DNA of 37,633 nt from an uncultured Verrucomicrobiales bacterium (lineage in GTDB: Bacteria; Verrucomicrobiota; Verrucomicrobiia; Verrucomicrobiales; Akkermansiaceae). The position numbers and the translations under genes were made by a program. This document shows, in pieces, positions 1 through 37,633 of this stretch. The stretch is from contig CALFVL010000162.1 of assembly GCA_937928425.1 (NCBI GenBank), positions 1 through 37,633 on the forward strand. Reading direction: 5' to 3'. Under the pieces are notes generated by a model. It saw only the letters and a program-made list of their open reading frames with translations, searched no databases and was not told where the DNA came from. The number at the start of each line of letters is the position of its first letter. Within the stretch, counting starts at the first letter, position 1.

Positions 1-80
1 CCTTGGGGGATTGTGTAGACGGTTTGAGCACTGAGAAAACAGGTGAAAATGCTTGTGATGAAGATAGGAAGGACTTTCAT
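1..80 (-). CDS. Start of a secreted protein, cut by the left window edge
   Basis: Reading the minus strand from an ATG at position 80 gives 26 open codons to the window edge. They encode a textbook signal peptide: a basic start (MKV), a hydrophobic stretch (LPIFITSIFTCFL), then S-A followed by Q, which fits a signal peptidase I site (SA/Q). The mature part begins QTVYTIPQ. A sigma-70-like promoter sits just upstream at the right distance. From memory, secreted proteins of the verrucomicrobial TIGR02597 type often begin their mature part with a similar AQTVYT-like stretch, so that family is a guess. Only the first 26 residues are visible, so function cannot be assigned. Confidence 0.6.
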   Translation of the reverse strand, partial: MKVLPIFITSIFTCFLSAQTVYTIPQ

Positions 81-99
81 AGGCTTTACTTTGAAGTAA

Positions 100-128
100 G
101 TTATGCCTGTCTTTCTTAAATATGGCAA
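100..128 (-). promoter_or_regulatory. Sigma-70-like promoter for the left-edge secreted protein
   Basis: On the minus strand, TTGCCA (128 to 123, 5 of 6 match to TTGACA) is followed by exactly 17 bases and then CATAAC (105 to 100, 4 of 6 match to TATAAT). Transcription would begin near position 93, about a dozen bases before the ATG at 80, giving a very short leader. This is a match by eye. Confidence 0.45.
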
Positions 129-266
129 CTTTTAAATCCAACTTTAGGGGCTTTTCATTGTTTTGCTTGATTTGAGAAGGAGAAGTGCTGGTTACAGTTT
201 TTGTTAGATAGGTGGGGTGGATCAGGTGTTGCGGTGGGGGGCTGATCTGGTAGGGTCTGGGGCGTT

Positions 267-623
267 GTGAAGGGTGGTTATACAATAGGGAACGAAAAGT
301 TGATTAAGGTGCTGGATGGAGCATCAGGCCACCTTTTGGGCTTGTGGAGAAAACAGGGTAAAGAGGAGGGAGCCCTCCGAATCGCGGTGGTGGGTGGTGG
401 ATGTAGCGGCCTACAGTATCAGATGGATCTGGTGGAGGGACCTCGTGATCGTGATATTATGGTGTCCAGTAACGGGGTGAAGGTGGTGATTGACCCTAAG
501 AGTGCTCTATTTGTGAGTGGGAGTGAGTTGGATTACTCTGATGATTTACAACAGGGGGGATTTAAGGTGACTAATCCAAATGCAGTGGTGACTTGTTCTT
601 GCGGTGAGAGTTTTGCAGCCTGA
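267..623 (+). CDS. iscA: A-type Fe-S cluster carrier/scaffold (HesB/IscA family)
   Basis: This small A-type carrier accepts or delivers iron-sulfur clusters to apoproteins in the cytoplasm. Its three cluster-binding cysteines are in the usual places: C46 in GGGCSGLQY, and C110 and C112 in the C-terminal TCSCGESF. At 118 residues it is slightly longer than the usual 105-110. The start is GTG at 267 with no clear ribosome site in front. The family domain begins near residue 10, so a slightly later start cannot be excluded. Its stop overlaps the hscB start by one base (TGATG), which suggests translational coupling. I see no iscS, iscU or iscR nearby. ErpA is an alternative name, but the adjacent hscB and hscA favour the ISC assignment. 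The stretch 129-266 upstream holds no gene or convincing plus-strand promoter that I can see. Confidence 0.9.
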   Translation: MKGGYTIGNEKLIKVLDGASGHLLGLWRKQGKEEGALRIAVVGGGCSGLQYQMDLVEGPRDRDIMVSSNGVKVVIDPKSALFVSGSELDYSDDLQQGGFKVTNPNAVVTCSCGESFAA

Positions 624-1189
624 TGAATGCTTTTGAGCGAATTGGTCTACCGAGACGTCTAGATCTGACTGTGGATGAGGTGGAGAAGGCGGAGCGGTGT
701 CTAGCTAAGGAGGCTCATCCTGATAAGGGGGGCGACGCGAGTGATTTTTCTGAAATTAGAAAGATGGGGGCCTTATTGAAGGTGCCGTCCTCTCGTTTGA
801 AGCTGGCTTTAGATTTCTGTGGAGTGGAATCGGTAGCGAGGGGGCAGGTGCCGGGGGAGTTGATGGATTATTTTTCTCCGGTGGCTGGGGCGTTAGAAGA
901 GGTTTCGGCTTTTTTGACCGAGCGGGAAGGGGCGCGGAGTTCTTTAGGAAAAGCGATGCTGGACACGAAGGTGCCGTTATTAAAGGGGCGATTGGAAGAG
1001 CTAGCGGCAAGCTTGGAGAAACTTGAGAGTGCGAAGATTGCCCGTTTTGCGGAATTTGACCGGCGGGGGTGGGAAGAGTGCGTGGCGGAAATGGAGGAGG
1101 TTTACCGGGCTTTGTTATTTGTGGCGCGGTGGTTGGCTCAGTTACGCGAGGCAACGGGAAAAATTTTTGAGGCCTTGCTCGCAAGGTGA
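623..1189 (+). CDS. hscB: J-domain co-chaperone HscB-like
   Basis: HscB brings the scaffold protein to HscA and stimulates its ATPase during cluster transfer. The N-terminal part resembles a J-domain, with the diagnostic H-P-D tripeptide at residues 32-34 (AHPDKGGD). The C-terminal half (about 95-188) is predicted helical and rich in Glu, Leu and Arg, as in the HscB client-binding domain. The length of 188 residues is close to E. coli HscB (171). Sequence conservation outside the HPD loop is low, which is usual for this family. The assignment rests on the HPD motif, the size and the position between iscA and hscA. The ATG at 623 overlaps the iscA stop, and the gene ends 21 bases before hscA. 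Confidence 0.82.
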   Translation: MNAFERIGLPRRLDLTVDEVEKAERCLAKEAHPDKGGDASDFSEIRKMGALLKVPSSRLKLALDFCGVESVARGQVPGELMDYFSPVAGALEEVSAFLTEREGARSSLGKAMLDTKVPLLKGRLEELAASLEKLESAKIARFAEFDRRGWEECVAEMEEVYRALLFVARWLAQLREATGKIFEALLAR

Positions 1190-1210
1190 AATTCTTTTTA
1201 TTTGGAACGT

Positions 1211-2971
1211 ATGAGTGAGGTGATCGTAGGGATTGATTTAGGGACGACTCAGTCGGCAGTGGCAGTCGTAGATTCAGGTTTTCCGATTTTACTGGCGAAT
1301 GATGTAGGGCGGACTTTAACGCCGAGTGCGGTTTGGTATGGAGGGAATGGAGAAGTGGAGGTGGGTGATGAGGCACTGCGCCGCAGTGGGGTGGATGAGG
1401 TTGTGACGAGTGTGAAGAGCCTCATGGGACGCAGGGTGGATGAGGCTGGTGGGCGTCTGACTGGGAGGGGCGTTTTAAGAACGGCAGGTGGAGATGTTAC
1501 TCCTGAAGAGGTGTCGGCGGAGATTTTAAAGAGTTTAAAGACGGTGGCAGAGAGACGTTTAGAGAAGGTGGTAGAGAAGGCGGTGATTACGGTCCCTGCG
1601 CACTTTCATGACGCGCAGCGTGCGGCGACTAAGAGGGCGGGGGAGTTGGCGGGCCTAGAGGTGCTAAGGATCGTAAGTGAACCGACGGCGGCGGCCTTAT
1701 CGTATGGTTTAGACCGCCTTGATGAGTGCGCTAAGGTGGCGGTATTTGACTTAGGAGGTGGGACGTTTGATGTCTCAATTTTGGAAATGAGGGAGGGGGT
1801 CTTCGAGGTGGCTGCTACGGCTGGTGATACAAGTTTGGGAGGAGACGACTTTGACCGAGCGATTGCAGAGTATGCTGCGGGGGAGCTGGGTCTTGAGTTC
1901 TGGAAATTAGAGGGCATGGAGAAAGTCCGTTTTCTAAATGAGGGGCGTAGATTGAAGCAGGCGCTGAGTGAGCAGGCGGATGGAATGTTTAGGATTCCCT
2001 TCCTCGGTGAGGTTCCGCTCAAGGTGGAAGATTTTGAAAAAATCATGGAGCCGTTTTTAGACCGCATGGAGGCGTCCTGTCGCCGAGCGATGCTGGATGC
2101 AGGGGTGGATACGGCGGATTTAAATACCGTGGTGATGGTGGGTGGAAGTAGCCGGATTCCAGTAGTTAAGGAGCGGGTGCAGAGGGTCTTTCAAAGTGTC
2201 CCCGATCTTAGTCAGCATCCTGATGAGGCTGTAGCGAGAGGAGCGGCGATTCAAGCAGGAGTGCTGGCAGGGACGGTGCGTGAGGTGCTGCTTCTGGATG
2301 TGACACCGCTGAGCTTGGGACTCGAGACGATGGGCGGCTTGATGAATGTCCTGATCTCGCGCAATACGACGATTCCTTGCAAGGCGGGTGAGATGTTTAC
2401 AAATGCGGCCGATGGGCAGGAGTCGATGCGGGTGCGGGTGTTACAGGGGGAGCGGGAACTTGCGCGAGATAATTGGGAGTTGGGGGCCTTTGAGGTGCCA
2501 TTTAAGCCGGCAGCGCGTGGGCAGGCGCGGGTGGGGGTGGAGTTTAGGATTGATGCAGATGGGATTCTTTCGGTGCTAGCGCGGGATGTGACTACGGGGG
2601 AGGATGTGGTGATTGAGGTGGGGAGTGCGGCGGTGGATGTGACGGAGGCTAAGGTGGAGCAAATGGTGAGTGAGAGCGTGGAGCATGCCTTTGAGGATAT
2701 GAGTGCGAGGGTATTTGAGGAAGCACGACTTAAGGCTGATGAACTCCTCCCTGCAGTGGAGACAGCTCTAGCGCAGCTGGGTGATGTTTTAGAAGAAGAA
2801 GAGGTAAGGCGAATTAAGGAGAGTCGTGAAGCTGTGCTGGAGGCGATTAAGAAGAGGGACGCTACTTTATTAAAATCTGCCGTGGAGGACTTAGATGATG
2901 CTACGGAGGGGCTGGCAGCGTTATTGATGGAGAAGGCAACTCAGGCGCTTTTTTCGAATCCCCAAGATTGA
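1211..2971 (+). CDS. hscA: Hsp70-class chaperone HscA
   Basis: HscA is the specialised Hsp70 that uses ATP to release Fe-S clusters from the scaffold. The phosphate-binding motif [11 protein letters not shown] is at residues 7-17. Other Hsp70 signatures are present: [14 protein letters not shown], the [12 protein letters not shown] connect motif, and the start of the substrate-binding domain at [14 protein letters not shown]. The open frame could begin at a TTG at 1202, but the ATG at 1211 places the start directly before the conserved [10 protein letters not shown] and has a GGAA just upstream, so I use it. This gives 586 residues, shorter than DnaK (about 640) and near E. coli HscA (616). 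The C-terminal lid is short and acidic. The hscB neighbour favours HscA over DnaK. Confidence 0.9.
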
Positions 2972-3015
2972 CGAATAGGGAATAAGTCATTCAGGATCTC
3001 CTCGTAGGAAGCGGA

Positions 3016-4380
3016 ATGAGTAAGAAGTTAGGAGTTTTCATCTGCCCATCCTGTCAAAGTGTTGTCCAAAGCGACGTTCTTCTGGAGGAAGGGGTGATCT
3101 GTGGTGAGTGCCTTCATGAGTTTAGTCTGCCTAAAACAGAGGGAGTCATAGCGCCAAAGGGCAAGCCGAAGAGGCTTACGGGAACGGGCAGTGTATCTTC
3201 TGAAAAGACTTCAACGAAGAATGAGAAGAAACCGTTACCAAAGAGTCCGATCATTCGGGATGCGACCTCGCTCCGAAAGTCAAAAACACCGAAGCAAGTT
3301 GAGGTGGAACGGGTGAAAGTCCCGGTGAAGAGTTTAGAAGAGGCAGTCGAGGAAGAGCTTAATTTTAGTAAAGATGAGGAGACGATTCTAGCTGATGGGT
3401 CTCGCCAAGTGAAGCGGCGTAAGAAGCGACCGAAGGAGGAGAAAAATCTTAATTTGATCTTATTCCTATCGGGCTGGATTGCTGTGATCGCGATTATCTT
3501 TGGCCTTTCTAAATTGGTAGAGGATGATGAAAAATCGGGGGAAGACAAGAGGGATAGGGATAAGGAATCTGTTACGGAGAATACGGTTAAGAAGGAAATT
3601 TTACGGCGGTTTTACCCGCAGGTGACGGCGAGTTTTAAAGCGTTCATCGGGCATCCAAATAACGAGGGAAGGTCCCAGTACATCTATAATTCTTCAGATT
3701 TAGCATTAGCGTTTACTAAGCATTATCAGCTGAACCCTTTTACTGTTCCTAGATCCTTGATTAAGGTTAGGGCTGCGAATGTCATAAAACTATCAGAGAA
3801 GGACTTTGGGATCGAAACGATCTGGGAGGATCGCGAGGGTAACAGATTGGGAGCCTTGCATTTATGGGATGGTGAAGGGTGGAAGTTAGATTGGGAAAAT
3901 TACGCTCCTTATTCCTCAGAGTCATGGGCCCTCTTCCGATCTCAGTTAGGAAAGAGAGAAGGCCGGTTTAGACTACTCGTGAGGAAGCGAGAAGTAGAAG
4001 ATGGGGACGAGAAATTCTCCCTGAGCTTTTACCGACCGCCAGCGCTTTACGAGGGTGCAGAGGAATTTAGAGTGTCAGAATCTCCTAAAGTCGAGGTCGC
4101 GACGAAGAGTGAACTCGGGCAGCGTTTTTTGAAACTTTGGGAAGATCATAAGGCCGGGGACGTTCCCTACGGTTCGGTCTTGGGAGAGTTGCTAGATCCA
4201 GCGAAGTATCTGCGGGTGAATGTAGAGTTAGCTTGGGAGGAGAATGATCTAGGCGAGAGTGTTATGGTCTTAAAAGATATTCTGGGAGTATTATGGTTTG
4301 GAGAGAAGGTTCAAAACCACTACCAAGAGACTCTCGCCACTGATAAAGAGGAGGCAGAGAGAGGACTAGGGAGTGAATGA
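3016..4380 (+). CDS. Zinc-ribbon, single-pass membrane protein of unknown function
   Basis: I do not recognise a named family. The N-terminus has a zinc-ribbon pattern, C10-x2-C13 and C29-x2-C32 (CPSC and CGEC). A Lys/Pro-rich, probably disordered stretch follows (about 40-145) and ends in a very basic patch, KRRKKRPK. One transmembrane helix lies at about 146-167. The remaining ~285 residues should be on the far side of the membrane and contain a KLDWENYAPYSSESW element. The same layout and a related element occur in the next gene, so the two look like paralogues. The ATG at 3016 has a good ribosome site, AGGAAG, a few bases upstream. The gene lies 44 bases after hscA and may be co-transcribed with it. 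A cytoplasmic zinc ribbon joined to an outside domain suggests an adaptor, but that is inference. Confidence 0.75.
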   Translation: MSKKLGVFICPSCQSVVQSDVLLEEGVICGECLHEFSLPKTEGVIAPKGKPKRLTGTGSVSSEKTSTKNEKKPLPKSPIIRDATSLRKSKTPKQVEVERVKVPVKSLEEAVEEELNFSKDEETILADGSRQVKRRKKRPKEEKNLNLILFLSGWIAVIAIIFGLSKLVEDDEKSGEDKRDRDKESVTENTVKKEILRRFYPQVTASFKAFIGHPNNEGRSQYIYNSSDLALAFTKHYQLNPFTVPRSLIKVRAANVIKLSEKDFGIETIWEDREGNRLGALHLWDGEGWKLDWENYAPYSSESWALFRSQLGKREGRFRLLVRKREVEDGDEKFSLSFYRPPALYEGAEEFRVSESPKVEVATKSELGQRFLKLWEDHKAGDVPYGSVLGELLDPAKYLRVNVELAWEENDLGESVMVLKDILGVLWFGEKVQNHYQETLATDKEEAERGLGSE

Positions 4381-4401
4381 ATTTAAGCATTATTTTATAA
4401 A

Positions 4402-5568
4402 ATGAGTGATCCAGAAGATAAGGACCATGAGGAAGTCCCAGAGGGGATGGTGCGTAAGACACGTAAAGTCCGTAAGAAGAGGAGGGGAAGTCACTCGACT
4501 GAGGAGGGTAGAGCTCAGGCAGATACACTTTTTTCGAAGGGGAAGAATCTCCTCGTCGGGATGGAAGAAGAGAATGATGACTTCGGTCATGTCGACGTGG
4601 CCGAGCAAATCCGGAGACTTAAAAAAGGAAAGGAAGACGATCGACCTCTTGATGAAGTCTGGGGAACGAAGAAGAGATCCTCATCTTGGCTCTGGATTGT
4701 ATTAGTAGGGATTATCGTCTTAGTGATGGCAACGATCGTGGGGGTGACAAGGTGGTTGTCTCAGGATGCCGGACCACGATTGGGGAACTCTAGCCTAAAT
4801 GGGGGAATTGAGTCCGTTGGCTCTGTTGAAGATATCGATTTAGGCGAAGGTCCACTTGGATGGTTCCACGAAGATTCCATTCAGGTCTTGGCTGATGTCC
4901 GGAAGGTGATCGCGAAAATTAATGAGGCAGAGGACAGAGAAAGCCTTGGCGAATTGCTTAGAGCTTCCTCTAAGCGAAGGGAAGGAGATTTAAATCCTGC
5001 ATTATGGGGAAGTGAGTGCCTTACGAATGCGACCTCTCATTTCCGTTGGCAACCGAGCGTGGTGCGTATGGGTAGCAGAGTAGGAGAGGGTGAGAGAGGT
5101 TTTCTTCAGATTACCGGGACGCGGATCGATGGAGCCCCATACGAGGCTTACTTCGTAAAAGAGGATGGCAGAGTGAAGCTGGATTGGGATGCTACGATTG
5201 GTTGGTCTGAAATGAATTTCTCTGAGCTCCTAGAACAGAAGCCTCGGAGGGAAGTTTTCCTCCGTTGCCGAGTTACTAAGAAGGCATCATTCGATCAGGA
5301 CTTCGGGGACGTGAATTACTCAGGTTATGTCATCTCTGGCGAAGATGGTGAAGATTTCACCCTAGCCTACTTGCCCTTAGACTCTGAAACGAAGAAAACG
5401 ATGGATCGAGGTTTACGACTCCTTCTTAATTACGGGAGTTTTGTGACTGATCAACCCCCTCACCAGAATCAGAAAGCGACCCTACGTGTCCGTTATAATG
5501 CGGAGATTGGGAAGGATGGGGTTTTTGAGATCGTAGAGTTTCTCCACGATGGGTGGGTCAGTCCTTAA
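4402..5568 (+). CDS. Single-pass membrane protein, apparent paralogue of the preceding gene
   Basis: Family not recognised. The charged N-terminal region (residues 1-94) contains a strongly basic run (RKTRKVRKKRR, 18-28), one transmembrane helix follows at about 95-117, and about 270 residues lie outside. The element KLDWDATIGWSEMNFSELL closely parallels KLDWENYAPYSSESWALF in the preceding protein. It is followed in both by a strand-rich segment (FLRCRV here, RLLVRK there) and a C-terminal 'LRV ... W' section. This copy lacks the zinc ribbon. It begins 21 bases after the preceding stop and has no obvious ribosome site. Its last 11 bases overlap the end of aroE on the other strand. Confidence 0.75.
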   Translation: MSDPEDKDHEEVPEGMVRKTRKVRKKRRGSHSTEEGRAQADTLFSKGKNLLVGMEEENDDFGHVDVAEQIRRLKKGKEDDRPLDEVWGTKKRSSSWLWIVLVGIIVLVMATIVGVTRWLSQDAGPRLGNSSLNGGIESVGSVEDIDLGEGPLGWFHEDSIQVLADVRKVIAKINEAEDRESLGELLRASSKRREGDLNPALWGSECLTNATSHFRWQPSVVRMGSRVGEGERGFLQITGTRIDGAPYEAYFVKEDGRVKLDWDATIGWSEMNFSELLEQKPRREVFLRCRVTKKASFDQDFGDVNYSGYVISGEDGEDFTLAYLPLDSETKKTMDRGLRLLLNYGSFVTDQPPHQNQKATLRVRYNAEIGKDGVFEIVEFLHDGWVSP

Positions 5569-6481
5569 TTGAATCTAGTAAACCTTGTCTCATCGCTTGA
5601 AGTGGGGCCTCGCGGTCTAGCCAGTATTCTAGGGAGAGGGCGCCTTGGTGGATGAGCAGAGAGAGACCATTGGCAACCCTCGCTCCTTGCTTGCTGGCTT
5701 CTCTTAAGAGTCGGGTCCGGCTGGGGTTATAGATGCTATCGTAGACGAGGTGATGGGGCTCTATCCAGTGGCTGGGGAAGGGGGATGGGTCAGCGGATTT
5801 TAGCCCGATAGAAGTGGTGTTGATAATGAGTTCACTTGCGGCGATGCTTTCCTCTAAAGCTGGGTCGTCAAGCGCGATACTACTGATGCGGTCACGGGGG
5901 CCGGCCAAGCTCTCGGTTTTCCTAAGTCGGAGGAGTTTAGTCGCGAGTTCTTCGATTTTTCCGAGACTGCGGTTTACGAGGATGATCTGAGGGCAGTCTT
6001 CAAGGGTGCACTGAGTGGCGATTGCTCGGCCTGCCCCTCCACCAGCTCCGATAATGATGACTTTAAGATCACTTAGGTCTACTCCGAATTCCTCACGAAT
6101 AGCGCGAGAAAAGCCGGGCCCGTCGGTATTAAATCCACTGCGTGTTCCGTCAGCATTTAGAATGACTGTATTCACTGCTCCCATGTGGGCGGCGGCGGGA
6201 TCTACTTGTTGGCACGCTTCTAGGGCTTCGAGTTTATGGGGGACTGTGACGTTAACTCCCTTTATGCCTGCGGCGTGCATCTTGGTGAAGGCTTCAGCAA
6301 GTTTGCCGATCTCAACTTCCACCCGGATATAGCGAGCATCTTTCTCTAAAGAGTCCAGCGCTGCTTGGTGAAGCTGCGGAGAAAGAGAGTGGGAGACAGG
6401 ATTACCTATTACGGCAAAGCGGGCAGGCTTTTGCTCTCCTTGGTTGATCGTATCGAGTTGGTCGAGCGTGAAGTATTTCAT
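5558..6481 (-). CDS. aroE: Shikimate dehydrogenase
   Basis: AroE reduces 3-dehydroshikimate to shikimate with NADPH in aromatic amino-acid synthesis. Numbering from the ATG at 6481 (307 residues), the substrate motif SHSLSP is at 30-35 and catalytic Lys83 is in VNVTVPHK. AVNT is at 102-105, GFNTDG (with the catalytic Asp120) at 116-121, and the nucleotide loop GAGGGAGRA begins at 145. The usual C-terminal helix with a conserved Gln is seen in LLIHQGALSLEYW. An ATG at 6520 would add 13 residues, but 6481 overlaps the gltX stop as ATGA and puts the start close to the family start, so coupled translation from gltX is likely. The 3' end overlaps the convergent gene by 11 bases. Confidence 0.93.
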   Translation of the reverse strand: MKYFTLDQLDTINQGEQKPARFAVIGNPVSHSLSPQLHQAALDSLEKDARYIRVEVEIGKLAEAFTKMHAAGIKGVNVTVPHKLEALEACQQVDPAAAHMGAVNTVILNADGTRSGFNTDGPGFSRAIREEFGVDLSDLKVIIIGAGGGAGRAIATQCTLEDCPQIILVNRSLGKIEELATKLLRLRKTESLAGPRDRISSIALDDPALEESIAASELIINTTSIGLKSADPSPFPSHWIEPHHLVYDSIYNPSRTRLLREASKQGARVANGLSLLIHQGALSLEYWLDREAPLQAMRQGLLDSIKD

Positions 6482-7758
6482 GCGAGGAGAGAGGTGAAAC
6501 GTTTGAGTCGGCGGAGGCATTCCTCTTTACCTAGAATTTCAAGGATGGCACCGAGGTCTGGACCACCAGATTTCCCAGAGAGTGCGATTCGTAAAGGGAA
6601 CATGAGTTGCCCAGTTTTAGCCCCACTCGCCTTGGCACTTTCGCTAATACGGGCCTTCGCTTGAGACCAGTCGTCGAGGGTTCTAAACGTCTCAGTGAGT
6701 TGCTCTAGAAGTGCGGGGGCGAGGGCGTTTCCCTTTACCTTGTTAAGAGCTTCATCAGCAATTGGGTAGTCTGGATCAAGATAGAAAGAGACAGCTTCCG
6801 GCACCTCACTCAGGAGTGAAATTTTTTCTTGGATAGAGAGCAGCATCTCGGGGCTTGCCTCGGACTGGCAGGCTGCCACGAAGTCTGCGGGAGCCATCTT
6901 TAGGAGGTGTTGTTGATTAACCCAGCGGCATTTTTCTGGATCGAAGCGAGCTGGTGCGCGGTTCACTGATTCGAGCGTGAATTTCTCTACGAGCTCGGTG
7001 ATAGAGAAAATCTCGTTTTCGTCCTTAGGTGACCAGCCCAGCAGAGCTAGGAAATTCACCACTGCTTCTGGAGTGAAACCTCGCTGAGGGTAGTCGCCGA
7101 GTGCGGCACCCTCGTCGCGTTTTGACATCTTTGATCCGTCTCCATTTAGAATGAGGGGGATGTGGGCGTAAGCTGGAGGGGTCGCACCGAGAGCCTCGAA
7201 GAGTTGCAGGTGCTTTGGGGTGTTCATCAAGTGGTCCTCACCTCGGATGGCGTGGGTGATGCCCATGGTGAGATCATCTACTACGTTTACAAAGTGAAAG
7301 ACGAAGGAGCCATCTGAGCGGCGAATTGCCATGTCAGGGGTGTTCGATTCGTCGCGATAGTCGATCGTGACCTCACCGCAGACGAGGTCATTCATGGTCA
7401 TCTCTTTTCGTTCAAAGCGGAACCGCCAAGCGCCGTCATCCTGATAGATCCGATCAGCGGCGAGGAGTTTCTCAAAGTATTCCTCATAAATGCTTCCACG
7501 CTGAGATTGGTAATAGGGGCCACAGGTCCCTTCATTTTCAGGGCCTTCCCAGTCGAGGCCTAGCCATTTCAGCCCCTCAAAGATCGCCGCTCGGGCTTCT
7601 TCAGTATTACGGGCGGCGTCCGTATCTTCCACCCGGAGGATAAAATCTCCTCCGTGATGTTTTGCAAAAAGCCAGTTGAAAAGAGCGGTGCGGGCCCCTC
7701 CGACATGGAGGTAGCCAGTCGGAGAGGGGGCGAAGCGAGTGCGGACAGAGAGCGACAT
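6478..7758 (-). CDS. gltX: Glutamyl-tRNA synthetase
   Basis: This class I synthetase charges tRNA-Glu. The HIGH-type motif is HVGG at residues 18-21, inside RFAPSPTGYLHVGGARTALF. The second motif is KMSKR at 210-214. At 426 residues it is shorter than E. coli GltX (471), and the shortening lies in the C-terminal anticodon-binding half. The protein still ends with the family's usual GPDLGAILEILGKEECLRRL, so it looks complete rather than broken. Whether it also charges tRNA-Gln (a non-discriminating enzyme) would depend on whether gatCAB is present elsewhere. It is downstream of a small helix-turn-helix gene (63-base gap) and coupled to aroE by a 4-base overlap. Confidence 0.95.
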   Translation of the reverse strand: MSLSVRTRFAPSPTGYLHVGGARTALFNWLFAKHHGGDFILRVEDTDAARNTEEARAAIFEGLKWLGLDWEGPENEGTCGPYYQSQRGSIYEEYFEKLLAADRIYQDDGAWRFRFERKEMTMNDLVCGEVTIDYRDESNTPDMAIRRSDGSFVFHFVNVVDDLTMGITHAIRGEDHLMNTPKHLQLFEALGATPPAYAHIPLILNGDGSKMSKRDEGAALGDYPQRGFTPEAVVNFLALLGWSPKDENEIFSITELVEKFTLESVNRAPARFDPEKCRWVNQQHLLKMAPADFVAACQSEASPEMLLSIQEKISLLSEVPEAVSFYLDPDYPIADEALNKVKGNALAPALLEQLTETFRTLDDWSQAKARISESAKASGAKTGQLMFPLRIALSGKSGGPDLGAILEILGKEECLRRLKRFTSLLA

Positions 7759-7821
7759 CTCCGGGTGCTATACCTTGCGCTTTCCCTGCGGGCAATCGGG
7801 ATCACTGAAATTCATCTCGCC

Positions 7822-8325
7822 CTAGTAGAGAGTCCGGCGTGGTTCTTCTTTTTGCTTCTCCTCTTTTTCAATTTCCATTTTCTCGAAATCGCCTTCTTCA
7901 CAGCACCTCACAAATCCCTCCCCGAAGCACTTTAAGCGGTCCCACTGCTCTCGGATGTCTCCAGCTTCATCCTCAGTGATGGAGTTATCTAAGGCTGCTT
8001 GAGAAATCTGGGTCAAGAGACCTGCAAATTGCGCTACGATTTCATTCGTGGCGGGGAGCACCTCGAAGCCCTCCTCGCAGTGGCTTCGTGGGTTCTTCAC
8101 GAAATAACCGTCACATTTCTCACAAATCCAAGTGACGATCCGCTCTTCTTCGGTGAGGCGGATGATTTCTAGCAAACGGTCTAAGGGATTACGCGATCCA
8201 CTGCCGCTTTCAGACTGCTCCTGCGCCCACTTATAAACGAGTGAGAGTGATACCCCTAATTCTGCGGCAATTGCTTTAGGGCTAGAGTTCTTAAAAGCTT
8301 CTTTGAAGATCTCATAACTTTCCAT
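7822..8325 (-). CDS. Small helix-turn-helix protein with a cysteine cluster
   Basis: This 167-residue protein has an N-terminal helix-turn-helix (about 16-34: KAIAAELGVSLSLVYKWAQ) of the type seen in transposase-like and phage CII-like regulators. A second small motif, C68-x2-C71 with H82-C83 (ICEKCDGYF then SHCEE), could bind zinc. The helical part after it ends in a Lys/Glu-rich tail. The cysteine section and lack of mobile-element neighbours argue for a resident regulator rather than a transposase remnant. It stands between a LysM gene (41-base gap) and gltX (63-base gap) on the same strand. Its target and exact family are unknown; it may act on its own operon, but the sequence shows no clear operator. 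Confidence 0.75.
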   Translation of the reverse strand: MESYEIFKEAFKNSSPKAIAAELGVSLSLVYKWAQEQSESGSGSRNPLDRLLEIIRLTEEERIVTWICEKCDGYFVKNPRSHCEEGFEVLPATNEIVAQFAGLLTQISQAALDNSITEDEAGDIREQWDRLKCFGEGFVRCCEEGDFEKMEIEKEEKQKEEPRRTLY

Positions 8326-8366
8326 AATGGAGAGCCTAGGAAGATCCAGCTAGCAGCGCAAGATTT

Positions 8367-9260
8367 CTAGTGATGAGGGACGTAGAGTTGAGAGCCGCTC
8401 CTGATCATCTGCTCTGGGCTTAATTCCACATCGTTCAGTTTGTTAATCTGTTCTACGGTCGTGCAGTGCAGCTTTGCAATTTCGGAAAGGCGACTATCCT
8501 TAGACACTGGGACCAGTCTTGGCTTGGCCGCACCTTCCCCGTAGTTGAGGCCTGAGTTGCTTCGTGAACTCGCTAAGGTGTTCGCGAGGTAAGGGTTTCG
8601 CCGTGTCTCTAGCCCTTGGTAAGTCTGGGCGGGAGGGGGGGTAGGAGAGGGCCTAGATTCCACTTTATTCACTGGTGGAGCTTTTACTGGTGGAGCTTGT
8701 CGGCGGGGAGGCGGAGTCGCTGCTCGCTGCTGTCCAGGAATGTTAAGAACCTTACCCACGGGGAGCCGGCGTGGATCTAGCCCCGGGTTCGCGGCCATCA
8801 GCTCATGCAGGCGGATTCCATGATTTTCAGAGATTCGCCCTAAGATATCTCCCGCTTTCACTCGGTAGCTAGCAGTTCCAGTCGCTGCGGACCGTGCTTG
8901 CGTTGTCGTAGAACTAGAGCTGTGATTCCCAGAGCCTCCAGGAATGTGAATCGATTTCCCTACAAGGAGGCGGCGGGGATTGACCCCCGGGTTTGCGCGT
9001 TGAAGCGAAGAGACTGAGACATTCAGGCGGCGTGCGATGGCCCAGAATGAGTCACCTGAGCGCACCACGTAGCTTCCCGTATTTCTGCCGCGCGGTGAGG
9101 GGGAGTGCTGATCGTGTGATCCACGCTTCTTCATCTCAGAGAGAGTTCGCTGAACTTCTGCCACCTGAGTCTCAAGCCGTGCCACGCGATCATTTACAGA
9201 GACTCCTAAGGCAGGGCTAATTGAAGTCAGAAGCAGAAAAGCAAGTCGGGGAACTTTCAT
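8367..9260 (-). CDS. Secreted LysM-repeat protein (peptidoglycan binding)
   Basis: LysM domains bind the glycan backbone of peptidoglycan. The signal peptide spans about residues 1-19, with cleavage probably near PALG. A short coiled coil follows (about 22-46), then LysM 1 (64-107, YVVRSGDSFWAIARRL...), LysM 2 (132-175, YRVKAGDILGRISENHG...), a Pro-rich linker (about 180-215) and a weaker LysM 3 (about 250-296). No catalytic domain is seen, so it probably serves as an envelope-anchored structural or adaptor protein. A 126-base AT-rich gap separates it from dus, so it may have its own promoter. Confidence 0.88.
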   Translation of the reverse strand: MKVPRLAFLLLTSISPALGVSVNDRVARLETQVAEVQRTLSEMKKRGSHDQHSPSPRGRNTGSYVVRSGDSFWAIARRLNVSVSSLQRANPGVNPRRLLVGKSIHIPGGSGNHSSSSTTTQARSAATGTASYRVKAGDILGRISENHGIRLHELMAANPGLDPRRLPVGKVLNIPGQQRAATPPPRRQAPPVKAPPVNKVESRPSPTPPPAQTYQGLETRRNPYLANTLASSRSNSGLNYGEGAAKPRLVPVSKDSRLSEIAKLHCTTVEQINKLNDVELSPEQMIRSGSQLYVPHH

Positions 9261-9273
9261 GATGGAGGGGAAA

Positions 9274-9374
9274 GTAATTCTAAAATGAATTTAGTTCAAT
9301 TACATTTATTTTAAAAATTACTTAATCAATATCTTGATAAGTTCTCGGTGAAATCGCTGATCCTAAATCGCTGA
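9274..9374 (-). promoter_or_regulatory. AT-rich upstream region of the LysM gene with a direct repeat
   Basis: Between dus and the LysM gene the DNA turns markedly AT-rich (about 9280-9340), unlike its surroundings, as expected for a promoter transcribed leftward. I find TTGATT on the minus strand, but no convincing -10 at standard spacing. At the dus end the decamer AAATCGCTGA occurs twice, at 9351-9360 and 9365-9374, a 14-base period. A small inverted repeat (ATCAA/TTGAT, 9325-9338) lies between. No regulator can be named. Confidence 0.3.
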
Positions 9375-9386
9375 CCTCCTTCTTTA

Positions 9387-10382
9387 CTAACCTGCAGGTT
9401 CTTCTAAGCGTAAAGCTTGGCTGCGCTGGGCGATTTCCTCCACGTCTGCGATCGAGGTCACCTGTGAGAGCTGTTGGCGTAGAGGTTTCGCGCCGGGAAA
9501 GCCCTTACAGTATGTCATGAGGCGTGAGCGCATCGCCATTAAGGTATGCTTCTCATCCCCGTAGCGGTCGGATTCCACCGCGAGACGACAGTGGCGTAGG
9601 ACTAGGCTCCATCTTTCCGCGATGGAAGGGCGGGGGGGGAGTTCTCCGCTTTTTAAAAAAGTTTTCGCCTCGGAAAAGATCCACGGGTTTTGCATCGCAG
9701 CACGTCCGATCATCACGCCAGAAACAGCGGTGGTTTCTTTCCGCTGTTTTAAAATTTCTGCTGAGTCGATGTCACCATTTCCGATCACGGGAATTTGGAC
9801 TGACTGTGCACTTTCATCGATCACTTCCCAATCTGCTTCTCCTCGGTACCCCTGCGAGCGAGTGCGCCCGTGAATGGCGATGGCTTGAATCCCGCAGTCT
9901 TCTAGAAGCTTGCAGACATGGGGAGCATTCACGCTTTGTTGATCCCAACCGATGCGGATTTTCCCCGTGACAGGAACTTGGTCTCCCACCGCTTTGACGA
10001 TTTTTGAAGCAGTCTCAGCGAGGAGCGGGCAGTCTCGCAGAAGTGAGGAACCTCCATTTTTAGAAACCACCTTATTCACGGGACAGCCGAAATTAAGGTC
10101 GATGAAATCGGGCTGTTTCCACTCGATGACCTTTTTCGCAGCTTCGCCCATTCGGTCCCCATCTGCGCCGAAGAGTTGCACTCCTACAGGCCGCTGCTCA
10201 TCAGTGAAAGTCGTGTACTTGCGAGTCCGGTGATCCGCCTGCATGATTCCCTCTGCGGAGACGAATTCAGTGACCATGACATCCGCTCCTAGCTCCTTGC
10301 AAAGGGTGCGGAAAGTCACGTCAGTCACGCCAGCCATCGGCGCGAGATAGATCGGGAAGCGGTCTTTAAACCAAGTTAACAT
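9387..10382 (-). CDS. dusB: tRNA-dihydrouridine synthase (DusB-like)
   Basis: Dus enzymes are FMN-dependent and reduce specific uridines in tRNA to dihydrouridine. Residues 11-24 (IYLAPMAGVTDVTF) are the FMN-barrel entry. The catalytic Cys100 is in DLNFGCPVNKVVSKNGG, and IAIHGRTRSQGY and IPVIGNGDI are the standard flavin and substrate elements. The length of 331 residues is typical. The sequence style is nearest to DusB, but the subclass cannot be fixed by eye. Its ATG at 10382 lies inside the end of the preceding gene, a 7-base overlap, so the two are co-transcribed and probably coupled. Confidence 0.93.
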   Translation of the reverse strand: MLTWFKDRFPIYLAPMAGVTDVTFRTLCKELGADVMVTEFVSAEGIMQADHRTRKYTTFTDEQRPVGVQLFGADGDRMGEAAKKVIEWKQPDFIDLNFGCPVNKVVSKNGGSSLLRDCPLLAETASKIVKAVGDQVPVTGKIRIGWDQQSVNAPHVCKLLEDCGIQAIAIHGRTRSQGYRGEADWEVIDESAQSVQIPVIGNGDIDSAEILKQRKETTAVSGVMIGRAAMQNPWIFSEAKTFLKSGELPPRPSIAERWSLVLRHCRLAVESDRYGDEKHTLMAMRSRLMTYCKGFPGAKPLRQQLSQVTSIADVEEIAQRSQALRLEEPAG

Positions 10383-10987
10383 GAGCCTTCTTCACCTTCT
10401 GTCAGTTTATTGCCCACCTCGTGGCCCACTCCATTGCTGGTCTTATGACTTGCCTCCCCCTCAGGTGTTTCTGCTTCGGCGAGGGGAGTGGGGTCTAGCA
10501 TTTCTCTTACTTCTGTCTGGACCTTGTCCACATCTGAGAGAGGGATTTGTGGATCTTTAATCACGTAAACATCGCCCGTCTTTCGCTGCTCGTAAACGCG
10601 GAGAATGCCACTAGGGACTTCCTGAGTATCAGTCTCACGGAGGATCTTTTTACGCTCTAACATGACGGCTAAGATATAGCGCACATTCTCGGTCTGAGCG
10701 TCATCATCTTCTACCATCTTTTGGAGAAGAGACTCGGGATCTTGGTCTACCACATCCTCGGCCTTTTCCTCGATGACTGCTGCCTCGTAGCGGGTGATCC
10801 ATGAGGAAAAAGGGAGCTCGCTTTCCTCGCGCGAATCCCAGGAATCGAGCGCGAAATCTTTACGCACGTAACCGGAGGATTCAGAATCTGGGAAGATCGC
10901 GGTGCGGATCTTCTGACCCGGCTCGAAGGTCTTTCCGGTCACCGAGCATTGGCGGGTGCGGGACTTGATGCTCCAGGGTTCTTTCAT
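10376..10987 (-). CDS. Conserved 203-residue protein of unknown function
   Basis: The frame stays open to 11104, but the extra 39 codons lie within the preceding permease gene and read like non-protein. The ATG at 10987 begins MKEPWSIKSRTRQCSVTGKTF, which matches how I remember conserved planctomycete/verrucomicrobial proteins of this type starting. Visible parts are a Trp/Arg/Cys N-terminal motif (one Cys at residue 14), a middle SWITRYEA section, a helical segment NVRYILAVMLERKKIL, and an acidic low-complexity tail ending in GEEGSC. There is no signal peptide or membrane helix, so it is probably cytoplasmic. It starts 11 bases after the permease stop and overlaps dus by 7 bases. I cannot assign a function. 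Confidence 0.72.
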   Translation of the reverse strand: MKEPWSIKSRTRQCSVTGKTFEPGQKIRTAIFPDSESSGYVRKDFALDSWDSREESELPFSSWITRYEAAVIEEKAEDVVDQDPESLLQKMVEDDDAQTENVRYILAVMLERKKILRETDTQEVPSGILRVYEQRKTGDVYVIKDPQIPLSDVDKVQTEVREMLDPTPLAEAETPEGEASHKTSNGVGHEVGNKLTEGEEGSC

Positions 10988-10998
10988 GCTGACTTGAT

Positions 10999-12408
10999 TT
11001 AGGAGGGAAAAAGTTTTCTTAAAGTTTGGTAAATCGGCTGTCCGACTAAGCGGCGCTGAATGAGCACGAAGGCGAGGACGGTGGCAAGCACGTTCGTCCC
11101 CCAAGCGGCCCAGACAGGTGGGAGGTAGCCGGACTCACCGAGCGCTAAGAAGACGGTGGAGGAAAAGAGTAAACCGATGCAGAGGAAGATGGCCAAAGCG
11201 ATCCCGCCAGCTGCTCCCCGCCTACTAAAGACGATACCAAGCGGAGCGGCGAGTAGGACAATCGCGAGGCAAATTCCGGGCTGCGCCCAGCGGTAGTGCC
11301 ACTGGGTAAGAAAGCGGCGTTTATTACCCCACTCAGAGCTCCGGTTTTGCACGAGCCAGCTGTAAAGGCCGGGGATGCCTAGCTGCTCGGCTCGCAAGCC
11401 TGGCTTGATGAGTTGCCAGGGAGTCTCTGGCCATGCTTCTACCACGAGAGGGTCTGGGAGATTCTCCTCAAAGCGGGGCAGGGCTTGCCCACCAAAAATC
11501 TGGGTCAAGTCCCAGCGCTCTACTCCACGGAACGTCCAGTCATGAGTTTCCTGATTCCACTCTGCACTCTTAGCCTCCATCCGCCACTGTGGTTTCCCAT
11601 CCTGATCGAATGATCGAATGATGACATTTTCTAAGGGCTCTCCGAGGTGGAATTTAAAGGGGAAACTCCCCACCAGCCAGAGTCGATTTTCCTCATTCTC
11701 AGAGTAGACCACATTACGAGCCTTACTTAAGGAGCCATCCTTAGCCTGCTCGAGGAGGGCGTCTTGGTAGCCAGTGGCGGCTGGGGCCCAACGGTAATTA
11801 AAACCCAGACAGATGAGGCCGATCATGGCTCCCATCACGATTAAGGGAAAGATAAGCCGCGCCACCCCGCGCCCAGTCTGGATCATAGAGACGATTTCCT
11901 GACCTCGTGAGAGTTTCCCGAGTGAATAGAGCATGCCAAGGAGGAGGCCATAAGGAGCGTAATCTACGAAAAAGCGAGGAAAGGCCGCTAAGTAGTACTT
12001 TCCCATGAAACCCCAAACGTCACCACTTTCTTGAAAGTCCTCGAAGTGATTCGTCAGATCAGAGATGAACCAGATGGCGAGTAGCGAGATGAAGCAGAGC
12101 GCGAAGCCTCCGAGAAATTGCCTGATTAAATAGCGATCCAGTGAACGGACGATTCCATAGTAAAATGCCGTAAAGGCGGGAATGAGGCAGAGGGCGGCCA
12201 GCACGCTGGGACGCAGAAGGTGGACGGTAGTCGCAGAGTCTGGGAAGCCAGTGAGATGCTCCTTAACTTCCAGTGTTTCCTTCTGAGCTAGAAAGATAGC
12301 CCCGCACAGGCCGAGGACCGTCAGGAGAAGGGCCGGAAAGAATCTCTGGATGGTGGGTGAAGATGCCAAGGCCACGAGCTTAGCGAGATCAGACTGAGAA
12401 GCAAACAC
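10999..12408 (-). CDS. LptF/LptG-family lipopolysaccharide export permease with N-terminal extension
   Basis: LptF and LptG are the membrane subunits of the ABC transporter that lifts lipopolysaccharide from the inner membrane (LptB2FG). The canonical first helix begins at LDRYLIRQFLGGF (from residue 90). The section DYAPYGLLLGMLYSLGKLSRGQEIVSM matches the cytoplasmic coupling region, a periplasmic strand-rich domain follows (about 210-320), and three C-terminal helices end in an LIQRRLVG tail. The first 89 residues are unusual: they hold two extra predicted helices (about 22-41 and 66-86) that the E. coli proteins lack. The start is GTG at 12408, because an in-frame stop lies just upstream. 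The only AGGAGG-like site is about 19 bases away. Which of F or G it is cannot be told, and no partner is in the window. Confidence 0.85.
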   Translation of the reverse strand: MFASQSDLAKLVALASSPTIQRFFPALLLTVLGLCGAIFLAQKETLEVKEHLTGFPDSATTVHLLRPSVLAALCLIPAFTAFYYGIVRSLDRYLIRQFLGGFALCFISLLAIWFISDLTNHFEDFQESGDVWGFMGKYYLAAFPRFFVDYAPYGLLLGMLYSLGKLSRGQEIVSMIQTGRGVARLIFPLIVMGAMIGLICLGFNYRWAPAATGYQDALLEQAKDGSLSKARNVVYSENEENRLWLVGSFPFKFHLGEPLENVIIRSFDQDGKPQWRMEAKSAEWNQETHDWTFRGVERWDLTQIFGGQALPRFEENLPDPLVVEAWPETPWQLIKPGLRAEQLGIPGLYSWLVQNRSSEWGNKRRFLTQWHYRWAQPGICLAIVLLAAPLGIVFSRRGAAGGIALAIFLCIGLLFSSTVFLALGESGYLPPVWAAWGTNVLATVLAFVLIQRRLVGQPIYQTLRKLFPS

Positions 12409-12469
12409 GGCGATTTAAAATATGCTCCCTCCTGAAAGTTGTTTTTAAGCTAGGGCGTAACTATTTCTG

Positions 12470-14356
12470 ATGGTTCTCCCCTCCAGACTGATTCTTCTCT
12501 CGGCTTCGAGCGTTCTGATCATGGTTTTCTTAGCCACTTGGCGCCTTGATCTTTCCGCGCAGACTGAAGGCCAGTCTGCGGTAAAACCTACGCTCAGTTC
12601 GCGGCGCGTGCTCAGCGAACGAGCGGAGAGTCTGGCAAGTGGGGTCTCTTCATTCGCTTCCTCTCAGTCACATTCCGCTCGGGATGGGGGAGCGCACCCA
12701 CGAGTGAGCCCTTTTGATAAAATAGCCCCTTCTCCTTCGGCGCAGGCTGCCGCCTTAGATGCGGGAAAAGATGAGAATGATCTCTCCGTAATCGCCGAGG
12801 CCAAGAAGGCGGATTTGGAAAATCAGACGGAGGGGATCCGGATGCGCCTCCTCATCGAGGCTGCCGAGCGTTCCCTCACTTCACCCACACCGTGGGCTGA
12901 TCTTTCGCTCGTCGCTTTATCATTCCAGAGAGTTGGGAATGAAGAAGCTGCTCGTTACTGGTTTAAACGGGCGAGTCGCCTCGCGTTAGATCCAGATGAT
13001 GCTGGCGCTGCCTCCCGGGCTCTTCGTGAGGTCGTTAAAAATGCCGTCTCGGCGGGGTTTTATGAGCTGGCCACTGAGCTTATCACCCGGATTCCTGAGG
13101 AGGGAGAAAAGCTACGTGCTCGCGCTGAATTAGTCAGGGCATACGCTCGTAAGAAGGATTTTCAAGCAGCACACCAACTGGCCGAGACACTAGGAGACCT
13201 TAAGGCACGTGGACAGGCGCTCCGGAGTATCGTGGAATCTGAAACTCGCTTTTTAGGCCTCAGCTCTGCCTTAGAAACCTTGCAGACCATTCATGATCCC
13301 GCCGAGCGTGACCGGGCCCTCAGCTCCGTGATTACGATCCGTGCCAGTATGGGGGACTATGATGGCAGTGCCAATTTACTTGAGCAGATCTCTAATCCAC
13401 GCACGAGAGACGCCACACTGACTCAGGTCACCCACATTCAGGACCGTGGGAGTGCCTTCTCGCAGGAGGCTCTTGCTGGTCTGCTTTACGATCCCACTTT
13501 TAGAGACCCCTACCTACGTGAACTTATTTCTCAAGAAAGCACCCGTGCTGGATTCACCTCAGAGGGCTCATCACCGCCTCTCATCGAGACCACCGCAGAG
13601 CGGGCTAAGGCTTACGAATCTCTCGTGAGTTTACAGCTCCGTCATGGCGATTTAGTGGGGGCTCTGGGGCATGCTCGGTCGATCTCGCAGCAGGCCGCTC
13701 GCAACCGTTCTTTACAAGCCGTTGCCGTAGCCGAGGTGAAAGATCATGGGGTGAAGGCCGCACGACACACCGCGAATTTAATTAGAGACCTTAAGCTCCG
13801 TGAGAGCACTTACGCTAAAATTGCCCAACGCGCTGCCGTGTATGGCGAGAACAAAGGCGCCGTAGACACTATCCAATACATCAGAACTCCGGCGCAGCGG
13901 GCCCTCGCCTACGCAAATGTGGGCCTGACCCAAGCACGCTATGGGCGAGATCGTTCGGCTCGCGTCCTAGTCCAAGATGCCACACGGGAGTTGGCCAAGG
14001 TATCTAGCCCCCGTGCTAAAGCCCGTGCTCAGGGCTTAGTGGCACAGATCTTTGCCGAGACGGGAGATGCCAGCTCTGCTCTGAGAGCCGCGGCTGAGAT
14101 AGGCAGTGCGAACCTACGAGACTCGACTTACCAGCAGGTGGCATTGAGTTTTGCGAAAATCGTCCAGCCTGCCATCGCGGCGCAAAGTGCTCGCCTTATC
14201 GAGCGGGAGGCCACTCGTGAACGTGCGCTCAGCTCCGTAGCCACCACCTTAGCTAAGAAGGTATCCTACACCGATGCGCTAAAGTTTGCGGCGCGTTTGG
14301 ATGGCCGCCGCCAGCAGGTGCGCTTCCTGCTTGGAGTTGCCGAGCGGAAGTCCTAG
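12470..14356 (+). CDS. Exported alpha-solenoid repeat protein
   Basis: The N-terminus is hydrophobic (about residues 4-25, LILLSASSVLIMVFLATW) and acts as a signal peptide or anchor, followed by a Ser/Ala-rich linker to about residue 110. The rest is almost all degenerate helical repeats. The recurring pattern is roughly 'R..AL..V...Y...G....A..L...I.....R'; examples are RARAELVRAYARKKDFQAAH, ERDRALSSVITIRASMGDYD and QRALAYANVGLTQARYGRDR. This is a TPR- or HEAT-like solenoid, a scaffold for protein contacts, with no enzyme motif. It diverges from the LptF/G gene with only 61 bases between starts. Its stop lies 10 bases before the start chosen for the next gene. The binding partner is unknown. 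Confidence 0.8.
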   Translation: MVLPSRLILLSASSVLIMVFLATWRLDLSAQTEGQSAVKPTLSSRRVLSERAESLASGVSSFASSQSHSARDGGAHPRVSPFDKIAPSPSAQAAALDAGKDENDLSVIAEAKKADLENQTEGIRMRLLIEAAERSLTSPTPWADLSLVALSFQRVGNEEAARYWFKRASRLALDPDDAGAASRALREVVKNAVSAGFYELATELITRIPEEGEKLRARAELVRAYARKKDFQAAHQLAETLGDLKARGQALRSIVESETRFLGLSSALETLQTIHDPAERDRALSSVITIRASMGDYDGSANLLEQISNPRTRDATLTQVTHIQDRGSAFSQEALAGLLYDPTFRDPYLRELISQESTRAGFTSEGSSPPLIETTAERAKAYESLVSLQLRHGDLVGALGHARSISQQAARNRSLQAVAVAEVKDHGVKAARHTANLIRDLKLRESTYAKIAQRAAVYGENKGAVDTIQYIRTPAQRALAYANVGLTQARYGRDRSARVLVQDATRELAKVSSPRAKARAQGLVAQIFAETGDASSALRAAAEIGSANLRDSTYQQVALSFAKIVQPAIAAQSARLIEREATRERALSSVATTLAKKVSYTDALKFAARLDGRRQQVRFLLGVAERKS

Positions 14357-14366
14357 AGTCACCGGA

Positions 14367-15695
14367 GTGAAACTGAAAGCCCATTGGCAAATCCTCATCT
14401 CGCTGGCCCTCGCCACCCTCATGGGCCTGCTCTTTCGTAATCTCGGGAAAGAGTCTGGAGCCGCTGCAGACTTTATTAATGTGGTGATCTCGGTCTGCCA
14501 GCTCATCGGGAATCTCTTCCTGAATCTGCTTAAGATGATCATCGTCCCCCTAGTCGTTTCCTCGGTGATTGCGGGGATCACGAGCCTTCATGGCGTAAAG
14601 GGCTTTGGCCGTCTCTTGACGAAGACCGCAGGCTTCTACGCCCTCACGAGTCTCCTTGCCATTTCCTTAGGTTTAATTTTGGTCAATGTCATCCAGCCAG
14701 GGCTTGTCGATGGTCAAGCGAATGAAGAAATCCGTGCGGCTTTCGATCAGCATGAAGCCAGTGAAGCGGAGAAAATGAAGGTAGCCGGAGCGAAAATGAG
14801 CGGAGAAGAACAAGCGGGTTTCTTTGACCAACTCTCCGGTTTTTTCCTCCGCATGGTCCCCACGAATGTCGTCTCTGCTGCTGCTCAAAATGGTCAGATG
14901 CTAGGGCTCATCTTTTTTAGCCTCCTCTTCGCGATCACCATGACACAGCTTCCACTGTCTAAGATTTCCCCCTTACGGGATCTTTTTGTCTCCCTTAATG
15001 AGGTCATGATAAAGCTCACGCAAGTCATCATGGCCCTCGCTCCCATCGGAGTGTATGCCCTCATCGTCCCTGTCGTTTATGAAACCGGTGGGGGACTCTT
15101 TGTCAGTTTAGGAAAGTATTTCTTCACCGTCCTACTCGCCCTAGGACTGCACCTCTTTGTCGTCATGCCGCTCGTGATTCGTCTTCTCGCGGGGGTGAAT
15201 CCACTGGATCACTTCCGTGCCATGCGGACTGCTCTTCTCACCGCCTTTTCCACGGCCTCCTCATCCGCCACCCTGCCGATCACGATGCGCTGCATTCAGG
15301 AGAATGCCGGAGTGTCTAAGGGCACATCCAGTTTCACCCTGCCACTCGGAGCGACGGTGAACATGGATGGCACCGCCCTTTATGAATGCGTGGCCGTCAT
15401 CTTCGTGGCTCAAGTGATGGGAGTGGACCTCTCGATGGGTCTCCAGTTCATGATCGTCATCAGCGCCCTCCTGACCAGTGTGGGCGTTGCCGGGATACCC
15501 TCGGCCTCTCTGGTAGCCATCATGATCATCCTCACCAGCTCGAATATCCCCGGAGCAGAAACCGCCGTAGTCGCCCTCCTAGCAGTGGACCGTCTTCTGG
15601 ACATGAGCCGGACTGCTGTGAATGTCTTTGGTGATAGCTGCTGCGCGCTCGTCATCGCGAAGAGTGAAGGCGAGGAAGTTCTCCAAAAATCATGA
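14367..15695 (+). CDS. Sodium:dicarboxylate/amino-acid symporter (SLC1/GltT type)
   Basis: This protein carries acidic amino acids or dicarboxylates with sodium or protons. Family hallmarks are clear: the serine-rich hairpin (FSTASSSATLPITMRCIQ), the NMDGT motif of helix 7, hairpin 2 (GVAGIPSASLVA) and helix 8 (DRLLDMSRTAVNVFGDSCCA). The arginine in DMSRT corresponds to the residue that pairs with the substrate side-chain carboxylate in Glt(Ph), which favours an acidic substrate. The frame is open from 14286, but those codons overlap the solenoid gene. The GTG at 14367 gives 442 residues and starts just before helix 1, so I prefer it. An acidic insertion (about 110-135) lies in the helix 3-4 region. 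Confidence 0.92.
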   Translation: MKLKAHWQILISLALATLMGLLFRNLGKESGAAADFINVVISVCQLIGNLFLNLLKMIIVPLVVSSVIAGITSLHGVKGFGRLLTKTAGFYALTSLLAISLGLILVNVIQPGLVDGQANEEIRAAFDQHEASEAEKMKVAGAKMSGEEQAGFFDQLSGFFLRMVPTNVVSAAAQNGQMLGLIFFSLLFAITMTQLPLSKISPLRDLFVSLNEVMIKLTQVIMALAPIGVYALIVPVVYETGGGLFVSLGKYFFTVLLALGLHLFVVMPLVIRLLAGVNPLDHFRAMRTALLTAFSTASSSATLPITMRCIQENAGVSKGTSSFTLPLGATVNMDGTALYECVAVIFVAQVMGVDLSMGLQFMIVISALLTSVGVAGIPSASLVAIMIILTSSNIPGAETAVVALLAVDRLLDMSRTAVNVFGDSCCALVIAKSEGEEVLQKS

Positions 15696-15768
15696 TTTCC
15701 ACAGCTCCGGGTAAAATGAATGACTCTTCGTATTTGCGGGACTGGGAGATGTAAGGCATCCTCGCGAG

Positions 15769-16737
15769 GTGCCTGAAATCATAGATATAGCCCGAGTCAT
15801 CTGCGGTTTAGTTTTACTCTATTATGGGGCTGAGTGGTTAGTACGGGCGGCTTCTGAGATTGCCATTCGCTTTGGGATTAGTCCTCTCGTCGTAGGCCTT
15901 ACCATCGTCGCCTTCGGGACCAGTGCTCCGGAATTAGTGGTCAGTGTTAAAGCGAACTTCCAAGGGAATGGCGGGATGGCGATCGGGAATGTCGTGGGCT
16001 CTAATATCTGTAACATTGCCCTCGTCCTAGGGATGGGTGCTCTCATCTATCCCATCGCGATTCAGAAGCAGGTGATTCGGCGTGAGATGCCCATTCTCCT
16101 CACCGCCTCAGTGCTTTTCCTCTTCATGATGCGTGATGGACTCTTAGGCCAGCTAGAAGCGGCCGTCCTATTCCTGGGGATTATTCTCTACGTGGTCACC
16201 AGCCTCGTGGCGGCTAAGAAAGAAGATCCTGATAGCTCTGAGGAAATTCCTCCTGAAGTCGTGGAAGCTGCTCGTGACGCAGGAAAGGGGCGTCTATTTT
16301 TTAATCTCTTCCTCGTCCTGCTTGGTGCGCTCACCTTAGTCATCGGGGCAGATCAGATGGTGGTGGGGGGAGAAAACATTGCTCATTTTTACCACGTGCC
16401 GGAAGCCATCATCGGCCTCACCCTCTTCGCCTTCGGGACCTCGCTCCCAGAGCTCGCCACCTCAGTGGTCGCTGCTCTTAAAAAACAGGGAGACCTCATC
16501 GTAGGGAATGCCATCGGGTCTTGTATCTTTAACCTCCTCGCGGTCCTAGGTCTTGCTGGAGTGATTTCACCCCTCGAGGGCGTGGGTGTCTTCGGGCTTC
16601 ATTATGGAGTCATGTTAGCAGTCACCTGCGTGTTAATGCCGATGATGTGGCAGCGGATGAAGTTGGACCGTTGGGAAGGGGGGCTGCTCGTGATCGGCTA
16701 CTTTGCCTTCACCGCTTACCTCGTCTTTGCCCGCTAA
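15769..16737 (+). CDS. CaCA-family cation/calcium:proton or sodium antiporter (YrbG-like)
   Basis: This family exchanges calcium or another cation across the inner membrane. Two homologous alpha-repeats in opposite halves are easy to see. The first contains VGLTIVAFGTSAPELVVSV and GNVVGSNICNIALVLG; the second contains IGLTLFAFGTSLPELATSVV and GNAIGSCIFNLLAVLG. The GTS-PE glutamates coordinate the ion in known structures. About ten membrane helices and 322 residues match YrbG (325 residues in E. coli). An acidic cytoplasmic loop lies at about 145-165. The start is GTG at 15769. The 73 bases before it contain no recognisable terminator, so co-transcription with the symporter is possible. Confidence 0.9.
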   Translation: MPEIIDIARVICGLVLLYYGAEWLVRAASEIAIRFGISPLVVGLTIVAFGTSAPELVVSVKANFQGNGGMAIGNVVGSNICNIALVLGMGALIYPIAIQKQVIRREMPILLTASVLFLFMMRDGLLGQLEAAVLFLGIILYVVTSLVAAKKEDPDSSEEIPPEVVEAARDAGKGRLFFNLFLVLLGALTLVIGADQMVVGGENIAHFYHVPEAIIGLTLFAFGTSLPELATSVVAALKKQGDLIVGNAIGSCIFNLLAVLGLAGVISPLEGVGVFGLHYGVMLAVTCVLMPMMWQRMKLDRWEGGLLVIGYFAFTAYLVFAR

Positions 16738-16783
16738 GGAGAGAGACTTGCGAAGTCCTTAGAGATAGTGTGGAGTAAATCCT

Positions 16784-17815
16784 GTGACTGACTTTCTCGC
16801 CACCTACGTTCATGACTTAGATCCCATCATCTTCTCGATCTCAGAGAAGATCAAACTACGCTGGTATGGACTGTCCTACGTCATGGGATTTATGGTCGCC
16901 TACTACATCCTGCTAAGCTTAGCACGTAGGGAGCTCTGGAATATCGCGCAGGAGAAAGTGGGGGATGTCGTCACCTACACGGCCATCTTTGGCGTCTTTC
17001 TTGGAGGGCGTATTGGTTACGTCCTTTTTTATATGATCCCGCGAGACGGACTGGCGCCCATTCTTGCGGACCCAGTCACCATCATCGCAGTCTGGGATGG
17101 GGGGATGGCCTCGCATGGAGGGATCTTAGGCATCATGTGTTTTACCCTCTTCTACGCGTGGCGTCATAAAGTCTCTTGGCCTGCGATGGGAGATGGGATC
17201 GCCATCGTCGCACCCCTTGGAGTTTTCTTCGGGCGCATTGCTAATTTTATCAATGGTGAGCTTTATGGCACCCTCACTGATGAAAAAAAGTGGTGGGCGG
17301 TCAAATTCCCAAAGTCCCTTTACGAAGGTCATCAGGAAGGACTCCAAGCGGCCTTGCGCCAAGCGGCCGTTGCTGATCCGGAGCGCATCGGGCCTATTCT
17401 AGCACCCTATGGTCAGATCAATGGAGACTTCGCTCTTCCGAGAAGTGTTTTCGAGACCCAGATCGAGCCGATTGCTCGGGAAAATCCAGCAGTGCTACAA
17501 GCCCTCGCTGATCACACGCCGGCGAGGCATCCGTCTCAGCTTTACGAGGGGCTTTTAGAAGGCTTATTGGTCTTCCTAGTGCTCTATGTCCTGCGGGTGA
17601 AGTTCCCTAAGCTCTGGCACGGAGTTCTCAGTGGAACCTTCTTTATCCTCTATGCGATTTTTAGAATTGGCGTGGAGAATCTCAGGCAGCCAGACTCAGC
17701 CCAGATCATGGGCCTGACCAAGGGCCAGTTTTACTCCTACTTTATGATTGGGATAGGAATGGCCTTTCTTATTTACGCATGGAAGTCACGGAAATCATTC
17801 TCCCCGTCCCCCTAG
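16784..17815 (+). CDS. lgt: Prolipoprotein diacylglyceryl transferase
   Basis: Lgt transfers diacylglycerol from phosphatidylglycerol to the lipobox cysteine of prolipoproteins in the inner membrane. Key elements are RWYGLSYVMGF (26-36), H111 in ASHGGILG, the Lgt signature GRIANFINGELYG (150-162, with Arg151 like E. coli Arg143) and RHPSQLYEGLLEG (248-260). Between GELYG and RHPSQLYE there is an insertion-like stretch of about 60 extra residues (about 183-245) compared with E. coli, rich in Ala, Pro and Gln. The start is GTG at 16784. One substrate candidate, the lipoprotein at 28541-29272, is in this window. The 91 bases to the convergent sulfatase show no clear terminator. Confidence 0.94.
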   Translation: MTDFLATYVHDLDPIIFSISEKIKLRWYGLSYVMGFMVAYYILLSLARRELWNIAQEKVGDVVTYTAIFGVFLGGRIGYVLFYMIPRDGLAPILADPVTIIAVWDGGMASHGGILGIMCFTLFYAWRHKVSWPAMGDGIAIVAPLGVFFGRIANFINGELYGTLTDEKKWWAVKFPKSLYEGHQEGLQAALRQAAVADPERIGPILAPYGQINGDFALPRSVFETQIEPIARENPAVLQALADHTPARHPSQLYEGLLEGLLVFLVLYVLRVKFPKLWHGVLSGTFFILYAIFRIGVENLRQPDSAQIMGLTKGQFYSYFMIGIGMAFLIYAWKSRKSFSPSP

Positions 17816-17906
17816 AGATACTGGGAAGATCTCTGTGAGCTGCTCCCGCAGGGGCTCAAAGACCTCATATCGCGCTTGAAAACGCTGTGAATTTTCTCGT
17901 ATGGGA

Positions 17907-19400
17907 TCATTTGTTTGCCTTTTTTGGCTGTGTGTAGAGGCGAAGCGGGTATCGTTGGTTCGGGGTGCGATCGTTCTTAAAGGTGTTTTCAAGGCGGCTA
18001 AGAATGTCCACTTTGACTGAGGCAAGGTCATTGGTTTCAGCGGGGTCGTCTTGGATGTTGTAGAGTTCCCAGGACCCAGGTTTTTTGGTATTCACTTGCT
18101 GGCGGATTGCTTTCCAAGGGAAGTCGATGACGGCGAGTTGTCCACGGTAGCCGTGAAATTCCCAGATCATCGGTTTATCTCGCTGGAAGTTGCCTTCGGT
18201 GAGAGCGGGGGTGAGATCACTCCCGTCTAGGTTTTCTGGGCTTTCAACTTTTGCGATGGCGCAGAGAGTGGGGAACCAGTCAGGGAAGTAGGAGGGAGCG
18301 GAGGTGCTAGTTCCTGCTTTAATTTTACCGGGCCAGCGGACGATGGCGGGGACGCGAATGCCGCCCTCGTTAACAGATCCCTTATACCCACGAAGCCCAG
18401 CGGTGGAGTGAAAGAAGAGGGGGTCCACGCCGCCGGTATGAAAGTCGGGGTCTTTTCCCGGGCGGGCTGTGCCGTTATCTGAGGTGAAGATGACGATGGT
18501 GTTTTCTTCGAGGCCTAGTTTTTTAAGACGGGCTAGGATGGTGCCCACGTGCTCATCAAGGTCAGAGATCATGGCTGCGTATCCGGCACGGGGGCGTGGG
18601 TGGGGGAGGTAGCCGTTTTGCCCACGGTAGGGGCCTTTCTCTTCATCCCATTCTTTCGGGTAGCGATCGACCCATTCTTGAGGAGGGTGCATGGCAACGT
18701 GAGGCTCTACAAAGGGGAGGTAGAGGAAGAAGGGTTTATCCTGATTGTGGTCCAGAAATTCTAGGGCTTTCTCGAGAATGCGGTCAGGGGCGTAAGTTTT
18801 GGCACGGTAATCGTCTGCTTTGACTTCGCCTGTGGCTTGCTCTTGGTGGCCGGGGATTGGGGAGGGGTTGATGACTTCAGTCCCTTCGTCATCGTCGAGG
18901 AAGGGGGGGTAAAAGGAGTGTGCGTTTCTTTGGCAATTATAGCCGTAGAAGTGTTTAAAGCCTTGTTTGATAGGTGAGCCGTTCGTGTCGCTGGGGCCTA
19001 GTCCCCATTTTCCAAATCCTCCACTCACGTAACCACCTTTTTGCAAGGCTTCTGCAAGGGTGATGCTTTCTGCATTGATGGGCCATTGGCCGGGAAATTC
19101 ACGCCCGTTTGGGGCGATGCCATTTGAGCGGATATCAGCGTGGCCAAGGTGACGCCCGGTGAGGAGAACACAGCGAGCAGGGGCGCAGACGGGGGCTCCG
19201 GTGTAATGATGGGTGAATTTGATCCCTTCACTTGCGAGGCGATCGAGGTGGGGGGTCTTGATTTTCTCTTGTCCGTAGCAGCCGAGTTCTCCGTAGCCGA
19301 GGTCATCAGCTAAGATGAAGACGATGTTAGGTGCGGCGGCGGTGGCTAGACCGAGAGCTAAGCTGAAGGTCGCGAAGGTCAAAAGAGCGAGAGTGTTCAC
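17907..19400 (-). CDS. Secreted arylsulfatase-family sulfatase
   Basis: This enzyme hydrolyses sulfate esters, with likely natural substrates including sulfated polysaccharides. The signal peptide spans about residues 1-22 (start GTG at 19400). The metal-binding Asp pair is in FILADDLGYG (32-33). The formylglycine motif C72-A-P-A-R76 is followed by LLTGRHLGHAD, and FTSDNGTARPG gives further calcium ligands. The length of 497 residues fits the family. The Cys must be converted to formylglycine by an FGE or anSME enzyme, and neither is in this window. It stands alone between lgt and a methyltransferase gene. Substrate cannot be read from sequence; GLGPSDTNGSP and the local order resemble A-type arylsulfatases. 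Confidence 0.92.
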   Translation of the reverse strand: MNTLALLTFATFSLALGLATAAAPNIVFILADDLGYGELGCYGQEKIKTPHLDRLASEGIKFTHHYTGAPVCAPARCVLLTGRHLGHADIRSNGIAPNGREFPGQWPINAESITLAEALQKGGYVSGGFGKWGLGPSDTNGSPIKQGFKHFYGYNCQRNAHSFYPPFLDDDEGTEVINPSPIPGHQEQATGEVKADDYRAKTYAPDRILEKALEFLDHNQDKPFFLYLPFVEPHVAMHPPQEWVDRYPKEWDEEKGPYRGQNGYLPHPRPRAGYAAMISDLDEHVGTILARLKKLGLEENTIVIFTSDNGTARPGKDPDFHTGGVDPLFFHSTAGLRGYKGSVNEGGIRVPAIVRWPGKIKAGTSTSAPSYFPDWFPTLCAIAKVESPENLDGSDLTPALTEGNFQRDKPMIWEFHGYRGQLAVIDFPWKAIRQQVNTKKPGSWELYNIQDDPAETNDLASVKVDILSRLENTFKNDRTPNQRYPLRLYTQPKKANK

Positions 19401-19450
19401 GAGAAGATACTAGCTGAAAAGAGAGGCGAAATGCACTTTGAATTTAAAAA

Positions 19451-19473
19451 ATAGCTCCTTATGAAAGAGCTAT
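19451..19473 (+). promoter_or_regulatory. Hairpin covering the ribosome site and start of the methyltransferase gene
   Basis: ATAGCTC (19451-19457) and GAGCTAT (19467-19473) form a perfect 7-base-pair stem around a 9-base loop. The right arm includes the GAG ahead of the start and the first two bases of the ATG at 19472. In RNA this would hide the initiation region. Its regulatory role is inference. Confidence 0.35.
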
Positions 19474-20044
19474 GCGAAAGAGAGCAGGAGAGGCACGTGA
19501 AAATCGCCATGTGAAAAGGCGGGGTGAGCGAGAGGCGAGACCTAAGAATGAGGGTGATTTACAAGAGATTTTAGATGAGGCCGAAACTCCTCTTTTGTTG
19601 ATTCTAGACTGTGTGCAGGATCCGAATAATCTCGGTGCGATTTTACGCACGGCGGATGGTGCGGGGGTGGATGCCGTGATCGCCCCGAAGGATAAGGCAG
19701 TCGGCCTGACTGATACCGTGCGCCGGGTGGCAGTCGGAGCTGCTGAGAGTGTCCCTTTTGTGAAAGTGACGAATCTGGCGCGGACGATGAGGGATTTAAA
19801 AGAACGTGGGGTGTGGCTGGTGGGCACCTCAGATCAGGCGAGTCAGTCACTTTATGAGACGGATCTTAAGGGGCCGATCGCGATCGTGATGGGCCGTGAG
19901 GGAGAGGGGATGCGCCAACTGACTGAGAAGGAGTGTGATTTTTTAATTAAGTTCCCGATGAGGGGAAAGGTGGACTGCCTGAATGTAAGTGTCTCAGCCG
20001 CAGTCTGTCTTTATGAGGCTCTGAGGCAGCGGGAGGGGGCGTGA
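19472..20044 (+). CDS. TrmH/SpoU-family RNA 2'-O-methyltransferase, short form
   Basis: This enzyme methylates a ribose 2'-OH in rRNA or tRNA using S-adenosylmethionine. The three SPOUT knot motifs are present: motif 1 [21 protein letters not shown], motif 2 [19 protein letters not shown], and motif 3 [22 protein letters not shown]. The wording of these motifs is closest to RlmB (23S rRNA Gm2251). However, the 190-residue protein lacks the L30e-like N-terminal substrate domain of RlmB. It has only about 35 very basic residues there ([19 protein letters not shown]), which could contact RNA. The ATG at 19472 is used; another ATG at 19461 is out of frame. The stop overlaps the next start as GTGA. 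Confidence 0.87.
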
Positions 20045-20835
20045 GAACACGAATTTTATCAGACCTGCATCTGGGTCACAGTTCATCAAAGCTGGAGTCG
20101 GTGGAGATGTTAGAACCTCTCTTGGAAGAGGTGGACCATTTGATTCTAGCGGGGGATGTGTGGCAGCAGAGGAGGCTGGGGCTGGGACGTGGAAAGGCTC
20201 TGAAGAAGTACGAAGCTCTTAAAAATTTAGTGAGTGAGAGAGGAGTCCGCTTAGAGATTTTACGAGGAAATCATGACCCTGAAGGAGGTGCAGGGGTGAC
20301 TTGGTTAGAGGATGGAGCAGTTTTAGTCACTCATGGGGATGCGATTTACGATGAGGCCACTCCGTGGTCACGGGAGATGGGTCACTACCACGAGCAGGTG
20401 GTGGCGGTGGTGAAAAAGTATGAGAGACAGTGTCATCTCGCAGTGGCTTGTGCTGAGCGAGCACGGGAAATCGCCCTCACCTTAAAGCCGATTCTTTTGC
20501 CGAGTCTTCCACCGCCGTTCAACTTTTTAGCGACGGCCTTATGGCCGCCGCGCCGAACTTTCGAGATGCTGCGGGTGTGGCGAGGGATGGGGAAACAGGG
20601 CTTGCGCTTTTTAGAGCATTCTGGGGAGGGGGCACAGGTTCTAGTCTGTGGGCACTTTCACCGAGCAGGGATTTGGGAGGCTGGGGGAAGGGTATTTATT
20701 AACACGGGGGCTTTTATGAAGGGGAGCCACCCGTGGGCGGTGGACTTGAATGCGGGAGAGATGACTGCGCGTGAACTCACCCTGTGGGGAGGAGTTTATC
20801 GACTGGGTGAGGTGAAGGGGCGTTGGCTACTTTAG
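20041..20835 (+). CDS. Calcineurin-like metallophosphoesterase
   Basis: This is a two-metal phosphoesterase. The five family blocks are visible: D8 and H10 in [31 protein letters not shown], and the C-terminal GHFHRAG. The fold resembles LpxH-type and UDP-diacylglucosamine hydrolases, but a helical insertion in the middle (about 115-185) makes the substrate uncertain. The start is GTG at 20041, overlapping the methyltransferase stop by 4 bases, so translation is coupled. Its stop codon overlaps the stop of the convergent membrane-protein gene. Confidence 0.85.
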
Positions 20836-23069
20836 AAGGTGCCGTTGAGTTTCCGACCGATCCAGAAGAGAGCGAGGAGCAGGATGAGAAGGGTGGGGGT
20901 GAGCCAGTGGGCCCAGAGTTTCGTGGAGCTGATCAGGGCTTGTGGTTGAGGGAGGGCATTGATCTCTTTGATCAGTTCATCGAGTCTGGCAGGGGTGATG
21001 AGGCGACCTCCTGAGACCTTAGCGATTTCTTCGAGAACCTCGAGGCGTGCCGGACGGCCTGTTTTCTCGATCGCCTCACTTTGGGAAATGATTTTGGCCT
21101 CGATTTGGGTTTTAGGATCACTGGGGATAGAAACTTTTATGTGCCATTCGCCAGGTTGGGAAATTTTAAATTGTCCGGTGAAGTGTCCCCAGGCTCCCTC
21201 GTTTTTAGGGAGAGTCGTCTGGCTGACTTTGCCATCTGGGGCGCGGAGCTCGACTTGTAGATTACCCTCGCTCAGCGGGGCTCCTTGAGCGTCGAAGGCA
21301 TTGGCAGCAAGGGAGACGAAGTCCCCAGGTTTAGGGCGCTCTGGGGTGTAGAAGAGGCGGATGCGCTCGCCGGCAGCCATGTTTCTCTGGTAAGACATCC
21401 AGCGGGCAACTTGTCCCCAGAAGCGGTAATGGTAGCGGTCTTCTACCCCACGGCGCCAACGCCAAGCGGAGTCGATCGCCATGTAGAGGACTTTACCGGA
21501 ACCGGCGCGGGAGGTGACGAGGATGGGAAGACGGCCAGAGGAGTTCCGGCGGGCCTCGTTTACCGCTAGGATGGTGGAGCCTGCTTTGGGCTTAGTCACA
21601 GCAGCCTGCCAATAAAACCCGGGCAGGCTCCGCCAGATCGTCTCATTCTGATTCTCATTATCACCGAGCATGGTGAGAAGAGATTTCTCTCCCTCAGGGG
21701 TGAGGCGCATAGGAGTTTCTACGGATTCTGAGAGGCCTTCTTTATGCTCAGGGTCTAGTTCTACGGGGATGAGATCGCCCAGTTCGGACTGGTCAAGCGT
21801 GTATTGGTTCCCTTGAGACCCTGGGATAAAGACGATTCCGCTGGCTTGGTTTTCGACCAGTCCCTTGATGAGATTGGCTTGCTCTACGCTGAGCTGTTTT
21901 TCACCAATGCCAACATCGCCAATGAAGATGACATCATATTTCTGGAGGTCTTCGATTTTTTCAGGAAAGGCCTGAATGTAGTCGGGGCCATTTCCTTTAC
22001 CGAGGTCTGGGTGGAGGAGCAGGCAGTCGACTTGCACGCCGGGGTCACGGGAGAGCGCATTACGGATGAAGCGGTATTCCCAGCGAGGAAGGGTCTCGAT
22101 GACGAGGACGCGGATGGACTCAGGCTTCCCGCTCATGATGAATTCTTGCTGGTTGTTACTCCGAATGAGTTCGCCGTTTGCGAAGGGAATCGAGATCTGG
22201 AGCTTAGAGACGCCTTCTTTTTCTATCCGCCAGAGCATGGAGTCATAGTGGGTGCTGTTAGCGCGTAAGGTGATGTCCTTATACCGTTCTTTTCCGCTTT
22301 CGCTGCGGATGCGGACCTGCGTGCGGATGTCGCGGGCTAAGGAGGACTGGATGGTGAAGGGAATTTGGACGTTCTCGCCCTCGATTCCGTAGGTGGGGGC
22401 ATTGACCGCACTAAGCTCGAGATCGGGTAGACGCTTATCAGAGCCAGTGGCTAAGGTGTAGATGGGAATGTCTTTAAGACGGAATTGCTGAGCTGCGGAG
22501 ATGGGTGAATTTCCGAGATTCCAGTCGCCATCACCTATGAAAATAGCGGCACGGAGATTCTGTCCGTTTTCAAGGATCTGAGTGAGGGCCTCGTGAGGGT
22601 TGCTACCGCTCATTGACTTTTCCAGAGCGCTAGCATCCGTGGCGATGGTTCCGAAGGAGGAGCGGGTGACTCGGTTACGGTCACCATCTTCGAAGCTTTT
22701 CCAAAACTCGCTTTTAAGGAGCCGCGTGACGAGTTGCCGGCGCGTGAGAATGTCCTCACTGCCTTCCATGAAGTCGGGTCTGCGGACATCCTCGGTGTCC
22801 ATAGAGAGTGAGTCATCCCAGATGATGGCGATTTCGGGTTGGAGGTCAGATTCCTGAATGCGGCGCCACTCGGGGTCCATGAGCATGACGCAGACGAAGG
22901 TGATGCAGAAAAGCCGCAAGATCTCTAGACTTCCGCTGCGCTTAGGCCGCGCTGAGCGCTTGATAGCGAGGATGCTGAGAGTGGTGGCGGCAGCGAGGAC
23001 GAGCAGGATCAGGACTAGAGTCAGGCTGCTTGCTTGAAAGTGTAGGGGGCCGAGGTGGAAGTGCTTCAC
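20832..23069 (-). CDS. Membrane protein with VWA-like and glutamine-amidotransferase-like domains
   Basis: Last gene of the MoxR cluster. Two N-terminal membrane helices (about 15-36 and 48-65) are followed by a VWA-like domain with a DxSxS metal-site motif (D85-D-S-L-S89 in IIWDDSLSMDT). A strand-rich section comes next, then a glutamine-amidotransferase-like section (VLVIETLPRWEYRFIRNAL ... VIFIGDVGIG ... FIPGSQGN). A second strand-rich part follows (FYTPERPKPGDFVSL, typical of an Ig-like fold), and one C-terminal helix (about 718-740). No catalytic Cys is seen in the amidotransferase-like part, so it is probably a binding fold. The start is GTG at 23069, overlapping the previous stop as GTGA. 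The 745 residues may assemble with the BatA-like neighbour. Its function is unknown. Confidence 0.85.
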   Translation of the reverse strand: MKHFHLGPLHFQASSLTLVLILLVLAAATTLSILAIKRSARPKRSGSLEILRLFCITFVCVMLMDPEWRRIQESDLQPEIAIIWDDSLSMDTEDVRRPDFMEGSEDILTRRQLVTRLLKSEFWKSFEDGDRNRVTRSSFGTIATDASALEKSMSGSNPHEALTQILENGQNLRAAIFIGDGDWNLGNSPISAAQQFRLKDIPIYTLATGSDKRLPDLELSAVNAPTYGIEGENVQIPFTIQSSLARDIRTQVRIRSESGKERYKDITLRANSTHYDSMLWRIEKEGVSKLQISIPFANGELIRSNNQQEFIMSGKPESIRVLVIETLPRWEYRFIRNALSRDPGVQVDCLLLHPDLGKGNGPDYIQAFPEKIEDLQKYDVIFIGDVGIGEKQLSVEQANLIKGLVENQASGIVFIPGSQGNQYTLDQSELGDLIPVELDPEHKEGLSESVETPMRLTPEGEKSLLTMLGDNENQNETIWRSLPGFYWQAAVTKPKAGSTILAVNEARRNSSGRLPILVTSRAGSGKVLYMAIDSAWRWRRGVEDRYHYRFWGQVARWMSYQRNMAAGERIRLFYTPERPKPGDFVSLAANAFDAQGAPLSEGNLQVELRAPDGKVSQTTLPKNEGAWGHFTGQFKISQPGEWHIKVSIPSDPKTQIEAKIISQSEAIEKTGRPARLEVLEEIAKVSGGRLITPARLDELIKEINALPQPQALISSTKLWAHWLTPTLLILLLALFWIGRKLNGTF

Positions 23070-25066
23070 GGGGTGGAGGAAGGTTGAGGTGAAGCCTTTC
23101 TAGCCCGTAGAGGTGGGCCGGTGGCTTTGGGCTGGAGGCAGAGCAGAGCCTCGGCGAGGAGGAAGAGGAGGACGGCAATTAGGAAGGCCCGCCAAGCCTC
23201 GGCGATGAGGCGGGTCTGAGTATTCTCGTTCTCGAAGAGAGTGTATGGGCTGTCTTTAAGGAGTTGTTCTAGGGTGCTACGGTCTATTCTTTCAGCTTGG
23301 CTTTCTCCAGGGGGGCGGTTTACAGCGAGGGTGCGTTCTCCGAGGCGGTAAACTCCACTGCGGTAGCTTTCCAGAGCGGGATCGAAGGGTTCAAGGTGAT
23401 CTAGTCTTTCCCGTACTTCATCTCCCTGAGTGTGTGCTTTTTTACGTCCGGCGATCGCTCGGTAGTCGGCGTGGAGCCGGTCTGAGCCCTTTTCAAGGAG
23501 ACGCTGAATCGCGACGAGGTGTAAGGCGGTGAATTCTAGGTTAGACCAGCGTTCATCAGGAAGGGTGCTCATGAAGACGGCACTTCCTTGACCTTCTAAT
23601 TGCCGGTAGAGCAGGGGAGAGCCATCATCCCACTCGGCGAGAGATGAGCCTGTTCCTGAAATGCTGCGGCGCTGGATCGCGCGGATTTGACCTAGGGGCA
23701 TGGGGCTGTTATTTTGGCCATTTTGCCAAGGGCCTTCATCTTTAATCCAGTTCCCTGTGATGAAGAACTGTCCCTGAGGTGGGGTGTGGAGGTCCCCCCA
23801 ACTGCTGCTGAAGATAGCCTGATGACCTGTTTCGCTGGGGGGTAAGAAGAGGGCAGATCCTCCAGAGTTTACGAAGCGGGTGAGCTGTGAGGCGATGGTC
23901 CCTGCAGGGAGGGGTGCGTGCCAGATGATGAGGGAGGCATTAGCCCAATCGATCTGAGAACCTTGGGTAGGGGTTAAGACTTCACAGGCTGCGGACTGGA
24001 GGCCGGCGGCAGTGGCTGCTTTATGTAAGTAGGTGCTGCTTGCACTGCTGGGGTCTTCAGTGACTAGGCAAGTTTTCAGAGGTTTTTGGTCGCCGAAGGC
24101 GAAGTAGATGCTGTTATCTCGGGGGTTATTATCAGGTGGGAGGGAGACCCATCCGTAGCCTTGAGTATCCTTAGGGCTAAGGGGAATGTGTTTTTGGAAC
24201 TGGAGCTCTTGCCCGTGTATGGTGATTCTTTCGGAGGAGCGGGCCCCTTTGAAAGAGAAGGTGAGGGGGACGGCTAGGTCACCAGTGCCTTTCCGGCGAG
24301 TGAGCTTAAGGTCTAGGAGCATCTTATCTCCGATTCGGCGTGAGCTGAGAAGCTGGAGGGTGAGGTTTTCTACATCTTCATCTGCGCTGGTGAGGATGCG
24401 GAGATTGGCTTGGGAGGGAAGGGCCTCTAAGCCTGCTCGGATAGCTCCCCAACGAGGGTCGCTGGGCTTCCAATCGTTACGCTGGAGGTCAGAGGCGAGC
24501 CAGATTTCTGCTTGGCCAGGCGCGGCTTCGTCTAGGTAGTCTACCGCTTTGATGAGGAGGTCTGGGATGTCCGCTTCGGTATCAGTGGCGGAGGTGAGGG
24601 AGAGTTCACTTAGGGCCTGAGGGTCTGGCACTTCGTGGAGTTTTCCGCTCGCACTGTCTATGAGGAGGAGGCGAGGGGAGCCTGCTTTCTTGATCGCTTC
24701 GGAGATTTGGGTGAGGGCATTTTGCCGGCGGCTAGGCTGGCCGCTAGCGGCCTTAGTTTCCATACTGGCAGAGCGGTCTAGGATGAGGATGGCGGTGTTT
24801 ATGGAGCCGCTACGGGCGCCGAGAAAACCTCCGATGAGAGGGCGCGCTACTGCGAAGATGAGGGCCGCGATGGCGAGCGTGCGGCAGGCGAGAATGAGGA
24901 AATGTCTGAGTTTTTTCTTCCCGCGAGATTGGCGGGAGGCTCTAAGAAGGAAGGAGGTGGCGGCCCATTTGACGGTGCGGAAGCGCCGCCGATTGAGCAG
25001 GTGAATGATCACCGGAATGGCAGCTGCGAAGAGACCCCAAAGGATCGGTTGTGATAGAAAGCTCAA
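23066..25066 (-). CDS. BatA-like membrane protein with VWA domain
   Basis: The N-terminus MSFLSQPILWGLFAAAIPV with HLLNRRRF matches the BatA-type double-helix domain (TIGR02226-like). Helices lie at about 5-24 and 55-80. A VWA domain follows with the metal-site motif D97-R-S-A-S101 (LILDRSASM). After it comes a section resembling the amidotransferase-like fold of the next gene (LIIWHAPLPAGTIASQL ... GGSALFLPP) and one C-terminal helix (about 628-650). The start is TTG at 25066; it is accepted because it begins exactly at the family N-terminus, 9 bases after the DUF58 stop. BatA-type proteins work with MoxR ATPases, but the role is not settled for this group. Confidence 0.87.
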   Translation of the reverse strand: MSFLSQPILWGLFAAAIPVIIHLLNRRRFRTVKWAATSFLLRASRQSRGKKKLRHFLILACRTLAIAALIFAVARPLIGGFLGARSGSINTAILILDRSASMETKAASGQPSRRQNALTQISEAIKKAGSPRLLLIDSASGKLHEVPDPQALSELSLTSATDTEADIPDLLIKAVDYLDEAAPGQAEIWLASDLQRNDWKPSDPRWGAIRAGLEALPSQANLRILTSADEDVENLTLQLLSSRRIGDKMLLDLKLTRRKGTGDLAVPLTFSFKGARSSERITIHGQELQFQKHIPLSPKDTQGYGWVSLPPDNNPRDNSIYFAFGDQKPLKTCLVTEDPSSASSTYLHKAATAAGLQSAACEVLTPTQGSQIDWANASLIIWHAPLPAGTIASQLTRFVNSGGSALFLPPSETGHQAIFSSSWGDLHTPPQGQFFITGNWIKDEGPWQNGQNNSPMPLGQIRAIQRRSISGTGSSLAEWDDGSPLLYRQLEGQGSAVFMSTLPDERWSNLEFTALHLVAIQRLLEKGSDRLHADYRAIAGRKKAHTQGDEVRERLDHLEPFDPALESYRSGVYRLGERTLAVNRPPGESQAERIDRSTLEQLLKDSPYTLFENENTQTRLIAEAWRAFLIAVLLFLLAEALLCLQPKATGPPLRARKASPQPSSTP

Positions 25067-25075
25067 GGGTGAGGT

Positions 25076-25969
25076 TTAGCGTTTTTTAGTAAGGCGAGAG
25101 GTGATGAAGTGGGAGATGATTTCTTCGTAGTCTGCGCTGGTTTGGAGGAGGTGATAGTCGGCGTGAATGTCGTGGCATTTTTTCTCGACGTTTTCCAAAA
25201 ATTCACGGAGGGCGAGGTGGTATTCTTCGGTGATGAGTTGGGGCTCGGCAACGATGGTGCTACCGTCCTCAAGGTCGATGAAGCGGTGTGGACGCTGGAA
25301 GTGGAAGTCGATTTCTTGGGGGTCTAGGAGGTGGAAGAGAGCGACATCGTGCTTACGGAAGCGGAGGTGCTGGAGAGCACTCCCGAGTTCTTCGGTATCT
25401 AGGAAGAGGTCAGAGAGGATGATGATGAGGGCGCGCTGTTGAGTTTTTTCAGCGATTTGGTGAAGGGCTGGGATGAGGCCTGTTTCGCCTTCTGGTCGGA
25501 GATCTTGGAGGGATTCGAAGATGGCTTGAAGTTGCGCTGGACGGCGGCTGGGAGGAATTTCGAGGTGAATTTTCTCGTTACAGCAGCTGAGTCCGACGGA
25601 GTCTCCTTGGTTGACGATGAGGTAGGAGAGGGTGGCGGCGATGCGGCGGGCAAAGTCGATCTTACTGGGGTGATCGGCGGAGGAGAAGTTCATGGAGCCT
25701 GATGAGTCGATGACAAAGTAGGCACGCAGGTTGGTATCAGCCTCGAATTCTTTGATGTAGTAGCGGTCTGAGCGGGCGTAGGCTTTCCAGTCTAATCGGC
25801 GGGTGTCATCACCGGGGACGTATTTACGGTATTCGGCAAATTCGACTGAGGAGCCACGATGAGGGGAACGGTGGCGGCCAGCCACATTTCCGATCATGGA
25901 ACTACGAGATTCTAGGGGAATGGCGCCAAGGCGGGCAAGGACCTCGGTATCTAGAAAGTCGTATTTCAT
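25076..25969 (-). CDS. DUF58 protein (VWA-type, MoxR partner)
   Basis: The DUF58 signature EFAEYRKYVPGDDTRRLDWK with AYARSDRYYIKEFE is at residues 43-76. It leads into a VWA-like domain with the metal-site motif D88-S-S-G-S92 (FVIDSSGSM). No membrane helix is seen, so it is cytoplasmic. DUF58 proteins almost always sit beside a MoxR AAA ATPase; here the gap to moxR is 53 bases and to the BatA-like gene 9 bases. The likely role is a substrate adaptor or partner of the ATPase. The ATG at 25969 begins MKYDFLDTEVLARL, the usual family start. Confidence 0.93.
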   Translation of the reverse strand: MKYDFLDTEVLARLGAIPLESRSSMIGNVAGRHRSPHRGSSVEFAEYRKYVPGDDTRRLDWKAYARSDRYYIKEFEADTNLRAYFVIDSSGSMNFSSADHPSKIDFARRIAATLSYLIVNQGDSVGLSCCNEKIHLEIPPSRRPAQLQAIFESLQDLRPEGETGLIPALHQIAEKTQQRALIIILSDLFLDTEELGSALQHLRFRKHDVALFHLLDPQEIDFHFQRPHRFIDLEDGSTIVAEPQLITEEYHLALREFLENVEKKCHDIHADYHLLQTSADYEEIISHFITSRLTKKR

Positions 25970-26022
25970 TTCGCTTGGGCGGAGTGGTGCAGCGCTAGGA
26001 GTGGGGGGCGGTCTCGCTCAGT

Positions 26023-27399
26023 TTAAAGTTCCTCTCTCATTTCTTCGATGAGGCGGGCGACGATTTTCTTAGATGTCATGCCTTGGGATTCCGCTGCGAA
26101 GTTGGTGAGGACGCGGTGACTGAGGACAGGGCTAGCTACGGCCTCTAGGTCCTCTAGGGATGCCATGTAGGTTCCACGCAGGGCGGCACGAGCCTTAGCT
26201 CCTAAGATGAGATACTGGACGGCGCGAGGTCCAGCTCCCCAGGCGACGTATTCTTTAATCCACTCAGGTGCGTCCTCGCTATCGGGGCGAGTGCGGCGGA
26301 CGATTTCTACGGCGTAGTCGTAGATGTGATCTGGGACGGGAATGCGGCGGACGAGGCTCTGGAACTGGATGATTTCTGATCCGTTTAGGAGGGCCTCGAG
26401 GCGTGGCCTCTCGGCGCCGGTGGTCTCGCGGGCGATGCGTTTTTCCTCGTCAGCACTGGGGTAGTCGACTTCGATGAGGAACATGAAGCGGTCGAGCTGG
26501 GCTTCAGGGAGGGGGTAGGTGCCTTCTTGCTCTACGGGGTTCTGAGTGGCAAGGACGAAGAAGGGTGCGTCGAGCTGGTAGCTGCGGCCGAGGACGGTGA
26601 CGGAGCGTTCTTGCATGGCCTCGAGCATGGCAGATTGAGTTTTAGCGGGGGCGCGGTTGATCTCATCTGCAAGGACGATATGGGAGAAGATGGGGCCTTT
26701 GATAAACTGGAATTCGCGGCGACCGGAGTCTGATTCCTGAATGATATCAGTGCCGGAGATGTCTGCGGGCATGAGATCCGGGGTGAATTGGATCCGGTTA
26801 AAACCTAAGTCCATGGTCTCGGCGATGGAGGAGACGAGGAGGGTTTTAGCTAGGCCGGGAACCCCCATGAGGAGGCCGTGACCGCGTGCGAAGAGGCAGA
26901 TAGCGAGTTGCTCGATCACTTGGTCCTGACCGATGATGACTTTCGCAAGTTCGTTTTTTAGGGCTAGGAACTTTTCTCCGAGTTGGTTGACAGCTGCTAC
27001 GTCATCTTCTGGGAGAGTGCGTTTGTGATCCACGGAAGGGGTGTCTTTGACCGCAGAGCGATCTGAGGGAGCTTCTGAGGGGGAGGCTTCGGCGTGAGTG
27101 CTGGCTGGGTTTTCGTCGACCAGAGGGGGGGCGAGGCTGGATAGTTCTGACTTTGTGGGATATTCGGAGGGGTCAGAAGGGGTAGGCGCTTGCGTAGGTT
27201 TCGGTGAGTGATCGCTCACTGGGGGGGCACTCGGGGAGGGTGAGGAGAGAGGAGCTAGGGTGCCGAGGTAGTGGACAAGCCGGTGGTTAATTTTCTTGGG
27301 TTGAGGGGGGGTCTTCTTTTCTGGGATGGGGTATTCTGATGTGGGGGCGGCGGGAAACGGTGACTCGGCGAAGGGCTGGGACTGATGATCTATGGACAT
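26023..27399 (-). CDS. MoxR-family AAA+ ATPase with a long proline-rich leader
   Basis: MoxR ATPases act as chaperones that activate or assemble protein complexes. The AAA+ core begins near residue 133. Walker A is GVPGLAKT (179-186), Walker B IVLADE (241-246) followed by INRAPAKTQSAMLEAMQE, sensor 1 is ATQNP (284-288), and the LPEAQLDRFMF segment follows. The C-terminal lid is complete. The first ~130 residues are low in complexity and rich in Pro and Ser, which MoxR proteins normally lack; they are probably disordered and may serve as a docking arm. This is the first gene of the 20832-27399 cluster. The 207 bases upstream show no promoter I would trust, although TTGCCA with a poor -10 is present on the minus strand. 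Confidence 0.93.
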   Translation of the reverse strand: MSIDHQSQPFAESPFPAAPTSEYPIPEKKTPPQPKKINHRLVHYLGTLAPLSSPSPSAPPVSDHSPKPTQAPTPSDPSEYPTKSELSSLAPPLVDENPASTHAEASPSEAPSDRSAVKDTPSVDHKRTLPEDDVAAVNQLGEKFLALKNELAKVIIGQDQVIEQLAICLFARGHGLLMGVPGLAKTLLVSSIAETMDLGFNRIQFTPDLMPADISGTDIIQESDSGRREFQFIKGPIFSHIVLADEINRAPAKTQSAMLEAMQERSVTVLGRSYQLDAPFFVLATQNPVEQEGTYPLPEAQLDRFMFLIEVDYPSADEEKRIARETTGAERPRLEALLNGSEIIQFQSLVRRIPVPDHIYDYAVEIVRRTRPDSEDAPEWIKEYVAWGAGPRAVQYLILGAKARAALRGTYMASLEDLEAVASPVLSHRVLTNFAAESQGMTSKKIVARLIEEMREEL

Positions 27400-27642
27400 T
27401 GTCGTCGTGGGTGAGAAGAGAGTGAGTATGAAAGATGGATGTTCGAGGTGGGTTGAGAGAGGGAGAGTCTTTTGACAAGATTTCTGTCTAAGTCGCCTTC
27501 TTAGGACCCTCAGCGGAAGTTACATTCTTGATTTCCTTTGGCAAGCGCACGTCATCTGACAATTGCGTTTGCTCGGTGGGAAAAAAGAAGCGCGTGAAAG
27601 CTGGATGTGAGTTGGGATTTTTGTCAAAAGGATGGGGCAACG

Positions 27643-28554
27643 ATGAGCGCTCCCTACGAGGTCCTACTCTACTATAAATATGTCCGGCTTCCTGACCCCG
27701 AGGTTTATGCGAGGGAGCATCAGCGATTATGTGCCCGTTTGGGCTTAAAGGGGCGGATTTTAATCGCTCAGGAGGGGATCAATGGGACGCTCTCGGGGAC
27801 GGTGGAAAATTGTAAAGAGTATCGAGCGATTTTAGACGCCGATCCTTTGACCAAGGAAATTGCTTGGAAAGTCGATCCGGAGCAAGGGCATGTTTTTCCG
27901 AAGCTCTCGATTAAAGTGCGCGAGGAGGTGGTGAGTTTGGACTTAGGAGAGGAGGATTTTCATCCAGCGGATCTCACGGCGACTCATTTAAAGCCGGCGC
28001 AGTGGCGAGAGGCGATGAAGGAGGAAAATGTGGTGATTCTAGATGCTAGGAATGATTATGAGTGGGAGATCGGGCGTTTTGAGGGTGCGATTTTACCAGA
28101 TGTTCCGAGTTTTCGAGATTTACCAAAGTGGGTGCGGGATCACCGTGAGGAGTTGGAGGGGAAGAAGATTTTAACTTATTGCACGGGCGGAATCCGCTGT
28201 GAGAAGTTTAGTGGTTTTTTACTCAATGAAGGATTTAAGGAGGTTTACCAGCTTGATGGTGGCATCGTCACCTATGGGAAAGATGAGGAGGTAAAAGGGG
28301 AGGCTTATGAGGGTGAGTGCTATGTGTTTGACGAGCGCTTAAGTGTGCCGGTGAACCGGACTGAGGGAGCTAAGCTTATCTCGACCTGCCGTGGCTGTGG
28401 CTGTCTTAGCATCCGTTACCGGAATTGCGGATGGATGCCTTGTAATGCGCAGTTCCTTCTTTGTGAAAATTGTGAAAACACGCTAGGGCGTTATTGTAGC
28501 AAGCTCTGTAAAGAGGTGAACCTCATGAGCCGTGCGGCAGTTACGGGGTTTTAG
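27643..28554 (+). CDS. trhO: tRNA uridine(34) hydroxylase (TrhO, rhodanese-like, UPF0176)
   Basis: TrhO hydroxylates U34 in tRNA, giving 5-hydroxyuridine. The N-terminal acylphosphatase-like part contains YEVLLYYKYVRL and GRILIAQEGINGTLSG. The rhodanese domain has ILDARNDYEWEIGRF and the active loop TYCTGGIRCEKFSGFLL, with the catalytic Cys in CTGGIRC. The C-terminal part carries a cysteine-rich section (STCRGCGCLSIRYRNCG ... CENCENTLGRYCSKLC) that may bind a metal. A GTG at 27607 would add 12 residues, but the ATG at 27643 has AAAGGATGGGG in front and matches the family start. It stands alone, overlapping the convergent lipoprotein gene by 14 bases. Confidence 0.93.
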   Translation: MSAPYEVLLYYKYVRLPDPEVYAREHQRLCARLGLKGRILIAQEGINGTLSGTVENCKEYRAILDADPLTKEIAWKVDPEQGHVFPKLSIKVREEVVSLDLGEEDFHPADLTATHLKPAQWREAMKEENVVILDARNDYEWEIGRFEGAILPDVPSFRDLPKWVRDHREELEGKKILTYCTGGIRCEKFSGFLLNEGFKEVYQLDGGIVTYGKDEEVKGEAYEGECYVFDERLSVPVNRTEGAKLISTCRGCGCLSIRYRNCGWMPCNAQFLLCENCENTLGRYCSKLCKEVNLMSRAAVTGF

Positions 28555-29272
28555 CAGGGATGGATTTTCTCCAGATGAGGCGAATGAGGGTGAAGCTGAG
28601 CAGGCCGAGAAGGGGCCAAAGCCACCACGGTAGGGGGAGTTCGGTAGTGAAAGCCATTTCGATGGGGTCTGTAAGCTGCTCTTGTAAAAAGAAGGTCCAC
28701 TGGAGGGTCTTTCCGTCTTCGCTGATGGAGTGAGCATTGCTTTCTTTAACCTTTGCAGGGAGGTGAATGGTGTATTTGAAATTGGAGGCGCCGAGCCGTT
28801 TCGGGAACTTTTTTAGGATGGCTGGAAAGAGCTCGCTGAGGTCGATGGAGCGGAAGAAGGTGGGAGTGAGTCCCTCAAGTTTGAAGTCGATTTTACCTGA
28901 GATATGCTCTATTTTCTGAGGATTTACTGAGGTGTCGGTGATGAAAATGTCCTTATAGCGTTCAGGAAGCTCGGTGAGTTTACGGGCGTCTTTGAAAGCA
29001 GCCTCAAGATGGAAGACGATTTTACCCTTTTTCTTCTCAAAAGAGAGGGCGGTGATTTGGAGGCTGTTTTCAGATTGATCAATTTTATGTAAAGACTGCA
29101 CCACTTCTTCTGGCTTAGGGAGCTGAAGGAGGGCGATTTGTGGAAGCTCGTAATGGATTCGTAAGCGACCAGATGCATCGGGCTGGATCCAGATTTCCTC
29201 CTCGCCCTCGATACAAGAGCAGAGGAGAACCGAGGTGAGGAAGAGAAAAAAGTGGCTTAGCTTAGGGTTCAT
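28541..29272 (-). CDS. Putative membrane-anchored lipoprotein
   Basis: From the ATG at 29272 the protein has 243 residues. The N-terminus is a type II signal peptide, MNPKLSHFFLFLTSVLLCSC, with lipobox L-C-S-C20, so it should be lipidated by Lgt. The mature part is about 190 residues of mixed strands and helices, with repeated pairs such as KIVFHLEAAFKDARKLTEL and KIDFKLEGLTPTFF. A C-terminal membrane helix follows (about 215-235, WWLWPLLGLLSFTLI) with a basic tail. A lipid anchor together with a C-terminal helix is unusual. The frame stays open to 29341, but the extra residues are not protein-like. I do not recognise the family. Confidence 0.72.
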   Translation of the reverse strand: MNPKLSHFFLFLTSVLLCSCIEGEEEIWIQPDASGRLRIHYELPQIALLQLPKPEEVVQSLHKIDQSENSLQITALSFEKKKGKIVFHLEAAFKDARKLTELPERYKDIFITDTSVNPQKIEHISGKIDFKLEGLTPTFFRSIDLSELFPAILKKFPKRLGASNFKYTIHLPAKVKESNAHSISEDGKTLQWTFFLQEQLTDPIEMAFTTELPLPWWLWPLLGLLSFTLIRLIWRKSIPAKTP

Positions 29273-29372
29273 GAGGGGGTGAATAGAGGTCGTTGATTTT
29301 AAGGTGTTTTCGGGCTTTCTCGACTTTTTTATTTGCATCACTGAGCATTTCGGGCGAGCTTTCCGCAGCGGG

Positions 29373-29384
29373 TTATCATGATAA
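29373..29384. promoter_or_regulatory. Perfect palindrome upstream of cysI (possible operator)
   Basis: TTATCATGATAA is a perfect 12-base palindrome, 50 bases before the cysI ATG. ATCATAA recurs three bases further on, in an AT-rich stretch that also contains TAAAAT. The region between the divergent lipoprotein and cysI genes is only 162 bases, so a shared control site is plausible. No regulator can be named from sequence. Confidence 0.35.
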
Positions 29385-29434
29385 AGATCATAAAATAACT
29401 CATCTTTTAAAAAGCAAGCACCGCTTCAACTAAA

Positions 29435-31141
29435 ATGTCTGACGTCAAACTCTCAAAAAACGAATATATTAAGATCGATAGTAACTATCTCCGTGGAACG
29501 ATCGCAGAAGGTTTAGCAGATGAGTCTACGGGGGCAGTTTCTAAAGACGATGAGCAACTCCTTAAATTCCACGGAACTTACCAACAAGACGACCGTGATG
29601 TGAGAATAGAGCGGAAGCGCGCTAAGCTGGAAAAGGCCTTTAGCTTTATGATCCGAGTGCGAGTGCCTGGTGGTGTGTCTACGACAGCACAGTGGCTAGA
29701 GATGGACCGGATGGCGAGTGCTTACGGAAATGAGAACTTCAAGTTGACGACGCGACAAGCTTACCAACTGCACGGAATTATCAAAAAGAACCTTAAGCAG
29801 ACGATTAAGGAAATTAATGAGAGCGCGATGGATACGATCGCGGCATGTGGAGATGTGAACCGGAATGTCATGTGTAATCCGAATCCCGCTCTTTCAACGA
29901 CCCATGCTGAGACTCTGAGAGTGGCGCAGGCGATTAGTGATCACCTGACACCGGCGACAGGGGCTTATCATGAAATTTGGCTCGATGGGGAGAAGGTGCA
30001 GAGTTCTGAAGAGGAGACTGAGCCAATTTATGGGAAAACGTATCTGCCACGGAAATTCAAAATTTGCATGGCGATCCCACCGAGCAATGACGTGGATATT
30101 TATTCGCAGTGCCTCGGATTTATTGCGATTGAAGAAGGTGGCAAGTTAGTCGGCTTTAACGTCACCGTAGGTGGCGGAATGGGAATGCATCATGGGCAGG
30201 AAAAGACTTTCCCTCGTATTGCAGATGTCCTCGGGTTTATTCCTGTGGAGAAGGCGGTAGAAGTCGCTGAGGAAGTAGTGAAGATTCAGCGTGACTTTGG
30301 CGACCGCACAGAGCGGAAGCATGCGCGGATGAAGTATACGATTGATGATCGTGGCATCGAGTGGTTCAAGGGTGAGATTGAAAGCCGCTTAGGTTATGAA
30401 ATCGCCGCAGCGCGTGACTTCACTTTTGATAGTAATGGTGACACTTATGGATGGACTGAGACGGAGGATGGGAAAAGCCAGCTTACGATTTATATCGAGA
30501 ATGGCCGCGTGCTAGATACCGCCGATTATCAGCTCCGCACGGGTTTACGGGAAATTGCGAGGATCCATAAGGGCGATATGCGCCTGAGTAGTAACCAGAA
30601 TGTTATTATCGCAGGAGTAGCTGCTGAAGATAAGGCGGGGATCGATCAGTTAATGGAAAAATACGGGATTGCTGCTAAGCAGAACCGTTCGGCGATGCGC
30701 CTTAACTCGATGGCCTGCGTAGCGCTTCCCACTTGTGGACTTTCACTTGCGGAAAGTGAGCGCTATTTGCCTACTCTCATCACTGAGATTGAGGAAATCT
30801 TGGACGAGGTAGGCTTGACTCAAGACGCCATTACCGTGCGTATGACAGGCTGTCCGAATGGATGTGCGCGTCCATACATCGCCGAAATTGCCTTCGTAGG
30901 CCGCGCTCCTGGGAAGTATAACATCCACTTAGGGGGAGGTTTCGTAGGGAACCGGATTGGTGGGATTTGGCAGCGTAGCGTAAAGGGCGAAGAGATCGCT
31001 GGACTGCTCCGCCCTGTCCTAGGACAATATGCGACCGAGCGTCAAGAGGGAGAGAGGTTTGGAGACTTTGTCATTCGCAAGGGAATCATTCATGAGGTGA
31101 CTCATGGTAGTGAAGTTCATAAAGAACACACTTCTGCATGA
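29435..31141 (+). CDS. cysI: Sulfite reductase hemoprotein subunit (CysI)
   Basis: CysI reduces sulfite to sulfide with siroheme and a 4Fe-4S cluster. The four cluster cysteines are clear: C428 and C434 in MACVALPTCGLSLAESER, and C473 and C477 in MTGCPNGCARP. Siroheme-pocket arginines lie in FKLTTRQAYQLHG and the GDVNRNVMCNPNP stretch. At 568 residues it matches E. coli CysI (570) rather than ferredoxin-type plant enzymes. No cysJ flavoprotein is in the window, so the electron donor is unknown. There is no ribosome site before the ATG. It overlaps cysH as ATGA. Confidence 0.95.
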   Translation: MSDVKLSKNEYIKIDSNYLRGTIAEGLADESTGAVSKDDEQLLKFHGTYQQDDRDVRIERKRAKLEKAFSFMIRVRVPGGVSTTAQWLEMDRMASAYGNENFKLTTRQAYQLHGIIKKNLKQTIKEINESAMDTIAACGDVNRNVMCNPNPALSTTHAETLRVAQAISDHLTPATGAYHEIWLDGEKVQSSEEETEPIYGKTYLPRKFKICMAIPPSNDVDIYSQCLGFIAIEEGGKLVGFNVTVGGGMGMHHGQEKTFPRIADVLGFIPVEKAVEVAEEVVKIQRDFGDRTERKHARMKYTIDDRGIEWFKGEIESRLGYEIAAARDFTFDSNGDTYGWTETEDGKSQLTIYIENGRVLDTADYQLRTGLREIARIHKGDMRLSSNQNVIIAGVAAEDKAGIDQLMEKYGIAAKQNRSAMRLNSMACVALPTCGLSLAESERYLPTLITEIEEILDEVGLTQDAITVRMTGCPNGCARPYIAEIAFVGRAPGKYNIHLGGGFVGNRIGGIWQRSVKGEEIAGLLRPVLGQYATERQEGERFGDFVIRKGIIHEVTHGSEVHKEHTSA

Positions 31142-31887
31142 AACACGGTCCTGTAAAAAAGGGGACTAAGTTTTCCGGAGAGCTCACCGCACGAGAGCTG
31201 TCTGATCTTCTGGAGCCACTGAAAGCCCATGAACGTCTCCTTCAGCTGAGGGAGCTTTACGGTGGTGAGCTTGTCGCTAGCACGAGCTTTGGGCTACAGG
31301 CCTCAGCGATGCTTCACTTAATTAGGGAGCATGCGCCAGAGACTCCGATCATCTTCGTAGATACAGGTTATTGCTTCGCAGAGACTTATCAGTTCGCTCA
31401 GAGCTTTATTGATAAGTGGGGACTTGATATTAGGATCTATAACCCCGCGATTTCAGCAGCGCGGCAGGAGGCTCTTTATGGAAGACTGTGGGAAGAAGGA
31501 GCTGAGGGAAACCAAAGATATGCTCTTTTGAATAAGATAGAACCAATGAACCGAGCGCTTAGTGAGATCGGTGCGAAGGTATGGATGAGTGGATTACGCC
31601 GGAGCCAGTCACAGACTCGTGCAGACCGCTCTTTTGCCGAGCAGCAGAGTTCCACCATAAAAGTTTATCCTATTCTGGACTGGGCTGAGCCACAGCTGGC
31701 CTCCTACTTTCATGATCATGCTCTCCCTAGACACCCACTTGAAGCTGAGGGCTATGTCACTATGGGAGACTGGCATTCTACACGAAAACCTCAAGAGGGA
31801 GAGAGCGCTGAAGATACACGGTTTGCTGGGCAGAAATATGAGTGTGGACTCCACGAGGAGTCTGGCCAGAGTGACTTCCAGATCTAA
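31138..31887 (+). CDS. cysH: Phosphoadenosine phosphosulfate reductase (CysH)
   Basis: CysH uses thioredoxin or glutaredoxin to reduce PAPS to sulfite. The substrate loop STSFGLQASAML is near residue 48, VDTGYCFAETY near 85, and the catalytic Cys236 is in KYECGLH near the C-terminus. The paired cysteines that hold a 4Fe-4S cluster in APS reductases are absent. In their place is KIEPMNRAL, as in E. coli PAPS reductase. This predicts that an APS kinase is encoded elsewhere. It is translated in overlap with cysI and is 17 bases from cysK. Confidence 0.94.
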   Translation: MKHGPVKKGTKFSGELTARELSDLLEPLKAHERLLQLRELYGGELVASTSFGLQASAMLHLIREHAPETPIIFVDTGYCFAETYQFAQSFIDKWGLDIRIYNPAISAARQEALYGRLWEEGAEGNQRYALLNKIEPMNRALSEIGAKVWMSGLRRSQSQTRADRSFAEQQSSTIKVYPILDWAEPQLASYFHDHALPRHPLEAEGYVTMGDWHSTRKPQEGESAEDTRFAGQKYECGLHEESGQSDFQI

Positions 31888-31904
31888 CAATAAACCGTAT
31901 TTTT

Positions 31905-32873
31905 ATGAGCATTGCTTCAAATATCGTCAATACCGTCGGCAATACCCCTCTCATTAAACTGAATAGGGTGACAGAAGGCCTCGATTGTGAGGTTCTCGTA
32001 AAGGCCGAGTTTTTTAATCCGCTCTTCAGCGTTAAAGATCGCATTGGTAAGGCCATGATCGAGGCCGCTGAGGAAAGTGGAGAGCTCAAAGCAGGTGGGA
32101 CGATCGTCGAGGCTACCTCAGGTAATACTGGGATAGCCTTAGCCTTTGTGGCACGGGCTAAAGGTTATAAGTGTATCTTGACGATGCCTGAGACGATGTC
32201 GATTGAGCGGCGTATTCTTTTGCGTAGTCTCGGCGCTGAAATCGTCCTGACTCCTGGATCGCGAGGCATGGGAGGAGCTATCGCTAAAGCGAAACAGATT
32301 CTCAGTGAGACGGAAAATTCTTTTGGTCCAAGCCAGTTTGATAACCCTGCGAACCCACAGATCCACCGCGATACCACCGCGCTAGAGATTTGGCGAGATA
32401 CGGATGGAGAGGTTGCGGCACTCGTGACTGGAGTGGGAACAGGTGGGACGATTACAGGAGTGGGTGAGGTCATCAAATCCCTGAACCCAGACTTCAAGGT
32501 GATCGCCGTAGAGCCGAAAGATAGCCCCGTAATAAGCGGAGGAGCTCCAGGGCCTCACAAGATCCAAGGGATCGGCGCTGGATTTATTCCGGGTAATCTG
32601 AATACCGCAATTATTGATGAGGTGATCACGGTTACGAATGAGGAGGCATTCGAAATGGCTCAGCAACTTACCCAGCTAGAAGGGCTGCCCGCGGGTATCT
32701 CAACCGGTGCGAATGTTGCTTCCGCTCTGAAAATCGCTGCCCGCGATGAGTTTAAAGGGAAGCGTATTATAACGATTGCCTGCTCCTCCACCGAGCGATA
32801 CCTCAGCACGCCGCTCGCCGAGATTTATCGTGAAGAAGTAGGCCAGCTTCCAGTCGCGGAACTCCCTGAGTGA
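31905..32873 (+). CDS. cysK: Cysteine synthase (O-acetylserine sulfhydrylase)
   Basis: This PLP enzyme makes cysteine from O-acetylserine and sulfide. PLP Lys44 lies in FSVKDRIG, the substrate loop TSGNTGIAL at 71-79, and the phosphate loop GTGGTITG follows at about 178. The PLP-ring serine sits near the C-terminus in ITIACSSTERYLST. The length of 322 residues is typical for CysK, and nothing marks it as the cystathionine or CysM type. It completes the cysI-cysH-cysK set and is followed by a strong terminator. Confidence 0.95.
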   Translation: MSIASNIVNTVGNTPLIKLNRVTEGLDCEVLVKAEFFNPLFSVKDRIGKAMIEAAEESGELKAGGTIVEATSGNTGIALAFVARAKGYKCILTMPETMSIERRILLRSLGAEIVLTPGSRGMGGAIAKAKQILSETENSFGPSQFDNPANPQIHRDTTALEIWRDTDGEVAALVTGVGTGGTITGVGEVIKSLNPDFKVIAVEPKDSPVISGGAPGPHKIQGIGAGFIPGNLNTAIIDEVITVTNEEAFEMAQQLTQLEGLPAGISTGANVASALKIAARDEFKGKRIITIACSSTERYLSTPLAEIYREEVGQLPVAELPE

Positions 32874-32895
32874 TCGTTTTTTAAACCAACCTAAA

Positions 32896-32927
32896 AAAAC
32901 CTCTATCCGGTGAAGGATGGAGGTTTT
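32896..32927 (+). terminator. Strong Rho-independent terminator after cysK, probably bidirectional
   Basis: AAAACCTCTATCC (32896-32908) pairs with GGATGGAGGTTTT (32915-32927) around a 6-base loop, a 13-pair stem with one wobble. The right arm runs into TTTTGTCTTT for plus-strand transcripts. Seven A residues (32893-32899) give the T-tract for leftward transcripts, so it can also end the 32955-33902 gene. Confidence 0.9.
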
Positions 32928-32954
32928 GTCTTTAAGAATTCTAGGCCCGATTAT

Positions 32955-33902
32955 TTAGGGATTTGCTTGCTCGACTCTAAAGAAGGCCTTGTCCCCCGGT
33001 AAGAAGGCAGCAGGGAGGAAGAAGGAGCCATTTCCGGCGTCATCAGTGTTATTCCGTAAGGGAAAACGGGCGAAATCATTGTCTAAGCTTAAGGACATGG
33101 CGATTTGATATTCAGTCAGAGGAAGGCCTGTGTAGCTTATGCTTAAATCGCCAGATTCATTTAACTCTGAAGAAGTGATATTGATTTCACGGAGAGGTTC
33201 AGAATCGGGATCTACGAAGATCTCGATCGCGTTGATCATGGTGAAGTCGTTTGAGCCTTGGTTACGGCCTTCAGAAGCAGCGCGGTTGCTGTAAACCAAC
33301 TCGACATCCGTGGCTCCATTAGTGGTGAATTGTCCTTCGAAAATTGCAGGAGTAGCAGTAAGGCCGCCCTCTCCGCTTTGGTCAAATTCCACGGAAGCTT
33401 GGTCGCCTACCGTGATATCAATGAGGCCGGTCTGGCCGCCTGGATCGTGGTGATGAGAGCGGAAGAGATAAGATCCTGCTGGGAGGCCTGAAAGGACGAG
33501 TCTAAGTGGATTGCCTGGGCGGCGAGTGCCTCCACGAGTGTCAGTTCCGATCCAGTCCTGATAGAGAGCTGGGCTAGGCGAGTCGTTTGTTCGGACGATG
33601 AGTTGTTTTGACGTGCGTTCTCCTGTAAGAACATTTCCAGGAGTTCCATTAATCGGGACTGTGAGAGTGGGATCATCATCACCCCAAAATGGAGTGATGC
33701 TTACGGTGGCTCCGAATGCAGTGTAGCTCTGTGTGATAAATGTTGCATTAACCTCATGGTCAGCAAAGTAGCCTTCGAAACCAGGCTCCGGGGTCGCCCC
33801 GGTTAATGAGAAGTCAACTCTGAGCTGACCAGAAGCGATGGATGATGTGAACAAGGTGCAACTTGCCAAGACTGCGAGTTTGGTAAACTGAAAATTCTTC
33901 AT
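32955..33902 (-). CDS. Secreted protein of unknown function
   Basis: The signal peptide spans about residues 1-24, with a cut near SIASG-Q. The mature part is strand-rich and Gly/Thr/Asp-rich. It includes LRLVLSGLPAGSYLFRSHHHDPGG, a pattern seen in carbohydrate- or malectin-like extracellular domains of planctomycetes. The C-terminus has EYQIAMSLSLDNDFARFPL and ends FLPGDKAFFRVEQ. Similar short ends close many verrucomicrobial secreted proteins, so it may be a small fibronectin-like or sorting-linked tail. I cannot name a substrate. It reads toward the cysK terminator and is separated from the next upstream gene by a hairpin. Confidence 0.75.
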   Translation of the reverse strand: MKNFQFTKLAVLASCTLFTSSIASGQLRVDFSLTGATPEPGFEGYFADHEVNATFITQSYTAFGATVSITPFWGDDDPTLTVPINGTPGNVLTGERTSKQLIVRTNDSPSPALYQDWIGTDTRGGTRRPGNPLRLVLSGLPAGSYLFRSHHHDPGGQTGLIDITVGDQASVEFDQSGEGGLTATPAIFEGQFTTNGATDVELVYSNRAASEGRNQGSNDFTMINAIEIFVDPDSEPLREINITSSELNESGDLSISYTGLPLTEYQIAMSLSLDNDFARFPLRNNTDDAGNGSFFLPAAFLPGDKAFFRVEQANP

Positions 33903-33936
33903 AATTTTTTACCGAAACATTTAAGAGCAAGGGCTC

Positions 33937-33989
33937 AGGGTAGGGCAAGAGAAATGAAGATTGAGTAGGGATAAATTCTAGGGTAGGGC
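33937..33989. repeat. Short direct repeats upstream of the secreted-protein gene
   Basis: AGGGTAGGGC occurs twice, at 33937-33946 and 33980-33989, with a related GAGTAGGG at 33963-33970. They lie 35-90 bases upstream of the start at 33902. They could be regulator sites or chance repeats in low-complexity DNA. Confidence 0.3.
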
Positions 33990-34019
33990 TCGAAAAATTC
34001 GCGAAAACTGAGGAGAAAT

Positions 34020-34048
34020 GCACTAAGAGAAGAGCTCACTCTGAGTGC
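34020..34048 (-). terminator. Hairpin downstream of the DUF1800/DUF1501 cluster
   Basis: GCACTAAGAG (34020-34029) pairs with CTCTGAGTGC (34039-34048), ten positions with one mismatch and a 9-base loop. It begins just after the stop codon at 34060. The leftward flank is only moderately T-rich (ATTTCTCCTC), so it is a weaker terminator candidate than the one after cysK. Confidence 0.45.
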
Positions 34049-34059
34049 TTAGGCTCATG

Positions 34060-34635
34060 CTAATTACTCAAAAGGAGGTCATCATTGGTCCAGAAAACCT
34101 TGTCTTCTCCTGCTGACCGGATTTCGGGGTTGTCGATTTCAATAAAGTGGAAGTTCAGAGGCGTGCCCCATCGATCAACTAATTCTTTATCCTGATTTAG
34201 ATACTTAAAATCGGGTGGGATAAATTGAAGATTTAGGACATTTTTTCCGAGCAGCGCCTTTGAAATACTTTGATTACTATCGGTTGGGAGGAGAGTCTTC
34301 CCTTTTAGGTGCGTGTTGAAGATGTGTAATACGGAGTTCAGATAGGAGAGGTCGAGGTGTGGAGGGCTCTGTGGGTTACCATACTCTGCTAGAAAGACTT
34401 CTGTCTGAGAGAGGGGTGACTGTTTTTCCTTTCTAGTTTGATGGGGAGGAGGCGGCTTTTTAGCCTGAGTGCTTTTTTGGGAGATCTTCTTATTTTCGAC
34501 GGAATTTGAGTGACTTTGTGGCAGTTCGGGTGGCAGAAACTTGTCACTTTTTTCTGGGCGAGAGTTCAAAAAAAATATCCCACAGCCAATGATGATGAGA
34601 GCGAGGAGCCATATGGCTTTTCTAAAATTACCCAT
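34060..34635 (-). CDS. Membrane-anchored protein with a pseudopilin-like C-terminus
   Basis: An N-terminal membrane helix (about 7-25) is followed by a Lys/Pro/Ser-rich linker (about 30-75) and a small globular part. The C-terminus reads DRWGTPLNFHFIEI, then IRSAGEDKVFWTNDDLL. This matches the calcium-binding 'WGTP ... IRSAG.D ... TDDD' loop of GspG-type type II secretion pseudopilins. It has no prepilin peptidase motif at its N-terminus, so it is not a true pilin; the fold may have been reused. It is the last gene of the DUF1800-DUF1501 set (30 bases after DUF1501), and from memory this arrangement recurs in Verrucomicrobia. Confidence 0.75.
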   Translation of the reverse strand: MGNFRKAIWLLALIIIGCGIFFLNSRPEKSDKFLPPELPQSHSNSVENKKISQKSTQAKKPPPPHQTRKEKQSPLSQTEVFLAEYGNPQSPPHLDLSYLNSVLHIFNTHLKGKTLLPTDSNQSISKALLGKNVLNLQFIPPDFKYLNQDKELVDRWGTPLNFHFIEIDNPEIRSAGEDKVFWTNDDLLLSN

Positions 34636-34665
34636 ATGAAAAGGTAGAAACGAGGAGGCCTGATT

Positions 34666-36096
34666 TTAGGCCAGGAAGCCGATCGGACAGCCCCCTGGGC
34701 TATGGGTGTAAAAGTTGGATAGGTTAGGGAAGACGTTCTCAAGTTCTGAGCCTGGTAGGCCTAACCATAAGGCGAGTTCTGCGAAGTATTCGTCCACCGA
34801 TGTGGTGGGGACGAAGCGACCATTTGTCCCTGCATCAAGGCCACTTCCAAGTGCAAACTGGCCTTCGTCCGGGAATTCACCGTAGATGGCACCTCCGTTA
34901 ACGGAGCCGCCCATCATAATCATATTCCCCCCCCAAGCGTGATCAGTTCCTAGGCCATTTGAGCGAATAGTACGAGAGAACTCGGAGCAGGTGAAGGTGG
35001 TGACTTGATCACGAAGGCCGAGAGTCCCTAGTTCATTCCAGAATTCAGAGAGGCTATTATCTAGCTCAGAGAGACGTTCTTGGTGATCCATAAGTAAATT
35101 CGTGTGCGCATCATAACGGGGGTGTTGAACGAAGAAAATCTGCCTCCGGTGGCCGAGGGTCTCGCGAGCGGCGATGGTCCGAGAAACTGCACGGAGTTGC
35201 CTAGATAGCATATTGTCACGGAAGTTATTGGGCTCATTTGTCTCATTGAAGGCATTTGCAAAAGCTTCGGCGCTGTCAAAAGCCCGCATTGATTCCTGTG
35301 CGAATGCACTTCTTAGGATGTGGCTTTGTTCTTGTTGGATCAATGATCTTGCGGTGTTTACTCTGGTCTGATTCAGCCCAGAAAGGTTTTGGGTCCCACC
35401 TAGGATTTCTGCTCCGTCGCCTTGGATCGTGTATCCGAAGGCTGATCCTCCGGTCAGCATGATTTGGTTCCCGGCAAGGGAGATGTTCATCGAGAGTCTG
35501 TTTGAGATGTTATTGGCCATCACTCGATCGGCAAGGCGACCAGCCCAGCCGGTAGATCCCACATTTTCTGGGAAGCCGGTTTGCCAGGTCGTTGATTGGT
35601 CATTATGGGAACCGAGAGCTCTAGGGACTCTGACGGTTTGGCTCCGGACCTGTTGTGGGGTGGCGGGCTCTACCAGTGTTCCTACATTGGCTAGGAATGC
35701 TGCATCACCAGAGTTAAAGATATCACGTAATCTCGGCATTGCGCTATTCACAGCAAAGGTCCGTCCAGGCGTGTTTGTCACATTTATTGGGAGCACCGCG
35801 GAAATAGGGGCTCCTGTCCCAGGTGTGGGGATAGTTCCGGTGAGGGGGAGTGCAATGTTAGAGCGTAGATTTTGGTAATTTTGATACTCTGATGCTGAGG
35901 TAGGGATCAGGGTATTAAATGAGTCATTACCCCCACCTTGAAAGACACAAACAATCGCGCGATAGTCGTCTGAGTCAGGTGCATCAGCAGCGACTGCATT
36001 ATTGATCATTTTTAGGTTTAGGAGGGTGTTGGTGACTCCGAGAGTGCCGAGGCCAAGACCTGGAAGATTAGAGAGAAAGTTACGACGAGTGTGCAT
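34666..36096 (-). CDS. DUF1501 family exported protein (Tat-type leader)
   Basis: The leader MHTRRNFLSNLPGLGLGTLG has the twin-arginine motif RRNFL followed by a hydrophobic stretch, so export by Tat is expected. The mature domain opens with AIVCVFQGGGNDSFNTLIP, the usual DUF1501 start, which resembles sulfatase/alkaline-phosphatase-like folds. Other family stretches are MPRLRDIFNSGDAAFLANVG, LGSHNDQSTTWQTGFP and TFTCSEFSRTIRSNGLGTDH with AWGGNMI. The His and Asp residues in HNDQ, SEF and DHAWGG could bind metal. The 476 residues are typical. Its biochemical role is not established. It follows the DUF1800 gene by 35 bases. Confidence 0.92.
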   Translation of the reverse strand: MHTRRNFLSNLPGLGLGTLGVTNTLLNLKMINNAVAADAPDSDDYRAIVCVFQGGGNDSFNTLIPTSASEYQNYQNLRSNIALPLTGTIPTPGTGAPISAVLPINVTNTPGRTFAVNSAMPRLRDIFNSGDAAFLANVGTLVEPATPQQVRSQTVRVPRALGSHNDQSTTWQTGFPENVGSTGWAGRLADRVMANNISNRLSMNISLAGNQIMLTGGSAFGYTIQGDGAEILGGTQNLSGLNQTRVNTARSLIQQEQSHILRSAFAQESMRAFDSAEAFANAFNETNEPNNFRDNMLSRQLRAVSRTIAARETLGHRRQIFFVQHPRYDAHTNLLMDHQERLSELDNSLSEFWNELGTLGLRDQVTTFTCSEFSRTIRSNGLGTDHAWGGNMIMMGGSVNGGAIYGEFPDEGQFALGSGLDAGTNGRFVPTTSVDEYFAELALWLGLPGSELENVFPNLSNFYTHSPGGCPIGFLA

Positions 36097-36131
36097 AGAT
36101 TCAGGTGTTATGTGTGGGATTTTGCGTAGGC

Positions 36132-37633
36132 TTAGCGTAGGAAAGCTCCATCTGGATGTGTGACAGCAAGGTAGATTGCCAATTGAACTCGGGAGGTGTT
36201 TTGAGTAGCTCCTGAGGGGATGGATTCCAGCGCGGCGTTGATTTGACTCCGAGTGTCTGCAGACATTGTTCCGTGACAGAAGATGAGGTTTACTTCATCA
36301 AGAAGGCGGGAGATATCGTCTGCGAGTGGGAGGAAGTGACGGAAAGTTGGTCTGCTAGTAGGCGTAAACCGAGGGCGAACGGTGTGGAGTTGATCGGTTA
36401 AGGCAATCCAGAACCGGTTCGGTAGGCCAACAGCGGTGACAGAGTTTAAGATCTGAAATTCAGGACTGAGGAGATCATTTTCCTCGACGAGTCCAGGGTG
36501 AGAATAACCTGGCTCGTAGAAACTGAAGACAGATTGTTGCAAGAATGGGTATTGCTCAAAGGCTCCAAAAAATTCGTGTGGTCTCCCTCTGGTTGTGAGT
36601 GCCCAAAAGTGAATGCCTGTGAGGTCGTCCCGGAAAGGAATTTCTTCTCCCATTCCTGTGGCTCTCGCGAGTGAAGTTAGGCGGAGCATGGGGGCTTTGA
36701 GGCGCCCGTGGTCTGCTTGGTTTCTGCGTGGTAACGACCGGGCTTCTGAGTCGAGTAAGATGGCTCTAATTACGGCAGCTAGATTCCCGCGAACTCCATT
36801 CCCGTCATCTTCAAATACGCGTGAGACTCTTTCGACATAAGCTGGGCTCGGGTTTGATGTGACGAGGTGTTGAATAAGAAAATGGCTAGTAAAGGGGGCG
36901 CAATTTGGGTGGTTGAACAAGATGTCAATGGTGTCTTCAATATCGTCCATACCGGTGCGTCCGGGCTCATCAGGGAAGGCTGGGAGAGATTGCCCAAGAA
37001 AGACTTTTCTTCCTCCATTCCCGTAAAACTCAGCGAGAACTCCTGTGCCGTCGTCATGGAGAGCTTCAGAGATGATCATGCGGCCGATTGATGCTCCGTC
37101 AGCAGTACTGACGGGCCTACGTCCTAGAGGGAGTGGGCCTATCTGAAGACCGGTAAAAACACGTGCAAGTTGGGTAATGTCACGGTTGTCGTAAGTTGGA
37201 ATGGGCTGTCCGTTGCTATCGAGCTTACGAGTGCCGTCTAAGTTAAGCTCGAAAAGTCCGATGCTGAAGAGCTGCATGACTTCGCGAGCATAGTTCTCAT
37301 CAGGGAATTGATTATTTGCAGGATCCGCTGGGCTATTGTTAAGGCTAGAAAGGAAACCTCCCATATTGGGGTTAAGAGTCATTTCTAGGAGAATATCACG
37401 ATAGTTACCGAAGGCGTTTTCTAATAAAATATCATAAGCTCTACTCCGGGGGCGTGAGGTTCCGCTTAAGTGGCGGCCTGTGACAAAACGTTGATTTAGT
37501 GCCCAAGCGACCCGTTGACGAAGTTGGTCATGAGCAAAGAGTGCATTTCGCATCCAGATAGTTGAGAGATTTTCTTCTGAGACAAAGACGAGAGAACTTC
37601 CACTATTAAAGCGATAGGGGAGTTGATTAATCG
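36132..37633 (-). CDS. DUF1800 family protein, N-terminus beyond the right window edge
   Basis: The frame stays open from an ATG at 37553 to the edge: codons before it read INQLPYRFNSGSSLVFVSEE and onward, so the true start is outside the window. About 499 residues are visible. Family hallmarks are DQLRQRVAWALNQRFVTG, AFGNYRDILLEMTLNPNMGG, PDENYAREVMQLFSIGLFEL and ITQLARVFTGL. The C-terminal part has FASHFLIQHLV-like spacing (SHFLIQHLVTSNPSPAYV) and ends at a stop at 36132. DUF1800 and DUF1501 genes usually come as a pair, as here, and their joint function is unknown. An exported location is likely because of its partner. Confidence 0.92.
   Translation of the reverse strand, partial: INQLPYRFNSGSSLVFVSEENLSTIWMRNALFAHDQLRQRVAWALNQRFVTGRHLSGTSRPRSRAYDILLENAFGNYRDILLEMTLNPNMGGFLSSLNNSPADPANNQFPDENYAREVMQLFSIGLFELNLDGTRKLDSNGQPIPTYDNRDITQLARVFTGLQIGPLPLGRRPVSTADGASIGRMIISEALHDDGTGVLAEFYGNGGRKVFLGQSLPAFPDEPGRTGMDDIEDTIDILFNHPNCAPFTSHFLIQHLVTSNPSPAYVERVSRVFEDDGNGVRGNLAAVIRAILLDSEARSLPRRNQADHGRLKAPMLRLTSLARATGMGEEIPFRDDLTGIHFWALTTRGRPHEFFGAFEQYPFLQQSVFSFYEPGYSHPGLVEENDLLSPEFQILNSVTAVGLPNRFWIALTDQLHTVRPRFTPTSRPTFRHFLPLADDISRLLDEVNLIFCHGTMSADTRSQINAALESIPSGATQNTSRVQLAIYLAVTHPDGAFLR

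What the first reader, a model, noticed from the sequence alone, without database searches (positions are those of the whole stretch)
34060..37633. DUF1800, DUF1501 and pseudopilin-like protein as one exported set
The DUF1501 protein has a twin-arginine leader, DUF1800 is its usual partner, and the third gene has a GspG-like calcium-loop C-terminus without a prepilin leader. All three are close together on one strand, with a hairpin after the last. A pseudopilin fold reused next to an uncharacterised Tat-exported pair suggests an envelope complex whose function is not described.
Basis: partly seen in the sequence, partly recalled or inferred. Interest (0 to 1): 0.5.

Follow-up and report, generated by a model that had tools for sequence, protein, structure and literature searches.

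The report
Three-gene exported cassette with tethered pseudopilin head
Some Verrucomicrobiota bacteria carry a conserved set of three genes for exported proteins, in which a piece of a secretion-machine filament protein appears to have been cut loose from the filament and fixed to the membrane beside two proteins of unknown function.

Summary
The three genes are real and form a conserved set in part of the Verrucomicrobiota. In the window's genome the small gene follows DUF1800-DUF1501 at 4 of 4 DUF1800 loci. In 54 searched genomes, many picked for carrying it, it lies downstream of 55 of 82 low-scoring, mostly long DUF1800 genes but of 1 of 43 canonical ones. In an even phylum sample without the own genome only 5 of 28 DUF1800 loci have it. 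Of 81 relatives from public contigs, 75 follow DUF1501 on the same strand. The small protein's C-terminal half is GspG-like: the top seven PDB rows are type II pseudopilins, Z 5.0-6.8, next 2.7. None of 81 shows a prepilin leader; there is a membrane helix and a proline-rich linker instead. The claimed hairpin is not supported; DUF1800 is cut by the contig end.

Best reading: a non-polymerising GspG head, tethered in the inner membrane, holds the Tat-exported DUF1501 protein in the periplasm; its divergence follows DUF1501 more than DUF1800 (partial rho 0.65 against 0.14). Bolder: it loads the pair into type II secretion. No binding, localisation or activity is shown.

The parts
36132..37631 (-). 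DUF1800 protein, 499 aa of a longer protein; its N-terminal part lies beyond the contig end
   Evidence: PF08811 3.1e-67, profile positions 69-415; contig length equals the window; the three other DUF1800 genes of this genome have open frames of 1031-1076 aa
34666..36096 (-). DUF1501 protein, 476 aa, with a twin-arginine (Tat-type) signal at its start
   Evidence: PF07394 4.5e-41; RR-x-F at the N-terminus seen in the translation and in 72 of 73 filtered relatives (65 strict, 7 by eye); D58, H164, D329, H331, D385, H386 invariant in 78 of 78 proteins of its class, this one included
34060..34635 (-). 191-aa protein: membrane helix (residues 4-24), linker (about 25-73), GspG-like head (about 87-191), no prepilin leader
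   Evidence: AlphaFold2 with 73 sequences, mean pLDDT 87, ten-residue blocks of the head 89-98, last residue 60; PDB comparison; 0 of 81 relatives with a leader by pattern
34063..34380 (-). GspG-like head domain (residues 86-191) including the calcium-loop-like end IRSAGEDKVFWTNDD
   Evidence: Invariant G130, D154, W156, H163, G176, D178, D185, D186 in 73 of 73; S174 in 72 of 73; aligned with T2SSG

Best explanation
The cassette encodes an exported three-part unit. DUF1501 carries a Tat signal, so it should cross the membrane folded; DUF1800 has a Sec-type N-terminus in complete relatives. The small protein is a type II secretion major-pseudopilin head without a prepilin leader and without the continuous assembling helix. 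It stays in the inner membrane as a single-pass anchor with its head reaching into the periplasm on a flexible linker, and there it binds and positions the DUF1501 protein (and through it DUF1800). Shown by computation: the gene set and its conservation, the GspG-like fold, the lack of a leader motif, the predicted membrane helix and linker, the conserved loop residues, and the closer co-divergence with DUF1501. Inferred: periplasmic orientation, binding to DUF1501, calcium in the loop, and enzymatic activity of DUF1501.
For: Conserved adjacency: 75 of 81 relatives lie within 900 bases downstream of DUF1501 on the same strand, 68 of them with DUF1800 just upstream; 21 overlap the DUF1501 stop. 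Adjacency survives changed gene order (small gene first in L053, L125 and L182; divergent in L052, the same contig as L173). GspG-like fold and profile similarity; PF08334 exceeds its cut-off on four family members, G138:C2, G040:C6, G144:C5 and G001:C275 (matched to small-gene places). No leader in 81 of 81 by pattern; mean net charge of the first 9 residues +1.8 and a linker of median 44 residues with 17% proline. Divergence of the small protein tracks DUF1501 (rho 0.75, partial 0.65) more than DUF1800 (0.51, partial 0.14) in 59 triples out of 81 small genes. Among 729 flanking frames no family outside the trio is shared by more than 10 of 80 loci, apart from frames opposite the trio.
Against: No interaction was tested. 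27 of 82 low-scoring DUF1800 loci lack the small gene downstream. Six of the 27 are canonical by their DUF1501; of the other 21, two have it elsewhere nearby, three are cut by contig ends and 16 lack it, so DUF1501/DUF1800 can do without it. In the phylum sample without the own genome only 5 of 28 loci have it. The distance correlation is confounded by species descent. Foldseek alone gives only E 0.14 for its best hit, GspG 3g20, and the aligner's own note warns that Z under 8 may mean only a common arrangement. Of 73 members only 8 match T2SSG at E up to 1, best 4e-4; the window member does not.
Confidence: 0.45

Rival explanations
1. The head is a cargo-loading adaptor for the type II secretion system: it keeps a GspG surface that the secretion machine recognises, picks up the folded Tat-exported DUF1501 (with DUF1800) in the periplasm and delivers it for release to the cell surface.
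For: The head resembles GspG. 23 of 23 family genomes with the small gene have a T2SSG match of 60 bits or more. Of 12 genomes without the small gene (9, 3), 8 have one. G022, with a DUF1800-DUF1501 pair but no small gene (L181), has no T2SSG match. Six complete DUF1800 relatives scanned: TSP3 repeats over the cut-off in 5, PA14 in 2, Laminin_G_3 in 1, CHRD in 1; that such domains usually lie outside the cell is recalled.
Against: G109 has three small-gene matches but no T2SSG match (86% complete, so it may be missing). T2SSG is common anyway, so co-occurrence discriminates weakly. No cargo or machine contact is shown.
Confidence: 0.25
2. The small protein has an independent envelope role and is only co-transcribed with the pair.
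For: 16 divergent-type pairs lack it; the tree needs at least 15 changes of its presence, 12 forced by well-supported branches.
Against: 56 of 67 small genes lie within 5 kb downstream of a DUF1800 gene on the same strand; gene order can change while the neighbourhood is kept.
Confidence: 0.2
3. It is still a working pseudopilin with an odd or overlooked leader, joining the secretion pseudopilus.
For: GspG-like fold and loop.
Against: 0 of 81 reading frames match a leader pattern even 80 residues upstream (one frame, L100, is cut by its locus end); the linker separates the membrane helix from the head; leader-bearing GspG genes exist separately in related genomes (13 extracted).
Confidence: 0.05

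Closest known systems
Type II secretion major pseudopilin GspG/PulG (Pfam T2SSG, PF08334)
   Same: Fold of the C-terminal domain over 87-96 aligned residues; D-x-W and S-x-G-x-D ... DD pattern
   Different: No prepilin leader, a linker between membrane helix and head, an invariant histidine (H163) where 11 of 13 T2SSG proteins have arginine or lysine (by eye), and a DUF1501/DUF1800 neighbourhood
Canonical DUF1800-DUF1501 pairs, including those beside bacterial chitin synthases (PMC5122149, passages read)
   Same: Both families as neighbours, twin-arginine signal on DUF1501
   Different: The pair here belongs to a divergent DUF1800 clade, mostly with long N-terminal extensions, and has the third gene; loci scoring as canonical lack it (1 of 43 has it, and that one falls in the long clade)
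Planctomycete-type PSCyt1-PSCyt2-PSD1 (DUF1549/DUF1553) with DUF1501
   Same: A large protein followed by DUF1501, also present in this genome (L203); the last third of DUF1800 weakly matches the PSD1 region (E 1.8e-4, below the cut-off)
   Different: Carries a cytochrome c domain; no GspG-like gene was seen after DUF1501 in L203 (frames of 300 aa or more listed), and these loci were not searched systematically
Expanded pulG-like pseudopilins of Verruconatronum alginivorum (PMC13274419, passages read)
   Same: Many pseudopilin-like genes in one Verrucomicrobiota genome (67 homologues reported there), one beside alginate-degradation genes
   Different: Described there as pulG-like type II secretion pseudopilins; the main text holds neither DUF1800 nor DUF1501

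Membership tests
GspG major pseudopilin (T2SSG) | GspG fold of the C-terminal domain | tested here: met
   Top seven rows are type II pseudopilins (six titled main or major pseudopilin, one a pseudopilus filament model), Z 5.0-6.8, next 2.7; 116 chains aligned. Z is below 8, so the profile result is needed beside it
GspG major pseudopilin (T2SSG) | Match to PF08334 over its cut-off | tested here: inconclusive
   Four family members exceed it; the window protein does not match; 8 of 73 match at E up to 1
GspG major pseudopilin (T2SSG) | Prepilin leader with cleavage site and +5 glutamate | tested here: not met
   0 of 81 frames by pattern
GspG major pseudopilin (T2SSG) | Continuous N-terminal helix running from the membrane into the head | tested here: not met
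   Helix 4-24, then coil of lower confidence to 73 in the model
GspG major pseudopilin (T2SSG) | Location in a type II secretion operon | tested here: not met
   75 of 81 follow DUF1501. In five single-contig genomes (G019, G036, G048, G082, G131) no small gene lies within 50 kb of a T2SSG or GspD-model match (places compared by eye)
GspG major pseudopilin (T2SSG) | Calcium bound in the C-terminal loop | not testable with these tools
   Only residue conservation seen: S174 72/73, D178, D185, D186 73/73
DUF1501 (PF07394) | Pfam match over cut-off | tested here: met
   141.7 bits against 27
Alkaline-phosphatase-like metalloenzyme (superfamily link of DUF1501 recalled) | Conserved Asp/His metal-type residues | tested here: inconclusive
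   Six Asp/His residues invariant in 78 of 78, but their role as ligands was not tested; no PDB relative by sequence
Tat substrate | Twin-arginine signal | tested here: met
   Window protein; 65 of 73 relatives by the strict pattern, 7 more by eye. By motif only, not by export
DUF1800 (PF08811) | Pfam match over cut-off | tested here: met
   228 bits against 26.1

The most novel reading that the evidence does not exclude
A pseudopilin head freed from the filament works as a membrane-tethered loading adaptor that feeds a Tat-folded DUF1501 protein and its large DUF1800 partner into the type II secretion system: a dedicated cargo-recognition subunit derived from the machine's own main filament protein.
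Probability: 0.2. Interest if true: 0.75.

Novelty: new variant of a known kind. Interest (0 to 1): 0.5.

Why it matters
How the type II secretion system recognises its cargo is an open question (recalled). A GspG-like head that is fixed in the membrane and genetically tied to one exported pair gives a small, testable case. It also adds a likely partner to a subclass of DUF1501 and DUF1800, two widespread uncharacterised families. Full-text searches of the held library found 2 papers naming both, 4 naming DUF1800 and 10 naming DUF1501; none of the passages I read describes a pseudopilin-like third gene. I did not read passages for PMC3597751 or for five of the ten DUF1501 papers.

Tried and rejected
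Hairpin/terminator after the small gene: rejected.

Lipoprotein reading of the window protein (C18 follows a lipobox-like stretch): rejected as a family trait, since 1 of 81 relatives has a lipobox-like motif; it stays possible for the window protein alone.

Sequence-only search against solved structures: nothing above chance for the small protein (best E 0.11 and 0.18), DUF1501 or DUF1800.

A first profile comparison with T2SSG gave only score 14.4 (probability 2.1): the full small protein was compared with a 12-protein set that held wrong reading frames. After cleaning (13 T2SSG proteins taken by pattern from 30 loci, 17 loci not represented) and using the head alone the score was 32.6.

DUF1800 structure: confident helical model, pTM 0.89, but Foldseek's best E is 0.11 and the second look gave at best Z 5.4 on 61 residues. 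This is inconclusive and not a claim of a new fold.

Search for a fourth conserved neighbour among 729 flanking frames: the commonest cluster (21 loci) lies entirely on the opposite strand and its representative overlaps the small gene and DUF1501, so I take it for shadow frames. The next (10 loci) reads to me like a transporter-linked lipoprotein (no family search) and I take it for shared descent.

Dropped rows. A1 uses 31 of 33 small proteins (L028, start unsure, and L046, close to L035, left out). A2 uses 10 of those 31. A3 uses 73 of 82 (seven judged by eye close to kept ones, and the unsure starts L100 and L127, left out). A4 uses 41 of 51 DUF1800 domains plus the window. A5 uses 19 relatives of 73 plus the window. 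For one search I left out six matches below the cut-off and joined or dropped second pieces of two genes. From I left out the ten weakest small-gene matches (E 7e-8 or worse) and joined two pieces, while weak matches (down to E 3.9e-7) were kept. The 300-bit threshold was chosen after seeing the scores, and 23 of its 54 genomes are ones that had the small gene; one search gives the recount on the phylum sample alone. The 80 loci are the best of 216 and were found with the small protein, so they cannot say how often DUF1800 loci have it. L204 was fetched and not analysed.
Full report
What is there. The last 3.6 kb of the window carry three minus-strand genes: DUF1800 (36132-37631), DUF1501 (34666-36096) and a 191-aa protein (34060-34635). 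Pfam confirms the first two (228 and 141.7 bits, far above the cut-offs) and finds nothing over a cut-off for the third; NCBIfam has nothing for any of them. The window is a whole contig, number 162 of a 2.57-Mb genome in 168 contigs, so DUF1800 is cut at its start; the three other DUF1800 genes of this genome have open frames of 1031-1076 aa. Genome G027 of the same family holds a contig of 36,644 bases (L019) whose small protein is 100% identical to that on an Akkermansiaceae contig of the same length (L048), so the window very probably comes from that family.

Is it a set? In the own genome all four DUF1800 genes are followed by DUF1501 and by a relative of the small gene. A fifth small gene lies at the edge of contig 133. 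In 145 genomes of the family, 89 have a relative of the small protein, from 13 of 16 genera. A peptide-pattern scan of a collection of 84,980 species' genomes matched 271 stretches, of which 216 encode a relative; of the best 80 loci, 79 have record titles that I recognise as Verrucomicrobiota lineages and one is titled only 'uncultured bacterium'. Of 81 small genes in those loci, 75 follow DUF1501 on the same strand within 900 bases, 68 of these with DUF1800 just upstream; 62 gaps are 60 bases or less and 21 overlap. In L053, L125 and L182 the small gene stands in front of DUF1800, and in L052 (the same contig as L173) it is divergent. Neighbourhood kept through rearrangement is stronger evidence than order alone.

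How often do DUF1800 loci have it? In an even sample of 69 rather complete genomes of the phylum, 16 have DUF1800, at 32 loci; only those 16 were searched for the small gene. It is beside 9 of the 32 loci, in 5 of 16 genomes; without the own genome, 5 of 28 loci in 4 of 15 genomes. So across the phylum it is absent from most DUF1800 loci. Adding 38 genomes of the family and order, 23 of them picked because they had the small gene, gives 125 loci. Where the PF08811 score is under 300 bits, 55 of 82 have the small gene within 5 kb downstream on the same strand; where it is 300 or more, 1 of 43 (Fisher p 1e-13). The threshold is post hoc and the frequency is raised by the choice of genomes, but the split by class is clear. 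I fetched 40 of the loci, namely all 27 low-scoring ones without the small gene and 13 high-scoring ones. By the likeness of their DUF1501 (own-class profile, E 1e-98 or better against 1e-27 to 1e-46), 6 of the 27 are canonical. Of the other 21, two have the small gene elsewhere nearby, three are cut by contig ends and 16 lack it. The one high-scoring locus with the gene, L183, falls in the long class. In a tree of 99 DUF1800 domains, the long class forms one clade of 95 rows on a long branch with support 100, against only four canonical rows that passed the coverage filter, and the program warns of long branches meeting. Within the clade the small gene is beside 74 and not found beside 21; over all rows at least 15 changes are needed, 12 forced by well-supported branches. 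Most rows with the gene were found by searching with it, so the tree shows patchy loss or gain, not frequency.

What the small protein is. AlphaFold2 with 73 sequences gives mean pLDDT 87: a helix at 4-24, a weaker stretch to about 73, and a head whose ten-residue blocks have pLDDT 89-98. Foldseek's two best PDB hits are GspG of E. coli (E 0.14) and PulG (E 2.1), weak on their own. In the finer alignment the top seven rows of 116 chains aligned are all type II pseudopilins, Z 5.0-6.8 over 87-96 residues of the head, and the next is 2.7; the tool warns that Z under 8 can be a common arrangement. A profile of the head against 13 T2SSG proteins of related genomes scores 32.6; 60 column shuffles score 11.8 on average, 19.4 at most. 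PF08334 exceeds its cut-off on four relatives. None of 81 has a prepilin leader by pattern. The first nine residues are positively charged (mean +1.8) and the linker is 17% proline. Invariant in 73 of 73 are G130, D154, W156, H163, G176, D178, D185 and D186; that the loop binds calcium as in GspG is inference. So it is a GspG-like head on a membrane tether. It fails as a pseudopilin on the leader, the continuous helix and the operon, but it keeps the fold.

The partners. DUF1501 of this class keeps D58, S163, H164, D329, H331, D385 and H386 in 78 of 78, and in 17 or 18 of 18 canonical proteins, which suits an active metalloenzyme; its link to the alkaline phosphatase superfamily is recalled and not tested. 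Complete DUF1800 relatives begin with Sec-type hydrophobic stretches (seven N-termini seen by eye). Of six scanned, five have TSP3 repeats over the cut-off, two PA14, one Laminin_G_3 and one CHRD, all with their best stretch in front of the DUF1800 domain. The DUF1800 domain gives a confident helical model without a clear PDB match. The divergence of the small protein follows DUF1501 (rho 0.75) more than DUF1800 (0.51) in 59 triples; partial values 0.65 and 0.14, and the difference stayed above 0.27 in 200 subsamples. Shared species descent affects all of these, but it does not by itself predict a difference between the two partners.

Mechanism. I commit to a tether: the head, anchored in the inner membrane, holds Tat-exported DUF1501, and with it DUF1800, on the periplasmic side (0.45). 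The bolder version is loading into the type II secretion system (0.25 as a rival). T2SSG matches of 60 bits or more are present in 23 of 23 family genomes with the small gene and in 8 of 12 without it (9, 3). Against this, G109 has the small gene and no T2SSG match (86% complete). G022, with a pair but no small gene, has no T2SSG: a single suggestive case. The GspD model matched in 35 of 35 genomes, never over its own cut-off. On re-checking I added the phylum recount, G109 and the three further genomes without T2SSG; they pull in different directions and I left the odds as they were.

Literature. In the held open-access library two papers hold both DUF names. PMC5122149 (passages) reports DUF1800-DUF1501 beside bacterial chitin synthases and the Tat motif. 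PMC6653060 (passage) lists both names in a table. PMC4452313 and PMC4960237 (passages) mention DUF1501 modules in Planctomycetes and Verrucomicrobia. PMC7563939 (passages) lists DUF1800 among upregulated domains of a coccolithophore. PMC5615132 shows no occurrence in its main text. PMC13274419 (passages) reports 67 pulG-like proteins in one Verrucomicrobiota isolate; PMC12487129 (passages) reports pilins and pseudopilins enriched in two Verrucomicrobiae populations. Searches and the passages read showed me no description of a GspG-like third gene; subscription journals are mostly not held.

Verdict. A real, conserved and, as far as these searches go, undescribed cassette with a new variant of the GspG fold, patchily present in the phylum. 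Function is inferred; interest 0.5.

Noticed in passing
window 32955-33902 (-): A 315-aa secreted-looking protein follows the trio on the same strand after 157 bases; no Pfam or NCBIfam match.
   Followed up: no
L198 3729-7046, L203 2855-6013: The last third of DUF1800 weakly matches the PSD1 (DUF1553) region of two of three PSCyt1-PSCyt2-PSD1 proteins scanned, which also pair with DUF1501 (E 1.8e-4 and 4e-3, below the cut-off). The two large DUF1501 partners may be related.
   Followed up: partly
L013 (contig 88) and L014 (contig 93): Two of the genome's four trios are near copies (DUF1800 branches 0.07 and 0.04), which suggests a recent duplication.
   Followed up: no
window 29435-32873 (+): Three adjacent plus-strand genes that look like sulfite reductase, PAPS reductase (PF01507) and cysteine synthase: ordinary sulfur assimilation. 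The first and last names are read from the translations, not from a family search.
   Followed up: no
genus group g3 of the family: All 8 sampled genomes of one genus (2.4-3.2 Mb, nearly complete) lack a DUF1800 match, unlike most of the hand-picked genomes of the family. The genus is unnamed; Akkermansia is a guess.
   Followed up: no
L098: A contig titled Akkermansia muciniphila carries the trio, although PMC4960237 (passage) says A. muciniphila lacks the DUF1501 module; the record may be misnamed.
   Followed up: no
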